Source of the DNA: Vulcanimicrobiota bacterium
GTDB lineage: Bacteria; Vulcanimicrobiota; Vulcanimicrobiia; Vulcanimicrobiales; Vulcanimicrobiaceae
Assembly (NCBI GenBank): GCA_027459645.1
Contig: DAIDHQ010000039.1
Location: 1-64,000 of the forward strand
Direction of reading: 5' to 3'
Length of the DNA stretch: 64,000 nt
Positions 1 to 64,000 of the stretch are shown here, one piece after another. The notes under the pieces are model-generated. The model searched no databases. It worked only from the letters and a program-made list of their open reading frames with translations, and was not told the DNA's origin. The position numbers and the translations under genes were made by a program. Numbering within the stretch: position 1 is the first letter of the stretch; the number at the start of each line of letters is the position of its first letter.

Positions 1-287
1 TCGAGCTACCTTCGCCCCTTGTAGGAGCGCCGCGTGCAATTCCGATTTTCCAACATCGATTCCGACAAAATCCAACGCCTCATCTCCTCCGCGAAATCCC
101 TCTGATTCATGCAGGCTACCGCGTGTGCGGCGCCTCCCATACTGTCCGATCTTTGGGGAGAGCACAATGCGGCCGAGCATCTATCTGAGCACGGACTCGA
201 GGTCACAGGATGACGCGATGTCCCGGCCGCAGGTCCCCTTCGCCAGAGGACCGCTGCCAACATATCAGGATGACACAAGCGCTTCGC
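1..287. other. Non-coding stretch with short CAGGATGA repeats
   Basis: I see no convincing complete gene here. The motif CAGGATGA occurs three times, at 206-213, 266-273 and 289-296, the last one running into the end of the neighbouring minus-strand gene. On the plus strand 25-105 would encode a short tail resembling the C-terminus of a PilZ-like domain (reading FRFSNIDSDKIQRLI), but it is preceded by an in-frame TAG at 22-24 and has no usable start, so it is at most a remnant. Confidence 0.4.
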
Positions 288-1334
288 TCAGGATGAAACG
301 GTATAGCCGATCGCCGCGAGCACGCGCTGCGTATCGAGGGCTTCCCGGAAGGTCGGTAACGCGCTCGAGCCGGTTTCGATCTGCTTGACGAACTCGTCGT
401 AGAGTTCCATGAGCAGCGGCACGTTGGCGCTGGCGCGTTCGCTCAGCATCGCGAACTTTGCGTATGGCGAAGGTTTGCAGCCCAGTTCGTTCGTCTCTTC
501 GTCGTCGACCGTATAGAGCGTCATGTCCGCGATGTCTTTGCCGCTCGCGACCGCGGTGCGGTTTTCGCCGTGCACGGCCATCGTGAACGATTCGACGAAC
601 GTCGTGCCGTCGACAGTGAGGCGCCCGACGGCGCCGTCGCCGTAATCGAGCAACGCGAACGCTCCGTCGTCTACGGTACTGCGAAACTCACCCTCGCCGT
701 CACGCCGCACGGGATTGGCCGTACGCAGGAAGCCCTGCACGCGCCGCGGCGGCCGGCCGACCGTCCAATTCGCGCTATCGATCACGTGCGAGAGCAACGC
801 ACCGGCAATTCCGCCACCGCGATCGTGCTCGAACCACCAACCGCGCGAACGGGTGCCGGAGGCTCGCAGAAACGACATGTATTGCGTGATCTCGATTTCG
901 CGCAGCGGGGAGAGGTGCCCGTTCTCCACCAGTTGCTTGAGCGCCATGCGTTGCGGAACGAAGCGAAACTCGTGCGCGACGCCGCACGCCGTGCCCGCGT
1001 TTTCCGCAGCGGCGACCATCTCTTCGGCCTCCTCAACATTCAGCGCGAACGGCTTTTCGCACATCACGTTGAGGCGTTTATCGAGCGCTCCCAGGACGTC
1101 GTCGCGATGTGTGAAGGGCGGAGAGGCGATCGTGATGCAGTCGAGCTCGCAGCCGTCGAGCATCTCGCGGGCGCTTGCAAATGCATGCGGGATGTTGCGC
1201 TCCTTCGCAACCTTTGCGGCGCTGTGCGGCGAGGCGAGCGCGACGACGTCGAAACGCGGATGCGCGAGCAGCGCCGGAAGGTGAGCGTGGACGCCGAAGC
1301 CGGCGCCGACGATGCCGATGCGATAGATATTCAC
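288..1334 (-). CDS. Gfo/Idh/MocA family NAD(P)-dependent oxidoreductase
   Basis: A 348-residue protein of usual family length. The N-terminus is a Rossmann dinucleotide fold (GIVGAGFGVHAHLP, residues 7-20), followed by the family EKP signature (CEKPFALN, residues 92-99, whose lysine contacts the cofactor and substrate) and a C-terminal GFO_IDH_MocA_C-like domain. These enzymes oxidise or reduce sugar or cyclitol hydroxyls in the cytoplasm; the substrate here cannot be read. The GTG start at 1334 overlaps the stop of the upstream aminotransferase in a GTGA junction, so it is the last gene of the operon that begins at 5359. Confidence 0.85.
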   Translation of the reverse strand: MNIYRIGIVGAGFGVHAHLPALLAHPRFDVVALASPHSAAKVAKERNIPHAFASAREMLDGCELDCITIASPPFTHRDDVLGALDKRLNVMCEKPFALNVEEAEEMVAAAENAGTACGVAHEFRFVPQRMALKQLVENGHLSPLREIEITQYMSFLRASGTRSRGWWFEHDRGGGIAGALLSHVIDSANWTVGRPPRRVQGFLRTANPVRRDGEGEFRSTVDDGAFALLDYGDGAVGRLTVDGTTFVESFTMAVHGENRTAVASGKDIADMTLYTVDDEETNELGCKPSPYAKFAMLSERASANVPLLMELYDEFVKQIETGSSALPTFREALDTQRVLAAIGYTVSS

Positions 1335-2593
1335 AATACCTCTTCGATGATGTCGATTGCGCGAAAGAGATCGTTTTCCGGGATGACCAGGGGCGGGGTA
1401 ATCGAGAGCACGTTTCCGGCCGGCCCGGATTGCAGTAACACGACGTTACGCGCGAGGGACGCCTTTACGACGCGCTCCGCCGCTGCGCCGTCTTCAAGTT
1501 CTACGCCCCACATCATGCCGCGGCCGCGAATCGCACGTACCCCGTCGTGCTTGCGCAGCTTCGCGAGGCGTTCGCCGAGCGCGCTCCCCAGCGTGCGGGC
1601 GCGCACCAGCAACTTGCGGCTTTCGATCTCGCCGATGACGGCAAGCGAGGCCGCGCACCCCATCGGATTGCCCAAGTAGGTCGAGGTGTGAAGCGCTTCT
1701 CCCGCGGAACGTGGCCACGCGTCCATGACCGGCGCGCGCGCGATCGTGGCGCTGATCGGAAATCCCCCGCCCATCGCCTTACCCATGCAAAGAATGTCCG
1801 GGACGACGCCTTCGGCATCGCATGCAAACCACGTGCCGGTGCGCCCAAAGCCGGTGTAGATCTCATCGAGGATCATCAGCACGCCCCGCCGGTCGCAAAG
1901 CGCGCGCAGCGCGGAAAGATAGCCTTCAGGCGGAACGATGCAGCCGCCGCGTCCCTGAATCGGTTCGAGCACGACCGCGGCGACGTCGTCGCGATCGGCG
2001 AGAACCGCTTCCAAAGCGTTGAGCGCGTCTTGCGTCGTCGTGCGCTGCGCGTCGGGATAAAACAGAAACGTCGTGACATCCGGAACGAGGGCGCGGAACG
2101 GTTCGACGAACTTGCGGATGCCGCTGACCGCAAGCGCACCGAGCGACAGCCCGTGATAGGCACCGTGAAACGCGACGAAGCGGTGTTTTCCCGTTGCGAG
2201 CACCGCGGTCTTGAGCGCCGCCTCGACGGCTTCCGAACCGGTCGATGCGAGAAAGGACTTTGTCAGGCCGCGCGGCGCGATCTCGCTCAATCGCTGCAGC
2301 AGACGCGCGCGCAACTCGGTTGGATGCACGTCACCCATGCCGTGCATCAAACGCTGCGCTTGACCCGCAATTGCCGAGGCGACCGCCGGATTCGCGTGGC
2401 CGACGCCGGCGACGCCGAACGCCGATTCCAGGTCGATATACTCGTTGCCGTCGACGTCGGTGATGCTCGCGCCCGACGCGCGTTCCCAGAAGACGGGAAA
2501 GTCGGCGCTCAAATAGGTGACGTTGGGCGATTCGTACCGTTCGATGTGCGGCCGCAACGCCGCAGTACGCGGGCCGGGAATGCGCTCGCTCAT
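1331..2593 (-). CDS. Class III PLP-dependent aminotransferase
   Basis: A 420-residue fold-type I aminotransferase related to glutamate-1-semialdehyde, acetylornithine and GABA aminotransferases. Visible motifs are GSEAVEAAL (119-127), which binds phosphate; LDEIYTGFGRTG (242-253), whose Asp243 contacts the pyridine nitrogen; and CMGKAMGGGFP (269-279), whose Lys272 should form the Schiff base. I chose the ATG at 2593 because it overlaps the LuxC-like stop in an ATGA junction; an in-frame GTG at 2614 is possible. It sits directly after an acyl-CoA reductase and acyl-protein synthetase, so its amino acceptor may be the aldehyde they produce. That role is inference; simple amino-acid metabolism is not excluded. 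Confidence 0.85.
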   Translation of the reverse strand: MSERIPGPRTAALRPHIERYESPNVTYLSADFPVFWERASGASITDVDGNEYIDLESAFGVAGVGHANPAVASAIAGQAQRLMHGMGDVHPTELRARLLQRLSEIAPRGLTKSFLASTGSEAVEAALKTAVLATGKHRFVAFHGAYHGLSLGALAVSGIRKFVEPFRALVPDVTTFLFYPDAQRTTTQDALNALEAVLADRDDVAAVVLEPIQGRGGCIVPPEGYLSALRALCDRRGVLMILDEIYTGFGRTGTWFACDAEGVVPDILCMGKAMGGGFPISATIARAPVMDAWPRSAGEALHTSTYLGNPMGCAASLAVIGEIESRKLLVRARTLGSALGERLAKLRKHDGVRAIRGRGMMWGVELEDGAAAERVVKASLARNVVLLQSGPAGNVLSITPPLVIPENDLFRAIDIIEEVL

Positions 2594-3813
2594 GCGTTCT
2601 CGACGCTCAACCATCGCACGAAATCCGCGATGCGTGCGCGACCGCCGTGATTGCCTTCGAGCGGCGGCCGTTGCAGTTCGCCGAAGCGGGCGATGCGGTT
2701 CGCTCCGGCGTCGATCGCGAAGGCCAGCAGCGCGTCATCGGTTGCGGCCGCCGCGACGGCTTCGATCGGTACCGCGTGCCGGCGAAGATAGGCGAGTGCG
2801 TCTGCCGTCGACCCGACCGAACGCACGGCGAGAGCGCGCGGCAAAAAGGCGGGCGGCTCGCTTTGCGGCGGATCCAGCACCGCAAGATACGTCGCGCGTT
2901 CGTTCGAAAAAACGGCACCGCTTCCGGTTGCGCTGCGAAACGCCGCCAGGTTGCGGGCGCTCGCAACGCGCGAGTTGACGTGCGCGTCGCGCTGCCCGGG
3001 CGGAAACTCGACTTCTGCGCGCTCCACCGCCGCGGCGAGCATTTCGCAAAACGCGGGGACGCCGATCGCGCCGCCTTCTTCGACGAAGAGCGCATGCAGC
3101 GAGAGGCATCCCTCGCTTTCATAAAGGACGAGATCGCGCGCGGCCCCGTCGGCGATCGCTCGCGCTTCGGCTTCGCCGCGCAGCGCTTCGCGAGAAACGT
3201 AGCCGACGGTGGCCTTCGAACCGAAACCGATGAAGCGCCCCGGACCTACCGTTCGCGCGATCGATGCGAGGGTGGCGTCGCTTCCGAAGGCGACGACGGC
3301 ATCGAACGCTTGCAACTCGACGGCGTCGCTTTCGCTTTCCCACTGTTCCGCGCGCGCGGCGGAGGCACACGCGTCGAGCTCCTCGCTAAGCGTCGCAAAA
3401 AATGTTCGCACGAGTCCGTCTTCGCGATCTTTCACGAGCACGTCGCATTTCGCACAGAGCGCGAGCACGGCCGGTACGATCGAGACGCCGATCGTCGTGC
3501 GGCTGGAAATCACGCACACTGATCCGATCGGAAGTGCGAGCGCCCGCGTGCGGCCAGAGCGAGTTTGTGGTGCGTCGAGGACGTCGAGCGAACCGAGCTC
3601 GCTCTCGATCGTCGCTTCGAGCGCGGCGCGCGTGATGGATCCGAAAAGCTGATCGAGCGCGTACTCGACGACCGGAAGCGAATACCCCGTACGTTCGACG
3701 ATCGGATCGAGCAAGCGCACGCGCGGGGGAAAGTCCGCGTCGGTCCAGCGCGCTGCAGCATCCGCGACGGCCGCGACGATCCGCCGCGACGCAACGCCCT
3801 GCAACGCCGTCAT
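2590..3813 (-). CDS. LuxC-like acyl-CoA (fatty acid) reductase
   Basis: A 407-residue member of the LuxC acyl-CoA reductase family, a branch of the aldehyde dehydrogenase fold that makes fatty aldehydes from acyl thioesters with NADPH. Diagnostic stretches are FIGFGSKATVGYVSRE (194-209) and DLVLYESEGCLSLHALFVEE (227-246); Cys236 is the likely acyl-accepting nucleophile. The C-terminus keeps the GRARIADFVRWL block typical of LuxC. It overlaps both neighbours by 4 nt, and the adjacent LuxE homologue would activate and deliver the acyl group. No luxAB luciferase genes are nearby, so bioluminescence is not implied. Confidence 0.85.
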   Translation of the reverse strand: MTALQGVASRRIVAAVADAAARWTDADFPPRVRLLDPIVERTGYSLPVVEYALDQLFGSITRAALEATIESELGSLDVLDAPQTRSGRTRALALPIGSVCVISSRTTIGVSIVPAVLALCAKCDVLVKDREDGLVRTFFATLSEELDACASAARAEQWESESDAVELQAFDAVVAFGSDATLASIARTVGPGRFIGFGSKATVGYVSREALRGEAEARAIADGAARDLVLYESEGCLSLHALFVEEGGAIGVPAFCEMLAAAVERAEVEFPPGQRDAHVNSRVASARNLAAFRSATGSGAVFSNERATYLAVLDPPQSEPPAFLPRALAVRSVGSTADALAYLRRHAVPIEAVAAAATDDALLAFAIDAGANRIARFGELQRPPLEGNHGGRARIADFVRWLSVENA

Positions 3814-4931
3814 CGGGTGAGTAAATCTTCCGCGGTGAGCGAACAGCCGCGCAACTGTGCCCCGGCCTCGCGCCCCATCAGCACGAGCCCCTCGTCGAAT
3901 TGCACGCCCAGGTCCTCGGTTTCTATCGCGACGACCGACGAACGATTAGCGAGATCGACGTGCACGAGTGCCCCCACTTTACCGTGCGCGAGCGTGCGGC
4001 CGTCCGGACCGACGACGCGCGTGCGCATCCACGGCCCGCACTGCTTATAGCGCGGTTCGGTCGCCGCGTCGCGAGCTTGGCGCAGCAACACGTCGTCGTA
4101 ATATTGCGAAGCGAGTTCCGTCATGCCGTATTCGGCAACGATCGAACCGAGCGCGATGCCGAAGCGGCGCGCGGCGCTTGCGTAGAGTTCGTGGCGGTCC
4201 ACGTAGCGCGAACGCCCTTTGAAGCCGCCGGTTTCCATGAAACGCGAGCCGGCCGGCAGGGCAAAATACCGCTTGCGTTCGTCGAGAGCGTCGAGCAGAT
4301 GCACGAGCGCAAAGGCGGTCGTGGCGATCAGGAGCGGACGGTCGTGTTCGACGGCGGCTTCGATCTCGCCGATCAGCGCGTCGACCTGTAAGGTGCCGTC
4401 GTGGATGAACCAGCCGGTTTCGCTGTCCCCTAGAAGGGCCGAGACGTGGCGCATCATGTAGCCGAGCGACGAATGCGGATTCTCGGCCGGGTTGGGCACC
4501 AGGTTCACGTAGCGTAGTTGCACGTGGTCGGGAAGCATGAAACGATCGAACGCGGCCAGCGACGCGGCGTCATAGAGCGCGCCGCTTTCCATGTAATGGC
4601 GCCCCGATTCGCCTTGCGTCGTTCCGCTCGTTTCAAAAACCAGGGCGGCGTCACGCGGGTCGAACGTGGCAAGCGTCGCTTCTTTCAACGCCGCGCTGGG
4701 CAACGGCGGAATCTCTTCCCACGACTGCGGCAGACGATCGGGGGTGAAGCCTTTTTGCGCGCAGTACGACGCATAGGGAGCGTTGTAGCGAAGCTGATGC
4801 GCGAATACGTGCAACGCAAGCTCGTTGAATTGCGCGTCGCTCAAGGGTATGTCGTGCGCGTGCCAGCGGCGGATCGCTTCGAGAATCGCGCGATCGAGTT
4901 GCTCGGCTTCTTCGCGATACGCTGCGGTCAT
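3810..4931 (-). CDS. LuxE-like acyl-protein synthetase
   Basis: A 373-residue adenylate-forming enzyme of the LuxE/acyl-protein synthetase family. The glycine/serine/threonine-rich ATP-binding motif (FETSGTTQGESGRHYM) lies near residue 95, and AEYGMTELASQYYD near residue 265 is the family A5-like motif. LuxE enzymes activate fatty acids as acyl-AMP, take the acyl group on a cysteine and pass it to LuxC for reduction. The ATG at 4931 overlaps the stop of the CoA-binding protein gene; a longer in-frame extension to 5051 lacks family similarity and would overlap that gene, so I rejected it. Confidence 0.85.
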   Translation of the reverse strand: MTAAYREEAEQLDRAILEAIRRWHAHDIPLSDAQFNELALHVFAHQLRYNAPYASYCAQKGFTPDRLPQSWEEIPPLPSAALKEATLATFDPRDAALVFETSGTTQGESGRHYMESGALYDAASLAAFDRFMLPDHVQLRYVNLVPNPAENPHSSLGYMMRHVSALLGDSETGWFIHDGTLQVDALIGEIEAAVEHDRPLLIATTAFALVHLLDALDERKRYFALPAGSRFMETGGFKGRSRYVDRHELYASAARRFGIALGSIVAEYGMTELASQYYDDVLLRQARDAATEPRYKQCGPWMRTRVVGPDGRTLAHGKVGALVHVDLANRSSVVAIETEDLGVQFDEGLVLMGREAGAQLRGCSLTAEDLLTR

Positions 4932-5359
4932 CGTGATCCTCCAGTGAAGCGCACGAGGTCTGTTTTGATGCACTCGTCGGCCACGACGTCGAGTCCCGCT
5001 CGTTCGGCGAGTTCGATCGCTTGCTCGTTGACGATGCCGAGTTGAAACCAAATCGCCTTGGCGCCGATCGCCACCGCCTCTTCCGCGATCGGCACGGCGT
5101 CGCTGGCTTTGCGAAACACGTCGACGACGTCGGGCGCGCCGTGAGCCTGCGCGTAGGCGGTCAGGGTCGGAAACGCCGGTACGCCGTCGATCTCGTCGAC
5201 CGCCGGATTGATCGGGACGACCTCGAAGCGGCCCAGCGCTCGAAGGTAGGTGAAGATCTCGTTGCTCGCGCGCGAGCGGTCCTTCGACGCGCCGACGACG
5301 GCGATCGTGCGGGTGCGATCCAGCAGCGCCTTGCGCTGAGCCGGCTCTCCGAGCATCAT
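4928..5359 (-). CDS. CoA-binding domain protein (YccU-like)
   Basis: About 143 residues forming a single Rossmann-type CoA-binding domain (PF13380 type). The N-terminus TIAVVGASKDRSRASNE is the nucleotide loop, and VVPINPAVDEIDG and AIWFQLGIVNEQA are conserved family blocks. Two adjacent ATGs (5359 and 5356) could serve as start. It is the first gene of the luxE-luxC-aminotransferase-oxidoreductase operon, overlapping luxE by 4 nt. The biochemical role of stand-alone members is not established; in this setting it could handle acyl-CoA, which is inference. Confidence 0.8.
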   Translation of the reverse strand: MMLGEPAQRKALLDRTRTIAVVGASKDRSRASNEIFTYLRALGRFEVVPINPAVDEIDGVPAFPTLTAYAQAHGAPDVVDVFRKASDAVPIAEEAVAIGAKAIWFQLGIVNEQAIELAERAGLDVVADECIKTDLVRFTGGSR

Positions 5360-5440
5360 CGGACGACGCGGCGGGGCGCTTGCTCGGGCCGCTCGCGCTC
5401 GGAGCTGGGACGGTGATCCTGCATGGAACGGCTGCTTCGT

Positions 5441-5448
5441 TATATAAA
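5441..5448 (+). promoter_or_regulatory. Probable -10 element of leuC
   Basis: The AT-rich run TATATAAA lies 10 nt before the leuC ATG at 5459 in otherwise GC-rich DNA, and no Shine-Dalgarno sequence lies between. The transcript would start only a few bases upstream of the start codon, suggesting a leaderless or near-leaderless mRNA. Confidence 0.35.
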
Positions 5449-5458
5449 CCTGAACCTC

Positions 5459-6742
5459 ATGGGGATGACTCTCACCGAAAAAATTCTGGCTCGTCACGCA
5501 GGCCTGGACCGCGTCGAAGCCGGCCAAATCATCAACGCCAACGTCGATCTGGTTCTTGCCAACGAGCTCTCTGCCGCGGTCGCCATCGGCGTCATGCGCG
5601 GCATAAAGGGCGCGAGCAAGGTGTTCGATCGCGAAAAGATCGCGCTGGTCGAAGATCACTTCGTTCCGGCGAAAGACGCGCAGTCCGCAAAACTCGCGAA
5701 ACTCATGAAAGATTTTGCGGCGGAACAGAAGATCACACATTTCTTCGACGTCGGCCGGGGCGGCATCGAACACGTGGTGTTGCCGCAGGAAGGTCTGGTC
5801 GCACCCGGTGAGGTGATCGTCGGAGGCGACTCTCACACGTGCACGTACGGTGCGCTCGGCGCGTTCGCGACCGGCATGGGCTCGACGGATATCGCCGCGG
5901 CGTTCGTGCTGGGCGAGGTCTGGCTGAAGGTTCCCGCTTCGATCAAGATTATCTACAGCGGCACGCTCGGGCACATGGTCTACGCCAAGGACCTGATGCT
6001 GCGTACCGTGGGCGAACTGGGAATCGACGGCGCGACCTATCGCGCGATCGAATACCACGGCAGCACGATCGACGAGATGTCGATCACGGGACGATTCACG
6101 ATGGCCAACATGGCGATCGAGGCGGGTGCGAAGAACGGCATCTTCCATGCCGACGACAAGGCGATCGCTTTCGTGAAAGAACGTACAGATCGCCCGTTCG
6201 TCGTCGAAAAGGCGGACGCCGACGCGGTCTACGAACGCGTCATCGCGATCGACGTCGCGAACCTGGAGCCTCAGGTCGCGTGCCCGCACACGCCCGACAA
6301 CGTCCATTCCATTTCGGACGTTACGCGCGACGACGTCGTCGTCGATCAAGTCTTTATCGGTTCGTGCACCAACGGGTACATCGACGATCTGCGCATCGTC
6401 GCGAAAATTCTCGAAGGGAAGAAGATCGCGTCGAACGTTCGCGTCATCGTCAACCCCGGATCCCAGCAAGTCTGGATGCAGGCCGCGCAAGAGGGCGTGC
6501 TGACGACGCTCGCCGCCGCGGGATGCGCGGTGAACACGCCCGGCTGCGGCGCCTGCTTCGGCGGTCATATGGGAACGCTCGGCGACGGCGAACGAGCGAT
6601 CTCGACGACGAATCGCAATTACGTCGGCCGCATGGGTTCGCCGAAATCCGAAGTCTATCTCGCATCACCCGCCACGTGTGCCGCTTCGGCGCTTACGGGC
6701 AAGATCACCGATCCTCGCGTTCTGGAATTGGCTGGAGTCTAA
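5459..6742 (+). CDS. leuC: 3-isopropylmalate dehydratase large subunit
   Basis: A 427-residue aconitase-superfamily enzyme of the short LeuC/HacA type, which with LeuD isomerises 2- to 3-isopropylmalate in leucine biosynthesis. The three cysteines for the [4Fe-4S] cluster are in FIGSCTNGYIDDLRI and in PGCGACFGGHMG. The start at 5459 (MGMTLTEKILARHAG) matches the usual family N-terminus; an upstream ATG at 5423 would add twelve unconserved residues. leuD follows with no gap. The close relationship to homoaconitase subunits means the substrate cannot be proved from sequence alone, but pairing with leuD favours leucine synthesis. Confidence 0.92.
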   Translation: MGMTLTEKILARHAGLDRVEAGQIINANVDLVLANELSAAVAIGVMRGIKGASKVFDREKIALVEDHFVPAKDAQSAKLAKLMKDFAAEQKITHFFDVGRGGIEHVVLPQEGLVAPGEVIVGGDSHTCTYGALGAFATGMGSTDIAAAFVLGEVWLKVPASIKIIYSGTLGHMVYAKDLMLRTVGELGIDGATYRAIEYHGSTIDEMSITGRFTMANMAIEAGAKNGIFHADDKAIAFVKERTDRPFVVEKADADAVYERVIAIDVANLEPQVACPHTPDNVHSISDVTRDDVVVDQVFIGSCTNGYIDDLRIVAKILEGKKIASNVRVIVNPGSQQVWMQAAQEGVLTTLAAAGCAVNTPGCGACFGGHMGTLGDGERAISTTNRNYVGRMGSPKSEVYLASPATCAASALTGKITDPRVLELAGV

Positions 6743-7240
6743 ATGCTGCACGGTAAAGCGCACAAATATGGCAAGAACGTCGATACCGACGTCATTATCC
6801 CCGGCAAATACTGCAACATCATCGACCCGGCCGAGCTCGGAAAACACGCGCTCGAGGGACTCGATCCCAATTACACCACGAAGATGAAGAGCGGCGACAT
6901 CATCGTTGCCGACACGAACTTCGGTTGCGGTTCCAGCCGCGAGGTCGCACCGATCGCGATTAAAGGGTCCGGCACCTCGGCGGTCATCGCGAAAAGCTTC
7001 GCACGTATCTTTTATCGCAACGCACTCAACATCGGCTTGCCGATTTTCGAGTCCGCCGAAGCGGTCGACGGCATCGACGACGGCGACGAAATCGAAGTGT
7101 TCCCCGAGAGCGGCGTCATTCGCAACATTACGAAGGGCACCGAATATAAATCCGCCGAGTTTCCGCCATTCATGCGCGAGTTGATCGACGCCGGCGGATT
7201 GGTGCCTTACGTCGAAAGGCGACTTGCCGCAAAAGTCTAA
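6743..7240 (+). CDS. leuD: 3-isopropylmalate dehydratase small subunit
   Basis: A 165-residue swivelling domain of the two-subunit dehydratase. The motif [19 protein letters not shown] and [11 protein letters not shown] are LeuD signatures for substrate recognition and contact with the large subunit. The start ATG follows the leuC stop codon immediately, so the pair is co-transcribed and probably translated in a fixed ratio. A strong terminator follows at 7248. Confidence 0.92.
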
Positions 7241-7247
7241 CTAATGA

Positions 7248-7274
7248 AACGCCGCGTAACAGCGCGGCGTTTTT
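7248..7274 (+). terminator. Rho-independent terminator after leuCD
   Basis: A perfect 9-bp stem (AACGCCGCG at 7248-7256, CGCGGCGTT at 7263-7271) closes a 6-nt loop and runs into a T tract. Confidence 0.85.
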
Positions 7275-7311
7275 CGTTCTCTTACCGACACCGAGTACTG
7301 GAGCTACCATC

Positions 7312-9153
7312 TTGAGAGCGCGCTTTGCATTTGCAGGTGCCGCCGTTCTTGCCGCCTTGCTCGCCGCTTGCGGCGGCGGCGGCGGAAGCAGCGGCCCTAA
7401 TCCCGGACCGCCGCCGACCAGCATCCCAACCATGACGCCCACGGGCGCACCGTCGCAGAACGTTACGCTCGGAGCGGCGACTTCGGCACCGTTCCCATCG
7501 GGCGCGGGCGTTAGCGGTTCCGTCGCACTGCCGGCCGGATCCGGCTCGGCCACCATCACGGTCGGCCAGTCGCCCCCCCAGGGGACGGTGGCGGTTCAAG
7601 GGCAATCGCACTCGCAAGCGATCGGCCCGAATACGGCCGTTGCCTACGTCTCGTTCACGGCTACGTCGAACCTCACCATGAACGGCATCCCGGGCTTTAC
7701 CGCGACGTTGCCGCTGACGGCGCCTACCGGAAACTATTTTGTCGCGTACTGGGCCACGTCGAGTGCGTCGAGTGCGTCGCCTGCGCCGCAGGCGCCCGCG
7801 TGGGTTTCCAGCACGACCGCAGGACAACTGGGCGGACCGAATCTTCAGGTCACGGTTCCAGCCTCGTCTACGCCCACGATCACGCTCAAGAGCGGCCAAG
7901 CACTCTATGTGGCGGTGTACGTCGGATCGTACATCCCGCCGATCAACATTTTCGGCTGCGTCGGCGTCCAGGCATCTCGCGCGTACGTCGGTGCGCCCCA
8001 GCTTTCGCATCCGGTAACGCCGGGTGACTCCTACGCCTATACCGGAACGCTCGCTCAAGCGATTTCGCGCACGCAGCCGTGTCCTCAGCCAACGGCAACC
8101 GCCAACGCGAATGTCGCGATCAGCGTCTCCGTCTCGTCGCCGTCGCCGTCGACGCTTGCGGAAACCAGCGTCGAAACCGATACATACCCGACGAACACGA
8201 CGCAACTGACGACGGTCGCGAACGTCAGCACGCAGACGTCGGGCAGCACCACGATGTTCTTCGAAAACGGGGAAACCTCGACGGACGGAAACGGCAACCA
8301 GGTCGTCACGACCTATGCGTCGCCGCTGCAGTTCGCGCAAACGCCGGAGCAGCAGGGCAACACCTGGAGCGGCGTCCTTCCTGCAACCGTCAATCAAACG
8401 GCTGCAGACGGGACGACGCTCGACCGTACGTATAACCCGAGCACGAGCGTCTTTTATAGCGAGACTGACACGATTCCGGGCGGCTACGGCTCGAACGTCA
8501 TTGCCGCGAATGCCGACGGAAGCGGAAGCTACGAACTCGGCAAGGGCTCGCCGTTCGACACGATCGTGAGCCTAGGCGCGCCGGCGGGCGGTACGATCGC
8601 CATAACGGTCGGCACGAACACGTTGACCATTCCGTCGTGGCTGCCGTCTCCGCTCAAACTCTATTCCGATCAAACCACCGACCTAGGAACCGTTTCGGCT
8701 CTCGGCGCGGTATGTTCGGCATCTGCGGTGAGCGGGTCGCCCGTCTACGAACATCTCCAGCGTCAGACCGCGTTCGTCGATCCGGTGCTCGGATATATCG
8801 AAACCGAAACGGTCGATAGCTACGACGCCAACGCCGGGAGCGGCTGGTTCGGCCCGGTGTGCGCGACGATCAACGATACGCTCGATCAATACTACGACTG
8901 GAGCCTGACCTCGCCGGGATTGTTCTTCTCGCTCAACGCCCAACCGGTTCAGGTCAACACCATCGCGGAAACGCTCAACCTCGGAGCCGGCTATGTCGCA
9001 AACGCCCACGGGCGTCGCGCCGCATCGCAAGCGCTTCGCGCGCAGCTCTCCGCGCGACTTTCCGGTATTCGATTCATTCGCGAACGCGAACGCGCGCAGA
9101 CCGTTAGAGCGGCTGCGTCGGCGCTTCGTGCTCTCCATGGAGGTCAGCTATGA
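7312..9153 (+). CDS. Large secreted lipoprotein of unknown function
   Basis: A 613-residue protein with a signal peptide ending in a lipobox (LAALLAACGGGGGSS, cysteine near residue 20), so it should be lipid-anchored on the outer face of a membrane. The rest is Ser/Thr/Ala/Gly-rich with several beta-strand-like segments; I recognise no enzyme family. The TTG start at 7312 is preceded by GGAG at 7302-7305. Its last codons overlap the start of the sedolisin gene in an ATGA junction, so the two are co-translated and may act together at the cell surface. Confidence 0.75.
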   Translation: MRARFAFAGAAVLAALLAACGGGGGSSGPNPGPPPTSIPTMTPTGAPSQNVTLGAATSAPFPSGAGVSGSVALPAGSGSATITVGQSPPQGTVAVQGQSHSQAIGPNTAVAYVSFTATSNLTMNGIPGFTATLPLTAPTGNYFVAYWATSSASSASPAPQAPAWVSSTTAGQLGGPNLQVTVPASSTPTITLKSGQALYVAVYVGSYIPPINIFGCVGVQASRAYVGAPQLSHPVTPGDSYAYTGTLAQAISRTQPCPQPTATANANVAISVSVSSPSPSTLAETSVETDTYPTNTTQLTTVANVSTQTSGSTTMFFENGETSTDGNGNQVVTTYASPLQFAQTPEQQGNTWSGVLPATVNQTAADGTTLDRTYNPSTSVFYSETDTIPGGYGSNVIAANADGSGSYELGKGSPFDTIVSLGAPAGGTIAITVGTNTLTIPSWLPSPLKLYSDQTTDLGTVSALGAVCSASAVSGSPVYEHLQRQTAFVDPVLGYIETETVDSYDANAGSGWFGPVCATINDTLDQYYDWSLTSPGLFFSLNAQPVQVNTIAETLNLGAGYVANAHGRRAASQALRAQLSARLSGIRFIRERERAQTVRAAASALRALHGGQL

Positions 9154-11294
9154 ACCGCTTCACTTCGCTTCGTGCTCTCGCTACGGCAGCAGCGTTCGCC
9201 GTCGCGCTTGCAGCCTGTGGCGGCGGCAGCGGTACGGCGCCGTCCGCGCCCGCGCAGAACGGATACAACCCGACGAATGGCATTCCGCCCGCCTTGCAGA
9301 TTCCGGATTGGAATCAAAACGTGCTCGAAGGCGCCTCGTACGCCGGCCCGTTGAACGGCGGCATGCTGTCCGTCAACGTGCTGGTCCATCAGCAGAACCC
9401 GCAAGGGCTCGAACAATACGCGCGCGACGTAAACGACCCGCACTCGGGCGAGTACCGCCAATGGCTTACGCCTAAGCAAATCGGGGAACGTTTCGGCGCT
9501 TCTATGGCCGATTATCAAAAGGCCGCAGACTACTTCCAACAGCAAGGTCTCGTCGTTGGGGCGTGGCCGCAACACATGCTGCTGACCGTTTCCGGCGAGC
9601 AAGCAAAGATGGAGCGAGCGTTCGGAACGACGTTCGGGCGCTTCTCGCGTTTCGGCCAAACGTTCGTGGCCCCGACGTCGACGCCGCACTTTTTGAGTGC
9701 GATTCCCGTCGATGCGGTTGGCCGTCTCGTCAGCTACGAACCCATGCACAGCTACATGATGAATCCGCCGCGCGTGGGTGCTGCCGTCAATCTCGGCTAT
9801 TCCCCGCAGGTCGTGAGAGCAGCGTTCGATCTCAACAACGCGTACGCCCAAGGCTTTAACGGCAGCGGCGTGACGATCGCCATCATCGGCACCGGTCCGA
9901 TCGATACGGCCAACGGCAATGCCGGTGCGGCCTGCAATGTCGGCGGTGCGACGACGGGCCCCGAAGGCGACTACGATCTCAGCGCGCTCACCGCAATCTA
10001 TGGCGCGAGCGCCGCAAACGTCTACGAACAATGCGTGACGGCCAACGGCGTTGCTGCAGGTTTGCAGAATTCTGGCATCCCGACCACCGCGCCGAATCCC
10101 ACTCCACTCCCGCCGGGTGCGACGCCGCCGCCGGGTAATAACTTCTTTCCGTATTCGAACGCGTTTGCAACGCCGCCGCCGGTTACGTCGCCGTCATGCA
10201 GCGGCACGCTGCCGGCATGTAATCCGGAAGACGGTGAAGCGCAACTGGACGTGCAGCAAGCCTCGACGCTCGCGCCGGGTGCGACGGTCGATTTCTATCT
10301 GGCGTACAATGCGGCCGATTGCTTCACGTATTTCCCCACGCCGTGCGCGACGTCGGGATCGAATGCCGGGCAACCTCTCATCGGGCTATCCGAAGCAGAC
10401 CCCGAGATTCAGCAAGTGATCGCCGACGACACGGCCGACGTCATCTCGATGAGCTACGGCGGCGGCGAAATTCAACAATTCCCGAACGGCGCGACGAGCT
10501 ACCAAGACTCGTACTATCATCTGGAGTTCGCGGCGCTCGCGGCCGAAGGCATTGCCGCGTTTGCCTCTTCGGGTGACAGTGGTTCGGCGGAGTGTCTGAG
10601 CCAGTTCGGTTATCTGCCGCAGCCGTGCGTGAGCTATCCGTCGGGAGATCCATACGTCACCTCGGTCGGCGGCGTCACCGCGTACATCAGCGCATTCGGC
10701 GCGCTTCAAGGGCCGATTTTGGCCTGGGGGATTTCGACGTCGGAGCCCGCCGGCTACGGCGCGGCCGGTGCGACGGGCGGCGGAACCTCAACGTTCATGG
10801 CGGCACCCGTCTGGCAACAGCAAGCGCTCTCGCCTGCACCGACGCTACGCGAACAGCCCGACGTCTCGATGATCGGTGATCCGAACACGGGCGTCACGAT
10901 GTTCTCCAATGCGCGGTTCGGTGGTGCGCCGAACGACATCGGCGGAACGTCGGTCGCTGCACCGGAAATGGCGGCCGTGTGGGCGCTCGTACTGAGCGCG
11001 TGCAAGGCGCATCCCGGATCGGGTATGTGTCCCGCTTCCGGAAGCGGTCACTACTGGCGCTTAGGAAATGCGTCGCCGTATTTCTACACGGTCCTCAGCG
11101 GCAAAGCCAATCTGCCGTACGCGAGCACGATCTACGACGTGCTCTACGGCAGCAACGAGATGCAGACGACCGGAACGCCCGGGGTTCCCGTTCCGGGTGC
11201 ATCGGCGATGCCGGGGTACGATGAAACCACCGGCGTCGGCGTTCCATACGCGGGCCATCTGATCCAAGCGATCAGCGGCGTGTCCGTTCCGTAA
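9150..11294 (+). CDS. S53 family (sedolisin/kumamolisin) serine-carboxyl peptidase, lipoprotein
   Basis: A 714-residue secreted peptidase. It has a lipobox signal (VALAACGGGSG), a pro-kumamolisin activation domain (about residues 60-200) and an S53 catalytic domain. The expected Glu363 and Asp367 lie in EDGEAQLDVQ, the catalytic Ser601 in GGTSVAAPEMA, and the conserved SSGDSGSAEC block is present. Sedolisins are acid-active endopeptidases that self-cleave their propeptide outside the cell. The gene overlaps the upstream lipoprotein by 4 nt and is followed by a strong terminator. A Pro-rich insert (near residue 315) splits the catalytic domain. Confidence 0.92.
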   Translation: MNRFTSLRALATAAAFAVALAACGGGSGTAPSAPAQNGYNPTNGIPPALQIPDWNQNVLEGASYAGPLNGGMLSVNVLVHQQNPQGLEQYARDVNDPHSGEYRQWLTPKQIGERFGASMADYQKAADYFQQQGLVVGAWPQHMLLTVSGEQAKMERAFGTTFGRFSRFGQTFVAPTSTPHFLSAIPVDAVGRLVSYEPMHSYMMNPPRVGAAVNLGYSPQVVRAAFDLNNAYAQGFNGSGVTIAIIGTGPIDTANGNAGAACNVGGATTGPEGDYDLSALTAIYGASAANVYEQCVTANGVAAGLQNSGIPTTAPNPTPLPPGATPPPGNNFFPYSNAFATPPPVTSPSCSGTLPACNPEDGEAQLDVQQASTLAPGATVDFYLAYNAADCFTYFPTPCATSGSNAGQPLIGLSEADPEIQQVIADDTADVISMSYGGGEIQQFPNGATSYQDSYYHLEFAALAAEGIAAFASSGDSGSAECLSQFGYLPQPCVSYPSGDPYVTSVGGVTAYISAFGALQGPILAWGISTSEPAGYGAAGATGGGTSTFMAAPVWQQQALSPAPTLREQPDVSMIGDPNTGVTMFSNARFGGAPNDIGGTSVAAPEMAAVWALVLSACKAHPGSGMCPASGSGHYWRLGNASPYFYTVLSGKANLPYASTIYDVLYGSNEMQTTGTPGVPVPGASAMPGYDETTGVGVPYAGHLIQAISGVSVP

Positions 11295-11313
11295 GGGAGA
11301 CCGCAGAAAGCAC

Positions 11314-11348
11314 AACGAGCGTTCCAATGTGGAACGCTCGTTTTCTTT
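11314..11348 (+). terminator. Terminator after the sedolisin gene
   Basis: Arms AACGAGCGTTCCA (11314-11326) and TGGAACGCTCGTT (11330-11342) form a 12-13-bp hairpin with a very short loop, followed by TTTTCTTTTT. Confidence 0.85.
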
Positions 11349-11366
11349 TTGCGACGTTACGCAGAT

Positions 11367-11975
11367 CTAGAGAGGTGGATTGCCCGTTCCGCCGCCCACG
11401 CCGCTAAGTCCCGGATCGGCGTTGAGATTGTTGATCCATTTCTCTTTCGGCCGATACGCGGCCGTGAACGGCACGTTCAACTTCGGATCATTGTACATGC
11501 CGATCATGTCAGTCGTGCCGTCGAGGCGTCCCGACATCAAGATCGTCGAACCGTTCGGTAACGAAACGACCATGCGAATATTTTGACCGTCGACCGATCC
11601 CGACAACGGATAGCGCTTGTTGTGTTGGTTGTCGAGATAGGTGCCGGTGACGGCGTCGCCGGTCTGCTTGAGATTCATATGATCGTAAGTGGTAACGGGG
11701 CCGTTTTGGATCTGCACTTCCCAAACGCCGTCGATTCCTTGACGGGCGTTGACCGGCGGTTTAGGCGTCGCACCGGCCTTAGCGCCTGGTGGTGCGGTCG
11801 GACCGAGGAGATTCTGCAGCGCCGGATTGGGCGTCGGCGTAGCGGGCACGGCCACCGGCGCGGCAGACGCGGGCGCCTGCGTCACGTTCGGTGGCGCCGG
11901 AGGCGGGGTCGGGTTGGACTGGGGCGCCGCGGCGATCAGGGCGGCGGCCAGAACGATGGTAACCGGGTATTTCAC
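11367..11975 (-). CDS. Secreted protein of unknown function
   Basis: About 202 residues. The N-terminus (VKYPVTIVLAAALIAAAP) is a short signal peptide, followed by a Pro/Ala-rich linker (residues 20-80) and a globular domain (80-195) with alternating strands (GIDGVWEVQIQNGPVTTYDH, GDAVTGTYLDNQHNKRYPL, GQNIRMVVSLPNGSTILMSG). That domain resembles the eight-stranded barrels of lipocalin-like secreted proteins, but I cannot assign a family. The GTG start at 11975 places the hydrophobic segment at the N-terminus. It follows 12502-11993 on the same strand with 17 nt between. Confidence 0.65.
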   Translation of the reverse strand: MKYPVTIVLAAALIAAAPQSNPTPPPAPPNVTQAPASAAPVAVPATPTPNPALQNLLGPTAPPGAKAGATPKPPVNARQGIDGVWEVQIQNGPVTTYDHMNLKQTGDAVTGTYLDNQHNKRYPLSGSVDGQNIRMVVSLPNGSTILMSGRLDGTTDMIGMYNDPKLNVPFTAAYRPKEKWINNLNADPGLSGVGGGTGNPPL

Positions 11976-11992
11976 GTCGGCGATTCTTCGGG

Positions 11993-12502
11993 CTAGGCGT
12001 TTTGAATCATTTGCGTGGGAGTAGGCGCCGGCTTGGGCGTCATCCGCGGTTCCCGTGGCAGCGGAATGCGGCGGGGCAGGACGCCGTGCGTATTGACCAG
12101 GGCCGTGATCTCTTTGACGTCGGCGTTGAGGGCCGCCACGGCAGGCGTCAGCGGCGGGCACTGAAGGTCGACCGACGTGTAGTCGTGCCAGAGCACCGTC
12201 GTCGTGGTGCCGAAGGACGCGCTCTTCATACAGTGGCCGGGCGTGCCGGGATTTGCCCGGGCAGCCACGACGTCGCGGAAGAAACGGGCGGCCAGCTGTT
12301 TGGTAACGCTGAAATGGACGGGCGTCCCGCCGTCCAGGATGAATTGGGCGCCCCCGTCGGACCACACCTTAATCACGTACGCGCGGGTGTTGGTCGACCG
12401 CGACGTCTGGATATGGGCCCCGTCCAGTCGCGGGGCAGCGGCAGCGGCGATGGCCAGCCCCGCAACGGCGGCGACCGTCAGGATCCCGAGCAAAATCTTC
12501 AA
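11993..12502 (-). CDS. Putative exported or membrane-anchored protein
   Basis: 169 residues beginning at a TTG (12502) with GGAGG about 8 nt upstream. Residues 1-24 form a hydrophobic signal or anchor segment. The remainder has two cysteines (near 91 and 115) that could form a disulphide, and a Pro-rich C-terminus. A longer in-frame reading to 13024 would run antisense through rpmE and was rejected. Function unknown; it probably shares a transcript with the following gene. Confidence 0.6.
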   Translation of the reverse strand: MKILLGILTVAAVAGLAIAAAAAPRLDGAHIQTSRSTNTRAYVIKVWSDGGAQFILDGGTPVHFSVTKQLAARFFRDVVAARANPGTPGHCMKSASFGTTTTVLWHDYTSVDLQCPPLTPAVAALNADVKEITALVNTHGVLPRRIPLPREPRMTPKPAPTPTQMIQNA

Positions 12503-12589
12503 AACCGTCCCTCCTGGCGATGAGCTCTTGTTCCAAGTAACGTTCGAGCGTAGGCTGTCGTTTTCCGACAAAGGTCGCTTTGACAGTCC

Positions 12590-12598
12590 TGCTATAAT
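12590..12598 (+). promoter_or_regulatory. Extended -10 promoter of rpmE
   Basis: TGCTATAAT is a perfect extended -10 element ending 9 nt before the rpmE GTG. A TTGACA at 12580-12585 is only 7 nt from the hexamer, too close to be its -35 box. Confidence 0.6.
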
Positions 12599-12607
12599 CA
12601 TGGGGCT

Positions 12608-12880
12608 GTGAAAGAGAAGACGCACCCGAATTGGTTTCCCGAAGCGCGCGTTCACTGTGCGTGCGGGAATACATTTACCACCGGCTCGACGATGAAGGAA
12701 ATCGCCGTCGAAATTTGCTCCGCCTGCCACCCGCTCTTTACGGGGCAGCAGAAGCTGATCGACACGGCCGGCCGCGTCGACAAGTTCAACCAGCGCGCCG
12801 CCGCCGCCGAAGCGAAAAAAGCGGAAGCCGCAAAGCGGAAGGCCGCAAAAGAAGCGAAAAAGGCCGCAGTCGAAGCGTAA
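12608..12880 (+). CDS. rpmE: Ribosomal protein bL31
   Basis: 90 residues: an N-terminal bL31 domain with four zinc-binding cysteines (Cys17 and Cys19 in HCACGNTF, Cys37 and Cys40 in [12 protein letters not shown]), so the zinc-containing form. A charged Ala/Lys-rich tail (residues 61-90) is longer than in classical bL31. bL31 bridges the subunits of the 70S ribosome. The GTG start lies just downstream of a -10 element and no Shine-Dalgarno sequence fits, suggesting a near-leaderless mRNA. Confidence 0.93.
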
Positions 12881-12900
12881 CTGCGTCGTTCCATCGTTGA

Positions 12901-12931
12901 GACGAGCCGTTCTGCGGCTCGTCTTTTCTTT
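12901..12931 (+). terminator. Terminator between rpmE and prfA
   Basis: GACGAGCCG (12901-12909) pairs with CGGCTCGTC (12915-12923) around a 5-nt loop, followed by TTTTCTTT. Confidence 0.85.
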
Positions 12932-12936
12932 GCACC

Positions 12937-14037
12937 ATGCCTGAATTAACCGATAGCGTTCTCGCGCGTCTCGATTCGACGGTCCGGCGCTTCGACGAAA
13001 TCGAAGCGAGTTTGGCGCACCCAACGGGTGAGTTCGATCAAGCGCGCTTTACCGCGATGGTCAAAGAGCGCGCGCAACTCGAAGCGACGGTTGCAAAGTA
13101 CCGCGAGTACCGCAAGACACTCGACGAACTCGCCGCGAACGCCCGGCTCTCGAACGAAACCGACGACGTGGAGTTGCGCGAACTCGCGGAAGAAGAAGCT
13201 AAGGAGCTTCGCGCCTCGCGCGAGCGGCTCGAACGAGAGCTGCAAATGCTGATGATCCCGCGCGACCCCAACGACGACAAAGACGTCTTCATCGAAATTC
13301 GCGCGGGCGCGGGCGGCGACGAGGCGGCGATCTTCGCAGGCGACTTGGCACGCATGTATATGCGCTTTGCCGAGGCGCAGGGCATGCGCGTGGAACTCGT
13401 TTCGGAAAACGAGAGCGATGCGGGCGGATATAAAGAAATCGTCTTCGCCGTCAAAGGCGGCTCGCCGTACCGCACGTTCAAGCACGAATCGGGCGTGCAT
13501 CGCGTACAGCGCGTTCCCGCAACCGAAGCGCAGGGACGCATTCACACCTCGACGGCCACGGTAGCCGTGCTTCCCGAGGTCGACGAAGACGTCGACATCG
13601 ACATTAAATCGTCGGAACTGCAGATCGACACGTATAAGGCGTCGGGTGCCGGCGGCCAGTACGTCAATAAAACCGAGTCGGCCATTCGCATCACCCACCT
13701 GCCCAGCGGCATCATCGTTGCCTCGCAGCAAGAACGCTCGCAGACGCAAAATCGCGAAAAGGCGATGCAGATGCTGCGAGCGATGCTCTACGAGCGCCAG
13801 CAGCGAGAAAAAGAAGAGGCGCTCGGAACGTTGCGGCGCTCTCAAGTCGGCACCGGCGACCGTTCGGAAAAGATCCGAACCTACAATTTCCCACAAGACC
13901 GCGTCACCGACCATCGCATCAATAAGAGCTACGGAAACATCCGCGGCGTGATGGACGGCGACATCGGCGGAATCGTCGAGGACCTCCTCAACGACGAACA
14001 AGCGCGTCTGCTTGCTGGAGAAGCGGCACCGGCATAG
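12937..14037 (+). CDS. prfA: Peptide chain release factor 1
   Basis: 366 residues, full family length. The GGQ tripeptide that triggers peptidyl-tRNA hydrolysis is at residues 239-241 (SGAGGQYVNKTESAIRITH), and VHRVQRVPATEAQGRIHTST is the RF1-type codon-recognition region, so it should read UAA and UAG. The next gene encodes PrmC, which methylates the GGQ glutamine, a conserved pairing. Confidence 0.96.
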   Translation: MPELTDSVLARLDSTVRRFDEIEASLAHPTGEFDQARFTAMVKERAQLEATVAKYREYRKTLDELAANARLSNETDDVELRELAEEEAKELRASRERLERELQMLMIPRDPNDDKDVFIEIRAGAGGDEAAIFAGDLARMYMRFAEAQGMRVELVSENESDAGGYKEIVFAVKGGSPYRTFKHESGVHRVQRVPATEAQGRIHTSTATVAVLPEVDEDVDIDIKSSELQIDTYKASGAGGQYVNKTESAIRITHLPSGIIVASQQERSQTQNREKAMQMLRAMLYERQQREKEEALGTLRRSQVGTGDRSEKIRTYNFPQDRVTDHRINKSYGNIRGVMDGDIGGIVEDLLNDEQARLLAGEAAPA

Positions 14038-14052
14038 AACTAAGGCCCCTTA

Positions 14053-14901
14053 ATGGGTGCCCGTATCGCTGAGATTACGGCGGAGTTGCGCGCGGCCGGC
14101 GGTATTACGCCGGGCGAGATCGAGCAATTGCTCGCCAACGTTACGGGCCGTAACGGTGCCTGGCTGCGTGCCTACGGCGAAACGGCGCTTTCCGACAAAA
14201 TGGAGACCACGGTACGCGAATTCGCGGCCCGTCGCATCGCGGGCGAGCCGCTTCCCTACATCGTCGGCTCGTGCGGCTTTCATGGCCACACCTTTCTCGT
14301 GGACAACCGGGTGCTCGTCCCGCGTCCCGAGACCGAGCACCTCGTCGACGAGGCTCTCGTGTTCTTGAAGGACCGCGAGTATGGACGCGTGCTCGATGTC
14401 GGCACGGGAAGCGGGGCCATCGCGTGTTCGATTCTGGCAGAAAACCGCACGGCGACGGCCGAAGCGCTCGACGTTTCCGCTGATGCGTTGCTGGTCGCCA
14501 TGGCCAACGCACACCGGCTCGGCGTGGAATTGCGTTTGTCGTTCTTTTTCGGCGACGTGTCGCTTCCGGTGCTTCGGCCGTTCTACGACGCGATCGTCGC
14601 AAATCTGCCGTACGTTCCGACGAAAGATATCGCGCGGTCGCCGGACCCGGTCAGCTTCGAACCGCGCCTCGCGCTCGACGGCGGCCCGGACGGCCTGGAT
14701 CACTATCGGCGCTTCGTCAAGCATGCGCCGCGGCTGCTGGCCATGGACGGGCTCTGTCTGATGGAGGCCGCGCCGCCCGTTATATCGGGTTTGGAGTGGC
14801 TCGCCTGCGCCGCTTGGCCCGATGCACAGGTGAGCGTCGAGGCCGATTACGGCGGTCGCCCCCGGTACGTCAAGGTGCGAACCGGGGCCTTGCGCGAATA
14901 G
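14053..14901 (+). CDS. prmC: Release factor glutamine methyltransferase
   Basis: 282 residues. An N-terminal helical domain is followed by a SAM-binding Rossmann domain with DVGTGSGAIA. The substrate-amide motif reads NLPY (in AIVANLPYVPTKD) instead of the usual NPPY. It methylates the GGQ glutamine of RF1 and RF2 in the cytoplasm. It starts 15 nt after the prfA stop, with AGGCCCC upstream as a weak ribosome site. The proline-to-leucine change in the motif is the only oddity; the rest of the domain is conserved. Confidence 0.93.
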   Translation: MGARIAEITAELRAAGGITPGEIEQLLANVTGRNGAWLRAYGETALSDKMETTVREFAARRIAGEPLPYIVGSCGFHGHTFLVDNRVLVPRPETEHLVDEALVFLKDREYGRVLDVGTGSGAIACSILAENRTATAEALDVSADALLVAMANAHRLGVELRLSFFFGDVSLPVLRPFYDAIVANLPYVPTKDIARSPDPVSFEPRLALDGGPDGLDHYRRFVKHAPRLLAMDGLCLMEAAPPVISGLEWLACAAWPDAQVSVEADYGGRPRYVKVRTGALRE

Positions 14902-17311
<2,410 letters not shown>

Positions 17312-17315
<4 letters not shown>

Positions 17316-18337
17316 GACGTTCGAAAATCGGGTTGGACGCGCGCTGCGGAAAGCGCATCTCGGTCGGAATGGCCACCTACATTCGCGAGGTCGCCGCGCG
17401 CCTGCCGCAGGTCGCCCCCGAATACGACTACGTCGAATACACGAAGGGGCAAAACCTCGGCATCGCCGAGCAAATATTGCTTCCGCTGGAGATGTGGCGC
17501 GATCGCATCGATCTCGCGCATTTCATGGCGCACTACGTCCCCGCCTTTGCCGACGGCACGTTCGTCTTCACGATTCACGACTTGATCCATCTGCGCTTCG
17601 TACAGTTCTTTCGCGCCTACATTGGGCCGTATTACAACACCGTCGTCAAGCGTGCGTGCCGGAAGGCGGCGCGCATCATCACCTCGGACAAACGCACGAT
17701 CGGCGATCTGGTGCACTTTTACGGCGTCGATCCTGCGAAGATTCGCGTCATCCCGCTCGCGCCGCGCGCGCGCTTCTTCGTGCCGGCCGAGCCGTTCCGC
17801 GGCGAGCGCCCCTATTTCTTGAACGTCGGCAACCACCGCGATCATAAGGACATTCCGACGCTTTTGCGGGCGTGGGCATCGCTGCCGGAGTCCTATGAGG
17901 TCGATCTCTATCTGACCGGTCGCGACGATCTCGAAGGCGAATTACAGCGGCTCTCGACGCCGCGGCGCAAGGCGGTCGTGCTCGGAGACGTGAGCGACGA
18001 CGAACTCGCGTCCTATTATGCGGGCGCCGTGGCGCTGGTTCATCCGGCGATGCTCGAGGGGTTCGGACTGCCGTTCGTCGAGGCGATTGCGGCCGGCGCT
18101 CCGGTCATTGCAACCGACCAGTCGATTCCGGAACCCGTCGCGGAGGTCTCGCTGCAGTTTCCGGTCGGCGATGCCGAGGCGGCGGCGCACCAGATGCGCC
18201 GCATGCTCGACGATGCAGCGTTACGAGCCGATCTCGTCGAACGCGGACGGCGTGCCGTCTCGCACCTGACGTGGGAACGAACGGCCCGCGAAACGGCCGC
18301 CGTTTATCGCGAAGTGCTGGAGGAGAAGACACGTTGA
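17312..18337 (+). CDS. GT1/GT4 family glycosyltransferase (GT-B fold)
   Basis: 341 residues. Two Rossmann lobes are visible, with FVFTIHDLIHLRF in the N-lobe and the donor-binding HPAMLEGFGLPFVEAIAAG in the C-lobe, whose Glu residues are the EX7E-type signature. It probably adds a sugar to a cell-surface glycan together with the preceding GT2. The ATG overlaps the GT2 stop, and its own stop overlaps the TTG of the next gene. Confidence 0.88.
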
Positions 18338-19857
18338 AGCGCTGGTTCGCGTTGCTGCTCGGATGTGCGTTGATCGCGGCTTCGCCCGCGCCCAAGAGCT
18401 CGCCGAAACCCAAAGCGACGCCGCCCAAACATTACGCGATCGTGATCAATAACGAAATGCTGCCGATCGATCCGCCGCCGCGGTTTCTCCACGGGCAGCT
18501 CTACGTTCCGGTTCGCCGCACGATCGAAGCGCTCGGCTTACAATTCAATAAGGCCGGCAAGACAATTTGGACCCAGGTGGGAGCCGAGAACGTTTCGCTC
18601 GAGATCGGAAGCCGCGAAGCGCACATCGATCAGCGCACGATTACGCTCGGCGCGGCGCCTTTCGAGATCAAGAACGTGCTCTACGCACCGCTGCGTTTTT
18701 TTACCGACGTCTTGGGCGCGCAAGCCAGTTACGACCGCGCGACGAACGTCGTTTCGATCGTCGCGCAGTTGATGGGACGTTCGGGAGCCGGGATGGTCGA
18801 AGGGCCGGAAGGCATCCAGCGTTTCGGTACGGTAAGCGCGGTCGACGTCGATTCCGATCCCCCGACGCTAACGCTCACGTATAACGCGAGCGTCAAAACG
18901 ATTCCGATCTCGCGTAATGCCATCGTCGACATGCACGACGTTGCGGCAAACGTTACCACCCCCGGCGAACTCGCCGCCGTGCGTCCCGGTGATTTTGCGC
19001 GCATCTACATGCAGAAGAACGGGCACGTAACGCGCGTCGAAGACGACTTCGGCTCGTACTTCGGGCGCGTGGCCGCGATCAAGGGAAACGAATTCGTCCT
19101 CAACGACGGTCACGTCATCGTTCCGACTCGCACGACCGAGGTTTGGTTGAACGGCCGTCAAGGTTCGATCGCGGATCTCACCGTCGGCGATCAGGTGAGC
19201 GTGCGCTATAACGTTGAGACCAACGAAGTCCGGTCGATTCTGGCAAGCCGTCCGCTAGCAGCGTCCGGGTCGACGACGAGTGGCCCCGTCATTACGCGCG
19301 TTTCGCTTAGCGCGGCAGGTGCGCTCAAGCCCGGCGATTGGATCGACGTGACGCTCTACGGCACCCCGGGCGGCGCGGCGACCTTCGATATCGGGCCGTA
19401 TGTGACGAACCTTGCGATGTCGGAGAGTTCACCCGGGGTCTACACCGATCGCTATAAGCTGCCCGCGGCAATCAACGTCGAAGGCGCGCCGATCATCGGA
19501 CACCTTCGCGTCGGCGGGCAAGATGCACCCGACGCGCAAGCGCCCCGAACGCTCTCGGTTTCCAGTACGCCGCCCGGCGTAACGGATTTCGGGCCCGCCG
19601 ACGGCGCCCGCGTGAACAACCCGCGCCCGGCAATATTCGCGACGTTTGCGACCGACGCCGTACCCGTCAATCCGTCCAGTATCTCCTTGAGCGTGAACGG
19701 ACACGACGTGACGTCGGAATGCGTGCGCACGAAGACGTTCGTGCAGTACTTTCCCGATTATGATTTCCGCCGGGGGGCGGTTCGCGTTACCGTCAGGGTC
19801 GCGGACGACGCCGGCAACACGACGACGAAGTCGTGGAGCTTCACGATCAAAGAGTAG
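18334..19857 (+). CDS. Secreted protein with copper-amine-oxidase-N-like domain
   Basis: 507 residues from a TTG start that has GGAGGAGA upstream and overlaps the previous stop. A signal peptide (LKRWFALLLGCALIAAS) is followed by a CuAO N1-like domain (PF07833 type, about 30-150; VPVRRTIEALGLQF and VLYAPLRFFTDVLGA). Then comes a beta-rich middle with an OB-like barrel, and Ig-like C-terminal repeats ending SWSFTIKE. This family is usually extracytoplasmic and wall- or glycan-associated; no catalytic residues are known in the N1 module. Placement after two glycosyltransferases suggests a surface role. Confidence 0.75.
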   Translation: MKRWFALLLGCALIAASPAPKSSPKPKATPPKHYAIVINNEMLPIDPPPRFLHGQLYVPVRRTIEALGLQFNKAGKTIWTQVGAENVSLEIGSREAHIDQRTITLGAAPFEIKNVLYAPLRFFTDVLGAQASYDRATNVVSIVAQLMGRSGAGMVEGPEGIQRFGTVSAVDVDSDPPTLTLTYNASVKTIPISRNAIVDMHDVAANVTTPGELAAVRPGDFARIYMQKNGHVTRVEDDFGSYFGRVAAIKGNEFVLNDGHVIVPTRTTEVWLNGRQGSIADLTVGDQVSVRYNVETNEVRSILASRPLAASGSTTSGPVITRVSLSAAGALKPGDWIDVTLYGTPGGAATFDIGPYVTNLAMSESSPGVYTDRYKLPAAINVEGAPIIGHLRVGGQDAPDAQAPRTLSVSSTPPGVTDFGPADGARVNNPRPAIFATFATDAVPVNPSSISLSVNGHDVTSECVRTKTFVQYFPDYDFRRGAVRVTVRVADDAGNTTTKSWSFTIKE

Positions 19858-19862
19858 GAACG

Positions 19863-20207
19863 ATGGATTCGAACTGCATTTTTTGCAAGATCGTCAACGG
19901 CGAAATTCCCGCGCGTTTCGCGCACCGCGACGACCGTGTGGTTGCCATTTCCGATGTGAATCCGCAGGCGCCGACGCACCTCTTGGTCATGCCGGTCGCC
20001 CATCACGCGAACATCGGCGAACTCAGCGATGCCGCCGATCGCGCTCTGACGGCCGAACTTTTCGCCGTCGCGTCGCGGCTGGGGCGCGAGCACGGCCCCG
20101 ATGGCTACCGGCTCGTTATGAATACGGGTGCGGACGGGGGCCAAACGGTGGATCACCTTCACGTGCACGTCCTTGCCGGCCGGCAGATGTCGTGGCCGCC
20201 CGGGTAA
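19863..20207 (+). CDS. HIT family nucleotide-binding hydrolase
   Basis: 114 residues, typical HIT length. The zinc-type N-terminus (CIFCKIVNGEIPA) and the catalytic triad HLHVHVLAG (H-x-H-x-H) are both intact. These proteins hydrolyse purine nucleoside phosphoramidates or dinucleoside polyphosphates. The ATG at 19863 follows the upstream stop by 5 nt. Confidence 0.92.
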   Translation: MDSNCIFCKIVNGEIPARFAHRDDRVVAISDVNPQAPTHLLVMPVAHHANIGELSDAADRALTAELFAVASRLGREHGPDGYRLVMNTGADGGQTVDHLHVHVLAGRQMSWPPG

Positions 20208-20330
20208 CGTTCCGGCCATGGTCGTTTGACGCTCCCCATCCCCTGTGATAAAGTACGTCGGTTGGGGCTCGCACCGGGCCCCGGAATTTTTGCGCCTTTC
20301 CGGCGTTTCGAAAGGGGGGTCATATACACG

Positions 20331-20501
20331 ATGGAAGTCCGCATAGCTCCAGGTGAATCGATCGAGAGCGCGCTGCGACGCTTCAAAAAGGCCACCCAAA
20401 AGGCGGGGATTCTCGCCGAAGCGCGCAAGCACGAACATTACGAAAAGCCCAGCGTTCGGCGCAAGAAGAAGTCCGCCGCCGCTCGCAAGCGCCGCGCGTA
20501 G
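20331..20501 (+). CDS. rpsU: Ribosomal protein bS21 (host copy)
   Basis: 56 residues ([18 protein letters not shown]...), with the helical core and a basic C-terminus (SAAARKRRA). bS21 sits near the anti-Shine-Dalgarno region of the 30S subunit and helps mRNA binding. The start has AAAGGGGGG upstream. yqeY follows at 20516, the common rpsU-yqeY pairing. A second, diverged bS21 of identical length is encoded in the integrated element at 56492. Confidence 0.95.
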
Positions 20502-20515
20502 CCCTCTAAGAGATC

Positions 20516-20965
20516 ATGGGTTCCCTGAAAGACCGCATCAGCGCCGATATGAAAGACGCGATGAAGGCGCGCGACCAGTTGCGCCTCGATACGCTTCGTT
20601 CGGCGCTGTCCGGCTTTACCTACAAACGCACCGAAGCCGGCGCGGATCTTTCCGATGCCGACGAGCTGGCGGTCGTCCAAAAGCTCGTCAAGCAGCGTGG
20701 CGACTCCCTCTCGGAATTCGAGAAGGCCGGCCGTACCGATTTGGCCGACAAGGAGCGCAAAGAGCGCGACATCCTGATGGTCTATCTCCCCCAGCAGAAA
20801 TCGCCCGACGAGATCCGCGGCGTCATTAAGACGATCATCGCGGAACTGCCCGACGGGGCCGTCAACCAGGGCGCGGTGATGAAAGCCGCCATGGCGCAGC
20901 TCAAGGGCGTTGCCGACGGCAACACCGTCCGCCAGATCGTCGCCGAAGAGCTCGCCTCCGCGTAA
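20516..20965 (+). CDS. yqeY: GatB/YqeY domain protein
   Basis: 149 residues, the stand-alone YqeY form that resembles the tRNA-binding tail of the amidotransferase GatB. Conserved stretches are LRLDTLRSALSGFTYKRTEAG and YLPQQKSPDEI, and the C-terminus is helical. Its role is not firmly known; it is presumed to bind tRNA. Confidence 0.9.
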   Translation: MGSLKDRISADMKDAMKARDQLRLDTLRSALSGFTYKRTEAGADLSDADELAVVQKLVKQRGDSLSEFEKAGRTDLADKERKERDILMVYLPQQKSPDEIRGVIKTIIAELPDGAVNQGAVMKAAMAQLKGVADGNTVRQIVAEELASA

Positions 20966-20995
20966 CTTCGCTCCGCTTCGAAGGTAGCACCCCGC

Positions 20996-22315
20996 ATGAG
21001 GAGTCTTCGTGCGTGGGTTGCACTCGCTCTCAGCCTTAGCGGCTTGGGCGGGTTTGCCGTGTCCGCGGTGGCATCCGCGGCATCGTCTCAGGCGCCGGTC
21101 GTCATCGTGCCGATCCACGGCATGGTCGACGACGGCATGCGTCATCTCGTCGAACGCGCGGTCGCAGAGGCCAATCGCGTGCACGCGCGGGCGATCGTGC
21201 TCGACGTCAACTCCACCGGCGGTCTGCTCGCCGACGCGTTTGCGATCAAAGATGCCATTTATTCGGCGAAAGAACCGGTGATCGCGTACGACGAACGGCG
21301 CGCGTATTCCAGCGCGGCGTTGATTTCGATGGCGAGCAACACGATCGTCATGGCTCCCGGCGCGTCCATCGGCGCGGCGCAACCGCATCCGACGACCAAA
21401 GAGCTCGTCTCTGCGGTCAAAGCGGAATTTGAATCGGCGGCCCAGCGAAATCATCGCAATCCGACGCTCGCGGCGGCGATGGTCGATCCGAGCATCGACC
21501 TGCCGGGCTATAAACCCAGCGGCGCCTATCTCACGCTCAACACGGCCGACGCACTGCGCTCCGGCATCGCTCAGGCGCAAGCGCCGTCGCTCGATGCGGC
21601 ACTCGCAGCGTTTCATCTCGCCAACGCACCGCGTTTGACGCCGCAGTATACGTGGGGCGAAGAACTCGCGCGTTTCGCGACGATGCCCGAAATTAGCGGG
21701 CTGTTGCTGACGATCGGGATGTTGGGGTTGATTATCGAGATGCAAACGCTGCACGGGATCGCCGGGACGATCGGCGTCGCGGCGCTCGCGCTGTTCTTCG
21801 GAACGCACGTGTACGCGGGCTTTTCCAACGGTCTGGTCATCGCGCTTGCGATCGTCGGGCTGATCGGCATACTCTGGGAGTTACACGTAGTTCCCGGACA
21901 TGGGGTGCCGGGTGTCTTGGGCGCGATGGCCCTGGTAGCGGCGGTGCTACTTGCCTTCGGCCTGCCGTTTTTCTTCGTTGCCGTCGAGACGTTTTCGACC
22001 GCGGTCATCCTCACCGCGATCGGTTTCGCGCTCTTTACGCGTCTCGTTCCTGAAAACGCGTGGATGCAGAAGCTTACCCTTGCTGCCGTTCAGGGACCCG
22101 ATTATGTCACCAGTTCCGATTTCTCGTCGCTTCGCGGAGCGATTGGGACCGCATCGTCGTTCCTGCGCCCGGCCGGCGTCGCGTCGATCGACGGCAAGCG
22201 CGTCGACGTCTTGACGGAGGGTGAATTCATCCAGGCGGGAACGCCGATCCGAGTGACGCGCGTCGAAGGCGCCCGCATCTTCGTCGAACCCGTGACCTTG
22301 CCCAGCTACAAGTAG
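20996..22315 (+). CDS. nfeD: NfeD-family membrane serine protease (long form)
   Basis: 439 residues. A signal anchor is followed by a ClpP/crotonase-fold protease domain (about 30-200; [18 protein letters not shown] and [12 protein letters not shown], with the likely nucleophile in the latter). Four to five membrane helices (235-345) and a C-terminal OB-fold NfeD domain (about 365-435) follow. NfeD proteins partner with flotillin/stomatin-like SPFH proteins, and the next gene encodes FloA. Confidence 0.9.
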
Positions 22316-22335
22316 CCCAAAGGAGTGTACGTCAG

Positions 22336-23346
22336 GTGATTGCGGCCAGTGCGATAGTCGTGGTGGTGATTTTTTTCATCGCCGTTATCGCGTTTTTCAT
22401 GTTTCTCTACTACTTCCCGATCGGGTTGTGGATCCGCACGGTCGCAGCCGGCGTTCCGCTCGGCATCATTTCGCTCGTGCGCATGCGGCTGATCGGCATT
22501 CCTCCGGGCGTCATCGTGACGAATTACGTACGGGCGCGCAAAGCGGGCTTGAACCTGACGGTCGATCAGATGCAATCGCATTATCTTGCGGGCGGTAACG
22601 TGGAAAACGTCACGCTTGCGATGATCGCCGCCCAGCGCGCGCAGATCCCGCTGGAATGGCAGCGAGCGGCGGCGATCGATCTCGCGGGACGCAACGTCGT
22701 CGAAGCGCTGCAGACGTCGGTCGTTCCGAAAGTCATCGAAACGCCGATCTTCCAAGGCGTCGCGCAGAACGGCATTCAGTTGAACGTCAAGGCGCGCGTG
22801 ACCGTGCGCAGCAACCTGGACCGCTACGTCGGCGGCGCCGGCGAGCAAACGATCATCGCGCGCGTCGGTGAAGGCGTCGTTTCCGCGGTCGGCGCGGCCG
22901 TCGATCACAAAGAAGTGCTCGAGTATCCCGACCGCATTTCGAAGGCGGTCTTGGCGAAGGGGCTCGATGCCGGCACGGCCTTCGAGATCGTCTCGATCGA
23001 CATCGCCGACGTCGACGTCGGCAAGAACATCGGCGCCGAACTGCAGACGTCGCAAGCCGAAGCCGATCGCCGCATCGCGCAAGCGAAAGCGTCGGAACGG
23101 CAATATGCCGCTATGGCCTCCGAACAGGAGCAAAAGGCGCAGACCCAAGCGATGCGTGCGAAGGTCGTGGAAGCCGAAGCGGCGATTCCGCTCGCAATCG
23201 CCGATGCGTTCAAGAACGGCAACCTCGGCGTGATGGATTACTATCGTCTGAAGAACATTCAGGCCGATACGACGATGCGCGACGCGATCGGTGGAAGCGC
23301 CGAAAGCCCGGCTCCTGGGGAGAACCCGCCGCCGCCCGGCAAATAA
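22336..23346 (+). CDS. floA: Flotillin-like SPFH protein FloA (YqfA)
   Basis: 336 residues from a GTG start. An N-terminal membrane hairpin ([20 protein letters not shown]) precedes the SPFH domain ([40 protein letters not shown]), and a coiled-coil Ala/Glu-rich tail follows. FloA assembles in membrane microdomains and is usually co-encoded with NfeD, as here. Confidence 0.93.
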
Positions 23347-23349
23347 CGC

Positions 23350-23823
23350 ATGCACGAACTCGGAACGCTCGTCTGGATCATCCTCATCGTGATCGGCGTG
23401 GTCTCCTCGATCGCGAAGAAGGCGCGAGAGGGCTCGGGTGCCGTGAAACGGCTGCAGCAGCGGCAGACTCCGCGTGCACACCCCCCTCTCCAGGGCCAAA
23501 GCGTGACGGGAGCCGCTCCGGTACGGACCATGGCGCCGCCCCCGGTGCAAACCGCCCCTGCGCCGGTTCCAGTGGCGCCGCCGGTCCAGACGCGGGAGCT
23601 CATCGAGCGTCCGCCGTTCGTGATTACCACGCGTACGCCGCCGCGGCCAGCCGTGCCCGCGCCCTCGCCACAGGCCGAGCGCAGTGGAACCGCGGGTTTT
23701 CGTGGTATGTTCGAACGGGGGAACCTCGTGCGAGCGATCGTAGCCGCCGAGGTCCTCGGTCCACCTAAAGCCCTGCAGGAGCACTCGATCTGGAGTCCAC
23801 GGCACAGCGAACCATCGATCTAA
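23350..23823 (+). CDS. Small membrane-anchored Pro-rich protein
   Basis: 157 residues. One N-terminal membrane helix (LGTLVWIILIVIGVVSSIA) precedes a basic segment and a long Pro/Ala-rich, probably disordered region. The C-terminal stretch (ERGNLVRAIVAAEVLGPPK) resembles a recurring short motif in uncharacterised proteins beside floA. It begins 4 nt after floA and its end overlaps the probable CTG start of phoH. Function unknown. Confidence 0.65.
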   Translation: MHELGTLVWIILIVIGVVSSIAKKAREGSGAVKRLQQRQTPRAHPPLQGQSVTGAAPVRTMAPPPVQTAPAPVPVAPPVQTRELIERPPFVITTRTPPRPAVPAPSPQAERSGTAGFRGMFERGNLVRAIVAAEVLGPPKALQEHSIWSPRHSEPSI

Positions 23824-24749
23824 CCGACCTCAGCGATCACGTCCGGCTCTTCGGACAGTTCGACCAAAACCTCTCAGCGCTGGAAGATCGATTGGACGTG
23901 CGCGTGCGTGCCGACGGCAATCGGCTCTTGCTCGCGGGTGAAAACGATAATGTCGACCGGGCCGAGCACGCCGTACGCCGCATGCTCGATGCCGCGGTTT
24001 CCGGCGCGCAGATCACGCCGGACGACGTTGCGCTCGCCATCGAAGATGCGCGCCAAGCACCGGGCGGCCATCCGCTTCCCGGAACGCTCATGCGCAATCA
24101 TCGCGGAAGAGAAGTGCGTCCCAAGACGCGCGGCCAGCGCGAGTTCGTGCATTCGATCGAACGCAATACACTCACCGTCGGCATCGGACCGGCGGGCACC
24201 GGCAAGACGTTCCTTGCGGTCGTTATGGCCGTGCGCGCGTTGAAGAACCGCGAGGTTTCGCGCTTGATTCTTTCGCGGCCCGCCGTCGAAGCCGGCGAAA
24301 AGCTCGGTTTTTTGCCGGGCGATCTGCGCGAGAAAGTCGATCCGTATTTGCGCCCGCTCTACGACGCGCTCGAAGATCTGCTCGATGTGGCGGTCGTGGA
24401 GAAATATTTGGAACGCGGCACGATCGAAGTGGCGCCGCTTGCGTACATGCGCGGACGCACGCTCAACGACGCGTTCGTTATTTTGGACGAAGCGCAAAAC
24501 GCGAGCGCGGACCAGCTCAAGATGTTTCTGACGCGGCTGGGTGAAGGTTCGAAGATGGTCGTCAACGGCGACGTGACCCAAGTCGATCTACCGTCGGGGG
24601 CTCGAAGCGGTTTACGCGACGCCGCGCGGCGATTGCAGGACGTTCCGGGCATCGGCGTGGTCGAATTGACCGAGACCGACGTGGTACGGCATCCCTTAGT
24701 GGCGAAGATCATTCGCGCGTATGAAGGCGACCATCCATTTTCGCAATGA
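23790..24749 (+). CDS. phoH: PhoH-like ATPase (probable CTG start)
   Basis: About 319 residues. The P-loop (IGPAGTGKTFLAV) and Walker B (FVILDEAQNA) are intact, as are SRPAVEAGEKLGFLPGDLREK and MVVNGDVTQVDLP. The usual PhoH N-terminus (IDLTDLSDHVRLFGQFDQNL) is encoded upstream of the first ATG/GTG/TTG-type codon (TTG 23892). The reading frame there contains no canonical start back to a TAA, but a CTG at 23790 has AGGAG at 23777-23781, 8 nt away. I therefore place the start at 23790. PhoH precedes ybeY in a conserved RNA-metabolism pair, and the two overlap by 29 nt. Confidence 0.88.
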   Translation: MESTAQRTIDLTDLSDHVRLFGQFDQNLSALEDRLDVRVRADGNRLLLAGENDNVDRAEHAVRRMLDAAVSGAQITPDDVALAIEDARQAPGGHPLPGTLMRNHRGREVRPKTRGQREFVHSIERNTLTVGIGPAGTGKTFLAVVMAVRALKNREVSRLILSRPAVEAGEKLGFLPGDLREKVDPYLRPLYDALEDLLDVAVVEKYLERGTIEVAPLAYMRGRTLNDAFVILDEAQNASADQLKMFLTRLGEGSKMVVNGDVTQVDLPSGARSGLRDAARRLQDVPGIGVVELTETDVVRHPLVAKIIRAYEGDHPFSQ

Positions 24750-25176
24750 CGTCCGCGGGAGCGGCGTCAACTCACGCAGCCTAAAGGCGACGATGCAGTC
24801 GTTGATGGCCGCTGCAGGCGAGGCGGGTGCCGCCATCTCGGTGACGCTCGTCGGCGACGCGGCGATTCGCGAGATCAATCGCGAGCACCGCGGCAAAGAC
24901 AAGGCGACCGACGTGCTGAGTTTTCCGCTCGAACCCGAACCGGGCGCTCCCGAACGGTTGTTGGGCGATATCGTGATCAGCCTGGATACGGCGAGGCGTC
25001 AGGCGGCGGATTACGATGCGCCGCTCGAACGCGAGCTCGAACGGCTGCTCATTCACGGACTGCTGCACGTGCTCGGGCACGATCACGAAGAAGCAGACGA
25101 ACGCGAGGAGATGGAACGCGAGGAACGGCGGCTGGCCGACGCGATCGGCATGCCTTGGCCGTACGAACGCGCGTGA
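24721..25176 (+). CDS. ybeY: Endoribonuclease YbeY (rRNA maturation factor)
   Basis: 151 residues. The metal-binding motif HGLLHVLGHDH (His112, His116, His122) and KATDVLSFPLEPE are the UPF0054 hallmarks. It acts in 16S rRNA 3'-end maturation and ribosome quality control. Its start lies inside the phoH 3' end, and its stop overlaps the next GTG. Confidence 0.95.
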   Translation: MKATIHFRNDVRGSGVNSRSLKATMQSLMAAAGEAGAAISVTLVGDAAIREINREHRGKDKATDVLSFPLEPEPGAPERLLGDIVISLDTARRQAADYDAPLERELERLLIHGLLHVLGHDHEEADEREEMEREERRLADAIGMPWPYERA

Positions 25177-25877
25177 AGCTCTTCCAATCCTTTAATCACG
25201 CCTTCCAAGGCATCATGTACGCCGCGCGCACGCAGCAGAACATGCGCATCCATTTGCTGATCTCGCTGCTCGTGATCTTGGCGTCATTCTTTTTGCGGTT
25301 GGATCGTTCGTACGTCATCGCGCTGGTCATCATCATCGCGGTCGTGCTCTCGCTCGAGCTCGTCAATACCGCGGTCGAAGCGGTCGTCGATCTCCTTACG
25401 GCGACTCACCATCCGCTGGCAAAGACGGCAAAAGATGCCGCGGCCGGCGCGGTCTTGGTCGCATCGCTCGCCGCCATCGTCATCGGCTATCTGATCTTCT
25501 ATCAAGGGATCATCAACGGCGGGCAACGCGTCTTCGCGGCCGTGACGTCGGTGCCCAGCAACGTGGCCTTCGTCGTGCTTTTCTCGGTAGCGATCGCGAC
25601 GATCTTTGCCAAAGCGTGGGTCGGGCGCGGTTCCGCGCTCCAAGGCGGCGCCGTGAGCGGCCACGCCGCCCTCGCCTTTGCCGCAGCGACCCTGCTGGCG
25701 TTCATCTACGAGCGGCCTCTGCCGGCATTGCTTGCCTATTTCGTCGCGTTTCTGGTGGCCGAAAGCCGCGTCGAGGGCAAGATTCATTCGACGGCCGAGG
25801 TTATCGCCGGATCGGTGCTCGGTACGGTCGGAGCCCTGGCGATTTATCTGCTGGCTCGCTCGCACCTTATGCTATAA
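25173..25877 (+). CDS. Diacylglycerol/undecaprenol kinase fused to a PAP2 phosphatase domain
   Basis: 234 residues. The N-terminal half is a DgkA-type kinase (FNHAFQGIMYAARTQQNMRI; LELVNTAVEAVVDLLT) with three membrane helices. The C-terminal half is PAP2-like (GGAVSGHAALAFAAA and KIHSTAEVIAGSVLG, with the phosphatase His residues). Such fusions probably phosphorylate and dephosphorylate undecaprenol in the cytoplasmic membrane. The GTG at 25173 overlaps the ybeY stop. Its TAA stop lies within the promoter element at 25870. Confidence 0.85.
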   Translation: MKLFQSFNHAFQGIMYAARTQQNMRIHLLISLLVILASFFLRLDRSYVIALVIIIAVVLSLELVNTAVEAVVDLLTATHHPLAKTAKDAAAGAVLVASLAAIVIGYLIFYQGIINGGQRVFAAVTSVPSNVAFVVLFSVAIATIFAKAWVGRGSALQGGAVSGHAALAFAAATLLAFIYERPLPALLAYFVAFLVAESRVEGKIHSTAEVIAGSVLGTVGALAIYLLARSHLML

Positions 25878-25878
25878 T
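25870..25878 (+). promoter_or_regulatory. Extended -10 promoter upstream of corC-like gene
   Basis: TGCTATAAT, identical to the rpmE element, overlaps the stop codon of the DgkA-PAP2 gene. Transcription would begin near 25885, giving a roughly 70-nt leader to the ATG at 25953. That leader contains a very GC-rich self-complementary run (25911-25935). Confidence 0.5.
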
Positions 25879-25952
25879 GGCGCCGATTTGAAAAAAGACC
25901 CGTACCGAAGCCGCGGGCCGCGGCCGGCCGGCCCCGAAGAGGGACGGTAACG

Positions 25953-27272
25953 ATGACCACGGCCCATCCGAACTGGCTGGAAATCACCGCCCTCGTCCTG
26001 CTGGTCCTTGCGTCAGCCTTTTTCTCCGCCTCGGAGACCGCGCTGGTCTCGGTTTCGCGTCTGCGCGCTCGGGCGCTGGTCGACCGCAAGGTGCGCGGCG
26101 CGCAGGGCGTGCTCGACCTCGTCGACGACAAGAGCCACACGCTCAGCTCGATCCTGATCGGCAATACGATCGCATTGCTCGCCGCCGACTCCCTGGCAAC
26201 GACCATCGCGATCGATCTGGGGCTCTCTCCACCGGCGCTGTGGTCGACGGTCGCCATGGCGGTGGTCCTGCTGCTCTTCGGAGAGATCATTCCGAAGACG
26301 CTCGCGACGACGGGCGGCGAGCGCTACATGCTGGTGATGTCGCGCGTGCTGCGCGTCGTGAGTTCGGTCATCGCCCCGGTCACCAACGTCTTTATCTTCG
26401 TCGCGAACATGCTCTTACGCGTCTTCGGGCTCAAGCACACGCACCATATGTACGTTACCGAAGAGGACATCCGGGCGCTCGTGAACGTCGGCGCCGAGCA
26501 GCGCGTGATCGAAGAAGAAGAGCGCGAGATGATTCACTCGGTCATCGAATTCGGCGATACGATCGTACGCGAGATCATGACCCCGCGTCCCGAAATCGTC
26601 GCGGTCTCGATCGACGATTCGCCGCGCCGCGCACTCGACGTCGTGATCGCCGAAGGCTATTCGAAACTGCCGGTCTATCAGGAATCGAAGGACGACATCA
26701 TCGGCGTCGTGCACGATCGCGAGCTCTTGATCGCGCTCGCCAACGGCCAGTTAGCGCAGACGAGCCTGCGAACGCTGATGCGTACGGTCGTACACGTTCC
26801 CGAGACCAAGAAGCTCGCCGAGTTGCTGCGCGAGATGCAGCGTGACAAGTTTTCCATGGCGATCGTCATGGACGAATACGGGGGCACGGCCGGCCTGGTC
26901 ACGATGGAGGACTTGCTCGAAGAGATCGTCGGCGAGATTCGCGACGAACACGACGTCGACGAACAGGAACCCATCCACGTCGTCAACGGCAACGAAGCCG
27001 TCGTAGAAGCGGGAACCAACATCGACGACGTCAATAACGAACTCGGGACGCACATTCCGACGGAAGATTTTGAAACGATCGGCGGATTCGTGGTCGGGCT
27101 CTTCGGGCGGTTGCCGAAGGAAGGCGAGGAGATCGACGTCGACGGGGGCACCAGCGTCAAAGTCGAACGCACCCGGGGGCGCCGCATCCTGAGCGTCCGC
27201 ATCTTTACCACCCCTCACACCGACGAAGAAACGCGCGAGGCGACGAGCGATGAGCACGACGTTGTCCCCTGA
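25953..27272 (+). CDS. CNNM/CorC-HlyC family transporter-like protein
   Basis: 439 residues: a DUF21/CNNM transmembrane domain (about 1-190; SAFFSASETALVSVSRLRAR), a CBS pair (about 205-330; MTPRPEIVAVSIDDSPRRAL) and a CorC_HlyC domain (about 345-425). Members are linked to magnesium/cobalt efflux. The ATG at 25953 has GGGACGG upstream. The cdd start lies inside its 3' end. Confidence 0.92.
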   Translation: MTTAHPNWLEITALVLLVLASAFFSASETALVSVSRLRARALVDRKVRGAQGVLDLVDDKSHTLSSILIGNTIALLAADSLATTIAIDLGLSPPALWSTVAMAVVLLLFGEIIPKTLATTGGERYMLVMSRVLRVVSSVIAPVTNVFIFVANMLLRVFGLKHTHHMYVTEEDIRALVNVGAEQRVIEEEEREMIHSVIEFGDTIVREIMTPRPEIVAVSIDDSPRRALDVVIAEGYSKLPVYQESKDDIIGVVHDRELLIALANGQLAQTSLRTLMRTVVHVPETKKLAELLREMQRDKFSMAIVMDEYGGTAGLVTMEDLLEEIVGEIRDEHDVDEQEPIHVVNGNEAVVEAGTNIDDVNNELGTHIPTEDFETIGGFVVGLFGRLPKEGEEIDVDGGTSVKVERTRGRRILSVRIFTTPHTDEETREATSDEHDVVP

Positions 27273-27651
27273 ACTCGACGAGCTGCTTTCGGCCGCGCGC
27301 GACGCGCGCGAACGCGCCTACGCACCCTATTCAAACTTTCGCGTGGGCGCCGCGCTCGACGCGGGCGACGGCAACGTGTTTTTCGGCTCGAACGTCGAGA
27401 ACGCGAGTTACGGGTTGTCGATATGCGCCGAACGAGGCGCGGTCGTTGCCGCAATTGCGGCAGGATTCCGGCGATTCGACGCCATTGCGGTGGCGGGCCC
27501 CCAGGGAGAACTCACCAGCCCGTGCGGTGCGTGCCGGCAATTTCTCGCGGAGTTCAATCCGTCGATGACGGTAGTTTACACGGATCGCGACGGACCGGTC
27601 GCGACGACGCTGGCGGAGCTCTTGCCGCATTCCTTCAACCCGTTCGTATAA
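27250..27651 (+). CDS. cdd: Cytidine deaminase
   Basis: 133 residues, homotetrameric type. The zinc and catalytic motifs are CAERGAV (Cys59, Glu61) and PCGACRQ (Cys92, Cys95), with FRVGAAL and NVENASYG for substrate binding. It deaminates cytidine and deoxycytidine to uridines for pyrimidine salvage. The start overlaps the preceding gene by 23 nt. Confidence 0.95.
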   Translation: MSTTLSPELDELLSAARDARERAYAPYSNFRVGAALDAGDGNVFFGSNVENASYGLSICAERGAVVAAIAAGFRRFDAIAVAGPQGELTSPCGACRQFLAEFNPSMTVVYTDRDGPVATTLAELLPHSFNPFV

Positions 27652-28366
27652 GACCCGCGCGATCGTCTTGCGCGGGCGTCCGCTCGGCGAAGCGGATCGC
27701 ATCTTGACGCTCTTCACGACCGAACGCGGAAAGCTCGACGCCGTCGCAAAGGGCGTGCGCCGCGCCAAGAGCCATCTCGCCGGACGTTTGGAATTCGCGA
27801 ACGAATGCGAATTGCAGATGCACCGCGGCCGTTCGCTCGATGTGATCGTGCACGCCGACATCGTCGCCTCGCCCTGGCAATCGCTGGTCGAACCGGAACG
27901 CTTTGCGGTCGCGCAATTGATTGCCGAACTAATCGATGCGTTTTGCGAGCCGGATCTCGCGATGCCCGACGTGTACGCACTGCTCGCCGGTGCGCTGCAA
28001 GCGATCGCTCAGAGCGACGCTCCACGCGCGCTCGTTCCGCGCTTCAGCCTGCGCCTGCTCTCGGCCCTCGGCATCGAACCGCCGGTCGACGCGTGCATTC
28101 GGTGCGGCGGTCCTTTCGGCGGCGAGCGCGCATGGGTCGACGAAGAGGCAGGCGGGTTTATCTGCGAGCGGTGCCGGGAGCGTTGGCGCGATCTCGTGGA
28201 ACTGGACGCGGAGGATCTGCGCAATCTTGCCGAATTGGCGACGCCGCGCGGGCGCAAAGGCGCCGCGTTGCGTGCGCGGCCGCGCGTGGCGCAGGCAATC
28301 GAGGGCGTGATCGTGCATCATCTCGGGCGCCGCCCGAGAGCGGCGAATTGGGAGGGTACCCGGTAA
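27629..28366 (+). CDS. recO: DNA repair protein RecO
   Basis: About 245 residues: an N-terminal OB fold followed by a helical and zinc-finger region (ACIRCGGPF ... CERCRE). RecO loads RecA with RecR at gaps. The family N-terminus YKTRAIVLRGRPLGEADRI is encoded in the frame, but the first canonical start is a TTG at 27668, inside that strand. No ATG, GTG or TTG lies between 27668 and the upstream in-frame TAG. An ATT at 27629 with GGAG at 27615-27618 (10 nt away) is the best candidate, so the true start is uncertain: 27629 keeps the whole fold, 27668 is conservative. Confidence 0.82.
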   Translation: MPSTRSYKTRAIVLRGRPLGEADRILTLFTTERGKLDAVAKGVRRAKSHLAGRLEFANECELQMHRGRSLDVIVHADIVASPWQSLVEPERFAVAQLIAELIDAFCEPDLAMPDVYALLAGALQAIAQSDAPRALVPRFSLRLLSALGIEPPVDACIRCGGPFGGERAWVDEEAGGFICERCRERWRDLVELDAEDLRNLAELATPRGRKGAALRARPRVAQAIEGVIVHHLGRRPRAANWEGTR

Positions 28367-28788
28367 TGGCGCTGATGGCGCTCGACGTCGGAAGTAAACG
28401 CATTGGGATCGCCGTCGCGGACCCCACGGGCAGCTTCGCGCTGCCGGTCGGTACGGTCGAGCGCAGCAACCTGCGCGCCGATCTCGCAAAGCTCGTGGAA
28501 TACTTCGAGTCGTACGTCGTATCCGAACTCGTGGTCGGGGATCCCGTCTCGCTTTCGGGCGAACGCGGAATCGCCGCACAGAAAATGGATGCGTTCGTCG
28601 AGCAACTCAAAGGCGTGTTTTCGGGTACGATCCACCGAGTGGACGAACGCATGACCACGGCTCAGGCGACCAAGACGCTGATTGCCGCCGACGTTTCGCG
28701 TAAGCGGCGCAAGGAGGTCGTCGACAAGATGGCCGCCGCCTTGATTCTCGAGAGTTTTCTCGCGCGCCGCCGCAACCAGGTGCGTTGA
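28366..28788 (+). CDS. ruvX: Holliday junction resolvase-like RuvX/YqgF
   Basis: 140 residues with an RNase H-like fold: ALDVGSKRIGIAVADPTG, LVVGDPVSLSGERG and VDERMTTAQATKTL carry the conserved acidic residues. The protein acts on pre-16S rRNA 5' ends in E. coli and is often annotated as a resolvase. The ATG at 28366 shares one base with the recO stop and has GGGAGGG upstream; a second ATG at 28375 is possible. Confidence 0.92.
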   Translation: MALMALDVGSKRIGIAVADPTGSFALPVGTVERSNLRADLAKLVEYFESYVVSELVVGDPVSLSGERGIAAQKMDAFVEQLKGVFSGTIHRVDERMTTAQATKTLIAADVSRKRRKEVVDKMAAALILESFLARRRNQVR

Positions 28789-29783
28789 TGCGGCTTTTAC
28801 GTGCGTTCAATGTTGCCTTCGCCGTGGTGGTGCTCATTGGGGCCTGCGCGATCGGCTGGTATTGGTACGCCGTGCACATCGACCGCTCGCATCCGGCGCA
28901 GAGCACGCAAGTCATCGTGCCGCGCGGCTCGACGTTTACCGCGATCGCCGACCAGCTCGCCCAGCAGGGCGTGGTCGGCAACGCGTTTGCGTTTCGGCTG
29001 CTCGCGCGCCTGGCGCACGCCGACGTCGCCGTGCACGCGGGCGGCTATCAATTTGCGCCGCACGAGACCTCGGCGGAGGTTCTGCACGCATTACTGACCG
29101 GCGGCGCACAGGTCGCGACGTGGGTGACGATTCCGGAAGGCTTTACGGCCGCGCAAATTGCGGACCGCTTGCAGAACGAGGGCGTCGGGCAGGCTCCGGC
29201 GCTGCTCTCGTCATTCATGTCCACCACGCTCGTCGTGGACGGCACGCGGACGAAAAGTCTCGAAGGTTTCTTGTTCCCAAGTACCTATCTGGTGCCGCTC
29301 GGTGCTACGCCGGGGCAGATCATCAAGCAGCTGACGGGCCAGTTCTTCAAAGAGCTCCCCGCCGATGCGGCGGCACGAGCGAAGGCTCTCCACGTCACCG
29401 TCCCGCAGGCGGTGACGGTCGCATCGCTCGTCGAACGCGAAGCAAAGATCGATGCCGATCGCCCGATGATCGCGGCGGTCATCTATAACCGCTTGCGCTT
29501 GAACATGCCGTTGCAGGTCGACGCGACGATCGAATACGCACTTCCGCACCACAAGGCGGAGCTATCGTACGCCGACTTGAAGATCGACTCGCCGTACAAC
29601 ACCTATCTCCATTCCGGACTACCCCCCACCCCGATCGCCAACCCCGGCAAGCCGTCCCTTGAAGCGGCCTTGCACCCGGCAAAGACCGACGCGCTCTATT
29701 ATGTCTATTGCGGGAACGGGCACCATGTCTTTGCGAAGACGCTTGCACAGCATCAGGCCAATGTGGCCCGGTGCTTACACTAG
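28788..29783 (+). CDS. mltG: Endolytic murein transglycosylase MltG
   Basis: 331 residues. One N-terminal membrane helix (LLRAFNVAFAVVVLIGACAI) precedes a LysM-like segment (STQVIVPRGSTFTAIADQL) and the YceG catalytic domain. The catalytic Glu is in VASLVEREAKIDADRPM, with the conserved YNTYLHSGLPPTPIANPG. It cleaves nascent peptidoglycan strands at the outer face of the membrane. It overlaps ruvX by 1 nt. Confidence 0.93.
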   Translation: MRLLRAFNVAFAVVVLIGACAIGWYWYAVHIDRSHPAQSTQVIVPRGSTFTAIADQLAQQGVVGNAFAFRLLARLAHADVAVHAGGYQFAPHETSAEVLHALLTGGAQVATWVTIPEGFTAAQIADRLQNEGVGQAPALLSSFMSTTLVVDGTRTKSLEGFLFPSTYLVPLGATPGQIIKQLTGQFFKELPADAAARAKALHVTVPQAVTVASLVEREAKIDADRPMIAAVIYNRLRLNMPLQVDATIEYALPHHKAELSYADLKIDSPYNTYLHSGLPPTPIANPGKPSLEAALHPAKTDALYYVYCGNGHHVFAKTLAQHQANVARCLH

Positions 29784-29802
29784 ACCGAGAGGAATCGACG
29801 AC

Positions 29803-30105
29803 ATGACCACGTCCAACAATGGTGAAGCCAAGAGCGGTCCGCTCGAACTGAGCGAAGTGCTCTACATCGAGACCAAGGACGGCGGCGAACTGCCCTTCGA
29901 GGTCGTCGGCATCCTCGAAGACCCGGACGACGGCACGTCGTACGCGGTGCTGATGTACGAACCCAAGGACGAAGAAGCCGAAAGCGAGTTCATCGTCACG
30001 GATCTCGAAGGCAACTTGCTCGAAGACGACGAGCTGGCGCAAGAGATTCTCGACGAATTCCTGGTCTTTGCGGAAGAAGCCGGCGACGACGGCGGAGAGT
30101 CGTAG
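29803..30105 (+). CDS. DUF1292 protein
   Basis: 100 residues, very acidic. The core LPFEVVGILEDPDDGTSYAV ... EAESEFIVTDLEGNL matches DUF1292 (YrzB). In Firmicutes this gene is also next to ruvX and mltG, so the neighbourhood is conserved. Role unknown. Its TAG stop is followed immediately by a CTG that probably starts the next gene, and its own 3' end supplies that gene's ribosome site. Confidence 0.85.
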   Translation: MTTSNNGEAKSGPLELSEVLYIETKDGGELPFEVVGILEDPDDGTSYAVLMYEPKDEEAESEFIVTDLEGNLLEDDELAQEILDEFLVFAEEAGDDGGES

Positions 30106-31242
30106 CTGAAGGTTCTCTTCCTGTCGGCAAACGTCGGCACGGGGCACCTTTCGGCGGCCAAGGCGGTCGTCACCGCGCTCAAAGAGCTCGATCCCGCCGT
30201 GCGCACGCAGGTGGTGGATTCGTACAAATACGCGGCGCTCGTCGTTTCCAGCGTCGTCTCGCAAGGCTATCTGCAGATGGTCAAGACGATTCCGCAGATG
30301 TACGGATACATTTACGACCGCGCCGAGCGCGCGACGGAGGTCGGACCGTTTCGCACGTGGGCGCACCAGTTCACCGCTGGAAATTTGCGCGCGCTCTTTA
30401 AACGCGAACGCCCCGACGTCGTCGTCTGCACGCATGCCTTTCCGGCCGGCGCCATGGCCGAATACAAGCGGCTCTACGACGATTCACCTCCCGTGGTCGG
30501 TATCGTGACCGACTTTGCCGTGCATGCCTTTTGGATGCACGACAATATCGAAGCGTACTGCGTTGCCACCGATGCAATTCGCGATGCAATGGTTGCGCGC
30601 GGCATCGATCCGGCGCGGATAAACGTATGCGGCATACCCGTCGATCCGCGATTTGCGCGCACCGATGAAGCGACCGAAGTGCTTCGCGAACGGTTGGGTC
30701 TGCCGGCGGACCGTTCGATCGCGTTGATGATGGGCGGCGGTCTGGGCTTCGGGCCCCTCGAACGCATGCTGCTTGCAATGCAGAACGTCGGCGCGCAGAT
30801 CGCGGCGGTCGTGATCGCGGGACGCAATGCCCGCGTCGAACGGCGCGTCGTCGCCGCCGCCGAAGGCGTGGGATATCCGGTGCGCGTGCTGCGCTTCGTC
30901 GAAAACGTCTACGACTACATGCACGCCGCCGACGCGCTCGTCACAAAGCCTGGCGGGCTCAGCACGGCCGAGGCCCTGGCAGCGCAAGTGCCGCTGGTGC
31001 TCTCGAAGCCGCTGCCCGGTCAGGAAGAACGCAACGTTCGCGTGCTGACCGACTGGGGCGCGGCGGCCCGGGCTCGCAGCGTCGAGGAGCTCCCGGGGGT
31101 GCTGATGAGCGTACTAACGGATTCCCGGCGCCGCAAGCGAATGATTGCTGCAGCGCGGCGTTACGGCCGTCCCGACGCCGCTCGCGATGCAGCAAAGCTC
31201 ATCGCCCGTCTCGCTACGGCAACGAAGGAGGTTGTAGCGTGA
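30106..31242 (+). CDS. MGDG-synthase-like glycosyltransferase (probable CTG start)
   Basis: About 378 residues, GT28-type GT-B enzyme. LKVLFLSANVGTGHLSAAK at the N-terminus is the hallmark of the monogalactosyldiacylglycerol synthase family (PF06925), and TKPGGLSTAEALAAQVPLV is the donor-binding loop. The in-frame codon before 30106 is the TAG that ends the previous gene, and the first canonical start is GTG 30199, which would remove the first strand and glycine-rich loop. A CTG at 30106 with GGAG at 30094-30097, 8 nt away, is nearly forced as the start. It should make a glycolipid from diacylglycerol at the membrane. Confidence 0.85.
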   Translation: MKVLFLSANVGTGHLSAAKAVVTALKELDPAVRTQVVDSYKYAALVVSSVVSQGYLQMVKTIPQMYGYIYDRAERATEVGPFRTWAHQFTAGNLRALFKRERPDVVVCTHAFPAGAMAEYKRLYDDSPPVVGIVTDFAVHAFWMHDNIEAYCVATDAIRDAMVARGIDPARINVCGIPVDPRFARTDEATEVLRERLGLPADRSIALMMGGGLGFGPLERMLLAMQNVGAQIAAVVIAGRNARVERRVVAAAEGVGYPVRVLRFVENVYDYMHAADALVTKPGGLSTAEALAAQVPLVLSKPLPGQEERNVRVLTDWGAAARARSVEELPGVLMSVLTDSRRRKRMIAAARRYGRPDAARDAAKLIARLATATKEVVA

Positions 31243-31784
31243 AACTTCCATCATCGGGAACCTACGCGTTCTGGCTTGCGCTCCTGCGCCTCTATACGGG
31301 CGCGTTCTGGCTCATGCACGGCATTCCGAAATTTACGCAGAGCCAAGATTTCATGCCTCCGAACGGCGTGATGCAACAGTTTGTGAATAGCGCGGTTGCA
31401 AACACGCACGGTCCCTATCAGCAGTTCTTGACCAACGTCGTGCTTCCGCACGCGTGGATCTTCGCGGAGCTGGTGCGCATCGGTGAAGTCATCACCGGGT
31501 GCTTGCTGCTCTTGGGATTCTTTACGCGCGCGGGTGCCGTGATCGGCATGCTGCTCGCGTTGAATTATCTCACCGCCAAAGGCGGGTTGCTGCACCTGAG
31601 CATGTGGTCGGGCATCGACGCGCAAGCGTTCGTGTTGTGCTTTATGAGCCTCGTGTTACCGACCGGCCGCGTTCTCGGCATCGACGGGCTGCTCGCGTAC
31701 GTGCGCAAACGCGCGCCGGCCGCTCCGAAGGCCGTGTTCGTCGAGGAGCCGCCGATGACGGGACCCACCGCACCCACGGGCTAG
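31239..31784 (+). CDS. DoxX family membrane protein
   Basis: 181 residues with four membrane helices. LLRLYTGAFWLMHGIPKF and ITGCLLLLGFFTRAGAVIGM are DoxX-type blocks. The family includes a thiosulfate:quinone oxidoreductase subunit and stress-related proteins; the role here is unknown. The GTG overlaps the stop of the preceding glycosyltransferase gene. Confidence 0.82.
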   Translation: MKLPSSGTYAFWLALLRLYTGAFWLMHGIPKFTQSQDFMPPNGVMQQFVNSAVANTHGPYQQFLTNVVLPHAWIFAELVRIGEVITGCLLLLGFFTRAGAVIGMLLALNYLTAKGGLLHLSMWSGIDAQAFVLCFMSLVLPTGRVLGIDGLLAYVRKRAPAAPKAVFVEEPPMTGPTAPTG

Positions 31785-31808
31785 TCAGTGCGGACGGTAA
31801 GCCGTTGC

Positions 31809-32333
31809 CTACACGTCTTCCTTCGCTTCCCGGATCGCGCGTATGGCCGAGAGTCGCAGTTCCATTTCATCTATGACGATGTGCGAGAGACGTTCCAAAA
31901 AGTTGGCTTGACGCGGCGAGAAGACGCGTGGTTCGCGATCGATGATGCAGAGCGTGCCCAATCGGTGTCCATCGCCGGTTTTTAGCGGCGCCGCTGCGTA
32001 AAATTGAAGCCCCATACTCCCGGAAACGAGTGGGTTAGCGAGCGTTCGAGGATCTTTTCTTGCCGACTCGACGACGTATGGAGCGTCCTGGAGAATGGCC
32101 GAGGCGCACAGCCCCGGATCTCTGGGAATTTCTTCAACACCTTCTAGGCCGTAGCGTGACTTGAACCAAATGCGATCGTGGTCGACGATGGTTACCAGGG
32201 CTATGGGAACGTCAAAGAGATCCGCTGCTAGTGCCGTGATACGGTCGAAAACACCGTCCGGCGGCGTGTCGAGGATAGCGTAGCGGCGCACGGCCTCGAG
32301 CCGTTTTGATTCGAGCGGACTGTCTGCTATCAA
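31809..32333 (-). CDS. GAF domain protein
   Basis: 174 residues, almost entirely one GAF domain: AILDTPPDGVFDRITALA at the N-terminus, DHDRIWFKSRYGL and GTLCIIDREPRVFS later. Single-GAF proteins of this kind often bind small ligands and signal to a partner. The TTG start overlaps the stop of the phosphatase gene upstream in a TTGA junction, so the two form an operon and probably one signalling unit. Confidence 0.85.
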   Translation of the reverse strand: MIADSPLESKRLEAVRRYAILDTPPDGVFDRITALAADLFDVPIALVTIVDHDRIWFKSRYGLEGVEEIPRDPGLCASAILQDAPYVVESARKDPRTLANPLVSGSMGLQFYAAAPLKTGDGHRLGTLCIIDREPRVFSPRQANFLERLSHIVIDEMELRLSAIRAIREAKEDV

Positions 32334-33985
32334 CGTAAGCCTCCATTTTGTTTGGCGATGACGACTCGAGCGTGACTTCCCCCGCCTGGGCGTGGCTCGA
32401 CGCTGAAGTCGAGGGCTAGATGAGCGATCAAATATAGGCCGCGCCCGAACTCGCTGAACAAGTCGGGCGGGAGTTTGGGCAGGAAGAAAAATCCCGGACC
32501 CTTGTCGAGCGCATGCAGCACGAATTGGTCGAACTGTCGCTCGAGAATGATTTCTATCGTACCGGGCGCGTGACGAATTGCATTGCTCATGAGTTCGGAA
32601 AAAATAACCTCGAAATCTATTCTTCGATCCAAGCTATATCGCGCCGCCTCGAGCTGGCACAGGATATCGTGGCGAACGTGCATGGAAGCGTCGCTCCAAA
32701 TGGGGTCGAAGCGCCACCGCGCGATTTCGGTTTCGGCTTCGACGCGCATGGTTAGAATCGCGACGTCATCCCTCGACCTCTCGGGAAGGATCGTGTCGTG
32801 AAGAATGCGCGCGACGCTATCGAATAAGGGGACGGTCGGCGAGGCAAGGACCGATCGCAGCAGCTCGAGGCCGGCTAGCACGTCTCTTGTCGACTCGATA
32901 AGACCGTCCGTATAAAGCACCAATAGGGATTGCGCAGGCAAAGGGACGTGTTGCACCGTGAAGGCAGCCCCGAACTCTGATAAGCCCAGGGGGAGCCTTC
33001 GGTCGGCCAACGCTCGGACCTCGCCGCTGCTCTCGCGAAGTAACGGCGGCGGATGCCCCGCATTCGCGTAAGAAAGGTGCCGGGTAATCGGGTCGACCAC
33101 GGCAACGAATGCGGTGACTACCCGGCCCTCATCCTGGATTCGCAGTGTGCGTTCGGCCGCAGAGAGCATCACGGCCGGGTCCGGATGTACTTGAGCTACT
33201 CCGCGAATCGCTTGGCGGATGTTCATCATCGTTATCGCTGCACCGAGGCCCGAACCGGCGACATCACCAATCGAAAGAATGACTCGCCCATCTTCGATTT
33301 GAAACGCGTCATACCAGTCGCCTCCGACGAGCGCTTCCGAGGAGCCCGCTTCATACAGCGCATCGAAGCGAAAATCGCGGACTTTCGGGAGGGCCGTTGC
33401 GAGAGCGGCGTTTTGGAAAGTCAGCGAGATGCGCCGTTGCGCCTCGAATTTCTGCGCGTTCTTGAGGGCGCGGGCAAAGCGCGCGGCCAAGACCTCATAG
33501 AAGGCTCCGTTCGAGGCAGTTTGCGGTTCGAAGTGCGATGCAACGCCCGCGTGAAGCATACCGATGATGTCCGAACCGTCGCGCATGACCAAAGAAAGTT
33601 CGGCCGTGTCGGCCGCCCAAATTGAACGCTCGCCGGGCCCGAATGTCTTTCCGAGAAGTTGCGCGCGCAACGTCAGGGCGCGTTCCGGGTCGCGATGAGC
33701 GAAAGCCGCGATCCGCGCAATTTCTGAAGAGCCCTCATACAAGGTGATGAGGACCCATTCGGCGCGTGCAGGCACCCAAAAATCACAAATGACCGAAAGC
33801 CGGCTCTCTAGGTCTATCTCCGCTAAGAGTTGTTCCGAAAGCCTGTCCAGGGCAGCCGCTTGGCTTGCGCTCAATGGAGATTGAAGCCGGATATGCAACG
33901 CGTCGAGCGGAAAAGACAGCGTATCATCCTCCGATGGACCACGGAGCAACCGTTCCCCGCGTTCATGATCATGAAACGTCGACAC
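32330..33985 (-). CDS. GAF / SpoIIE-type PP2C phosphatase / anti-sigma-factor kinase fusion
   Basis: 551 residues: a GAF-like sensor (about 40-195), a PPM/SpoIIE phosphatase (about 220-415; GGDWYDAFQIEDGRVILSIGDVAGSG, LLVLYTDGLIES) and a HATPase_c_2 domain (about 425-545; SELMSNAIRHAPGTIEI, DKGPGFFFLPKLPPDLFSE). The fusion can both dephosphorylate an anti-anti-sigma factor and act as an RsbW-like kinase, as in partner-switching control of general stress. No STAS protein or sigma factor is encoded nearby, so its targets must lie elsewhere. GTG start at 33985. Confidence 0.88.
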   Translation of the reverse strand: MSTFHDHERGERLLRGPSEDDTLSFPLDALHIRLQSPLSASQAAALDRLSEQLLAEIDLESRLSVICDFWVPARAEWVLITLYEGSSEIARIAAFAHRDPERALTLRAQLLGKTFGPGERSIWAADTAELSLVMRDGSDIIGMLHAGVASHFEPQTASNGAFYEVLAARFARALKNAQKFEAQRRISLTFQNAALATALPKVRDFRFDALYEAGSSEALVGGDWYDAFQIEDGRVILSIGDVAGSGLGAAITMMNIRQAIRGVAQVHPDPAVMLSAAERTLRIQDEGRVVTAFVAVVDPITRHLSYANAGHPPPLLRESSGEVRALADRRLPLGLSEFGAAFTVQHVPLPAQSLLVLYTDGLIESTRDVLAGLELLRSVLASPTVPLFDSVARILHDTILPERSRDDVAILTMRVEAETEIARWRFDPIWSDASMHVRHDILCQLEAARYSLDRRIDFEVIFSELMSNAIRHAPGTIEIILERQFDQFVLHALDKGPGFFFLPKLPPDLFSEFGRGLYLIAHLALDFSVEPRPGGGSHARVVIAKQNGGLR

Positions 33986-34047
33986 GGGCGCAGGCCCGAT
34001 TGGCGGGTGAAGCGAACCGTCGGCTGAGAATTTGGGATGCCAAGCGC

Positions 34048-34137
34048 GGAGAGATGGCCGAGCGGCTGAAGGCGGCGGTTTGCTAAACCGTTATACGATG
34101 TAAAGTCGTATCGAGGGTTCGAATCCCTCTCTCTCCG
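34048..34137 (+). tRNA. tRNA-Ser (GCT)
   Basis: Class II tRNA of 90 nt. The acceptor arms GGAGAGA and TCTCTCC, the D arm, an anticodon loop TTGCTAA (anticodon GCT), a long variable arm (ATACGATGTAAAGTCGTAT) and the T arm around GGTTCGAATCC are all visible. The CCA end is not encoded. Confidence 0.95.
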
Positions 34138-34182
34138 ATGTCCTTCCGCTTCGCGGAACGCCCTCCGGGCTAGGACATCTAC

Positions 34183-34231
34183 CGGTGACATCCTGTCACC
34201 GCCGGTCCGGCCACATCATGTGGCCGCCGGT
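34183..34231 (+). repeat. Tandem structured repeat with covarying stems
   Basis: Two 24-nt units, 34183-34206 and 34208-34231, both fold into a hairpin followed by GCCGGT. The first stem is GGTGACA...TGTCACC and the second GGCCACA...TGTGGCC: two base pairs are exchanged on both sides, so pairing is conserved while sequence is not. Upstream, GATGTCC (34137-34143) and GGACATC (34173-34179) enclose a further hairpin TTCCGC/GCGGAA. This is the whole gap between two tRNA genes and resembles REP-type palindromic elements. Confidence 0.6.
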
Positions 34232-34278
34232 TGGGAAGGGAAAGAAAAAACGACCCCGTATCTACGGTGGTCGTCATT

Positions 34279-34352
34279 GCGGTCGTAGCTCAATTGGATA
34301 GAGCAACAGGCTACGAACTTGTAGGTTGGGGGTTCGAGTCCCTCCGACCGCG
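34279..34352 (+). tRNA. tRNA-Arg (ACG)
   Basis: 74 nt. Acceptor GCGGTCG/CGACCGC, D arm GCTC/GAGC, anticodon loop CTACGAA (ACG), T arm GGGGGTTCGAGTCCCTC. A34 is expected to be edited to inosine by TadA, encoded at 37766. CCA is not encoded. Confidence 0.95.
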
Positions 34353-34358
34353 GATGTC

Positions 34359-34397
34359 GAACGAGCGCGGGCGCAAGCCTGCGCTCGTTCTCTTTTT
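34359..34397 (+). terminator. Terminator after tRNA-Arg (ACG)
   Basis: GAACGAGCGC (34359-34368) pairs with GCGCTCGTTC (34381-34390). The inner GGGC/GCCT pairs close a GCAA tetraloop, and TCTTTTTC follows. Confidence 0.85.
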
Positions 34398-34484
34398 CGA
34401 AGCGGTCACGGGCCCTGCGAAGTACTTGCTGAACGCGCGCGGGTTTTGCTAGAGTCAGGTGTCGAAACGCCCATGAGGCGTCGT

Positions 34485-34559
34485 GGCTCGGTAGCTCAGT
34501 GGTAGAGCAGGGGACTCATAAGCCCTTGGTCGTGTGTTCAAATCACACCCGAGTCACCA
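34485..34559 (+). tRNA. tRNA with CAT anticodon (Met, or Ile2 after lysidine)
   Basis: 75 nt with encoded CCA. Acceptor GGCTCGG/CCGAGTC (one G-U pair), D arm GCTC/GAGC, anticodon loop CTCATAA (CAT), T arm GTGTGTTCAAATCACAC. The first acceptor pair is G-C, so it is not the initiator type; elongator Met and tRNA-Ile2 cannot be separated with confidence by eye. Confidence 0.9.
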
Positions 34560-34565
34560 TGTTCT

Positions 34566-34594
34566 AGGCCGGTTGCATTGCGACCGGCCTTTTT
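34566..34594 (+). terminator. Terminator after the CAT tRNA
   Basis: AGGCCGGT (34566-34573) pairs with ACCGGCCT (34583-34590), followed by TTTTT. Confidence 0.85.
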
Positions 34595-34640
34595 AATCGA
34601 CGCAGGGAATTGACGCGGTGCGCTAGGATTGAGGGCAGCC

Positions 34641-34871
34641 ATGTCCACCATTCCCTGCGATTTCTGCCCCCATCCGGTCGACCGGAACCAGATGGAGGAG
34701 ATCGAGATCTCGCATTACGTTCCAGATAGCTCCGGAGACGATCTCGCCTACGCGAGGACGTATTTCTTCGGCCACCCCGACTGCGTGCGGAAGTTCTATC
34801 GCTCGCTGGTCGATCACAAGCTGGACTTGTTCAAGCACCTTCCCGCGACGGGCGGTCCTACGCCCGAATAA
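34641..34871 (+). CDS. Small Cys-containing protein of unknown function
   Basis: 76 residues from an ATG with GAGGG upstream. An N-terminal CDFCPHP and a later GHPDC could ligate one zinc ion (C-x2-C ... H-x2-C). The rest is acidic with aromatic residues. It stands alone between two tRNA genes. I do not recognise a family. Confidence 0.6.
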   Translation: MSTIPCDFCPHPVDRNQMEEIEISHYVPDSSGDDLAYARTYFFGHPDCVRKFYRSLVDHKLDLFKHLPATGGPTPE

Positions 34872-34953
34872 TAGACGATATCGTCGTCGCAGGAGGCGGC
34901 GACTGCGTCCAAGCACTGGATGTGCGGCCGCCGCGCAGCGGCGGTGGAATCGT

Positions 34954-35027
<74 letters not shown>

Positions 35028-35051
35028 ATTCTCTCTCAAGGGGTTGCAGAC

Positions 35052-35567
35052 GTGCCCTCCGTATCTGGAAACGTGCAGTTATCCACGGGCCGCTTGCTCA
35101 GCTTCCTCTTCGCAGCTGTGGCCGTGTTAACAGGATGCGCCGCTCCGGCACCGATTGCGCAGTATCCGCCTTTCGTGACGCCCACGCCATCACCGACTCC
35201 GACGGCCCAGCCGACCGCCGCACCGACGCCTACGCAGACGCCCGCGCCCACGCCGACGCCGACCCCCACTCCGGGCGCGATCGGTCTGACGCCGAGTTCG
35301 ATGAACTTTACGGCGACGGGCGCCGGGAACGCACAAAACGTTAGCGCAAGCGAAGCCAACTTCGGCGGAAGTTTCTCTGCCTCAACGGCTGCGAGCGGTC
35401 AACCCGGTTCGTGCAGCGGTATCGCGACAATCGCTGCGGTCAACGCCACCACGTTTACCGTAACGCCTGCCGGTGCGGGGATCTGCTCGTTTACGATTTC
35501 GAACGGCGTCGGAGAGAACGCCACGCTCGATGTGACGGTGACCGTCACAAACGTTACGGGGAGCTGA
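35052..35567 (+). CDS. Lipoprotein with Thr-Pro repeat stalk
   Basis: 171 residues from a GTG start. A signal peptide ends at a lipobox (AVLTGCAAP), followed by a Pro/Thr-rich stalk of TPTP repeats (about residues 43-75). A roughly 90-residue beta-sandwich-like domain follows (GAIGLTPSSMNFTATGAGNA ... DVTVTVTNV), similar in pattern to Ig-like or choice-of-anchor domains. It is probably displayed on the cell surface. A second lipoprotein gene begins 2 nt after the stop. Confidence 0.7.
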   Translation: MPSVSGNVQLSTGRLLSFLFAAVAVLTGCAAPAPIAQYPPFVTPTPSPTPTAQPTAAPTPTQTPAPTPTPTPTPGAIGLTPSSMNFTATGAGNAQNVSASEANFGGSFSASTAASGQPGSCSGIATIAAVNATTFTVTPAGAGICSFTISNGVGENATLDVTVTVTNVTGS

Positions 35568-35569
35568 AC

Positions 35570-37750
35570 ATGCGCAACGCCGTGCAAACCTGCGCGCTTC
35601 TTGCCGCCGCCGTGATGCTCGTTCGCTGCGGCGGCGGCGGTGGCTCGCTTCCGTCGACGACCTCGCCGCAGCCAAAGACTACTCCGCTCACGCAAGCGCA
35701 GGTTACATTTACGATCGCGATTCCGCCGAAAAGCGCGCTCGCGCCGAAATACGTCTCGCCATCGACGGGTTCGGCGACCGTCGCCGTCAAGCCGCAAGGC
35801 GGAAGCGCCGGGACTCCGGTTTCGCTCACGTGCGGCGCATCGTCGTGCAGCGGAACGGTCAACGCTCCGGTCGGTGCCGATTATTTCACCGTCAATCTGT
35901 ATTCGTCGAGCAATCAGTTGCTTTCGACCGGCACGACGTTGCAGACGATTACGGCCGGCAGCGTCAATAACGTCAACGTTACCTTTAACGGCGTCGTGAG
36001 TTCGTTACACGTGAGCGTCGGCGGCGGCAGCATCGGCACGGCCAATCCAAGCGTCGCCGTCGCCGTCAATGCGCTCGACGCAGCGGGCAACACGATCATC
36101 GGACCGGGCAGTTACGTCGACGGCAGCGGTAATCCGCTCACGATAACGCTTGCAGATTCCGACTCCACGACGACGTCGTTGAGTACGACGACCGTGACCG
36201 CTCCGGGCCAAACCGTCACGATGAACTATCAGGGCGGCGGAATCGCTTCTGCGACGATCTCCGCGTCGGCTCCCGGGCTAACGTCGGCATCAGCGAAGTT
36301 CATTCCGACGCCGTCGATTACGTCGGTGGGAACCGTAACGGTGCTCCCCGGCACGAGCGTGTACGAAACGCTCACGGGCAATTTCGCGACGGGCGCGACG
36401 ACCGTCACCGTCAGCAATCCCGCCATTACGACGACGATCGCAACCGTGACCGCAACGCAGCTCAACGTGGTGTTGAACGTGCCTTCGAGCGCAAACGGTT
36501 CGTTTACGCTCACGGCGGTTACCAGTGCAGGTGCGAGCAGTTCCGCAAGCGGTTCGATTGCCGTGAACACGACGCCGTCGCACATCTTGAACGTCACGCT
36601 GACGAGCGACACGGTTGGGGTCGGCGGCGTAACGCCCGGGACGTGCAACGACGGCAATAGCGGCGAATTGCGTTACGAAATCTGCCAGGCTATCACCGAT
36701 TATACGAACAACGGCGTCCCCGACACGATTCTCTTTCCAGGATGTTTGCCGTCCTCACCATGCACGATTACTCTGAGCGCGCCGTTGCCGCCCATGACGA
36801 AGGGCATGACGATCGACGGAGGCACGTACGGCAGCGTTATCATCGACGGCAGCTCGACGTACCGCGCATTTTGGGCCGACAAAGGCACCTTTACCCTCGC
36901 AAATTTGAAGATACAGAACGTCGACGCCGTGGGCGGAAATGGCGGCAGCGGCAGCGGCGGCGGCGGCGGCGGAGCCGGCTTTGGCGCGGGGCTCGTGGTA
37001 AACTCCGGAGCTTCGGTCGCGCTCGCGAACGATGACTTCATAAACGCAACGGTGGCCGGCGGAGCGGGCGGTGCAACGAACGCCGCGCACGGCGGCGGCG
37101 GAGGCGGTGGCCTCTTTGGTGCCGGTGGAACGGCGGCCGGCTCTTGCGGCGGTGGCGGTGGCGGCATCCTCGCGAGCGCTGGATGCGGGAACGGCGGCAA
37201 GGGCGACGGCGGCGGTGCCGGCGTCGCTTCGGGAAACACCAGCGGCGGCATCGCCTACGGTATTAACACGGGCGGCGTCAACGGCCACGGTGTTTCTGCG
37301 GGAGCGGGCGGTCTCGGCGGCGGCGGTGGCGGCTCGTACGGTTCGCCCGGCGCCGGAGGCTTCGGCGGCGGTGGCGGCGGCGGAAGCATTTCGTCGGTTG
37401 GCGGTGCCGGAGGCGCGGGTGGCGGTGGCGGCGGCAGCTCGAGCGGTGCCGGAACCGGCGGCCAGCTCTATGGCTCGATAATGGGCGGCAATGGCGGTGC
37501 GGACGGCGGCGGCGGTGGCGGTGCGGCGGCGGGAGCCGCGGTTTTTGTGATCGGCGGCACACTCGGGGCCGGCAACAGTTTTGCAACCGGCGGGTGCACG
37601 GCAACTGCAGGCGCCGCCGGAAGCGCAGGCGCTACAGTCGGCACGGCGGATTCAACGTGCGTCGGTGCATCAGCCAATTCCACGATTGACGGAACGGCGT
37701 ACGCAAACGGCGGCGCGTTCGCGATTCTTCCGACGACCGGCACGCCGTAG
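35570..37750 (+). CDS. Large Gly-rich secreted lipoprotein with IPT- and CSLREA-like regions
   Basis: 726 residues. A lipobox-type signal (LAAAVMLVRCGGGGG) is followed by several beta-rich domains. One is an IPT/TIG-like unit (TPSITSVGTVTVLPGTSVYE), and another is a block like those preceding parallel beta-helices (TCNDGNSGELRYEICQAI ... PMTKGMTIDGG). The C-terminal 250 residues are dominated by Gly-Gly-Gly runs interrupted by aliphatic residues, as in polymorphic beta-helix surface proteins. Likely an extracellular adhesin or matrix protein; function is inference. Confidence 0.7.
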   Translation: MRNAVQTCALLAAAVMLVRCGGGGGSLPSTTSPQPKTTPLTQAQVTFTIAIPPKSALAPKYVSPSTGSATVAVKPQGGSAGTPVSLTCGASSCSGTVNAPVGADYFTVNLYSSSNQLLSTGTTLQTITAGSVNNVNVTFNGVVSSLHVSVGGGSIGTANPSVAVAVNALDAAGNTIIGPGSYVDGSGNPLTITLADSDSTTTSLSTTTVTAPGQTVTMNYQGGGIASATISASAPGLTSASAKFIPTPSITSVGTVTVLPGTSVYETLTGNFATGATTVTVSNPAITTTIATVTATQLNVVLNVPSSANGSFTLTAVTSAGASSSASGSIAVNTTPSHILNVTLTSDTVGVGGVTPGTCNDGNSGELRYEICQAITDYTNNGVPDTILFPGCLPSSPCTITLSAPLPPMTKGMTIDGGTYGSVIIDGSSTYRAFWADKGTFTLANLKIQNVDAVGGNGGSGSGGGGGGAGFGAGLVVNSGASVALANDDFINATVAGGAGGATNAAHGGGGGGGLFGAGGTAAGSCGGGGGGILASAGCGNGGKGDGGGAGVASGNTSGGIAYGINTGGVNGHGVSAGAGGLGGGGGGSYGSPGAGGFGGGGGGGSISSVGGAGGAGGGGGGSSSGAGTGGQLYGSIMGGNGGADGGGGGGAAAGAAVFVIGGTLGAGNSFATGGCTATAGAAGSAGATVGTADSTCVGASANSTIDGTAYANGGAFAILPTTGTP

Positions 37751-37765
37751 CGTCTTTCGACTGCG

Positions 37766-38242
37766 ATGAATGACGACGAACGCTATATTCGGCGTGCGAT
37801 GGAGCTTGCGGATCTGGCCGCGCGAGGTGGTGACGTTCCGATCGGCGCGGTATTGGTTTCCGGCGATCTCGTACTCGAAGCGAAGAACGAAAAGGAAGTA
37901 CGCCCCGATGCCACCGCTCACGCGGAAATGCTGCTTCTGCACGAGGCCGCGCGACGTTTGGGCGTGTGGCGGCTTTCGGATGCAACGATCTACGTGACGA
38001 AAGAACCGTGCGTCATGTGCGCGGGCGCAATGATCGCGGCGCGTATCAAGCGCGTGGTCTACGGCGCGCGCGATCCGAAGGGCGGCGCGGACGGCGGAGC
38101 GTTCGACATCTTGCGCTCGCCGAGAACCAATCATCGCCTGGACGTAACGGCCGGCGTGTTGGAAGAAGAAGCGGCGGCGCAGCTGCAGCGTTTCTTTCGA
38201 CAAAAGCGGCAACCGGCGGCTGGGGAAGGGTTCGAGACGTAA
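37766..38242 (+). CDS. tadA: tRNA-specific adenosine-34 deaminase
   Basis: 158 residues. The zinc/catalytic signature is HAEMLLLHEA (His52, Glu54) and PCVMCAGAM (Cys82, Cys85). YGARDPKGGADGGAFDIL is typical of TadA rather than of free-base deaminases. It converts A34 of tRNA-Arg(ACG) to inosine; that tRNA is encoded at 34279. Confidence 0.93.
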   Translation: MNDDERYIRRAMELADLAARGGDVPIGAVLVSGDLVLEAKNEKEVRPDATAHAEMLLLHEAARRLGVWRLSDATIYVTKEPCVMCAGAMIAARIKRVVYGARDPKGGADGGAFDILRSPRTNHRLDVTAGVLEEEAAAQLQRFFRQKRQPAAGEGFET

Positions 38243-38288
38243 GTGGGGTAGTTAGGGGCGCTCGAAGGCTCAAAGGAGCCATTGTTAG

Positions 38289-38379
38289 GGAGAGGTGGTC
38301 GAGTGGTTGAAGGCACCCGCCTCGAAAGCGGGCGTACCTGATGAGGGTACCGTGAGTTCGAATCTCACCCTCTCCGCCA
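38289..38379 (+). tRNA. tRNA-Ser (CGA)
   Basis: Class II tRNA of 91 nt with encoded CCA. Acceptor GGAGAGG/CCTCTCC, anticodon loop CTCGAAA (CGA) on CCCGC/GCGGG, a variable arm around GTACCTGATGAGGGTAC, and T arm GTGAGTTCGAATCTCAC. Confidence 0.95.
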
Positions 38380-38384
38380 GTGTG

Positions 38385-38415
38385 AACGAGCCGGGTTAAC
38401 GCCCGGCTCGTTTTT
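38385..38415 (+). terminator. Terminator after tRNA-Ser (CGA)
   Basis: ACGAGCCGGG (38386-38395) pairs with CCCGGCTCGT (38402-38411) around a 6-nt loop, followed by TTTTT. Confidence 0.88.
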
Positions 38416-38528
38416 CTTTCAGAACTCCGTTCGCTCGGCGGCGACGAACGTAACCGCACAATGCCAGCCCGCCCAGCGGCCGAGCAGCGAAGCTTTCCGA
38501 GCGCGGCGGACGATATCTTAGCGGAACC

Positions 38529-38825
38529 ATGTTGAGCGACTGGTACAAACGACAGCGGGCGCGTAGAGCAGCCCCGAGACTTCTCATTTCAACGGCGGCC
38601 GCACCGGCCGTGGGTATTGCGTGCGTGCTGGCTGCGCGATGGGCGCTGACGGCCAGCGGTGGATTTCTGAGCACCGATCAGGCGAATTTTATGGTGGCGA
38701 CACTGTTGATGATCGCGGTGCCGGCGTTCGTGTTCTCCGGTTACGCCGCGCTCAAGCTGTTGCGCCTGGCGCGCGATTCGAAGCTGTCGCTTATGGCGAT
38801 GCTGTTGCCGCCGGACTCGGAGTAG
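38529..38825 (+). CDS. Small two-helix membrane protein
   Basis: 98 residues. A basic N-terminus (WYKRQRARRAAPR) precedes two membrane helices (about 20-40 and 55-77; FMVATLLMIAVPAFVFSGYA), consistent with positive-inside topology. Unknown family. Its last 35 nt overlap the end of the convergent gene 38791-39537. Confidence 0.6.
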   Translation: MLSDWYKRQRARRAAPRLLISTAAAPAVGIACVLAARWALTASGGFLSTDQANFMVATLLMIAVPAFVFSGYAALKLLRLARDSKLSLMAMLLPPDSE

Positions 38826-39537
38826 GCGACGCCGCCAGCCGCGGATCCGGTGCTTGCGCCGGAAACGTGTAATCCGTGAATGTCGTTACCGCTTCGACTT
38901 TGAACGTGCTGACGAACACGTGCTCGGTCGCGCTCCACGTTCCGCGCGTAAGCACCCAGTGGCCGTCCACCATCCCGTAGTCGAGTCCGATCGTCATGTC
39001 GCTGCCGTTGACTTGCAGCGTGACGTGCGACGGCAATTGCGTGGACGGGTCCTCGCGCACGTCGGTCGGATAGAACGAGTTTCCCGTGCGCGCCGTCGGC
39101 TCGACCGTAAAGTGCAGTGCCTGGGGCGTTGAATCCGCAGCATACTGCGGCGCGTATTCGCTGATATACGGAACGATGGCGTCGATGCCCGGTTGCGGCG
39201 GCGGAGGAAGCGGAAAATAATACGGCTTTCCCGGATTAAACGTGATATCGATTCTTTTCAAGTTCGCAAAGTAGCTAAACGAGAAGGTCGAAAAGGGATC
39301 GAAGTACGGGAGAACCGGAAACGCTTCACCGGTGCGCACCGCGCCTTGCGGAAGATCGTGCATGATCGCCACGTTATCGGCGACGCGCACCATCACCGAA
39401 CGATCGATGTCTTTGCTCTGGCCGTTGCCCAGGACGTGCGTGCGCTCCACGTAGGTCATGTACGCGGGCATTGCCGAGGTGTACGTCGTCCCGGTGTGAT
39501 TGACGAGTGCGGCGAATGCGAGGTCGGCTCCAGTCAT
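38791..39537 (-). CDS. Uncharacterised protein, possibly beta-rich
   Basis: 248 residues from the ATG at 39537, avoiding overlap with the divergent amidohydrolase gene; a start at 39558 would share that gene's start region. Segments such as HVTLQVNGSDMTIGLDYGMV and STFKVEAVTTFTDYTFPA look like strands of a sandwich or barrel. There is a Pro-rich middle (PLPPPPQPG) and a TPSPAA tail. No signal peptide is obvious. I do not recognise a family. Confidence 0.6.
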   Translation of the reverse strand: MTGADLAFAALVNHTGTTYTSAMPAYMTYVERTHVLGNGQSKDIDRSVMVRVADNVAIMHDLPQGAVRTGEAFPVLPYFDPFSTFSFSYFANLKRIDITFNPGKPYYFPLPPPPQPGIDAIVPYISEYAPQYAADSTPQALHFTVEPTARTGNSFYPTDVREDPSTQLPSHVTLQVNGSDMTIGLDYGMVDGHWVLTRGTWSATEHVFVSTFKVEAVTTFTDYTFPAQAPDPRLAASPTPSPAATASP

Positions 39538-39557
39538 GACCCGAAAGCATTTGCCCA

Positions 39558-40736
39558 ATGATCGAAGAGGTTCCCGCGCCCGTCGCCGAGCGCGTCATCG
39601 AAATTCGCCGGGCAATCCACCGCCATCCGGAACTGGGGTTCGAAGAGCATCGCACGAGCGCTCTGGTCGAGGCCGAGCTGGATGGGCTCGGCATCGAACA
39701 CCGTCGCGTCGCAACGACCGGCGTCGTGGGCGTGGTTCGCGGCGCCAAACCTGGCCGCGTTGCCGGGCTGCGGGCCGACATGGACGCACTGCCGATCACG
39801 GAGCGCACGGGGTTGCCGTACGCATCGGAGATCGACGGCGTGATGCACGCGTGCGGACACGACGCGCACACGGCCATGCTGCTGGGAGCGGCGCGGGTGT
39901 TGCAGGAAACGCGCGCGTCGTTCGAAGGAACGGCCGTGCTGCTCTTTCAGCCCGCGGAAGAAGGGCCGGGCGGCGCGGAACCGATGATCGCCGAAGGCGC
40001 ACTCGACGATCCGCGCGTCGACGCGGTTGCAATGCTGCACGTCGATCCGCGCATCGCACCGGGCGAAATCAGCATCACACCGGGGCCCGTGAACGCCTCC
40101 GCCGACGAACTGCACGTGACGGTGCGCGGAAAAGGCGGCCACGGCGCGTATCCGCATACGGCCGTCGACGCGGTACCGGCCGCCGCTGCAATCGTGCTTG
40201 CACTGCAAACCATTGCTTCGCGCGAGACCGATCCGTTGAAAAGCGTCGTCGTTACGATCGGCACGATCGTGGGCGGCTATCGTAACAACGTCATTGCCGA
40301 CGAAGTGCGCATGACGGGAACGTTGCGCGCGCACGATCCCGCGGTGCGCGACGGATTGGAAGCACGCGTGCGACGCATCATCGATCACACGGCGGCGGCG
40401 TACGGCGCGACGGCCGAAATTACGATCGTGCGCGGCTATCCGCCCGTCGTCAACGACGCGGCGCTTGCGCAGAAATTCGCGTCCTACATGCGCGAACAAC
40501 GCGGCATTCGCGTGGAAGCGCTGCCGCCGACCATGGGCGGCGAAGACTTCGCCTATTTCGCGCAACGCGTGCCCGGCGTGCTCGTGCGCTTGGGGATCCG
40601 CAGCGAGGCGGCGGGATCGGTTTTTCCGGGGCATAGTGCGGAATTTCGTATCGACGAGGCGGCCCTGCCGGTGGGCGTTCGAACCCTGGTCGCGTTTGCT
40701 CGAGGGGTAGGAAGCGGAGCGATCCTCAACCAGTAG
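39558..40736 (+). CDS. M20 family metallo-amidohydrolase
   Basis: 392 residues of the M20D (hippurate hydrolase/IAA-amino-acid hydrolase-like) type. Metal and catalytic motifs are RADMDALPI, GVMHACGHDAHTAMLLGAA and LFQPAEEGPGGAEPM, with the C-terminal MGGEDFAYFAQRVPG completing the site. A dimerisation domain occupies about residues 180-295. It removes acyl groups from N-acyl amino acids in the cytoplasm; the exact substrate is unknown. Confidence 0.92.
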   Translation: MIEEVPAPVAERVIEIRRAIHRHPELGFEEHRTSALVEAELDGLGIEHRRVATTGVVGVVRGAKPGRVAGLRADMDALPITERTGLPYASEIDGVMHACGHDAHTAMLLGAARVLQETRASFEGTAVLLFQPAEEGPGGAEPMIAEGALDDPRVDAVAMLHVDPRIAPGEISITPGPVNASADELHVTVRGKGGHGAYPHTAVDAVPAAAAIVLALQTIASRETDPLKSVVVTIGTIVGGYRNNVIADEVRMTGTLRAHDPAVRDGLEARVRRIIDHTAAAYGATAEITIVRGYPPVVNDAALAQKFASYMREQRGIRVEALPPTMGGEDFAYFAQRVPGVLVRLGIRSEAAGSVFPGHSAEFRIDEAALPVGVRTLVAFARGVGSGAILNQ

Positions 40737-40761
40737 TAGTTGCGACAAAAGCAGGCACTAT

Positions 40762-40782
40762 TGGTGGTATGTCGAACCACCA
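40762..40782. promoter_or_regulatory. Inverted repeat upstream of the SRPBCC gene
   Basis: TGGTGGT (40762-40768) and ACCACCA (40776-40782) are perfect 7-bp arms around a 7-nt spacer, ending 5 nt before the ATG at 40788. With no T tract it is more likely an operator or leader hairpin than a terminator. Confidence 0.4.
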
Positions 40783-40787
40783 GCGAC

Positions 40788-41255
40788 ATGGCTACCATCA
40801 GCGCGAGCCTGGACATCGAGTCCCCCCCGGAAGATGCCTTCCAGCTCTTGTGTGCCGTTGAGAAATGGCCGGTGTGGCTGTCGTTCATCCGCAGCGCCAC
40901 GCCCGTCGATTCCGCTGCTCCCATCGCCGCCGGAAGCGAGGTCGTCCTGCGGACGGCACTGCCGGGCGAGGAAGAGCAGCTCTACGAGGTGGACCAATTC
41001 ATCTCGAACTACCACCTTTCGCTCGTGGGCGCGTATTCGGTGCGCCGGCGCCTCGATTTTCGGATCGAACGCAAGACGTCGCGGGCGCGCATCCACGTGA
41101 AGCTGGACTATCCGGCATACGGCGGGAAGCTTGGAATGATGGTGGACCACTGGCGGAACGGGCGCCGCTTGGAACGGGTGCTCGACGAAGCGCTCGTCCA
41201 TTTCAAACACCTCGTCGAATACCGCGCGAACGACGGCCTGCTTGCCGATTTTTAG
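40788..41255 (+). CDS. SRPBCC (START-like) superfamily protein
   Basis: 155 residues beginning MATISASLDIESPPEDAFQL, the usual first strand and helix of a polyketide-cyclase/dehydrase-like helix-grip fold. EKWPVWLSFIRSATPVD and a long C-terminal helix also fit. Such proteins bind hydrophobic ligands or act as ring-forming enzymes; the ligand is unknown. The start at 40788 is preferred over 40740 because of this conserved N-terminus. Confidence 0.75.
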   Translation: MATISASLDIESPPEDAFQLLCAVEKWPVWLSFIRSATPVDSAAPIAAGSEVVLRTALPGEEEQLYEVDQFISNYHLSLVGAYSVRRRLDFRIERKTSRARIHVKLDYPAYGGKLGMMVDHWRNGRRLERVLDEALVHFKHLVEYRANDGLLADF

Positions 41256-41296
41256 GCGTCCGGCTTTGGCAGTCGTTGACCAAGACTGCTAGCTTT

Positions 41297-41304
41297 GGTA
41301 TAAA
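41297..41304 (+). promoter_or_regulatory. Probable -10 promoter of the FmdB-like gene
   Basis: TGGTATAAA, an extended -10-like element, ends 9 nt before the ATG at 41314, so the transcript would start almost at the start codon. Confidence 0.45.
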
Positions 41305-41313
41305 AGGGGCGAT

Positions 41314-41571
41314 ATGCCGCTCTACGATTATCGCTGCGAAAACTGCCAGAAGGTCACCGAGGTCCGCCACGGTTTCAACGAAACCAACGCGCAGGCGTGC
41401 CCCCAGTGCGGCGGCTCGCTCAAGCGTATGTTCAGCGCTGCGCCGATCGTTTTTAAAGGCTCGGGCTTCTATGTGACGGACTCCCGCTCGTCATCTTCGA
41501 GCGACTCGTCGTCTTCGAGCGACTCGTCATCTTCGAATTCGTCGTCGTCTTCGAGCGAATCCGCGGCCTGA
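41314..41571 (+). CDS. FmdB-family zinc-ribbon protein with poly-Ser tail
   Basis: 85 residues. The N-terminal zinc ribbon (MPLYDYRCENCQKVTEV ... ACPQCGGSLKRMFS) carries two CxxC pairs. FKGSGFYVTD is the second conserved block of the FmdB family, and the last 30 residues are almost only Ser, Asp and Asn. The family is annotated as a putative regulator from its neighbourhood in other genomes; its molecular role is unclear. Confidence 0.88.
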   Translation: MPLYDYRCENCQKVTEVRHGFNETNAQACPQCGGSLKRMFSAAPIVFKGSGFYVTDSRSSSSSDSSSSSDSSSSNSSSSSSESAA

Positions 41572-41572
41572 C

Positions 41573-41923
41573 GTGCAATTGAGCTGGTCGGCGTGGGTCC
41601 TCGTGATCTGCGCGATCGTCTCGCTCGTCGCGATCCTCTTCGGCGTCGTGCGTGCTGCGTTGGCAGCGGCCGTCGTAAAACGTCATGCCGATGTGCTGAC
41701 CTCGGCGCTTCCCGTCGGCGATTTGGCAGAACTCGAAGCCTACATGCAGCGGATCAACGGCGCCGTCGAAGGCATACGGCCGCTCATCGCACGCGGACAG
41801 GCCGCGGTTCAGCGGATCGATCGGGCGCTACGCGAGCTGCGCATGCCCGAAGCGATCGCCGCTTTGCGGCTGGCAGGTGCGTCACTCCGTCTCTTGTTCG
41901 GGCGGTTCCCAACTCCACGATGA
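41573..41923 (+). CDS. Small protein with one membrane helix
   Basis: 116 residues from a GTG next to the FmdB stop. Residues 6-32 form a membrane helix (VLVICAIVSLVAILFGVV) and the rest is amphipathic helical (MQRINGAVEGIRPLIARGQA). Unknown family. Its end overlaps the end of the convergent methyltransferase gene by about 40 nt. Confidence 0.5.
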   Translation: MQLSWSAWVLVICAIVSLVAILFGVVRAALAAAVVKRHADVLTSALPVGDLAELEAYMQRINGAVEGIRPLIARGQAAVQRIDRALRELRMPEAIAALRLAGASLRLLFGRFPTPR

Positions 41924-43051
41924 ATTGGGCGGCACGCCTTCCGGCGGCAGCCCGAATCCCCCACCCTCACCCGGAACGGCAAACGGCATGCCGAACGGCG
42001 AGCCCGCCGGTGTCGGCGGCGACGCCGGTGATGGAGGCGTTGGTGGCGGCGGAGCCCCAAACGGCAGTCCCGCGCCCACTCCGAAGCCCGGCGCCGGTTC
42101 TTCCGGCTGCGGCGCGCGCGGCGGCGGTTTCACGGCCGGCGCGGGGGCGGTAACGGCGGGCGCCGGAACAACGGGAGCCGGCGGTTCCACCGGCGGGAAT
42201 TCGTAGCCCGTTTCGGTCGAAACGTTTGTGCTTCGTGCTGCAGCGGGTTCGGCCGGCTTTGCGGCCGGAATGGCCTTCGACGGTTTTGCGGTGACGGCTG
42301 TGGCCTGGCGTTGCGTGAAATTCGGAAGGATCAACTCGCCTTCAGCGGCTCCGACCAACACGTAGCGCGGCGGCGGCAGCAGTTGCGCTCCGGAACGATT
42401 GGCGATCTCGCGCAATTCATCCATGTACTGGCGCGGCGCTTCCTCCATTTCGATCGTGTGCAGCATCAGTTCGATCGTGTCGTAGAGATATTCGCGCGGC
42501 GGCACCTTTGCAAACGCAAACACGTTCTGCGATACCTCGGCCTTCACCGATTGCATCAGCTTTTTCCAGTACTCCATCGGCTGGTAGTATTCGAACTGGC
42601 CGAGTTCGCGTTTGGCTTGCGAATAGAGAAGTGCGATGCGTTTTCCCAGTGGATCGGCGGGCGGAGCGGGTTCCACGATCGCCACGCGTCGCGCAACGCG
42701 CGCGAGTTCGGCGACGACTTGCGCGTGAAAGAACGGATCGATTTCGTGCAGGTAATGGAACGCGATAGCGAGATCGAAGCTGTTATCTTTTGCGGGGATC
42801 ACCGAGGTGCTGCCGCGCAACAGTTTTGCGTCGAGCTTGCGGTTGCGGTTGATTTCCGGATCGCGATGCTCGATGACCGTCAGCTGCGCGCCCGAAGCGA
42901 TGGCACGTTTTGCATACGCGGCCTCCGGGCCGTACCCGCAGAGCAACGTCTTCGCGCCCGGTTCGATCGCGATCGCTTCCCAGATCAGCGTGTCGATATA
43001 GCGCGCCTCGTTCGCGAATTCATCCGCCGTATAGACCGGCTGCTCGTTCAC
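41882..43051 (-). CDS. Class I SAM-dependent methyltransferase with disordered tail
   Basis: 389 residues. A SAM-binding fold occupies about 30-200 (KTLLCGYGPEAAYAKRAI, NSFDLAIAFHYLHEIDPFFH, VARRVAIVEPAPP). The last 170 residues are Pro/Ala/Gly-rich and probably disordered. The GTG at 43051 overlaps the aroA stop, so the two are translationally coupled. The methyl acceptor is unknown. Confidence 0.75.
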   Translation of the reverse strand: MNEQPVYTADEFANEARYIDTLIWEAIAIEPGAKTLLCGYGPEAAYAKRAIASGAQLTVIEHRDPEINRNRKLDAKLLRGSTSVIPAKDNSFDLAIAFHYLHEIDPFFHAQVVAELARVARRVAIVEPAPPADPLGKRIALLYSQAKRELGQFEYYQPMEYWKKLMQSVKAEVSQNVFAFAKVPPREYLYDTIELMLHTIEMEEAPRQYMDELREIANRSGAQLLPPPRYVLVGAAEGELILPNFTQRQATAVTAKPSKAIPAAKPAEPAAARSTNVSTETGYEFPPVEPPAPVVPAPAVTAPAPAVKPPPRAPQPEEPAPGFGVGAGLPFGAPPPPTPPSPASPPTPAGSPFGMPFAVPGEGGGFGLPPEGVPPNSSWSWEPPEQETE

Positions 43052-44331
43052 GCGCGTTGTACACTCCGTAGCGTTTCGATAAAAGCTGGAAAGCTGACGT
43101 CGATGCTTGTATCGCTGTCGACCGCGACGGGACCGGCGCCCGCGGCGAGCGAGGCTGCCGCCATCGCGATGCGGTGGTCGTGATGCGTTTCGACCGAAGC
43201 GCCGCCGCCGTGCGGCTTGCCGCCGTGAATGGTAACGGCGTTTGCCTCGACTGAAACGGGGATGCCCGCTGCGCCGAGCAAGCGTTCGATGGCCGCTAGG
43301 CGGTCGGATTCTTTGGTTCGAAGATCCCGCACGCCGCTAATCTTCGTGTCGCCGGCGGCAAATGCCGCTGCCACGGCGAGAACCGGGATTTCGTCGATCG
43401 CGCGCAATGCCACATCCGGTCCGATCGTCGTGGCGCGTAGCGGCGCGTGGCGTACGACCAGATCGGCGACGGGCTCTCCGCACTGCTCGCGCGGATTCGC
43501 AAGCTCGATATCCGCTCCCATCGCCCGCAATGCATCCAGCAATCCGGTGCGCGTCGGATTGACGTTCACGCCGCGCACGGTCAACTCGCTTTCCGGAGTC
43601 ACCGTGGCCGCGACGATGAAGAATGCGGCGGCGGAAAAATCGCCGGGCACGTCGATGTCGCCGGCGCGCGTGAGGCCGCCGCGAAGCGCGATCGTTTGGC
43701 CGTTCCAGGTTACGTCGGCGCCGAGGTAGCGCATCAGCCGCTCGGTGTGATCGCGCGAGCCGCGATCGGCGAGAATCTCGATGTCTGAGCGCGAGAAGAG
43801 CGCCGCGAGCAATAGCGCCGACTTCACTTGCGCCGAAGGCGAGAGCAAAATGAAGCGGCGCGTTTCGATCTGCGGCGTGCCGAGCAGGGTCATCGGCAAG
43901 TGCCCTTCGGTGGTGTCGATCTTTGCGCCGAAGGCGCGCAATTGGGCTGCGACCGGCTCCATCGGGCGGCGGCTGAGCGATGCGTCGCCTTCGAACCGAA
44001 CGTGCACGCTCGCGCCCGCGCAAACGCCCAGCATCATGCGCGCGGTCGATCCCGAGTTCATGCAGTCGATTGCGCCCACCGGATCGCGAAGAGGCGTCGG
44101 ATGGAGCGCCAGCGCGCTAGCGCTGCCCTCGACCTCGATGCCGAGCGCGATTAGCGCCTCGAGCGTTGCCCGCACGTCGCGGCCGCCGTTGAGGCCGCGG
44201 ATCTGCAGTGGGCCTGGCGCTGCAGCAGCGAGCAACAGCGCCCGGTGGGAGATCGATTTGTCCCCCGGAACGTCGATCGACCCGCGCAGCGGGCCTGGCG
44301 AGAAGAGACGAGGGGTGGTGAGATCGGGCAT
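43048..44331 (-). CDS. aroA: EPSP synthase (3-phosphoshikimate 1-carboxyvinyltransferase)
   Basis: 427 residues, two-domain EPSP synthase of the shikimate pathway. Signatures are VPGDKSISHRALLLAA at the N-terminus, MNSGSTARMMLGVCAG in the phosphoenolpyruvate region, and LRTKESDRLAAIERLL and HHDHRIAMAAA near the C-terminus. The NSGSTARMMLG loop departs from the LGNAGTA form of class I enzymes. Complete length; ATG at 44331. Confidence 0.95.
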   Translation of the reverse strand: MPDLTTPRLFSPGPLRGSIDVPGDKSISHRALLLAAAAPGPLQIRGLNGGRDVRATLEALIALGIEVEGSASALALHPTPLRDPVGAIDCMNSGSTARMMLGVCAGASVHVRFEGDASLSRRPMEPVAAQLRAFGAKIDTTEGHLPMTLLGTPQIETRRFILLSPSAQVKSALLLAALFSRSDIEILADRGSRDHTERLMRYLGADVTWNGQTIALRGGLTRAGDIDVPGDFSAAAFFIVAATVTPESELTVRGVNVNPTRTGLLDALRAMGADIELANPREQCGEPVADLVVRHAPLRATTIGPDVALRAIDEIPVLAVAAAFAAGDTKISGVRDLRTKESDRLAAIERLLGAAGIPVSVEANAVTIHGGKPHGGGASVETHHDHRIAMAAASLAAGAGPVAVDSDTSIDVSFPAFIETLRSVQRA

Positions 44332-44417
44332 CAGCCCGGTTTACGCGGATAAAGACCGGCGCTTCCTCCCAGTCGAATGGACCTCGAGATTGTGCCGGCA
44401 CCCGAGATTCTGTAAAG

Positions 44418-44436
44418 TGGTCATATAGTATGACCA
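44418..44436. promoter_or_regulatory. Palindromic operator over the antitoxin start codon
   Basis: TGGTCATA (44418-44425) and TATGACCA (44429-44436) are perfect 8-bp arms with a 3-nt spacer. The right arm contains the ATG of the antitoxin gene at 44430. This is the expected layout for autoregulation by a Phd-type antitoxin. Confidence 0.65.
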
Positions 44437-44702
44437 GAAAAAAAGCGAAGCCGCCCGTATCTTTTTTGCTTGCGTCCTCGCGTGAAATCGGGGCCGCCGA
44501 ATTCAAGGCACGGTGCCTCGAAATCATGGATGAAGTTGAGCGCCAAGGTATCGAGGTGACCATCACCAAGCATCGCCGGCCGGTCGCACGGCTCGTTCCC
44601 GCTCGCGCTCCGGGCGTGTTCTGCGGGTCGATGAAAGATTCGATCCTTTGGGAGGGCGATCTGATCAGTCCGATCGACGTCGAGTGGGAAGCGGGGCAAT
44701 GA
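44430..44702 (+). CDS. Phd/YefM-type antitoxin
   Basis: 90 residues. IGAAEFKARCLEIMDEVERQ followed by EVTITKHRRPVARLVPA is the classic DNA-binding N-terminal domain of Phd/YefM antitoxins; the C-terminal portion (about 65-90) would bind and inhibit the toxin. It overlaps the toxin gene by 4 nt and has a palindrome over its start codon, consistent with self-repression. Confidence 0.92.
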   Translation: MTRKKAKPPVSFLLASSREIGAAEFKARCLEIMDEVERQGIEVTITKHRRPVARLVPARAPGVFCGSMKDSILWEGDLISPIDVEWEAGQ

Positions 44703-45097
44703 TCCTTCTCGATACCCATGCCGCGCTGTGGGCGATCGAATCGCGGTTACCGAGCAAGGTGGCAAAAACGATCGATGCTGCCTCTGGTAGGTCGGAGCTC
44801 TTGCTTTCACCTATTAGCGCGTGGGAAATCGGGATGCTCGTGAGCAAGGGGCGATTGAGACTTCAGGAGCCCGCGGACGCTTTTGTTGCGCGGTTGTTTT
44901 CGCAACCGGGCGTCGTGATTGCAAACCTTACGCCGCTCGCAGCGATGCAGTCGGCGATGGTGGAGATGCACGCCGATCCCGCGGACCGCATGCTCGTTGC
45001 GACCGCAATTGCCTACGGTGCGGATTTCGTGACGCGTGACGCGCGCATCATCTCCTGGGCGAAGTCGACGCGCGCGCTGCGATGCGTGGCCTGTTAA
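44699..45097 (+). CDS. PIN-domain ribonuclease toxin (VapC-like)
   Basis: 132 residues. The acidic metal-binding residues of a PIN nuclease are visible: Asp5 (MILLDTHAALW), Glu43 (SAWEIGML), Asp96 (DPADRMLVATA) and Asp114 (VTRDARI). VapC enzymes cut tRNA or rRNA when free of antitoxin. The ATG at 44699 overlaps the antitoxin stop; its own stop overlaps the stop of the convergent peptidase gene. Confidence 0.92.
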   Translation: MILLDTHAALWAIESRLPSKVAKTIDAASGRSELLLSPISAWEIGMLVSKGRLRLQEPADAFVARLFSQPGVVIANLTPLAAMQSAMVEMHADPADRMLVATAIAYGADFVTRDARIISWAKSTRALRCVAC

Positions 45098-46113
45098 GGT
45101 TGCGGCGCGAGTGCTTTTGTTTCATTTTTGAGCGCGTGTTGAGCCTCTTTGCGAAGACCCGCGTCTTGCGTGTGGGCAGCGACGCTGCCTAGAGCGAGCG
45201 CATAGGCTTTAGTCAACGCGTCGGCTGCCGGCACGGCGACGTCGGGTGCAATGCCCGTGCCTTCCCAGTTGGTCTTGGTCACGGGACTATAAGCATAGCC
45301 TTCGGGCATGAAGATCGCGAACTCGCTGCCCAAAGCGTGCATGTCGCCCGGGTTTGCGCCGCCGCCGGTCGTTTGTCCGACGATCGTTACGCGGTGTAAG
45401 TTGTGCAGATCGTAGGTAAACTGTTCGGCACATGAAAACGTGCGATCGCTCGTGAGAAGATAGACCGGCTTCTTTACATAGAGCGGACCGGGAACCGTGG
45501 CCGCCGTCCGTTGTTGCTGCTCGACCATCTTGCCGCTTTTGGGATCGCGCCAGCGGATCGACGTGATTTGCTCTTGATGCGGGAAGAAGTAGGCTTCCAA
45601 GGTTTGCGCCGCGATCGGTGAGCCGCCGCCGTTGCGCCGAAGGTCGATGATGAGCGCGTCCGTGTTGCCGAGAAAACCCATCGTCGCGGCGATCGTTTTG
45701 CCGACGTCGGGGTCGCTCGAGAAATAGCGGAAATCGATGTAGCCCACGTTGCCGGGCAGACGCCTTACGTTGAAGAAGCCGAAATTTGCGTCTTCTTCGA
45801 AACGATGTTCGGCCGCGCGTTCCGCCGGCGTCGGCATTCCACGCGCGTTGAGCTGCTCGCGAAACGGATAGGCTACGTGAACGTGCTTGTCGTGCGTCAC
45901 CATGGCCAGATCGTGATTGACCGCGCGCTGAAATGCTTTGGGATCGCTCAGCCTTTCATACTGCGGCGCGTGCGCCTTGAGCGTCGCGACGGCTTCCTCG
46001 GCGACCGCGGGAAAGGGATAAACGCTGAACGCCTGTTCGGCCTTGGCAAGGACGCCGTCGATCTGCGCCGGCGTGAGCGCCGTGGCGGCCGCAAGAAGGA
46101 GTGCGTGAATCAT
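45094..46113 (-). CDS. S41 family C-terminal-processing-like peptidase
   Basis: 339 residues from the ATG at 46113. A short signal peptide (MIHALLLAAATALTPAQ) precedes a helical N-domain and an S41 catalytic domain: FGFFNVRRLPGNVGYIDFRY, ALIIDLRRNGGGSPIAAQTL, and the nucleophile Ser in LLTSDRTFSCAEQFTYDL. No PDZ domain is evident, as in IRBP/tricorn-type secreted S41 enzymes. A longer in-frame reading to 46467 runs antisense through the Lrp gene and was rejected. Confidence 0.85.
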   Translation of the reverse strand: MIHALLLAAATALTPAQIDGVLAKAEQAFSVYPFPAVAEEAVATLKAHAPQYERLSDPKAFQRAVNHDLAMVTHDKHVHVAYPFREQLNARGMPTPAERAAEHRFEEDANFGFFNVRRLPGNVGYIDFRYFSSDPDVGKTIAATMGFLGNTDALIIDLRRNGGGSPIAAQTLEAYFFPHQEQITSIRWRDPKSGKMVEQQQRTAATVPGPLYVKKPVYLLTSDRTFSCAEQFTYDLHNLHRVTIVGQTTGGGANPGDMHALGSEFAIFMPEGYAYSPVTKTNWEGTGIAPDVAVPAADALTKAYALALGSVAAHTQDAGLRKEAQHALKNETKALAPQP

Positions 46114-46192
46114 GCGCTTAGCATAACGCAGTTCGAGCCTCGGTTCACACGGAATTACGGGGCTCTCCTCGTCTGTCGCCGAAGAAAGCGCG

Positions 46193-46636
46193 GTGATAGA
46201 CGCAATCGACCGAGATATTCTCAGTTCCCTAGAACGCGACGGCCGCATCTCGTTCAAGGAGCTCTCCGAAATCGTCGGACTCTCGGCCAACGCGGTTGCC
46301 GATCGCGTGCGGAAGCTCGAAGAGCAGGGCGTGATTCGCGCATTCACGGCCGAGATCGCGCCGGCGCCCTTCGGTTTCGGCTTGCACGCGCTGATCGAAG
46401 TAAAGATGGAATCGACCACGACGGCGGAGCAGTTCGAAGCGCGGGCCGCCGCGACACCCGGCGTCATCCGTGCACTCGTTACGACCGGCCGCTACGACTG
46501 GGTGTTAGAGTGCGTCGCCCGCGATCAGCAAGACCTGCAGCGCATCATCGAAGCGCTTCGCGCGGGCGGTCTTACGCGCGATACCTACAGTCGCATCATC
46601 GCCACCGACAAGCGGTTTCCATTACGCTTGTCCTAG
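46193..46636 (+). CDS. Lrp/AsnC family transcriptional regulator
   Basis: 147 residues: an N-terminal winged HTH (DRDILSSLERDGRISFKELS ... VADRVRKLEEQGVI) and a C-terminal RAM domain (FGLHALIEVKMESTT ... GRYDWVLECVARDQQDL). Members sense amino acids and control their metabolism. The GTG start at 46193 is consistent with family length. It diverges from the S41 peptidase gene, which it might regulate; that is inference. Confidence 0.92.
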   Translation: MIDAIDRDILSSLERDGRISFKELSEIVGLSANAVADRVRKLEEQGVIRAFTAEIAPAPFGFGLHALIEVKMESTTTAEQFEARAAATPGVIRALVTTGRYDWVLECVARDQQDLQRIIEALRAGGLTRDTYSRIIATDKRFPLRLS

Positions 46637-46811
46637 TGCCCGATGCACGGCGCCACGCGGGAAACGCCGCAGTCATGGCGACGTAACGCTTCTCCGGCGC
46701 GCTTTCCCCATATAGAAAACTGTCTCCAAAGTTCCAACGGGTTATCCCGATCGCGAGAAGCGCTAGGCGAGTGCTAGGGCGGCCGAGGCAGAAGGCGAAA
46801 GCATTACACTA
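46637..46811. other. Intergenic gap
   Basis: I see no gene or strong hairpin. The stretch 46704-46740 is noticeably A/T-richer than its surroundings and could hold a promoter for the following small gene. Confidence 0.3.
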
Positions 46812-47126
46812 GTGAAGCAGGGGCAGTCGTTTCTCACTCGCATGTTTCCGCTGCTGCTCGCATCGAGCGCGCTAGCCGCGGAATATATATTTCTAGCGAT
46901 CTATTTCTCACGCTCGTGCGGTTGGTCCCAGTGGCCAACTCCAATCATCATTTGGAGCCTCATGGGATTCCCGGTTACGTTTGGAATTCCGGTAGCTTTT
47001 TATATTGTCGGGCGTTCGTTGTCCCCGAAGCCGCTGCGGCTCCTCATCTGCATGTTATTGCCGGTGGTCGCGCTGATGCTGGCCGCATCGCTGCACCAAC
47101 CACCTCTCGACTCGTGCAGATTGTAG
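46812..47126 (+). CDS. Small membrane protein, hypothetical
   Basis: 104 residues from a GTG. Three hydrophobic helices are visible (LTRMFPLLLASSALAAEYIF, IIIWSLMGFPVTFGIPVAFY, LRLLICMLLPVVALMLAAS). No family recognised. It lies in the A/T-richer island that precedes the integrated element. Confidence 0.45.
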   Translation: MKQGQSFLTRMFPLLLASSALAAEYIFLAIYFSRSCGWSQWPTPIIIWSLMGFPVTFGIPVAFYIVGRSLSPKPLRLLICMLLPVVALMLAASLHQPPLDSCRL

Positions 47127-47185
47127 TACCGAGGAGAGAAATGGTCAACATGACGACCTCGTGTCCTGCTCGCTAGGATATTCGC

Positions 47186-48130
47186 GTGCAGAAACCGTCG
47201 CGGCGCCACCATTACGTTCCTCAGTTCTACCTCAATGGGTTTGCGGGCGATCACGAGAGACCGCGCCTGTTTACAGTGGATCTGATGGGGCGCAAGAATT
47301 TCTACGCTAATCCTCTCAATATTGCTCTGAAGGGTGATTTTCACACGGTGGAGGTTGACGGCCATCCGCCCGATCTTATCGAGACTGCGCTTTCGGATTT
47401 TGAGGGCGCGGTCGCCCCGGCGCTGGCTCGAACCGTCGCGACGGCAACGTTCGCCAGCAGCGAGGATAAGAGCTACCTGCTGACCTTTGCGACGTTGCTT
47501 CTTGTCAAGCATCCGCGAATGCGTGCCGTGATGGATAATGTGGTGAACGCGGTGGTGCATGGAGCGAGCAGAAGTGAGGCCTCGGACGCTGAGGCATGGG
47601 AAATAAAATTACGCGGAATGATTGACGCGGGTGAGATGCCACCTAATACTGACATCGAGGCGCTCCGACATTCGATCCTCAGCGGAGATCACACGATCAA
47701 GCTCTCAACAGGCGCCCACCTTGAAATGGAGTTTGAGGTTGCCGAGGAGTTATTTCCCCTGGTCGCGCAGCGCAAGTGGAACATATACCGCGCGGTCGAG
47801 GGCGAGTTTGTTACATGCGATCGTCCTGTTGCACTGAGCTGGGCGGATCCCACGAAAAATAGTCCAATCGGGCTTGGACTCAAAAACACACGGCTGTTAT
47901 TCCCGCTATCGCCGACCGTTGCAATCAGTGGAGGCTTTGAGCTACGGGATGCCACGGTCGATCTCGGCGCTGAGGATGTCGCAAAGATCAACGGCCGAAT
48001 TATCCTACATGCAGGACGCCAAGTCTATGCGCGGGACGAGCAGTTTCAGTACTCGATCCATGGCAATACAGGCCCGAAGCACGGATACGCACTGCAAGAT
48101 GATGCCATCATCGCTCGAAAGATGAGATAA
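47186..48130 (+). CDS. DUF4238 domain protein
   Basis: 314 residues from a GTG start. The N-terminal RRHHYVPQFYLNGFAGD is the hallmark of DUF4238, and further conserved blocks are VTCDRPVALSWADP and FPLSPTVAIS. The biochemical function is unknown. The gene ends 20 nt before the left att site, so it lies outside the current element. Before integration it would have been the first gene downstream of tRNA-Leu, a place where earlier mobile elements often leave cargo. Codon usage looks less GC-rich than the housekeeping genes. Confidence 0.82.
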   Translation: MQKPSRRHHYVPQFYLNGFAGDHERPRLFTVDLMGRKNFYANPLNIALKGDFHTVEVDGHPPDLIETALSDFEGAVAPALARTVATATFASSEDKSYLLTFATLLLVKHPRMRAVMDNVVNAVVHGASRSEASDAEAWEIKLRGMIDAGEMPPNTDIEALRHSILSGDHTIKLSTGAHLEMEFEVAEELFPLVAQRKWNIYRAVEGEFVTCDRPVALSWADPTKNSPIGLGLKNTRLLFPLSPTVAISGGFELRDATVDLGAEDVAKINGRIILHAGRQVYARDEQFQYSIHGNTGPKHGYALQDDAIIARKMR

Positions 48131-48149
48131 ACATTGCGCGTTGATTTAC

Positions 48150-48184
48150 GCACGAAAATTGGTGGGGAAGGTGGGATTTGAACC
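48150..48184. repeat. Left attachment site (attL), 35-bp direct repeat
   Basis: These 35 bases are identical to 61815-61849. They contain the last 25 bases of tRNA-Leu (CCA end, acceptor strand, part of the T arm) plus 10 flanking bases. Identity stops at 48185, so this is an orphan tRNA 3' fragment, the expected product of site-specific integration. Confidence 0.92.
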
Positions 48185-48291
48185 ATTACCAGCATTACCC
48201 TCATGGGGAATAGACGCACCACGGCAAGAGCGAAACCGGGATAGGTTCTCGCCATATTAGTCCTGAAAATACCAGAGCAACCTAGAGTCGG

Positions 48292-49047
48292 TTGATAGTC
48301 GCGTTAACAGCGGAGATCAAAAAAATCGTGGCACACAGATTATCCAACTACACCGAAGTTCAACTCGATGGCGGAAGCGACGCCCCCGACGAGTATTGGC
48401 AGGCGACAATGCAGCCGACGGCTACACCCCCGAGGGGTGGTGGTCCGCGCGTCCGTGCTGCATCCTCGAAAAAACGCGGAACGAAGATGTGTAGGGTGCC
48501 AGGCTGTCACACCGAGGCTCGAACTTGCGGGCATGAGCAGCGCGGGCGATACTTGCTGAGGGGCGAGCCACTCGACGAAAAGCTTAGGGTTGATTGCACT
48601 GCCGAACTTCGAGATTTCGTGGATAAATCGCGCGAGCGGGGAGTTCGGCTGAGCGATATGGTGCTGTTGTTCGAGGCAGATCTATCCCGGATCGACGTTG
48701 CCCGATCGGCGTGCTCAACAGTGGCCGCCTGGGATTTCGCAGATCCGCGGGCCGCTAGAGGGAAGATTGAGGAGCGATGTTCCGCGCGCGAGAAAGATTC
48801 AATTGAGCGGCTCGCGGTTGAGTCCGGGACGTCGCCTGGACTCGACGCACGGCGATCTCAACCTGCGTACTTCGTTAGGCGGTGCATTGTCGGCTATCTT
48901 GCCGTATTAACTAAGGTGCGCGGAATCGCGGAGGAAGACGCCTTGCGCCTCCTCCTGAAAAAAGAAATTGACGGATCAACGCGAGAGGAACTCCGCGCCG
49001 TCACCGACTGGCTTCGCGATCCTGTTTACAAGCAGCCTCATTCGTGA
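48292..49047 (+). CDS. Unknown element protein with Cys/His cluster
   Basis: Up to 251 residues from TTG 48292; a GTG at 48328 with GGAG about 12 nt upstream is an alternative. Residues 67-80 (CRVPGCHTEARTCGH) place three Cys and two His close together, a possible zinc site, after a basic Pro-rich stretch. The C-terminal half is helical (GIAEEDALRLLLKKEIDG). It could bind nucleic acid, which is inference. It precedes a strong bidirectional terminator that isolates it from the rest of the element. Confidence 0.55.
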   Translation: MIVALTAEIKKIVAHRLSNYTEVQLDGGSDAPDEYWQATMQPTATPPRGGGPRVRAASSKKRGTKMCRVPGCHTEARTCGHEQRGRYLLRGEPLDEKLRVDCTAELRDFVDKSRERGVRLSDMVLLFEADLSRIDVARSACSTVAAWDFADPRAARGKIEERCSAREKDSIERLAVESGTSPGLDARRSQPAYFVRRCIVGYLAVLTKVRGIAEEDALRLLLKKEIDGSTREELRAVTDWLRDPVYKQPHS

Positions 49048-49117
49048 GATACTCGGTTTACAAAGGTTCGCGCAATTCGTCCGCGTAATTAGGTGGGCTA
49101 CTACCACCACCAATCTG

Positions 49118-49159
49118 AAAAAAGATACACCCCGAAAACTCCGGGGTGTATCTTTTTTT
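49118..49159. terminator. Bidirectional terminator near the element left end
   Basis: AAAAAAGATACACCCC (49118-49133) pairs perfectly with GGGGTGTATCTTTTTT (49143-49158), giving a 16-17-bp stem with a short loop, with A runs on one side and T runs on the other. It can stop transcription from both directions. Confidence 0.92.
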
Positions 49160-49235
49160 GTCCCCCTTTCGGGAAAACAAAATAGAACAGGCCGCGCCGA
49201 TATGGTGGCGGTCCGTTTTTCTTTGGAGCTTGACC

Positions 49236-49439
49236 GTGAAGAGCATCTTAAGCTTAGCCGTGCTAACCAGTTACGGAACGATGAACAGAGGAGCCGCGAT
49301 CCTCGGTTTGGGGACGAGCACCCTTCAGCGAGCGTGCAGCGGGTGTAACGTGTCCGAATCTACGCGCGAAAAGTTAGAGAGCGCCTTCGGGCAACCACTC
49401 GAGTTTTTACAACAGACGATTGCGGAGGTGTCGCGATGA
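49236..49439 (+). CDS. Small helix-turn-helix-like protein
   Basis: 67 residues from a GTG that has GGAG at 49224-49227. The sequence RGAAILGLGTSTLQRACSG and STREKLESAFGQPLEFLQQ reads as four to five short helices with a Cro/XRE-like turn, so a DNA-binding regulator is likely but not certain. It overlaps the following excisionase-like gene by 4 nt (ATGA). Confidence 0.55.
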   Translation: MKSILSLAVLTSYGTMNRGAAILGLGTSTLQRACSGCNVSESTREKLESAFGQPLEFLQQTIAEVSR

Positions 49440-49621
49440 GTACAACGTGGCTGAACCCCACGCAGGTTGCGCGCATCCTAGGCTGTACGCGGAAACACGC
49501 CTACTGGCTTCTGGATCACGGCGGCATCCCGTGCGTCGACCTTCCGACGCCTGGACGCCGAAAGATGCGCCGCGTCTCCGCTGCCGCACTTGAAGTGTGG
49601 ATGAAGGAGCATACACGATGA
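49436..49621 (+). CDS. Excisionase-like MerR/HTH_17 DNA-binding protein
   Basis: 61 residues. WLNPTQVARILGCTRKHAYW followed by a DLPTPGRRKMRRVSAAALE wing is the winged-HTH of excisionase-family proteins. It could promote excision with the integrase at 60559 or regulate the element. It overlaps both neighbours by 4 nt and leads straight into the tape-measure gene, an unusual arrangement. Confidence 0.78.
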   Translation: MSTTWLNPTQVARILGCTRKHAYWLLDHGGIPCVDLPTPGRRKMRRVSAAALEVWMKEHTR

Positions 49622-52600
49622 GCGCAGACCAAGGTTTGAGCTTTGCAATCACCGCCGATGGGTCGAGCGCGTCTGCGGAGATTCAAAACCTCGAAGCCCG
49701 CTTGACGCAACTCGAAGCGGCGTTCAAGGCATCGGGTGAAGGCGCGAGCGTTGCGTCGTCGGGGATCGAAAAGGTCGGCGTCGTATCGAAAGACGCAAGC
49801 AGTGGGCTTGAGGCAATGGCTGCGCACGCGGGCACGGTCGGTCGCGCGCTCTCCGCTCTCGGTTTCGATGCCGAGGCCGCTGGCGCTCGCGTCGAGGGCA
49901 TGCTCGGCGTAATGAAAGAGCTTTCGTCGGCAGTGCCCGAGTTGCTTGCGATCGGCGCGGCGTTTGTAGCCATCTCATCGGCTGCGTCCTTTATGAAGGA
50001 CAGCATTAGTTTAGCGGCTGAGTGGGACCAGCGCCTTCAGATCCTCGGGCAAACCATTCGCAACCAGGGCGGCGATTGGGACGCTATGCGCGAGAAAGTC
50101 ATCGCGTGGGCTGACGTCCAAGAAAAAACCACGCAATTTTCACGCGATGAGGCCGTTCAAGCCCTCACGCAGTTGACCGCTACGGGAATGAGCGCGTCTG
50201 ACGCCATGAAGGTCATCGGCGTTGCCGAAGACGCTGCAGCGGCTACCGGGCTATCGCTTACGGCGGTCGAGCATGGCCTCATGGAAGCGATGCACGGTCG
50301 CGCTCAGGCATTAACGCAGCTTGGCATTGGAACGAAGCAGTCCATTCACGATGGCATGAAGTTCCAGGACGTCCTCAACGCCATCGAGCAGCACATGGGC
50401 GGTGCCGCCACGGCTGCAGCCGACACCTATGCCGGCAAGCTCAAGGAAATGCAGCACGCGGTGGAGTCGCTGCAAGAAGACCTTGGGAACCTGCTGCTTC
50501 CCGCACTAACCAACGTCGTCGATCACATTAAGTCATTCGTCGACGAAGTCGACCGCGATCTTCCGCAGATCAAGCAGCAATTCGGTTCGGTCCTTACGGC
50601 AGTATCGGACGTCATAAACTTCCTGGTCGATCATAAGGACCAGGTCGAGTTCTTTTTCGACGTTTTGATCGCGCAGCGTGCGGTATTGGCGCTTACGGCA
50701 CTTCGGACTGGATTCATTACGGCGATGGCCGCCGGCGGTGCGTTTACAACCGTCGTGGAAACGATGGAGTCCGTCTTTACCGTTGGGCTCATTCCGACAA
50801 TGGACGCCGTCGTGGCAAGCCTTGGCGCTATTGTCACGGAGGAAACGGCGGCAACCTTTGGTCTGAATCTCCTCATCGCTGGCAGTATCGCCGGGGCGAT
50901 CTACGCATTTCAGCATTGGCAGGAAGTTCTTCAGGTTACGCAGTTTTCCATCGGGCAACTCGAAAACGCAATCGGGTCGCTTGTTGACGATCTGCTCGGC
51001 TGGATTCCCGGAGTACACGCCTTCGCGCAGTCGCTCGAAGACATGGGGATGAAGGCGCAGATCGCAGCAGCGCAGATTCGCGACCTTCATGCGGCCCAGA
51101 ATGGTGATAAGGGCAAAGCCGACATGGGCGCTGCGTCAAGCGGTGCATGGGGTGCGCCTACCGTAAGCGATGCGCTTGGGTCAACGATGGTTGGCGGCAA
51201 GCTTGGTGGAGCAAAACACGGCTCCGCTGGCGCTGCTGGTTATAACGCGCAGGCTATTCAGGCCGCAACGATCGACGAAACCGCGCTTGCCAACGCCCAC
51301 AAAGCCCTCGGTGCGGCGGCGGATGATGCCTCAGCAGCGCAAGCCGCTCTTGCCGCAAAGATCATCGAAACGATGGACTCGCAACAGCAGCAGTCTATTG
51401 CCATGAAGAAGCTGCAAGAATCCTATGACGCTGCTCGCGCGTCGATTCCTCGTCTGATTGACGAGATCAAAAGCGAGAAGGACGCCGAACACGGCGCGCA
51501 GTCGGCTGTTCAGGCAACGCACGAAGCCTACACCAAGGCGGTCGCGGCGCTCAATGCCTACGAGAAGTCGCTCGAAGGTAAAACGAAGCTCACCGCAGCG
51601 GAGAAGAATGAGCTCAACGCGCTCAAAGACGCGGTTAAGGCGTCTGACACGGAATACAAGAGCGCGGATAAGACGCTCAAAGACATTACGAAAACACTCG
51701 ACGAGCATAATAAGATGCTCGCTACGGCCACGAAACAGGTCAACGCGTTCGCACTTGAGCAGCAGAAGCTTGTCGTGGCGCTGAACGACGCGAAGGAGAA
51801 AGAGCAACAGAAGGTTGCCGATGAAAAGGCGATCTACGGCATGTCGCTCGACCAGCTCGCGAAGTATTACGCCGAGCGGTATGCGATGGCGGTGAAAGCC
51901 GATCAGGACTACTACGACGAGCACCACACGCACCTCAAATCTATGCTTGACGATGAGGCGAAATATTATGTGAAGTCGATCGACGCGAACTTCAATGCGT
52001 GGAAGAAGCGTCAAGATGACACTGCGAAGGCGGAACAGCAGGAAGAAACGTCGATCTCGAACTTCCTCGACGACATCATCGTTAAGCACAAGACGTTTAA
52101 GGACGAGTTCAAGTCGATTTGGAACGAAATCGAAACCATTTTCATTGACGACATTGCGAAGATGATCGCAGAGTCGAGCGCCTTCAATACGATTCTGAAG
52201 AACCTTCTCGGGAGCAATGCTGGTGGTGGTCTCGCCGGCATCATCGGATCGTTATTCGGCGGCCAGCATAACCCGGGTGGCGGAATTATCAATGGCCCGG
52301 TTGGGGCCGGCGCCGATTTGAGCAGTCTGCTGATTGCGCCCGGTTCGTCATCGTCTTCGGCGCTTGCGGTTACGCTTACCGGCGCGTCATCCGGTTCCGG
52401 GCTCGATAAGCTCTTTGGTGGCGGCTCAGGAGGCGGCTTGGGTGCGCTTGCAATGGGCGCTGGCATCGGTGGCCTCGTTGGTGGCTTCGAGGGTGCTGGT
52501 TCCGGCGCTAAGGATCAGCACGCGACTTGGGGCGCCGTCGGCGGCCTGCTCGGCGTTGGCGCGCTTGGACTCGCTGCTGGCTGGGGCAGCGGCATGGGCG

Positions 52601-53373
52601 CGGGTCTTGCGGCATTGCTGGGTGCTGGCCCTGCTGGATGGGCGCTCTTGCTCGGCGCAGGGCTACTCGGCGGCGCTGCCGGCGGCCTGTTCGGCCCGAA
52701 TTGGGGGCCACCGTCGAATTATCCCGACCGTTCGGATACGCAGAACTACGGGCAGTTCGTTGCCGATTGGACTGGAGCGCCGGGTTCCTTTAACGGGCAG
52801 ACGATCGCGCCGTTGCAACAGTACAATGGCAAGTCGAACGATGAAGCCGCGCAGATGCTCGCGTGGGCGCAAGCGAATCCGAACGATCCGCTCTCGAAGC
52901 AACTGCTCGCGTTAGGCTCGACGCAGCAGCAGCTCGATATTACGAACGAGCACAACGGCGTCTTCACGCTCGGCGACGGTAAGCAAATCAGCGTCACCGA
53001 TCTCGAGAACCTCGTCAATCAGTGGCAGCAGCAGACTGGCGGAACGACCACGGTTCCGACGTTCACCCTTACGCATAGCTTCCCTGATTGGCAAAATCCG
53101 CAACTCGCGTTGGGCGGTAATTTCAACGGCCCTCCGGGATCGGTTCAGTCACCGGGCGGCCCGATAGGAAGCCATCCTGGCGCACCTGGCGCGCCAGGAG
53201 GCCCAGGCGGTGGCAATACGCATCCTCAGCCGCCAACGATCCATGTGCGCGTCGACCTTACAACCGGCGCGCTTGTCGGCGTTACGAAAGACTCACTTGT
53301 CAAAGCGGTGTCTGAATCGGTTGCCGACGAGGTTCGGCGCATCCCGCTCACGCGTTTCCAAACGACCTTCTAA
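49618..53373 (+). CDS. Phage tail tape-measure protein
   Basis: 1251 residues from the ATG at 49618, which overlaps the excisionase-like stop. Residues about 120-330 are a conserved tape-measure region (LAAEWDQRLQILGQTI, AATGLSLTAVEHGLMEAM, TYAGKLKEMQHAVESLQEDL, LGNLLLPALTNVVDHI). Hydrophobic helices lie near 350-440, long coiled coils at about 570-820, and a Gly/Ala-rich hydrophobic region at about 880-1020 (LGALAMGAGIGGLVGGFEG). Tape measures set tail length and line the tube; at roughly 1.5 angstrom per residue this one would suit a tail near 190 nm. No other tail gene is present, so it may act on a helper's tail. Confidence 0.88.
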   Translation: MSADQGLSFAITADGSSASAEIQNLEARLTQLEAAFKASGEGASVASSGIEKVGVVSKDASSGLEAMAAHAGTVGRALSALGFDAEAAGARVEGMLGVMKELSSAVPELLAIGAAFVAISSAASFMKDSISLAAEWDQRLQILGQTIRNQGGDWDAMREKVIAWADVQEKTTQFSRDEAVQALTQLTATGMSASDAMKVIGVAEDAAAATGLSLTAVEHGLMEAMHGRAQALTQLGIGTKQSIHDGMKFQDVLNAIEQHMGGAATAAADTYAGKLKEMQHAVESLQEDLGNLLLPALTNVVDHIKSFVDEVDRDLPQIKQQFGSVLTAVSDVINFLVDHKDQVEFFFDVLIAQRAVLALTALRTGFITAMAAGGAFTTVVETMESVFTVGLIPTMDAVVASLGAIVTEETAATFGLNLLIAGSIAGAIYAFQHWQEVLQVTQFSIGQLENAIGSLVDDLLGWIPGVHAFAQSLEDMGMKAQIAAAQIRDLHAAQNGDKGKADMGAASSGAWGAPTVSDALGSTMVGGKLGGAKHGSAGAAGYNAQAIQAATIDETALANAHKALGAAADDASAAQAALAAKIIETMDSQQQQSIAMKKLQESYDAARASIPRLIDEIKSEKDAEHGAQSAVQATHEAYTKAVAALNAYEKSLEGKTKLTAAEKNELNALKDAVKASDTEYKSADKTLKDITKTLDEHNKMLATATKQVNAFALEQQKLVVALNDAKEKEQQKVADEKAIYGMSLDQLAKYYAERYAMAVKADQDYYDEHHTHLKSMLDDEAKYYVKSIDANFNAWKKRQDDTAKAEQQEETSISNFLDDIIVKHKTFKDEFKSIWNEIETIFIDDIAKMIAESSAFNTILKNLLGSNAGGGLAGIIGSLFGGQHNPGGGIINGPVGAGADLSSLLIAPGSSSSSALAVTLTGASSGSGLDKLFGGGSGGGLGALAMGAGIGGLVGGFEGAGSGAKDQHATWGAVGGLLGVGALGLAAGWGSGMGAGLAALLGAGPAGWALLLGAGLLGGAAGGLFGPNWGPPSNYPDRSDTQNYGQFVADWTGAPGSFNGQTIAPLQQYNGKSNDEAAQMLAWAQANPNDPLSKQLLALGSTQQQLDITNEHNGVFTLGDGKQISVTDLENLVNQWQQQTGGTTTVPTFTLTHSFPDWQNPQLALGGNFNGPPGSVQSPGGPIGSHPGAPGAPGGPGGGNTHPQPPTIHVRVDLTTGALVGVTKDSLVKAVSESVADEVRRIPLTRFQTTF

Positions 53374-53391
53374 AACAGTGACAGGGTTGGC

Positions 53392-53428
53392 AAATAGCGT
53401 GGCTTCCTGAGCCGCGCTATTTTGTTTT
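53392..53428 (+). terminator. Terminator after the tape-measure gene
   Basis: A 13-bp stem (53392-53404 with 53410-53422, one G-U pair) with a 5-nt loop, followed by TTTGTTTT. Confidence 0.82.
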
Positions 53429-53446
53429 ACCCGGATGGAGAAAGAG

Positions 53447-53911
53447 ATGACTCGACACGAACAAATAGCCGATGCGGAGCGTGCGCTTACGTTTGCTCGC
53501 TCGCGATCGGATGAACTAAAGACGCGACTCGGCCAGCAGATCGCATCCGGCAACGGCATCGACGAAAAGACCGCGCGAAAGCAGCTTGCCGAAGAAAGTT
53601 CCGCTGTGGACTTTGCCGAGGTCCGCTTGAGCGGCCTTCGCTTGGCCGCCGAACGCGAGCTTCAGCGCATTCCAGAAATCAAGAAATCGTTGCCGGCCGC
53701 CGACAAGGCCGAGAAATCCGCAGGAGAGCGCAAGCAATCGGCACTCGAGACGCTCAAGCGCCTAACGCGCGAGATTGAAGATGCGCAGCGCGAACTGATC
53801 GAGTCGGAGCGAGCGCACGACGTCGCGTTCTTTGCGTACTCGAAGCTCGTACGCGAGGCGGCTGAACTGCGCGAACTTCACCCGGACGCTTTCCCGGAGG
53901 TGCAGCGATGA
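53447..53911 (+). CDS. Coiled-coil protein of unknown function
   Basis: 154 residues from the ATG at 53447, chosen because GGAG at 53437-53440 is 6 nt upstream; an ATG at 53435 lacks such a site. Nearly the whole chain is charged heptad-like helix (IADAERALTFARSRSDELKT, LKRLTREIEDAQRELIESER). It could be a scaffold or structural protein, but nothing identifies it. It overlaps the next gene by 4 nt. Confidence 0.65.
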   Translation: MTRHEQIADAERALTFARSRSDELKTRLGQQIASGNGIDEKTARKQLAEESSAVDFAEVRLSGLRLAAERELQRIPEIKKSLPAADKAEKSAGERKQSALETLKRLTREIEDAQRELIESERAHDVAFFAYSKLVREAAELRELHPDAFPEVQR

Positions 53912-54342
53912 CTGACGGCATTTCATCCTTTCTCGCCAGCATGCAGCGAACGCGCGAGCCGGCGGAGTTTATCGCGAAGGCTGTAGGCTCGAACGAGAGC
54001 ACGCGAACGATCGACGCCGTTCTCGCTCACGGTGACGATACACAAGCCATAAAAACGCTGGGGTACAACTTCTGTGCGAATACCAATGGCGTTATTGAGG
54101 TCGACGGGCGCGTGATTAAGGGGCGAATCGTTGCGTCACTCGTTGGGCAACCGATTCTCAAGAGCGGTCGCCTCTTGGAGCCCGGTGAGCAATTTCCAGG
54201 CGACGACCCACTGATCGGCGTGGGCTTCTCGCGCGGCAAAGAATCGTGCTGGCTCGTGCGGATTCAAACTTCCGATTCCGAGCTTATTTCCGCCGCGAAG
54301 GCCGGCGAACTTTCCGCAATCCTATCGGAGACCGAATCGTGA
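53908..54342 (+). CDS. Unknown element protein
   Basis: 144 residues. The middle reads as beta strands (TNGVIEVDGRVIKGRIVASL, CWLVRIQTSDSELIS). No family is recognised. The ATG and stop both overlap neighbours (ATGA and GTGA), placing it firmly in the operon. Confidence 0.6.
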   Translation: MTDGISSFLASMQRTREPAEFIAKAVGSNESTRTIDAVLAHGDDTQAIKTLGYNFCANTNGVIEVDGRVIKGRIVASLVGQPILKSGRLLEPGEQFPGDDPLIGVGFSRGKESCWLVRIQTSDSELISAAKAGELSAILSETES

Positions 54343-54659
54343 AAAAACCACCGTTAAAGCTTAAAACAAAGCCTGCCACCGGGCAAAAAGTCGTTGCGGT
54401 GAACAAAGGCGCCGTTACGCGCGAAGTCGTCGCGGCGATGATCGCGCAGGCATTTGCCAAAGCGACCGTATCGACTCCGGCACCGCAGGAGACCCATGTT
54501 TCGGACGGCCGCGAAGCCGTGCAGATCGCCGCACAAAACGTTCTGCAACCGATGCCGGCTAGGCCCGTTCCCACGGCGGAGCAGATCCAAAAATGTGGCG
54601 GCGGAATTGGCGGTTTCCTGCGAGCAACACGCGCGCTCGAGCGCGGTGAGACGATCTAA
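54339..54659 (+). CDS. Unknown basic element protein
   Basis: 106 residues from a GTG with GGAG at 54327-54330. The N-terminus is lysine-rich (VKKPPLKLKTKPATGQK), followed by an Ala-rich helix (VTREVVAAMIAQAFAKA) and a Pro-rich tail. Possibly nucleic-acid binding; not identified. Confidence 0.55.
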   Translation: MKKPPLKLKTKPATGQKVVAVNKGAVTREVVAAMIAQAFAKATVSTPAPQETHVSDGREAVQIAAQNVLQPMPARPVPTAEQIQKCGGGIGGFLRATRALERGETI

Positions 54660-54734
54660 GCTTTCCGCATGCTGGCAGCGCGGCGGGGTTGTGCGACTCC
54701 CTCAACCGCCACGCGCCCGTACGAGTGCGGAAAT

Positions 54735-54771
54735 GCGGCCCCGGATCTTGCCATGATGGGTTCGGGGCCGC
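54735..54771 (+). terminator. GC-rich hairpin, possible terminator
   Basis: GCGGCCCCG (54735-54743) pairs with CGGGGCCGC (54763-54771) over a 19-nt loop; only a weak CCCTTTAA follows, so termination is uncertain. Confidence 0.35.
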
Positions 54772-54801
54772 GCCCTTTAATTGAGTGAACGGCAAAAAAC
54801 A

Positions 54802-55668
54802 ATGAACGCAAAAAAAGAACCCGGCGGGGTAACGCCGGGCACAAAAAAGTCCAAGAACTCTTCGGAAAGCATATCACGGCATCGGAGAACGACACAAGGC
54901 CCGCTCTTTAGTCGCCCCCATCTTCGCGGTCATGAGTTATACGTGATTGCCCCGCAAAACGTGCTGCGAGCCGACTTATCACCGCGCGAATTGAAGGTAT
55001 ATCTCGCACTCGCGAGCCACGCAAACGAAGACGGCGAAGCGTGGCCTTCGCTTGGGACGATCGCCAAAGAGACTGGACTTAACGACGTCCGAGCCGTGCG
55101 TCGAGCACTCCGAGATTTAGAGCTCGTCGGAATGATCTCGTCTTTTCGGCGCTTCCGTGGCGGAAATGTCGCGGCGCTCGCGCTCTCAAGCGTCTATCGC
55201 CTCGAACCGGATCCGAACGTGTGGGTTCTGGAGCGACAAACCGATGATGATGGCCCCGGAGGCTTTGTCGCGAGGGTCGCGTGGAGCGAACTTGCCGCGC
55301 TACGTCAAGAGTTTCCCTGCGCACAGATTCGCCTCCGCACCCGCGCCGACCGCGAGCGATTCCATGCGCTCGACCGCTTTTCGCAAGTAACGTCGGAGCT
55401 CTCTGACACCACCGCGCCAGCAGATACGCCAGGCGTTGCCGTGGAGATCATCGGGATTCCTGAGCCACAGCGACAAGAGGCACAAAGCGCGCTCGACGCA
55501 CTCGCGCTATGGTGCGCCCGCGGAAGCCGGCTTTTACCGTGGTCGGTGCTCGTGGCCCTTATTGAAAAAATGAACACGGAAGACCCGTCGTCATGGCTTG
55601 GTGCACGGGAGCAACGCAACGCAATCCAAGCGCGCTTAGACCACTTGAACGGAGAAAAATCGGCATGA
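54802..55668 (+). CDS. Winged-helix replication initiator (HTH_36-like)
   Basis: 288 residues. After a basic, probably flexible N-terminus, residues about 45-125 form a winged helix (LSPRELKVYLALASHANEDG, WPSLGTIAKETGLNDVRAVR, LRDLELVGMISSF). This is the fold of phage and plasmid replication initiators with an HTH_36 domain. The C-terminal half is helical. The start is placed at ATG 54802; TTG 54781 is possible. Four iteron-like repeats follow directly downstream, supporting a replication role. Confidence 0.78.
   Translation: MNAKKEPGGVTPGTKKSKNSSESISRHRRTTQGPLFSRPHLRGHELYVIAPQNVLRADLSPRELKVYLALASHANEDGEAWPSLGTIAKETGLNDVRAVRRALRDLELVGMISSFRRFRGGNVAALALSSVYRLEPDPNVWVLERQTDDDGPGGFVARVAWSELAALRQEFPCAQIRLRTRADRERFHALDRFSQVTSELSDTTAPADTPGVAVEIIGIPEPQRQEAQSALDALALWCARGSRLLPWSVLVALIEKMNTEDPSSWLGAREQRNAIQARLDHLNGEKSA
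54820..54839 (-). terminator. Minus-strand terminator-like hairpin inside the initiator gene
   Basis: CCCGGCG (54820-54826) pairs with CGCCGGG (54833-54839). On the minus strand the stem is followed by TTCTTTTTTT. No minus-strand gene is seen downstream, so it may stop antisense transcripts or affect initiator translation. Confidence 0.4.
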
Positions 55669-55895
55669 ACAATGCGCGTACAGTGGGGGCGGAATTGACC
55701 CCCACCCCTCCGGGTCAAATTGACCCCCACCCTCCGGGCGGATTCGACCCCCAGGTGGGGGCGGAATTGACCCCCCTAACTATACATAGAACATGTGAAG
55801 TGGAACGTAGTCTTACTCACTACGTTCGTAAGACGCCCGGTGCAGGCACCGTACGCAGCCTCCTGTGTGGTGGAAACCATGCCGCGTTCCTGTAG
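55665..55895 (+). CDS. Small overlapping ORF encoding Pro-rich repeats
   Basis: 76 residues from an ATG overlapping the initiator stop. Residues 8-40 read GAELTPTPPGQIDPHPPGG and so on, which is what the iteron-like DNA encodes in this frame. In many HTH_36 initiators a similar LTP/DPP-type segment is part of the initiator itself, so this may be a split-off tail. Its real expression is uncertain; the DNA may matter more than the peptide. Confidence 0.4.
   Translation: MNNARTVGAELTPTPPGQIDPHPPGGFDPQVGAELTPLTIHRTCEVERSLTHYVRKTPGAGTVRSLLCGGNHAAFL
55692..55775 (+). repeat. Four iteron-like repeats, candidate replication origin
   Basis: The 12-mer GAATTGACCCCC or a variant occurs at 55692 (exact), 55717 (one mismatch), 55741 (two mismatches) and 55764 (exact), at 23-25-bp steps. 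The exact copies at 55692 and 55764 are preceded by GTGGGGGCG, and at the first copy GTGGGGG (55683-55689) and CCCCCAC (55699-55705) form an inverted repeat. A relatively A/T-rich stretch (55776-55795) follows, as expected of an unwinding element. Confidence 0.6.
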
Positions 55896-56397
55896 CATTT
55901 GCACTCATCCGCAGGGCATGGACATTACGAAAGCGATCTGCCGCGGCGGTTCAAAGCGGACGATTGCGGCTCGTTTCGCGGTCGACGATTCAGCAGTCCA
56001 TCGACACAAAGTGAACTGCCTCCGCATCGTCGGCCCGAAGAAAGCGACAGACGAGAAACATTGGGAAAACGCGACTTTTGCGCCGGAGCGGTTCGATTCT
56101 AGTGCAGATCCACGCGCAATAATTGCACGCGCTGATTCATTGCTAACGCGCGCTGAACGTGTAATGCACGAAGCGGATAAAGACGGCGACAATTTACTTG
56201 TGTTGAAGGCAGTGCGCGAAGCGAAAGGCGTCGTTGAAATGCTCGCGCGCATTCACGGTTTGCTACAAAGCGACGGCGCCGTGGTCGTCGATCAACGCAG
56301 CGTAACTGTCAACGCGCCGGAACTTCCCGAGGAAGATATGCGCGCGATCATAGCAATGGCGCGAGGCTTGCCGGCGAGCGAAAAGGGCTGCGTTTAG
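55879..56397 (+). CDS. Terminase small subunit-like DNA-binding protein
   Basis: 172 residues from the ATG at 55879. The N-terminus has a CSICTHPQG knuckle followed by a helix-turn-helix (RTIAARFAVDDSAVHRHKVN), a layout common in phage proteins encoded just upstream of TerL. A helical middle (LLTRAERVMHEADKDGD) could oligomerise. Assignment as TerS rests on this layout and position; a regulator is the alternative. Confidence 0.6.
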   Translation: MPRSCSICTHPQGMDITKAICRGGSKRTIAARFAVDDSAVHRHKVNCLRIVGPKKATDEKHWENATFAPERFDSSADPRAIIARADSLLTRAERVMHEADKDGDNLLVLKAVREAKGVVEMLARIHGLLQSDGAVVVDQRSVTVNAPELPEEDMRAIIAMARGLPASEKGCV

Positions 56398-56491
56398 GTA
56401 CTAATCCCACACGCAATACGCGGGTTTCCGTGCTTAATCGGCCTCAGAAAATGGCCGACTGTCAACGGATTCGTTAACGAGAAGGGAATTT

Positions 56492-56662
56492 ATGAAGGTC
56501 GAAGTGGTCCCGGGCGAGCCGTTAGAGCTTGCCCTAAAACGCTTTACCAAGCGCGTTTCGCGCGATGGCATACTGTTGACGTTCTGCCGTCGAGCGCGCT
56601 TTGTCGCGAAGGGTGAACGGCTACGCAATAAGAGCCGTGCTGCAAGAAAGCGCATGCAATGA
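56492..56662 (+). CDS. rpsU-like: Element-encoded ribosomal protein bS21
   Basis: 56 residues (MKVEVVPGEPLELALKRF..., ending SRAARKRMQ) with GAAGGGA upstream of the ATG. It has the same length as the host bS21 at 20331 and is identical at 22 of 56 positions, including the PGE turn, A-L-x-RF helix core, GIL and the KSxAARKR basic tail. The middle helix (FCRRARFVAKGERL) differs strongly. bS21 lies by the anti-Shine-Dalgarno helix, so an element copy could enter ribosomes and bias initiation; phage-borne bS21 is known elsewhere. It overlaps the next ORF by 4 nt and lies two genes before TerL. Confidence 0.9.
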   Translation: MKVEVVPGEPLELALKRFTKRVSRDGILLTFCRRARFVAKGERLRNKSRAARKRMQ

Positions 56663-56949
56663 GCGGCAGCGATACGCTAACGTTGATTGCGCGCGTCGAC
56701 CAGCTTGAGGCGCACGTTAAAGAGCAGCGCGGCCAGATCGCCAAATTGGGCGCGGCGCTGATGCGATTAACGCAAACGTCCGAAGACAACTTCTTGGCAT
56801 TCGGCAAGGCGCTAGCATCGAAGACTATTGCGGATGGCAAGCGCGAAAAGCTCATAGAGATGCTTAAAGCGACACTCGAACGGCATGAGAGCGAAATTCG
56901 CAAGCTGCGGGTTTCGAGCAAGTGTGACATCGACGGGTGCGAGCGATGA
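56659..56949 (+). CDS. Short coiled-coil protein
   Basis: 96 residues, mostly heptad helix (LTLIARVDQLEAHVKEQRGQ, LIEMLKATLERHESEIRKLR), ending in a CDIDGCER knuckle. It overlaps bS21 and TerL by 4 nt on either side. It might be a TerL partner; unknown. Confidence 0.65.
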   Translation: MSGSDTLTLIARVDQLEAHVKEQRGQIAKLGAALMRLTQTSEDNFLAFGKALASKTIADGKREKLIEMLKATLERHESEIRKLRVSSKCDIDGCER

Positions 56950-58451
56950 GCGAGAATTCGGCGAAGATCAAGGCGCTAGCAAGTGTGTACGAACGTCGCC
57001 TTGCCCAATCGCACTTGCTAGACTTTGCTCGGCGCGTAAATCCTTGGTTTGAAGCGCCGGTGCACCTCAAGTACCTTGCCGGCCATCTTGAACGCATCGA
57101 AAGCGGCGCAATCACGCGCCTTGCAATCACCGCGCCGCCCGGTCACGGCAAATCGTCGCTGACGCAGGCGTTCGTTGCGTGGTTCATTGGTCGCGACCCG
57201 AAACGTCGCGTCCTTGCGCTGTCGGGAAATCAGGCGTTGGCGCGCCGCAACAGTCGTGCCGTGCGCGGTATGCTGCAGAATCCGGCGTGGCCGTTCGAGT
57301 GTCGCCTCTCCGGCGAGGCGCTCGAAGAATGGGAAACGTCCGAGGGCGGCGGCGTTCGCGCGATCGGTCGCGATGGGCAACTCACGGGCTTCCGCGCTGA
57401 AGCGATTTTGTTCGATGACGTCCAGCCGGATGCTGGCACGCTGACGTCGCGGCAAGATGACGAGGCGTGGTACCGCGAGATATCGTCGACGCGTCTGGAG
57501 CCCAACGGCGTGCAGGTGTTGATCGCAACACGATGGGCGGAGGATGACCTTATCGGTCGTCTGCGTGAAGGCGCAAGCGCGATGGAGTGGACATTCGTCG
57601 ACTTGCCGGCGCTGGCGCGCGAAAATGACCCGCTAGGGCGCGCGGAGGGCGACGCCCTATGGCCAGAGCGTTGGCCCGTTGACGTTCTGCGCAAGCGCAA
57701 GTCGGAGGTTGGCAGTCTCGCCTTCGCGTGCCAATACCAGGGCGCGCCGGTGCCTCCCGAGGGGCGCTTCGTTCAGCGCGCGTGGTTTCCGCGCTATACG
57801 CCCGGTTCGTTGCCGGCATTTAAGAAAATTGTGCTCGGCGTCGACTGCGCAGCAAAAGCCGAGAAGCGAAACGACAATAGCGCGATCGCCGCAGTGGGCG
57901 TTCCGGCGTCTTCTGTCGAGTCGTATCTCCTGGACGTCTGGGCGAAGCGGATTGAATTCCCGGATCTCGTTCGGGCGCTTAAGGAGCACTACGCCCGCTG
58001 GAAAGACTTAAGCGTTCCGGTCTTCGTGTACGTCGAGGACGCGAGCGCCGGCACGCAGCTCGTGCAGTCGCTAAAGCGGGAGTCCGGCATTCCTGTAATC
58101 CTCGTAAAGACGGGCGGGAAGTCGAAGATCGAGCGCATGGAATCGTTGACCCCTCACTTCGAGGCGGGGCGGGTGTTGCTTCCGGCGCACGCGTCGTGGC
58201 TTGGCGCCTTCGAGGAGGAGCTATACGCGTTCCCTGCGGCGCGCCATGACGATCGGGTCGACGCGTTCGCTATTGCGATTGCTCAGGTGGCGCAGAAGGC
58301 GTTTGCATACGCTGGAGCATTTTCGTCTGGCGCTTCGGTAGTCGCAGATGGCACCGGAACCGTTCGAACCGTACTCTCGCCGGTGAGTGACGGCGTTCCC
58401 CTGGGAAGCGGAGCCGCGATCAGCCACGCACTGCGCGCGGGGATGTTCTAA
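56946..58451 (+). CDS. Terminase large subunit (TerL)
   Basis: 501 residues. ATPase domain: Walker A ITAPPGHGKSSLT (61-73), Walker B AILFDDVQ (153-160), coupling motif VLIATRWAEDDLIGRL (191-206). RNase H-like nuclease: VLGVDCAAKAEKRNDNSAIA with the first metal Asp, and HDDRVDAFAIAIAQ with the last. All catalytic residues are present, so it should package DNA into a procapsid supplied from elsewhere. The ATG at 56946 overlaps the preceding stop. Confidence 0.94.
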   Translation: MSENSAKIKALASVYERRLAQSHLLDFARRVNPWFEAPVHLKYLAGHLERIESGAITRLAITAPPGHGKSSLTQAFVAWFIGRDPKRRVLALSGNQALARRNSRAVRGMLQNPAWPFECRLSGEALEEWETSEGGGVRAIGRDGQLTGFRAEAILFDDVQPDAGTLTSRQDDEAWYREISSTRLEPNGVQVLIATRWAEDDLIGRLREGASAMEWTFVDLPALARENDPLGRAEGDALWPERWPVDVLRKRKSEVGSLAFACQYQGAPVPPEGRFVQRAWFPRYTPGSLPAFKKIVLGVDCAAKAEKRNDNSAIAAVGVPASSVESYLLDVWAKRIEFPDLVRALKEHYARWKDLSVPVFVYVEDASAGTQLVQSLKRESGIPVILVKTGGKSKIERMESLTPHFEAGRVLLPAHASWLGAFEEELYAFPAARHDDRVDAFAIAIAQVAQKAFAYAGAFSSGASVVADGTGTVRTVLSPVSDGVPLGSGAAISHALRAGMF

Positions 58452-58501
58452 TGTTGCTCCGGTTCAGGGACCGCCGGCTTTTCTTCCAGCATAGCTTATG
58501 G

Positions 58502-58507
58502 TATAGT
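58502..58507 (+). promoter_or_regulatory. Probable -10 element of the following small gene
   Basis: TATAGT with TGG in front ends 7 nt before the ATG at 58515, so the predicted transcript start coincides with the start codon (leaderless). Confidence 0.4.
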
Positions 58508-58514
58508 TCAGGGC

Positions 58515-58712
58515 ATGACCCTCGAAGAGAAGGTGCGCGAGAATCGACTGCGGCGGATGGCCGAGCGTCGGGGCTTAGTCCTCACGCGTTCGCGGCGGCG
58601 CGACCCGCTTGCGCTCGACTACGGCCTCTATCGGCTGTTGCGGGCGAAGCGAGTGCTGCTCGAAACGAAGTCGCTCGACGCGATCGAAGCGCGGCTCCTC
58701 AAGGGCGAATAA
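58515..58712 (+). CDS. Small basic protein of unknown function
   Basis: 65 residues: LEEKVRENRLRRMAERRGLV, then RSRRRDPLALDYGLYRLL. The RRxAxRxGLxLxxSRRRDPxALDYGxY pattern recurs in short actinobacterial and phage proteins of unknown role. A reading in another frame (58451-58771) shadows it and is less likely. Confidence 0.7.
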   Translation: MTLEEKVRENRLRRMAERRGLVLTRSRRRDPLALDYGLYRLLRAKRVLLETKSLDAIEARLLKGE

Positions 58713-58777
58713 AACAAGAGGCTCCCCGCGTGTTGCGTACGCGAGAAGCCAGGGCCAAAAGAAAGGGTTAATTTCTC

Positions 58778-59161
58778 ATGGCAAGAGTTACAGTACCACA
58801 TTCCGGGTCGAGTGAGACATCGAACCTCGTCCGGTTTCCCGACGTCGCGGAGAGAATGGAGCGGCGGATGCGCGCTCCCGAAGTTCTCGATTTTGTTGGC
58901 ACGACGGGGGCCGATGAGAAGGTCGCGCAATTCCCCGACGCGATCGGACGGTGTGAGCGACGGCTCGAGCGTTTAGCCAACGCGATTTTGGAATTACAGG
59001 AGCGACTGGAGCGGCGTGCGCGGCGGCTCGGCGTTACGCTTCCCGCGCCTCCGCTTGGTGAAAAGCTCCCGACTGTCCGTCAAATTGCTGACGATGTAAC
59101 GAAACAGGTCATGGATGCGCTCGCGCAGGGCGCGGAAGGGCAATATGCAGACCAGCCGTAA
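58778..59161 (+). CDS. Unknown helical element protein
   Basis: 127 residues from the ATG at 58778. There is an N-terminal low-complexity stretch, then a charged helix (CERRLERLANAILELQERLE) and a conserved-looking C-terminus (TVRQIADDVTKQVMDALAQ). Its last 17 nt overlap the next gene. Confidence 0.55.
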   Translation: MARVTVPHSGSSETSNLVRFPDVAERMERRMRAPEVLDFVGTTGADEKVAQFPDAIGRCERRLERLANAILELQERLERRARRLGVTLPAPPLGEKLPTVRQIADDVTKQVMDALAQGAEGQYADQP

Positions 59162-60068
59162 CGCGCCGTGTCCGTGTGGAAGCGGACGCAAATACAAAGT
59201 CTGCTGCCTCGCAAAAGACGAGGCGCAACACAAGCCGCGTATCGACAAAGACGCGCTGATCGTCTGCATGCCGACCCGCGGGCAGATCACCTACGAAACG
59301 GAGCTTGCCCTTCGTGAGACGCTGCGTGGCTTCGATGCGCTCTTTTGCACGATCGGGCGCAAGCCCGTGGTCGAGGCGCGAAACTGGCTTGCGCGCAGCG
59401 CGCTGAGCGCGATCGACGCGAATCCACTCGCGTTTACGCCGCGCGAGTGGTTCATCTTGTGGATCGACGACGACGCGTGGTGGCAGCAGGGCACCGTTCA
59501 GATTCTCGTCGACGGGTTACGGAAGGACCGCGCGACAGACGTTGTGTTCGGCCTTTTTGGAAACCGCACGCCGTATGCCGGGCCGGCGGCATTCCGTAAC
59601 GCGAATGACCTGCAAAGCTTTCCGAAGATGGGCGTCGATTGTCGGCAGGGCGACCTCATACCAATCGAACGCGCAGGCTTTCACTTCGTACTCATGCGAG
59701 AGAGCGCGCTTCGTCGCGTTGGACCTGATCCGTTTACGCCGCGCCGTGCCCACGGCGAGGATTTTGAATTCTGCGAACGGGCGGTCGAAGCGGGCCTCAG
59801 TCTGAAAGTCGCGACCGGCGTGCCGATAGCGCACCTGGACCCGCGCGATGGCACGGCGTACTTCGTCGGCATGGCGCCGATGATGATGGACGGGAACGTC
59901 GTGCGCGCCATGAGCCTCACGCATGCCACTCCGCAAGGTGTTAAAGAGGCCGAGCTTCGCGAATATGGCGAGCAGATTGGCGATGCAGCCGCGCGTGAGC
60001 GTGAGGCGCTGAGCGAAATTGAATCAGAAATGCAACAGCGGCGCAAGGTCGCAGAGGGAGCGGTATGA
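59145..60068 (+). CDS. SEC-C zinc motif fused to GT-A glycosyltransferase-like domain
   Basis: 307 residues from the ATG at 59145. Residues 6-21 (NAPCPCGSGRKYKVCC) are a SEC-C zinc motif. The rest looks like a GT-A glycosyltransferase: LIVCMPTRGQITYETELALR first strand, metal-binding WIDDDAWW (107-113), acceptor-side GEDFEFCERAVEAGLSL (204-220) and a metal-ligand His in VPIAHLD. It could glycosylate DNA, a virion protein or a host surface target; which is unknown. SEC-C motifs usually bind zinc and mediate protein or RNA contacts. Confidence 0.78.
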   Translation: MQTSRNAPCPCGSGRKYKVCCLAKDEAQHKPRIDKDALIVCMPTRGQITYETELALRETLRGFDALFCTIGRKPVVEARNWLARSALSAIDANPLAFTPREWFILWIDDDAWWQQGTVQILVDGLRKDRATDVVFGLFGNRTPYAGPAAFRNANDLQSFPKMGVDCRQGDLIPIERAGFHFVLMRESALRRVGPDPFTPRRAHGEDFEFCERAVEAGLSLKVATGVPIAHLDPRDGTAYFVGMAPMMMDGNVVRAMSLTHATPQGVKEAELREYGEQIGDAAAREREALSEIESEMQQRRKVAEGAV

Positions 60069-60556
60069 TTCCGACCACAGATGGTTCCAAGGCCAAGGCG
60101 TTTCTCGCGTCGCTTAAGCCCGAAGATGCAAACATGCTGCGCGCGGCGATCGTCGCGGCAATTGCGAAGACGTCGGAACTAACCGTCGAGGTCGCCGTCG
60201 TATCGCATGCGCGCAACCTGGACGTTATTCGTGAAACGCAGATAAACGTCGCGGTCATCGAGAATACGGCGCTCGACTGCGCCGCCGACGTTCTTGCAGC
60301 GTCCTGGCCCAAGCGGACCGACGGCGCGCCCGTTACAGATCTGAGCGCGCTCGCTGCCGGCGCCGCGGTCGCGAGCGGAATGAGTCTCGGCAAGGCGCGC
60401 GGCGCCATGTATCGCGCGGGGAGCGCCCTTGGCGATGTCGAGGCGATTGCTTCGGGCAATCCCGAGAAAATTGTTCGGCGTGGGGCGCAGCACGTTTTCT
60501 GGCGCGCGTTCGGCAAGCTTGGTCGTGGTATTTTCCGCTCGTTCGGAGGTAAGTAG
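60065..60556 (+). CDS. Unknown element protein with C-terminal helical/Gly-rich region
   Basis: 163 residues; the ATG overlaps the preceding stop. The N-terminal half is helical and charged (FLASLKPEDANMLRAAIVAA); the second half has Ala/Gly-rich helices (LSALAAGAAVASGMSLGKAR) and a basic end (FWRAFGKLGRGIFRSFGGK). It lies just before the integrase gene. Unknown. Confidence 0.55.
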   Translation: MIPTTDGSKAKAFLASLKPEDANMLRAAIVAAIAKTSELTVEVAVVSHARNLDVIRETQINVAVIENTALDCAADVLAASWPKRTDGAPVTDLSALAAGAAVASGMSLGKARGAMYRAGSALGDVEAIASGNPEKIVRRGAQHVFWRAFGKLGRGIFRSFGGK

Positions 60557-60558
60557 CG

Positions 60559-61752
60559 ATGCGAGGGCATTTCAAACGGCGCACATACCGGGATAAGAAG
60601 ACCGGCGCGATTCGCACGGCCACCACATGGTCGGTGCTTTACGATCTTCCGACTGCTCCGGGCGAAAAGCGCAAGCAGAAGATCAAGTCTGGATTCGCAA
60701 CGAAGCGGGACGCGGTTGCGTGGTTCACGCGTAAGGCGGAGGAATTACGTCAAGGCATTGCGCCGGCGGATGACCGTATTACGGTTGAGCAGTACCTAAC
60801 GAATTGGCTGACGACTGCGGAGGGGACCGTTTCGGCGCTCGCACTCCACGCGTACAAGAACCACGTCGAGCAGCATATCATCCCCGCGCTTGGTGCAATC
60901 CGACTAGTGGATTTGCGCGCGACGCACGTTGAAACCGCCAAGGCTCGTTGGTCGACGAGCGCCCCGAAGGGACGAAAGACGGGGCGCCTGAGCGATCGCA
61001 CGGTGCGGCATATCTATTCCACGCTGAACACGGCGCTTAACCGCGCTGTTCGTCACCGAATGATCCCCGTTAATCCGTGCGAGTTTGTCGACGCTCCTCG
61101 CGTAGAGAGGCGCGAAATGCAGGCGCTCGACGCGGCGGCTGGCGCGCGGATGATCGAATTACTTGAAGGCTCGCACATTGGAGCCGCGATCGTGACGGCA
61201 TTGGGCACGGGGCTCCGGCGGGGCGAACTGCTCGCGCTAAAATGGTCCGACGTCGACCTCGATGCGGGGCTCCTCACCGTTCAGCGTTCGCTCGAGCGCG
61301 CAACGAAGGCAACGCGTTTCAAAGATCCAAAGACGAAACGCTCGCGAAGGACTGTTAGCATCCCGCGTTTCGTGGTCGACCGCCTGCGGCGCCATCGTAT
61401 GGAGCAGGCTGAGCGTTTCTTGTCCCTGGGTCTCGGTCGCCCGACGGCAGACGCGCTCGTATTCGAGCGGTTAGGCGAACCGTGGGTCCCTAATACGTTT
61501 GGAACGGCGTTTCGACGCGAACTAAAGCGGTTGGAATTGCCGGCAATTCGTCTGCATGACCTCCGCCATTCATTCGCGTCGATGGCGCTCGCTGCCGGCG
61601 TTGATCTGAAGACGGTTTCGAGCGCACTCGGGCACTCGACGATCTCAACGACGGCGGATGTTTACGCGCACGTTACGGCGGCCATGAAAAAGGACGCCGC
61701 CGCTCGCCTCGATGCCGCCCTCGCCGGGGCCGCAAAACGTGCAAGTGGATAG
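60559..61752 (+). CDS. int: Tyrosine-family site-specific integrase
   Basis: 397 residues. An arm-binding region (1-70) and a SAM-like core-binding domain (75-170) precede the catalytic domain. The catalytic residues are visible as Arg220 (GTGLRRGELLALKW), His333 and Arg336 (LHDLRHSFASMA), His359 (ALGHSTIS) and the nucleophile Tyr369 (DVYAHV). It ends 63 nt before attR, as usual for tRNA-integrating elements. Confidence 0.96.
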   Translation: MRGHFKRRTYRDKKTGAIRTATTWSVLYDLPTAPGEKRKQKIKSGFATKRDAVAWFTRKAEELRQGIAPADDRITVEQYLTNWLTTAEGTVSALALHAYKNHVEQHIIPALGAIRLVDLRATHVETAKARWSTSAPKGRKTGRLSDRTVRHIYSTLNTALNRAVRHRMIPVNPCEFVDAPRVERREMQALDAAAGARMIELLEGSHIGAAIVTALGTGLRRGELLALKWSDVDLDAGLLTVQRSLERATKATRFKDPKTKRSRRTVSIPRFVVDRLRRHRMEQAERFLSLGLGRPTADALVFERLGEPWVPNTFGTAFRRELKRLELPAIRLHDLRHSFASMALAAGVDLKTVSSALGHSTISTTADVYAHVTAAMKKDAAARLDAALAGAAKRASG

Positions 61753-61814
61753 CTCATTTCACCCGCACCCGTTAGCAGTGCGTTGACAGTCGAAGCGTTT
61801 TCGGGAAAGTCCAA

Positions 61815-61849
61815 GCACGAAAATTGGTGGGGAAGGTGGGATTTGAACC
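61815..61849. repeat. Right attachment site (attR), 35-bp direct repeat
   Basis: Identical to 48150-48184. It lies across the 3' end of tRNA-Leu, whose gene is complete here, so the element brought in a replacement 3' end and left the tRNA functional. Confidence 0.92.
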
Positions 61850-61908
61850 CACACGAGTTGCCCCGGCCGCTTTTGAGGCGGCTGCGTCTGCCGTTCCGCC
61901 ACTTCCCC
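61825..61908 (-). tRNA. tRNA-Leu (CAA)
   Basis: 84 nt with encoded CCA. Acceptor GGGGAAG/CTTCCCC, anticodon loop CTCAAAA (CAA) on GCCGC/GCGGC, a class II variable arm and T arm GTGGGTTCAAATCCCAC. The 3' 25 bases are within attR. Confidence 0.95.
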
Positions 61909-64000
61909 TAGAGTGACCCGCCCCGATTCGCGCTGACGGTCGGGGGTCCTTGTATCGGGAACGTGATCCAGCGCGTGGCGCCCGGGCCGAACGGAACGTC
62001 TAGCCGGTCGTACGGCTTGCCCGGGGTGCCCGAGGCGACCGCCGAGATCGAGCGCGCGGGTGCGTTCGCGACCACTTTCACGACGAGCGACGTCGCGTTC
62101 GGCGCGAGCGAGAACGTCTTTTCGAAGCGCACGGGCGTTGCTGCAAGATCCGGTGCGGTGTACGAACACGTAAGTTCTGCTCGCACGCCGGTCGAAGTGA
62201 CGCGACAGTCGTAATGCCGGTTGAAGGTCCCGGCGGGAAACGGATGCGTGTAGGGCGCGATGTAATCGCGCGGTGACGGTGAGGGGGGCGTAGCAACGTC
62301 GTCGCGCGCGGCGCCGATCGGCGTAAAGACGTTGCGATGCGTCGCGAGATCTTCGAACACGAACGAACGCGCGCCGGCATCCGCCGATACGATCGCGCGC
62401 ACGCGGCCGTTGTCCAGCACGAAGGTCGAACTGCCGTCGCGGAAGGCGTCGAATGCATAGGCGATGGCACGTCCAGGCGGCACCGCACGAAACGGCGGTC
62501 CGCTGCCCGGCACGAACGCATGCGCGGTCACGGGGATCGCGTTGGAATCGAAATGCGGTGTCTTGAGAATGGTGCTTCCGGCGCGATGTAAGCCGACGTC
62601 GATCGCGCCACCCGGCGGTAGCACGAACGCGGGAACGTGGATGTTCCGTCCGTCTATATGCAGCGTCGTTGCTGCAATCGCACGCGCATGTTCCGACGGA
62701 TTAAACACATCGAGCAGTGCATGCTTTCCGCTTGCGTTCACGAGCAGCGCCGCATCGCGAATACCACCCGTGCTGGAATGCGTTCGCGCGCGAATCGCAT
62801 CGACGGTCGGCCCGATCGCGATGCTCTCGCGCAGCGCACGAAGCTTGGCGGCCGTCTGCGTTTCGAAACGCAAAGGTGCAAGTATTTGCGGCACGACGAG
62901 CGCTCGTACGCTGCGCAGATCAGCAAGCGAGTCATAGCGGATATCGACGAGCCGGCAGGTCAGCGCGAGCGCGCGGCAGCGCTGTTGCGCGGCAATCGTA
63001 GCATCGGCCAGCGCGGCAAACCGCGCATTGGTCATCACCGAAGGATCGTAGGCACTTCCGAGCCACGCGATGCTGGCGTCGAATTTCGGCTGCATCGACG
63101 CGAGCAGCGTACCGTGCCGGCGAACGAGATCGCCGAATGCCGCGGTCGGCGCATAACGTGCCGCAGCGGTGCCCTGAAGCGTAAAGGCGGCATCCCACGC
63201 GTAGAACCAGTTCGCCCACGGCGCCTCCCAGCCGGCCGGATTGAGCGTGTCCTGCAGCGGAAAATTGACGACGCCGTGAGCGCCGCTCTGTACGAGTTCG
63301 TGCAATGCCAGCGTGGTATTTTCGGGCGCAGCGGCGCGCGGACGCACTTCGTCAGCGCCTTGCAGCCAGCCGGCTTGAAACTCGCTCGCCATTACCGGCA
63401 TCCCCGGTTGCGTCTGCAATAAGCCGGTCGAAAACGCAAGCTGCGAAAGATCGTGTTCGCCGATGCGATACGCGTCGCTTTGGTACCAGTTTCCCCACGC
63501 CCACACGGGTGAAGCCGCGGTTACCTTCATCTGGTACGTGTTGATAAAGAGCGGCACGCGGGTTCCGACAGCTGATTGCACCGTGCTCTTCAACCAGTCG
63601 ATGTAGCGGTGCCAATGCGGCGCAGGCCAGGTATCGTTGTCGATGTAGGCGCCCTGATCGTCATCGAGCGCGATCGCGATCACGTCATGCGACCAGGGCT
63701 CGATCGCGGTAAGAACGTCGTGAAGCCAGCGCGCCGCGTACGTCAAATGCGTGCGGTTGTGCAGCCACTCTTGCGCGGCCTGGTCGGCGTGGGCGTTTTG
63801 CAACGTCGCGGTCGCCGGATAGCGGCCTTCGAGCACGTCGTGCAACGGCATAGTATAGGCGGGACGCTCCAGCAACCACGCCGGATAGCCGCCGTTGCGC
63901 CATTCGTTGCGAATCACGGGGCCGGGCCGCACGATCACTTTGAATCCGAGTTCGTGGATGATCGAAAAGAGCGCGCGCAGGTTGCGGCGCGGGTTGGTGT
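61908..64000 (-). CDS. GH35-like glycoside hydrolase (5' end outside the window)
   Basis: The frame is open from the TAG at 61910-61908 to the end of the window, so the N-terminus is missing. HELGFKVIVRPGPVIRNEW and NGGYPAWLLERPAY match the acid/base region of beta-galactosidase-like GH35 enzymes, and PVMASEFQAGWLQGADE holds the probable nucleophile Glu. The C-terminal 350 residues form beta-sandwich domains. It cleaves terminal sugars from glycans, substrate unknown. The last base of its stop codon is the first base of tRNA-Leu. Confidence 0.82.
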   Translation of the reverse strand, partial: TNPRRNLRALFSIIHELGFKVIVRPGPVIRNEWRNGGYPAWLLERPAYTMPLHDVLEGRYPATATLQNAHADQAAQEWLHNRTHLTYAARWLHDVLTAIEPWSHDVIAIALDDDQGAYIDNDTWPAPHWHRYIDWLKSTVQSAVGTRVPLFINTYQMKVTAASPVWAWGNWYQSDAYRIGEHDLSQLAFSTGLLQTQPGMPVMASEFQAGWLQGADEVRPRAAAPENTTLALHELVQSGAHGVVNFPLQDTLNPAGWEAPWANWFYAWDAAFTLQGTAAARYAPTAAFGDLVRRHGTLLASMQPKFDASIAWLGSAYDPSVMTNARFAALADATIAAQQRCRALALTCRLVDIRYDSLADLRSVRALVVPQILAPLRFETQTAAKLRALRESIAIGPTVDAIRARTHSSTGGIRDAALLVNASGKHALLDVFNPSEHARAIAATTLHIDGRNIHVPAFVLPPGGAIDVGLHRAGSTILKTPHFDSNAIPVTAHAFVPGSGPPFRAVPPGRAIAYAFDAFRDGSSTFVLDNGRVRAIVSADAGARSFVFEDLATHRNVFTPIGAARDDVATPPSPSPRDYIAPYTHPFPAGTFNRHYDCRVTSTGVRAELTCSYTAPDLAATPVRFEKTFSLAPNATSLVVKVVANAPARSISAVASGTPGKPYDRLDVPFGPGATRWITFPIQGPPTVSANRGGSL

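Follow-up and report, generated by a model that had tools for sequence, protein, structure and literature searches.

A conserved LuxE-LuxC-aminotransferase operon of Eremiobacteria as a probable carrier-protein-free route from carboxylic acids to primary amines

We analysed a window consisting of the first 64 kb of contig C39 from a 3.14 Mb genome of Candidatus Eremiobacterota. The host class, Eremiobacteria, comprises little-known soil bacteria. The five open reading frames that an earlier sequence-only reading had placed near the start of the window are present there on the minus strand, and each exceeds its Pfam cut-off. The features of this region are as follows.

4928..5359, minus strand: CoA-binding domain protein, 143 aa (Pfam CoA_binding_2, 125 bits)
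3810..4931, minus strand: LuxE-like acid-activating enzyme, 373 aa (Pfam LuxE, 36.7 bits, cut-off 24.9)
2590..3813, minus strand: LuxC-like acyl thioester reductase, 407 aa (Pfam LuxC, 129 bits)
1331..2614, minus strand: class III PLP aminotransferase (amt), 427 aa (Pfam Aminotran_3, 356.6 bits)
288..1334, minus strand: Gfo/Idh/MocA NAD(P)-dependent oxidoreductase, 348 aa (Pfam GFO_IDH_MocA, 89 bits)
1..81, minus strand: probable start of an IS110-type transposase, outside the operon (translation, 27 aa)

The sequence-only reading had described five genes chained by 4-nt overlaps. The genes stand, and three junctions are overlaps of exactly 4 nt, whereas luxC and the aminotransferase gene overlap by 25 nt when the longest start is taken and by 4 nt only when an internal ATG at codon 8 is used; the latter gives the usual spacing of these two genes in relatives. 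The contig edge coincides with base 1 of the window, 287 bases past the last gene, and the operon is truncated downstream. By its motif, the translation of bases 81-1 of the minus strand resembles the start of an IS110-type transposase, which probably ends the visible operon; a Pfam scan of this putative 27-residue fragment gave no match. By eye, no luciferase gene was seen among the open reading frames of the first 12 kb, as had been claimed before, and no gene for an acid source was recognisable near the operon.

Of 60 relatives, 54 carry a LuxE of the window type. LuxE profile matches were obtained in 122 of the 149 genomes of the phylum. Within the class (families f1-f3), 111 of 117 genomes were positive by the profile search, a tally in which seven unlisted misses were counted as out-of-class according to the order of the list. 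The six in-class misses were five genomes of 61-83% completeness and one (G052) of 96%. Outside the class, 11 of the 32 other genomes of the phylum gave matches, all of them weak (≤60 bits). Linkage was read in 40 stretches taken from 40 of the 54 relatives with LuxE matches, 38 of these stretches being in-class. It was revealed that luxE, luxC, and the class III aminotransferase gene are linked in 37 of the 38 in-class loci, so that the linkage in relatives on which the sequence-only reading had made itself depend is conserved. luxE and luxC lie on the same strand in all 38 loci and are at most 150 nt apart in 34. The gap is ~1.3 kb and holds an opposite-strand gene in L027 and L030, measures 242 nt in L061, and extends over 3.9 kb in L056, where the contig ends before amt. 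luxC adjoins amt in 36 of the 38 in-class loci, and the two are fused in one (L041), whose 892-aa open reading frame carries LuxC at residues 7-388 and Aminotran_3 at 457-850. The f1 operons mostly lie beside leuCD, and the f3 operons beside pyruvate dehydrogenase genes; the trio therefore stays together in differing neighbourhoods. Because three families share the same gene order and strand in two chromosomal neighbourhoods, the arrangement is far above chance. The conserved linkage and the natural fusion support the view that LuxE, LuxC, and the aminotransferase work together as a single unit.

The other genes of the operon are distributed more narrowly. In all 25 f1 loci, the CoA-binding gene lies no more than 150 nt from luxE; its translational coupling to luxE is limited to f1, and no match to it was obtained in f2 or f3 loci. 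A MetY-type gene, which does not occur in the window, accompanies the operon in 17 of 43 loci that were compared, with no f3 locus among the 17; it mostly sits directly upstream of the CoA-binding gene (in L025, TIGR01326 gave 605 bits, cut-off 495). Of the 23 f1 loci that have the Gfo/Idh gene, 21 carry it no more than 150 nt behind amt, as do both f2 loci, where its product is only 27-29% identical; the gene is next to amt in none of the 11 f3 loci and is absent from the fused locus as well. H183 and D186 of the Gfo/Idh protein are invariant, and K94 is nearly so. Thus, the idea that the CoA-binding protein and the oxidoreductase complete the set was not supported, the former being limited to f1 and the latter being an accessory confined to f1 and f2. 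Since the CoA-binding, MetY-type, and Gfo/Idh genes are family-limited while the trio stays linked, the core of the operon is luxE-luxC-amt.

In a profile search, the window LuxE matches the luminous LuxE (7xc6_E, E 4e-32) with its cysteine aligned, and the Pfam LuxE match together with the cysteine near the C-terminus places it in the broad LuxE acyl-protein synthetase family. Cys363 (RGCS) and the other motif residues are invariant in 37 sequences. The window LuxC likewise aligns with the luminous LuxC (7xc6_A, E 3e-27), including the cysteine, and Cys236 is invariant in 36 sequences; Pfam and PDB profile searches assigned it to the LuxC family with weak ALDH matches. The cut-offs of the luminous equivalogs were missed by far, at 30.6 of 550 bits for NF052244 and 25.7 of 750 bits for NF052251. 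Since the f3 LuxC proteins are only 21-28% identical to that of the window, the substrates may differ among the families. The AF2 model of LuxE (pLDDT 90.5) has a PaaK-type adenylate-forming fold. Its best structural match was 2y4o_A (Z 26.7, rmsd 2.8, 313 residues aligned), the next being BT_0428, 2-hydroxyisobutyryl-CoA ligase, ClxA, NatL2, and a phenazine protein, and the fatty acyl-AMP ligase 3pbk scored Z 16.3. The 7xc6 LuxE was absent among the structure matches listed for the model, the relatedness to it being evident from sequence instead. The nearest structures to the modelled LuxE are thus PaaK-type ligases whose acids are small and mostly aromatic, a fold that does not show the substrate. 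The tail of low confidence (residues 364-373) begins just after Cys363, as would be expected of a swinging arm.

The aminotransferase has the features of class III enzymes, with the PLP lysine K279 invariant in 38 of 38 sequences. By means of a Glu/Arg pair, class III enzymes can accept glutamate and the amine substrate in turn. We take the roles of the gate Glu and the carboxylate-binding Arg to be those of GABA and ornithine aminotransferases. The gate Glu position is occupied by Arg in all 38 sequences (Arg222 in the window), and the position of the carboxylate Arg (Ser404 in the window) holds S in 18, T in 10, A in 6, Q in 3, and V in 1, but never Arg. Both residues are kept in the best five solved relatives listed, in four plasmid relatives, and in the host paralogs L063, L064, and L067, and two HemL-like host paralogs have Asn and Ser at these positions. 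The alignment therefore indicates that the gate pair was lost class-wide and that the enzyme departs from the glutamate-dependent class III transaminases with a Glu/Arg switch. Because the pair is absent, glutamate may not be the donor; Arg222 may hold the carboxylate of the donor in place of the lost Arg, which would remove the usual switch. The nearest solved structure in a single-sequence search was a putrescine aminotransferase. The GABA and putrescine aminotransferases are the nearest solved relatives, and those inspected keep the gate Glu and the carboxylate Arg, whereas the Eremiobacterial family has neither. In a tree in which L066 looked badly extracted and only the other rows were used, the operon aminotransferase does not group with the other class III enzymes of the host. 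The sequence-only reading had named clustering with a housekeeping function as evidence against its proposal, and the unit is not refuted by this tree.

Because the catalytic residues are invariant, the operon is likely to lead from an acid through an acyl thioester and an aldehyde to a primary amine. We infer the individual steps, their direction, and the hand-over as follows. LuxE would adenylate a carboxylic acid to the acyl-AMP and then hold it as a thioester on Cys363; LuxC would take the acyl group on Cys236, and reduction with NAD(P)H would release the aldehyde; the class III PLP enzyme would aminate the aldehyde to the primary amine, probably by direct hand-over. In f1 and f2, the Gfo/Idh dehydrogenase would act on the amine product or its imine. 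The relatives and the fold point to a probably small acid of polar or heteroaromatic nature and away from a long-chain fatty acid, although neither of them shows the substrate. We thus favour, with a probability of roughly 0.6, the reading that LuxE, LuxC, and the aminotransferase constitute a carrier-protein-free carboxylate-to-primary-amine module, a core and vertically inherited trait of the class with a small polar or heteroaromatic acid as the probable substrate.

Related logic exists in known systems. Activities leading from a thioester or fatty acid to an amine have been reported for TamA/TamH in tambjamine synthesis (PMC9594044) and for PigE in prodigiosin synthesis (PMC8341465). In these systems, an acid or acyl thioester is reduced to an aldehyde, to which a class III PLP transaminase adds the amino group, as proposed for the operon, and the reductase is fused to the transaminase, N-terminally in PigE and C-terminally in TamH, which is comparable to the LuxC-aminotransferase fusion in L041. 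TamA is an ANL-ACP fusion activator and the reductase is of the AAR/GluTR type, whereas in the operon LuxE and a LuxC-family reductase occupy these places and no carrier protein was seen. TamA/TamH and PigE belong to pigment clusters, whereas the window-type operon is a class-wide core. The luminous luxCDE system (7xc6) shares the LuxE and LuxC families and the catalytic cysteines with the operon, but the latter has neither LuxD nor luciferase and belongs to a separate clade at 17-18% identity. LuxE/LuxC of flagellar or surface glycan islands (PMC7874193, PMC4875605; L080, L083, L086) are likewise without luciferase, but sit with ACP, AMP-ligase, and glycosyltransferase genes and belong to a clade separate from that of the operon. 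Among the literature matches listed on Eremiobacterota/WPS-2 with LuxE, LuxC, or acyl-CoA reductase, there was no description of the operon, in line with the earlier statement that no described pathway is known with exactly this gene set. No relative was found in viral contigs, and a PHROGs search returned nothing useful. A scan of genome contigs yielded just two loci, both of Eremiobacterota; one of them, L021, appears to be the contig of L024, as the lengths agree.

Trees were built with 27 LuxE and 24 LuxC proteins, midpoint-rooted and with a single luminous sequence; the relatives in other phyla were drawn only from plasmid records, and L085, L087, and L082 had long branches in the LuxE tree. 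The Eremiobacterial LuxE grouped with a set from Azospirillum, Pantoea, Priestia, and Lactiplantibacillus (100/100, branch 2.59), and LuxC grouped with the same set (98/94). In both trees this clade stands apart from the luminous, glycan-island, Streptomyces, and Chloroflexota sequences, and no grouping with the one luminous sequence was seen; in the LuxE tree only, the Salmonella and second Priestia sequences also fall outside. The window LuxE shares 33-39% identity with the sister set, as against 17-21% with luminous, glycan-island, and other LuxE. Since the Eremiobacteria are monophyletic in both trees (LuxE 86/83; LuxC 99/97) and follow f1/f2/f3, vertical inheritance looks likely.

The plasmid records contained 27 LuxE matches of the sister set, whose members are the closest LuxE and LuxC relatives outside the class among those sampled. 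We read 11 of its loci (L072-L079, L101-L103); they are not all independent, since the proteins of L075 are identical to those of L079. All 11 have a TPP riboswitch upstream; it is above gathering in nine loci plus L077, and below it in L074 (49 bits, E 1.8e-7), and L076 has two in tandem. None of nine loci of other LuxE clades had a TPP riboswitch at gathering level. An SDR gene joins luxE-luxC in the seven annotated readable loci (L072-L075, L078, L079, L102) and, from the open reading frames, in L076. An ABC importer is present in L072, L074, and L078, with an NMT1/THI5-like substrate-binding protein in L072 and L074; an NCS2-family permease is present in L075 and L079 (analysed on L075); and L076 encodes ThiW (TIGR02359, 175 bits, cut-off 84) plus, by eye, a similar permease. 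The window operon has none of these, the aminotransferase standing in place of the SDR. The simplest reading is that the sister operons would salvage an oxidised thiamine fragment from acid to aldehyde to alcohol. This set is apparently an unreported vitamin B1 salvage module, as no description of it was found, judged by title, among the literature matches listed for a TPP riboswitch with LuxE, acyl-protein synthetase, or acyl-CoA reductase. An SDR named oarX was reportedly once predicted to be TPP-regulated; no paper with that word was among the best literature matches listed. No E. coli genome was found to carry the Pantoea luxE-luxC DNA. The combined proposal, of an undescribed carrier-free and class-wide route from a small acid to an amine with a rewired gate, plus an undescribed thiamine-vitamer salvage to the alcohol by the sister LuxE/LuxC of Proteobacteria and Bacillota, is put forward tentatively.

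The kinship with TPP-controlled genes accompanied by ThiW, NCS2, or NMT1/THI5-type importers raises the question of whether the Eremiobacterial operon itself serves vitamin B1 salvage, turning the thiamine pyrimidine 5-carboxylate into the 5-aminomethyl compound AmMP, which PMC10470507 describes as a natural vitamer salvaged by TenA. The genomes argue against it. No TPP riboswitch was found in window positions 1-12000 at E≤1, nor at gathering in 14 in-class loci (11 f3, 2 f2, and L041), the other f1 loci being covered by the genome-wide search only; other riboswitches at gathering were likewise not found near the f2 and f3 operons. Genome-wide, the TPP riboswitch of the class lies by thiC; it shares a contig with thiC in 34 of the 34 genomes compared, and among 44 genomes with both, it was on one contig with luxE once, 1.1 Mb away. 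thiC matched in all 61 class genomes searched, TenA occurs in 24 of the 61 and not in the genome of the window, and no importer is present in the f1 operon. With no TPP control, a universal thiC, and a patchy TenA, a thiamine role of the Eremiobacterial operon is not supported and is quite improbable; the operon and the TPP-linked salvage set have a common ancestry, and perhaps a common substrate chemistry, but differ in their control. Equally improbable is an aminomutase or similar enzyme for whose rearrangement LuxE-LuxC would reduce an amino acid to the amino-aldehyde. GluTR plus HemL make 5-aminolevulinate by such an amino-aldehyde rearrangement. The substituted gate of the operon enzyme and the lack of the same pair in the HemL-like paralogs of the same genome are consistent with this, and the PLP enzyme could conceivably be a mutase, racemase, or lyase, but in sequence HemL is more distant from it than the GABA and putrescine aminotransferases are. 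An aminolevulinate bypass, with the trio replacing GluTR, was rejected as unnecessary, since hemA matched in 61 of 61 class genomes, in 60 over the cut-off.

The sequence-only reading had pointed to fatty amines. In such a pathway, LuxE and LuxC would turn a long-chain fatty acid into an aldehyde, from which the aminotransferase would make a long-chain amine for a lipid. The luminous enzymes do act on fatty acids, TamA/TamH make C12 amines by a like logic (PMC9594044), and for a cultured member of the class seven lipids, four glycolipids, and one polar lipid are given as unidentified (PMC9758169). However, LuxE and LuxC of the operon lie outside the luminous clade and are sister to TPP-controlled operons, and in the loci inspected neither a LuxD thioesterase nor an ACP or lipid gene was seen beside the core. 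A fatty substrate is thus unlikely, while the sequence of acid, aldehyde, and amine remains the best reading.

The presence of LuxE and LuxC is usually read as a sign of luminescence or of a supply of fatty aldehydes, and in databases these proteins bear the name of long-chain fatty acid CoA ligases. For at least one clade, the trees and the riboswitches show this label to be probably misleading. The favoured reading, a carrier-free conversion of a small acid to an amine, opens a direct test of the product of a near-universal, unnamed trait of Eremiobacteria, and the sister set opens one of the bacterial recovery of oxidised vitamin B1 fragments. Biocatalysis could likewise make use of a compact cascade from acid to amine that needs neither ACP nor CoA.

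The genes flanking the operon, named by eye, were cinA, nadE, prfA, pyrG, and leuCD in f1 and the pyruvate dehydrogenase genes in f3, and gave no functional clue. In f3, an MFS_3 exporter gene (L052 scanned by Pfam) follows amt and is clustered with the operon in 10 of 11 loci, at a distance of ~350-480 nt from amt in the three f3 loci measured.

In relatives within the window's class, the luxE-luxC-aminotransferase core is interrupted, fused or followed by an exporter gene at the following positions, listed with a further ORF of the window.

L027 (f1 family), 8104-9384: opposite-strand gene splitting luxE from luxC
L030 (f1 family), 10864-12099: opposite-strand gene splitting luxE from luxC
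L041, 6755-9433, minus strand: LuxC and class III aminotransferase, naturally fused in-frame, 892 aa
L052 (f3 family), 5249-6532: MFS_3-type (EntS-like) exporter, 3' of the aminotransferase
Window, 9150-11294, plus strand: large ORF resembling, by eye, an S53 sedolisin-type secreted protease

The splitting gene of the two f1 genomes encodes a secreted-looking protein, and the locus L022 has a similar luxE-luxC gap. The exporter gene is clustered downstream of the aminotransferase gene in 10 of the 11 f3 loci.

LuxE loci of a different kind, preceded by a GNAT-like protein, were observed in other classes of the phylum (L059 and L060); the gene after luxE in L060 codes for a LuxC joined to an apparent PaaK/F390-type ligase.

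Outside the class, TPP riboswitches lie ahead of non-luminous luxE-luxC-SDR operons on plasmids (L072-L079, L101-L103) of Azospirillum, Pantoea, Priestia, Niallia and Lactobacillaceae. Annotation labels their LuxE a fatty acid CoA ligase and their LuxC an acyl-CoA reductase, and thiamine-precursor-type importers accompany them. These riboswitch-linked operons probably represent a so far undescribed vitamin B1 salvage module.

Follow-up and report, generated by a model that had tools for sequence, protein, structure and literature searches.

The 64,000-nt stretch of DNA analyzed here (the window), taken from the 47-contig assembly of a soil bacterium of the Eremiobacterota (G000), carries a 13.7-kb integrated element that encodes an intact tape-measure protein (TMP) and, apart from a protease-like gene, nothing else identified as a virion gene. 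The element is inserted in tRNA-Leu(CAA), is bounded by 35-bp att direct repeats and runs continuously from att to att on a single contig (Table 1). Its identification as a phage satellite is well supported, and the best reading, to which we give about an even chance, is that of a terminase-bearing satellite supplying its own TMP to helper tails.

Table 1. Features of the integrated element, by position in the window
Feature	Position	Strand	Remarks
attL	48150..48184	.	35-bp direct repeat, tRNA-Leu 3' fragment, identical to 61815-61849
Bidirectional terminator-like hairpin	49118..49158	.	T-runs on both strands
HTH-like small ORF, tentative	49236..49439	+	GTG start, GGAG upstream; position as in G038
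HTH_17 / excisionase- or AlpA-like gene	49436..49621	+	PF12728
Tape-measure protein (TMP), 1251 aa	49618..53373	+	ATG start, PHROG families
Intrinsic terminator-like hairpin 3' of TMP	53392..53422	+	z -5.8 on +
Predicted coiled-coil protein, 154 aa	53447..53911	+	positional counterpart in C4 and G038 elements
XkdF-type (S78_2) head-protease homologue	53908..54342	+	without conserved His and GxSxG Ser
Small protein	54339..54659	+	weak homologue in C4 element, E 4e-4
Replication initiation protein (HTH_36)	54799..55668	+	PF13730 2.1e-14, phrog_270 2.8e-14
TerS-like protein (HTH + helical hairpin)	55918..56397	+	conserved before TerL
Ribosomal protein bS21 homologue	56492..56662	+	PF01165 2.7e-11, TIGR00030 1.9e-12
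Terminase large subunit (TerL)	56946..58451	+	phrog_38 7.5e-105, PF17289
SEC-C / glycosyltransferase-like protein	59145..60068	+	homologues near TerL in virus contigs too
Conserved 163-aa protein	60065..60556	+	62% identical in C4 element
Tyrosine integrase	60559..61752	+	PF00589 4.3e-24
attR	61815..61849	.	35-bp direct repeat within tRNA-Leu 3' end
tRNA-Leu(CAA), integration target	61825..61908	-

The TMP was recognized by matches to PHROG tape-measure families (3.3e-6 and 6e-6). Its gene, with AGGAG upstream, is an open frame of 1251 codons that takes up 27% of the element, and most of the product can be aligned with phage TMPs, from the first Met to near the C-terminus, with both ends conserved. 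Tail shortening was rejected because the protein is similar in length to its phage relatives, falling inside the range of six phage TMPs (1188-1473 aa), and a change in length is therefore not supported as the form of the helper-tail remodelling that the initial annotation suggested. The closest TMP comes from a G002 phage (53% over 249 columns) and not from the L115/L116 phages, in which homologues of the TMP, the protease and the SEC-C protein co-occur. The branching of the TMP tree was not resolved, no close relative usable for a selection test exists, and single-protein scans of virus contigs, genome contigs and a phage collection returned no relative. We also looked for tube or chaperone genes between the regulator and the TMP, the arrangement named beforehand as contrary to a stand-alone tape measure, and saw them in no TMP relative; tube and chaperone genes lie directly upstream of the TMP in ordinary phages only.

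As initially annotated, the HTH-like ORF, the HTH_17 gene and the TMP gene are chained by two 4-nt overlaps (ATGA at 49436-49439 and 49618-49621), and the block is flanked by the bidirectional hairpin (z -7.5 on the plus and -6.5 on the minus strand, with 0 of 200 shuffles equally stable) and the terminator-like hairpin at 53392. The HTH_17 gene passes the PF12728 cut-off (E 3.8e-10) and scores 23.4 against TIGR01764 'excise', under the cut-off of 28.8. The ORF before it has no Pfam or PHROG match and was not called by a simple gene finder; its HTH label is based on position and on a weak alignment with the HTH_3 gene (E 4.1e-7) of G038. Four-nt gene overlaps are frequent in bacteria and nothing unusual by themselves. 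The unusual feature is a TMP without an adjoining tube or chaperone gene.

A six-frame comparison of the element with the 283 proteins of 13 phage loci, which represent one broad phage group so that other types of virion gene are possible, gave no match to a portal, capsid, tail-tube or tail-chaperone protein; the only matches were the TMP, protease, TerL, SEC-C and integrase proteins. Within the libraries searched and these 283 proteins, this small integrated element with an integrase and att sites has neither a capsid and tail gene set of its own nor the portal, capsid and tail operon of a complete prophage, and the TMP is indeed set apart from a normal tail operon. A search of G000 for a helper of matching type gave 0 matches each for the tail tube, its MCP family and PF05065. 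Among the remaining proteins, the TerS-like one (predicted structure with pLDDT 60) has no family match, the coiled-coil protein has no significant sequence match to its counterparts, a scan of virus contigs with TerL found no relative, and the structure prediction of the protease-like protein (pLDDT 40) was left unused. At the corresponding locus of G060, from the same genus, the neighbourhood and tRNA-Leu are as in G000, and none of the called proteins of the window element is present.

Comparison with related elements places the window element in a conserved lineage rather than a one-off deletion. Two of them, C4 in the same genome (12.4 kb) and G038 in another genus (11.3 kb), are att-bounded, carry TerL and are similar in architecture; partial support comes from the smaller TerL elements G040 and G054 and from G071, an element with a TMP. 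Neither C4 nor G038 has a TMP, and in both the regulator gene is joined directly to the coiled-coil gene: in G038, 4-nt overlaps link HTH, HTH_17, coiled-coil and next gene, and in C4 they link HTH, coiled-coil and next gene. The TMP of the window lies at this regulator/coiled-coil junction, and its coupling to the regulator therefore looks like an insertion, which is the simplest account. A TMP match is missing in four of the six att-bounded TerL elements, so the family can do without it. Of the earlier proposal that the TMP is a stand-alone effector coupled to a regulator, the separation from a tail operon holds, and the idea of a designed unit is weakened, since a regulator chain without TMP in C4 and G038 means that the coupling need not be functional.

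Several other loci were considered. G071 is att-bounded and its TMP passes TIGR01760; it was not taken as a second clear case, and its TMP length (642 aa) is unreliable, because the C-terminal part contains an undetermined residue and odd sequence. A 438-aa gene 3' of this TMP resembles a hub by eye only, with a sub-threshold tail-fibre match and no family or PDB match backing a hub identity. In G065, a TMP of 1673 aa is encoded divergently from TerL and partially matches (38%) a phage gene located between portal and capsid genes; the contig ends after TerL. We left out G080 (a 22.6-kb element at tRNA-Ile that has no TerL match and whose TMP-like gene matches mostly in the C-terminal part), the weak or fragmentary TMP matches of G068, G092 and G040, and, from the TerL elements, G027, which is att-bounded and has SEC-C and no TerL match. 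Of 80 TerL loci on genome contigs, L119 was examined individually, and the other integrase matches (L095-L114, many on short contigs) included no further element with both TerL and TMP.

In the proposed mechanism, the satellite would integrate in tRNA-Leu, excise and replicate via its own initiator, and its TerL/TerS-like pair would package it into the heads and tails of a helper siphophage. A complete helper-type TMP gene may have been acquired right behind the regulator gene. Upon helper infection, the satellite TMP would be made and could nucleate tail-tube polymerization on the helper's chaperone, tube and tip proteins; the resulting tails would be chimeric. We infer this dependence on a helper, the expression, the incorporation into virions and a benefit, which may lie in particles bearing the satellite's ruler/injection protein, in escape from tail-targeted defences or in competition with the helper's own tails. 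Replacement of the helper TMP is plausible by analogy, because PLE satellites do so (PMC12987554). It is unlikely, in our estimate, that this family, from an uncultured phylum, reprogrammes helper virions at two points simultaneously, with its own full-length TMP for chimeric siphophage tails and a catalytically inactive version of the helper's head protease that redirects or blocks head maturation, while its own terminase packages satellite DNA.

The main rival, which we regard as somewhat unlikely, is that the TMP and a head-protease fragment are functionless leftovers of recombination with an infecting phage, in a satellite or a shrunken prophage. Both acquired genes originate in phage structural operons, the conserved His and Ser are gone from the protease homologue, and satellites of the same family manage without a TMP. 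Against a relic stand the long TMP frame, alignable almost end to end and preceded by AGGAG, and the protease homologue, whose frame is also open and is linked to its neighbours by 4-nt overlaps. The missing His and Ser would also make the protease homologue a plausible poison of head maturation, and tail-assembly inhibition is a satellite strategy according to PMC11364771; the two proteins might then serve as dominant-negative decoys, stopping the assembly of the helper's tails and heads without entering satellite virions. We consider this improbable, since a decoy needs no full-length TMP with both ends conserved, and a satellite without tail genes still depends on helper tails. That the element is an ordinary prophage, its structural genes removed by a recent internal deletion or by misassembly, is very improbable and already largely refuted: TerL, Rep, integrase and TMP do occur in phages and the assembly is fragmented, but the locus is uninterrupted on one contig, and two att-bounded elements in this genome and another genus share much of the gene set, with no capsid matches.

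The supply of a TMP to helper tails has its nearest likeness in known satellites. As far as PMC12987554 (Nature 2026) indicates, the first reports of tape measures encoded by satellites date from 2026 and concern PLEs, with putative ones in PLE-like elements and cf-PICIs. The PLE of Vibrio cholerae is likewise a small integrated satellite that uses its own TMP with the helper's other tail parts, and this TMP is present in virions and required for transduction (PMC12987554). PLEs, which are apparently unrelated to the window element, differ in parasitizing the contractile phage ICP1, in encoding a tail chaperone, plus a hub in PLE11, and in a TMP that differs by 95 aa from the helper's and gives tails 10 nm shorter (PMC12987554). 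The window element shares with them the presence of a TMP and the absence of tube and sheath genes (no tube match was found), but has a siphophage-type TMP of ordinary phage length, its own TerL and no chaperone gene found beside the TMP in the six-frame comparison with phage chaperones, where a diverged one is possible. The siphophages of Eremiobacterota and soil viromes (L020, L023, L115-L118) have a homologous TMP, XkdF-type protease or SEC-C protein in at least one case, all three occurring together in phages of L115/L116; unlike the element, they have genes for both capsid and tail, and tube and chaperone genes adjoin the TMP where seen. cf-PICIs encode capsid genes, and none were found in the window element; they resemble it in their putative tmp genes (PMC12987554, Extended Data Fig. 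10 legend). AH14b of Pseudomonas (~17 kb) is similar in its integrase, AlpA-like regulator, primase and one tail-assembly gene, but PMC4936722 describes this single tail gene as TAPI, like that of the helper, and not a TMP.

The TMP-less sister elements show the probable point of insertion. A TMP in an apparently unrelated, terminase-bearing satellite of the Eremiobacterota would indicate that the swapping of tail rulers recurs, and the case would raise the question of how a satellite benefits from a TMP that comes with no chaperone of its own and no change in length.

The element is bounded by a 35-bp direct repeat within the 3' part of tRNA-Leu(CAA), whose copies at 48150 and 61815 enclose 13.7 kb, and its integrase adjoins the tRNA. 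Its other genes encode a replication initiator, a TerS-like protein, the terminase large subunit TerL (phrog_38, 7.5e-105), the ribosomal protein bS21 and a SEC-C/glycosyltransferase-like protein. The TerS-like protein gave no match in the family search, and its predicted model (pLDDT 60) shows an HTH and a helical hairpin. The same neighbourhood and tRNA-Leu are found in G060, a genome of the same genus, against which tblastn of the called proteins of the element found nothing. Outside the element, a DUF4238 gene adjoins attL, and a small toxin-antitoxin-like gene pair is also present (Table).

Table. Features of the window
Feature	Position	Match or remark
Small gene pair	44430-45097	Phd-type antitoxin and PIN-type toxin look, by eye
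DUF4238 gene	47186-48130	PF14022; also PHROG family member
Hairpin	49118-49158	bidirectional
HTH-like ORF	49236-49439	no family match; HTH label tentative
HTH_17 gene	49436-49621	PF12728, 3.8e-10
Tape-measure gene	49618-53373	1251 aa; PHROG tape-measure families, 3.3e-6 to 6e-6
Hairpin	53392-53422	
Protease-like gene	53908-54342	
bS21 gene	56492-56662	PF01165
SEC-C/glycosyltransferase-like gene	59145-60068	

The initial annotation had chained an HTH gene, an excisionase-like gene, here the HTH_17 gene, and the tape-measure protein (TMP) gene between two terminators, and both the chain, with its two ATGA overlaps, and the hairpins on either side of it are borne out; for each hairpin, none of 200 shuffles was equally stable on the + strand. 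The match of the HTH_17 gene to the excisionase model TIGR01764 is under the cut-off.

The same genome holds a second element of similar kind, C4 (12.4 kb, tRNA-Pro, att of 46 bp), with genes for an integrase, a 163-aa protein, a SEC-C protein, bS21, a TerS-like protein and TerL; identity to the window's is 62% for the 163-aa protein, 62% for the SEC-C protein and 43% for TerL. An 11.3-kb element in G038, of another genus, uses the same tRNA-Leu as the window's (att 26 bp); it encodes SEC-C, bS21, TerS-like and TerL proteins and an integrase whose called part is 63% identical. Two smaller att-bounded TerL elements, of 8.9 and 7.7 kb, occur in G040 and G054, respectively. Protein comparison found no TMP match in any of these four. 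In G038, 4-nt overlaps link the HTH, HTH_17 and coiled-coil genes and the next gene; in C4, whose HTH_17 gene was recognised by eye, they link the HTH gene, the coiled-coil gene and the next gene. Because these chains lack a TMP and the window's TMP is placed between the HTH_17 and coiled-coil genes, insertion at this junction is the simplest history; the three coiled-coil genes are counterparts by position, their similarity not being significant.

TMPs are present in two of six att-bounded TerL elements, the window's and a 16.8-kb element in G071 with a TMP of another family. There (L119 13478-17084) the TMP (TIGR01760) is followed by a 438-aa gene with a baseplate-hub look by eye only, a pair reminiscent of the TMP plus hub of PLE11, one of the Vibrio cholerae satellites (PLEs) with their own TMP. 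The bS21 gene is found in all three closely similar satellites (also L082 4232-4420 and L084 18690-18872, PF01165). Phages are known to encode bS21 (PMC9723584, PMC6375957), and the accessible portion of the literature searched gave no paper treating bS21, phages and satellites together.

TMP matches (E <= 0.001) occur in 13 of 103 genomes of the order, the window's own counted, those of G080, G068, G092 and G040 being C-terminal, weak or fragmentary. A tail tube gene lies upstream of the TMP, with more small genes between, in G083, G002, G030, G096, G024 and virus contig L117, and the chaperone-position genes of G083, G002 and G096, labelled by position and not by library match, form one profile family. 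In L118 and G055 the small genes upstream include none recognised as tube, and the G066 locus is cut at the contig start. Besides the window, only G065, whose contig ends early, has a whole TMP with no tube, chaperone-position or small genes upstream. Its 1673-aa TMP (L026 11604-18006, L027) is divergent from TerL, and a 267-aa gene there is partly matched (38%) by a gene that a phage carries between its portal and capsid genes; this locus is possibly another satellite with an acquired TMP and head gene. Phage TMPs measure 1188 (G104), 1190 (L118), 1257 (G103), 1348, 1352 and 1473 aa (n = 6; open frame for G103 and G104), the window's 1251 aa, and the latter is alignable with phage TMPs from the start to near the end. 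A tree built on 249 columns of the N-terminal region (13 sequences) has G002 (53%) as its nearest sequence but does not fix its placement.

Six-frame comparison also related the protease-like gene to genes of four phage loci. All four phage proteins match the XkdF-type protease PF14550 and bear, near the C-terminus, KANH and a GxSxG-like motif, which we take, as in S78 proteases, to hold catalytic residues; the window protein is under the PF14550 threshold and has neither motif. The gene is the second putatively phage-derived gene of the element. The SEC-C protein is encoded on virus contigs L115 and L116 too, both of which also have the protease and a TMP relative. The SEC-C plus glycosyltransferase-like protein (L115 9998-10837) is common to satellites and siphophages, and its gene is near TerL in phage L115.

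A set of 283 proteins drawn from 13 phage loci, compared with the element in six frames, matched only the TMP, protease-like, TerL, SEC-C and integrase genes; the tube, chaperone-position, capsid and portal queries gave no match, a search that diverged or unrelated virion genes could escape. Among the 103 genomes, tube genes were found in seven (one weak) and the matching capsid protein in three, neither of them in the window's own genome, where PF05065 was not found either. Since the element has its own terminase and no identified capsid or further tail genes, we infer that this satellite would depend on a helper.

The PLE TMP was shown in 2026 to be present in the virion, and its deletion lowers transduction by 96-99.9% (PMC12987554). 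The window element, known from sequence alone, resembles PLEs in its satellite-encoded TMP but differs in that a chaperone is not recognised, the TMP shows no length change, and it has its own TerL and a protease-like gene. No description of such an element in Eremiobacterota was found in the accessible portion of the literature searched on TMP-encoding satellites, on prophages of Eremiobacterota and on bS21 in relation to satellites. The TMP-bearing block may be a relic; by analogy with PLEs, the best explanation of the full-length TMP is that it would take the place of the helper's own.

Follow-up and report, generated by a model that had tools for sequence, protein, structure and literature searches.

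Why a small integrated element should carry its own copy of a ribosomal protein is the question raised by a 56-residue ORF at 56492-56662 (plus strand, ATG start) of the window, the 64,000-nucleotide stretch of a Vulcanimicrobiota contig analysed here. An initial annotation, made from the letters alone, had taken this ORF for a bS21 homologue, and profile searches bear out that assignment: PF01165 matches with E = 2.7e-11 and 43.5 bits (curated Pfam cut-off 27) across positions 1-54 of 55, so that the family cut-off is passed over the whole domain. The ORF also matches phrog_21469 (E = 6e-4), and when it was compared with PDB sequences by phmmer, accepting E up to 1, S21 chains accounted for 27 of 29 matches. 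A profile built from seven element-borne copies, described below, retrieved S21 chains only from the PDB (best 8.2e-11). The AF2 model is helical, with a mean pLDDT of 82 and a low pTM (0.39); structurally, bS21 chains match it best, none of them reaching E < 0.001. The host rpsU gene (20331-20501, plus strand), which lies outside the element and serves here for comparison only, was found by the PF01165 search of the genome and precedes a yqeY-like gene at 20516, recognised by eye; its product shares 39% identity (22/56) with the window copy, the count given previously. A chance match was ruled out by the E-values and by recurrence of the ORF. By its sequence, we conclude, the ORF encodes a homologue of bS21, and it resides in a mobile element in which capsid genes were not recognised.

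The signals around the ORF suggest that it is translated together with its neighbours. A ribosome-binding-site-like AAGGG (56482-56486, plus strand; four SD matches) stands five bases 5' of the ATG, although its strength is moderate rather than good, as had been claimed. The bS21 stop codon shares an ATGA with the start, at 56659, of a 96-aa ORF (56659-56949, plus strand; weak coiled-coil-like matches), in agreement with the coupling noted from the sequence, and the stop of this ORF, the only one between bS21 and TerL, shares a further ATGA with the TerL start (ATG 56946). RNA folding of the bS21 leader revealed nothing unusual (z = 0.48).

The element itself measures 13.7 kb and is delimited by exact 35-bp repeats 13,665 bp apart, one attL-like (48150-48184) and one attR-like (61815-61849), the latter at the 3' end of a tRNA-Leu gene (61825-61908, minus strand). 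In the congeneric genome G060 the tRNA-Leu end and the two flanking sequences are present at the corresponding site, within 16 kb, and the element is absent. The genes of the element include, all on the plus strand, an excisionase-like ORF (49436-49621; weak match to phrog_66, E = 0.0034), a tape-measure-like protein (49618-53373, start placed by SD; phrog_1272 and others, best E = 3.5e-6), a replication-initiator-like protein with HTH_36 (54781-55668; PF13730, E = 2.1e-14; phrog_270), a TerS-like ORF (55879-56397, for which 55879 is the better start), bS21, the 96-aa ORF and the large terminase TerL (56946-58451; phrog_38, E = 3e-105; PF17289, E = 2.9e-12). These are followed by a SEC-C motif protein with a glycosyltransferase-like part (59115-60068; PF02810, E = 9.7e-10), a 163-aa ORF (60065-60556) resembling L004:14831-15310 by eye, and a tyrosine integrase (60559-61752; PF00589, E = 4.3e-24). 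Outside the element, two small ORFs at 44430-45097 of the window resemble, on visual inspection, genes for a Phd-type antitoxin and a PIN-domain toxin, and a DUF4238 gene (47186-48130, E = 9.5e-37) stops 20 bp short of the attL-like repeat.

Two earlier descriptions of this gene set hold in part. Of the terminase genes said to flank bS21, TerL is secure, but the TerS-like ORF owes its name to its position and to an HTH-like sequence read by eye, because it matches no Pfam or PHROG family. The element had also been called capsid-less: no capsid or portal family was matched among the element ORFs searched against Pfam and PHROG, nor did PF05065 and PF04860, the two capsid/portal families sought there, match anywhere in the source genome, yet a tape-measure-like protein is encoded. 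Similar proteins occur in other small TerL elements (L012:5847-7775, L203:5580-7772 and L200:2714-4696, besides window 49618-53373; PHROG E 1.6e-4 to 9.4e-15), with capsid, portal and tail-tube genes unrecognised. A tape measure is unexpected in the absence of a tail, and such a protein might alter or hinder the tails of a helper.

PF01165-type copies were then sought at the level of the order (103 genomes) and of the phylum (149 genomes). In the source genome the search led to three places: host rpsU, the window element and C4:24247. The third lies in a second bounded element of 12,405 bp, with repeats at tRNA-Pro, which encodes an integrase, TerL, a TerS-like ORF, a serine recombinase and a SEC-C protein with 64% identity to that of the window (59115-60068). 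Six other Eremiobacterota genomes carry element-type bS21, so that, besides the two copies of the source genome (G000), there are two in G026 (one broken) and one each in G009, G038, G071, G089 and G118. Across these six, bS21 is adjacent to TerL in three, lies two genes upstream of it in one, sits in an integrase element with no TerL nearby in one and is on a contig without phage genes in one. G038:C72 is an 11,251-bp element at a tRNA-Leu of the same anticodon, in the order serine recombinase, bS21, TerL; G026:C35 shows the end of a recombinase-like ORF, then bS21, TerL and integrase; G071:C105 runs TerL, bS21, tape-measure gene; and in G089:C203, close to the contig end, bS21 precedes a TerS-like gene and TerL. 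In G118:C11 (L239) the neighbours of bS21 include an integrase and a gene that matches primase types weakly, and no TerL was seen within about 10 kb. Similar copies in G009:C130 and G026:C307, the latter broken, lie on contigs without recognisable phage genes.

A significant PF01165 match and recurrence in related elements, the absence of either of which had been named as grounds for dropping the bS21 reading, were thus both observed, and eight element copies each exceed the PF01165 cut-off. The assignment to a packaging operon fits six of the copies but not L239. Overlaps of the ATGA/GTGA type between bS21 and its neighbours were found in the window, G038, G026 and G071. Three bS21-carrying elements are bounded (window, C4 and G038), and the carriers measured are integrated elements of 11-14 kb. 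Taken together, a family of small tRNA-integrated elements in Eremiobacterota appears from its sequences to carry a diverged bS21; it is satellite-like as judged from genes alone, because integrase, replication and terminase genes are present while capsid and portal genes are unrecognised. SEC-C and glycosyltransferase-like proteins recur among the elements (window 59115-60068; L004:15307-16227 and 16400-17512; L011:7606-8550). A serine-recombinase-like ORF lies right before bS21/TerL at L004:18417-19580, in L011 upstream of 10872, at L010:76-226 and at L204:3829-4539, and most elements with such an ORF also have a tyrosine integrase.

The ancestry of these copies was assessed with a tree of seven element copies, 21 host sequences of the order, E. 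coli bS21 and four phage-collection records, among them one that appears to be bacterial. The seven element copies formed one group with support of 98/95, apart from host rpsU. In the bacterial-looking L234 (CAKLQH020000004.1), catalogued as Acinetobacter phage MD-2021a, rpsU adjoins yqeY. Separation from host genes was less clean in a wider tree that also took in the G118 copy and 20 additional host sequences from the phylum: the element group was placed beside host copies of the order, and two divergent host sequences fell among the element copies, with a single clade of eight element copies not rejected (p-AU 0.26). The two intruders, L247 and L259 (from G133 and G132), read HHMSTRDKKR at the hinge. 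A single origin of the element copies is likely from these alignments, and is graded no higher because the sequences are short and the branches long.

The copies differ from host bS21 at this hinge. Column counts show Y-E-K-P-S-V to be nearly fixed in host proteins, and the eight element copies mostly read F-[IVL]-x-[RK]-x-[EQ], followed by R, R and K residues fixed among them. The window copy, FVAKGE, lacks the host-type YEKPS/T hinge, which the Pfam cut-off does not require. The helix-1 core and the basic C-terminal helix are retained in the element copies; every copy has the helix-1 glutamate, and most also preserve the core of leucine and arginine. Copies in different genera remain open frames at 29-44% identity to that of the window.

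Such elements also occur without bS21. A TerL search of the phylum was positive in 19/149 genomes, and the 1.5-kb flanks of those TerL genes yielded already known bS21 copies only, besides a bS21-like match beside TerL in G100 that was rejected, being out of frame inside a TerS-like gene. In L054 a TerL 47% identical to that of the window lies beside portal and capsid genes, identified by eye, without bS21. Among 80 viral contigs with TerL of 29-38% identity no convincing bS21 was found (one weak match, E = 0.085), and three element bS21s, each compared singly with IMG/VR, returned no relative. The 8.8-kb element L201 (G040:C17), with repeats at 3730 and 12578, has an integrase, a primase-like gene and TerL, and neither bS21 nor a capsid gene was seen in it. 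Since most TerL elements found are without bS21, the protein is not essential to such a lifestyle.

What, then, would the protein do? Our leading reading, held with somewhat more belief than doubt, is that element bS21 enters the 30S subunit and, during expression of the element, shifts the balance of initiation. Read together with its neighbours by coupled translation, it would be made with the packaging genes and would compete with host bS21 for its loosely held place on the 30S platform, close to the anti-Shine-Dalgarno. Its altered hinge would then change which mRNAs are selected, and during DNA packaging messages of the element or of the helper phase might be favoured, or host initiation damped. 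Published work provides a precedent: viral bS21 is incorporated into E. coli ribosomes (PMC6375957), phage bS21 is co-expressed with structural genes (PMC9723584), and in Flavobacterium SD use shifts with bS21 occupancy (PMC9976891). In Francisella lacking bS21-2, protein levels are altered and transcript levels are not (PMC9578407). We posit more tentatively, as an idea that may well prove wrong, that a satellite-like lineage keeps its own hinge-changed bS21, evolved separately from host rpsU, to form specialised ribosomes favouring element or helper late messages, or hampering competing translation, during packaging. With a crude gene list and an assumed host anti-SD (a pattern search for the 16S 3' end gave no match in this assembly), we counted the ORFs that reach four or more SD matches: their fraction was 0.44 among 25 host ORFs, 0.67-0.86 in three elements that carry bS21 and 0.78 in one that lacks it. 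This comparison gave no signal specific to bS21, since sites in the element lacking it are just as strong.

The hinge that invites this reading also complicates it: as it is nearly fixed in host bS21, its change could mean that ribosome binding is lost. A protein off the ribosome might be a small basic packaging cofactor that works with TerS/TerL or binds the packaged DNA, and the six copies lying beside TerL or within a few genes of it, often with overlapping start and stop codons, would suit such a role. We nonetheless hold it unlikely: gene order varies, with bS21 before TerL, after it or several genes away, and around the G118:C11 copy no TerL was seen for about 10 kb. bS21 is also missing from many TerL elements and from a full prophage whose TerL is related, and the element-copy profile still matches bS21 alone. 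Less probable again is a protein that binds RNA away from the ribosome and might, for instance, regulate transcripts of the element itself; the altered binding hinge is compatible with it and bS21 has been reported as part of the OLE RNP complex (PMC12054373), but the fold of the bS21 leader RNA is ordinary.

Entry into the 30S need not mean retuning. The protein could instead block initiation there and so shut down translation by the host or a competing phage, a reading to which we give only a small share of belief, similar to that for a packaging cofactor. In E. coli extracts, ribosomes with Pelagibacter-phage bS21 are nearly inactive (PMC6375957), and the normally fixed hinge is altered here; species mismatch may explain the former, however, the element's own late genes need translation, and the sequence offers nothing to tell a poison from retuning. 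That the gene is a captured host copy, functionless and decaying, is the least probable of these explanations. Only a minority of TerL elements have bS21, and the G026:C307 copy is broken, but open frames diverged across genera, a common signature and repeated overlaps with neighbours all count against decay. Retuning of initiation from within the 30S remains the reading that we prefer.

Phage bS21 is well known; as far as the literature searched shows, the novelty here lies in the hinge change and in a carrier that is small, integrative and, by the searches made, capsid-less. Like the phage genes (Mizuno 2019, PMC6375957; Chen 2022, PMC9723584), which are proposed to replace host bS21, the copies described here reside in viral-type genomes, often near structural or terminase genes. 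The carriers differ, however: those of phage bS21 are mostly lytic (3/1310 with temperate signatures) and, where cultivated, exceed 130 kb (PMC6375957; PMC9723584), whereas ours are integrated elements of 11-14 kb with capsid and portal genes unrecognised. Phage bS21 in the strict sense would be carried by a virion-forming virus, and no capsid or portal gene was found among the window-element ORFs searched. The hinge change also differs in kind from the N-terminal changes of phage bS21 (PMC9723584). Francisella likewise has several bS21 versions per genome with evidence of altered translation, but its paralogues are not described as element-borne in the abstract (PMC9578407), and the extra copies here lie in mobile elements. 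PICIs, cf-PICIs and Streptomyces satellites (PMC10690885) are also small and have terminase genes without a full phage gene set. The window element, with its integrated state, att sites and integrase, resembles satellites in these traits, and the bounded bS21 elements here lie at tRNA genes. cf-PICIs and Streptomyces satellites, in contrast, have capsid genes with TerS/TerL (PMC10690885); the window element has TerL without the capsid, portal and protease set of cf-PICIs. A limited literature search, confined to titles and abstracts, returned no report of bS21 in 11-14-kb capsid-less integrative elements.

The recurrence of bS21 in elements of the same phylum suggests that such elements may adjust the host translation machinery to their own needs. 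Host and element bS21 of one genome would offer a direct test of whether a small ribosomal protein can change message choice. If the proposed role is true, bS21 would be worth keeping even in elements of 11-14 kb, where each gene counts, and ribosome takeover by a bS21 variant would not be confined to large lytic phages.
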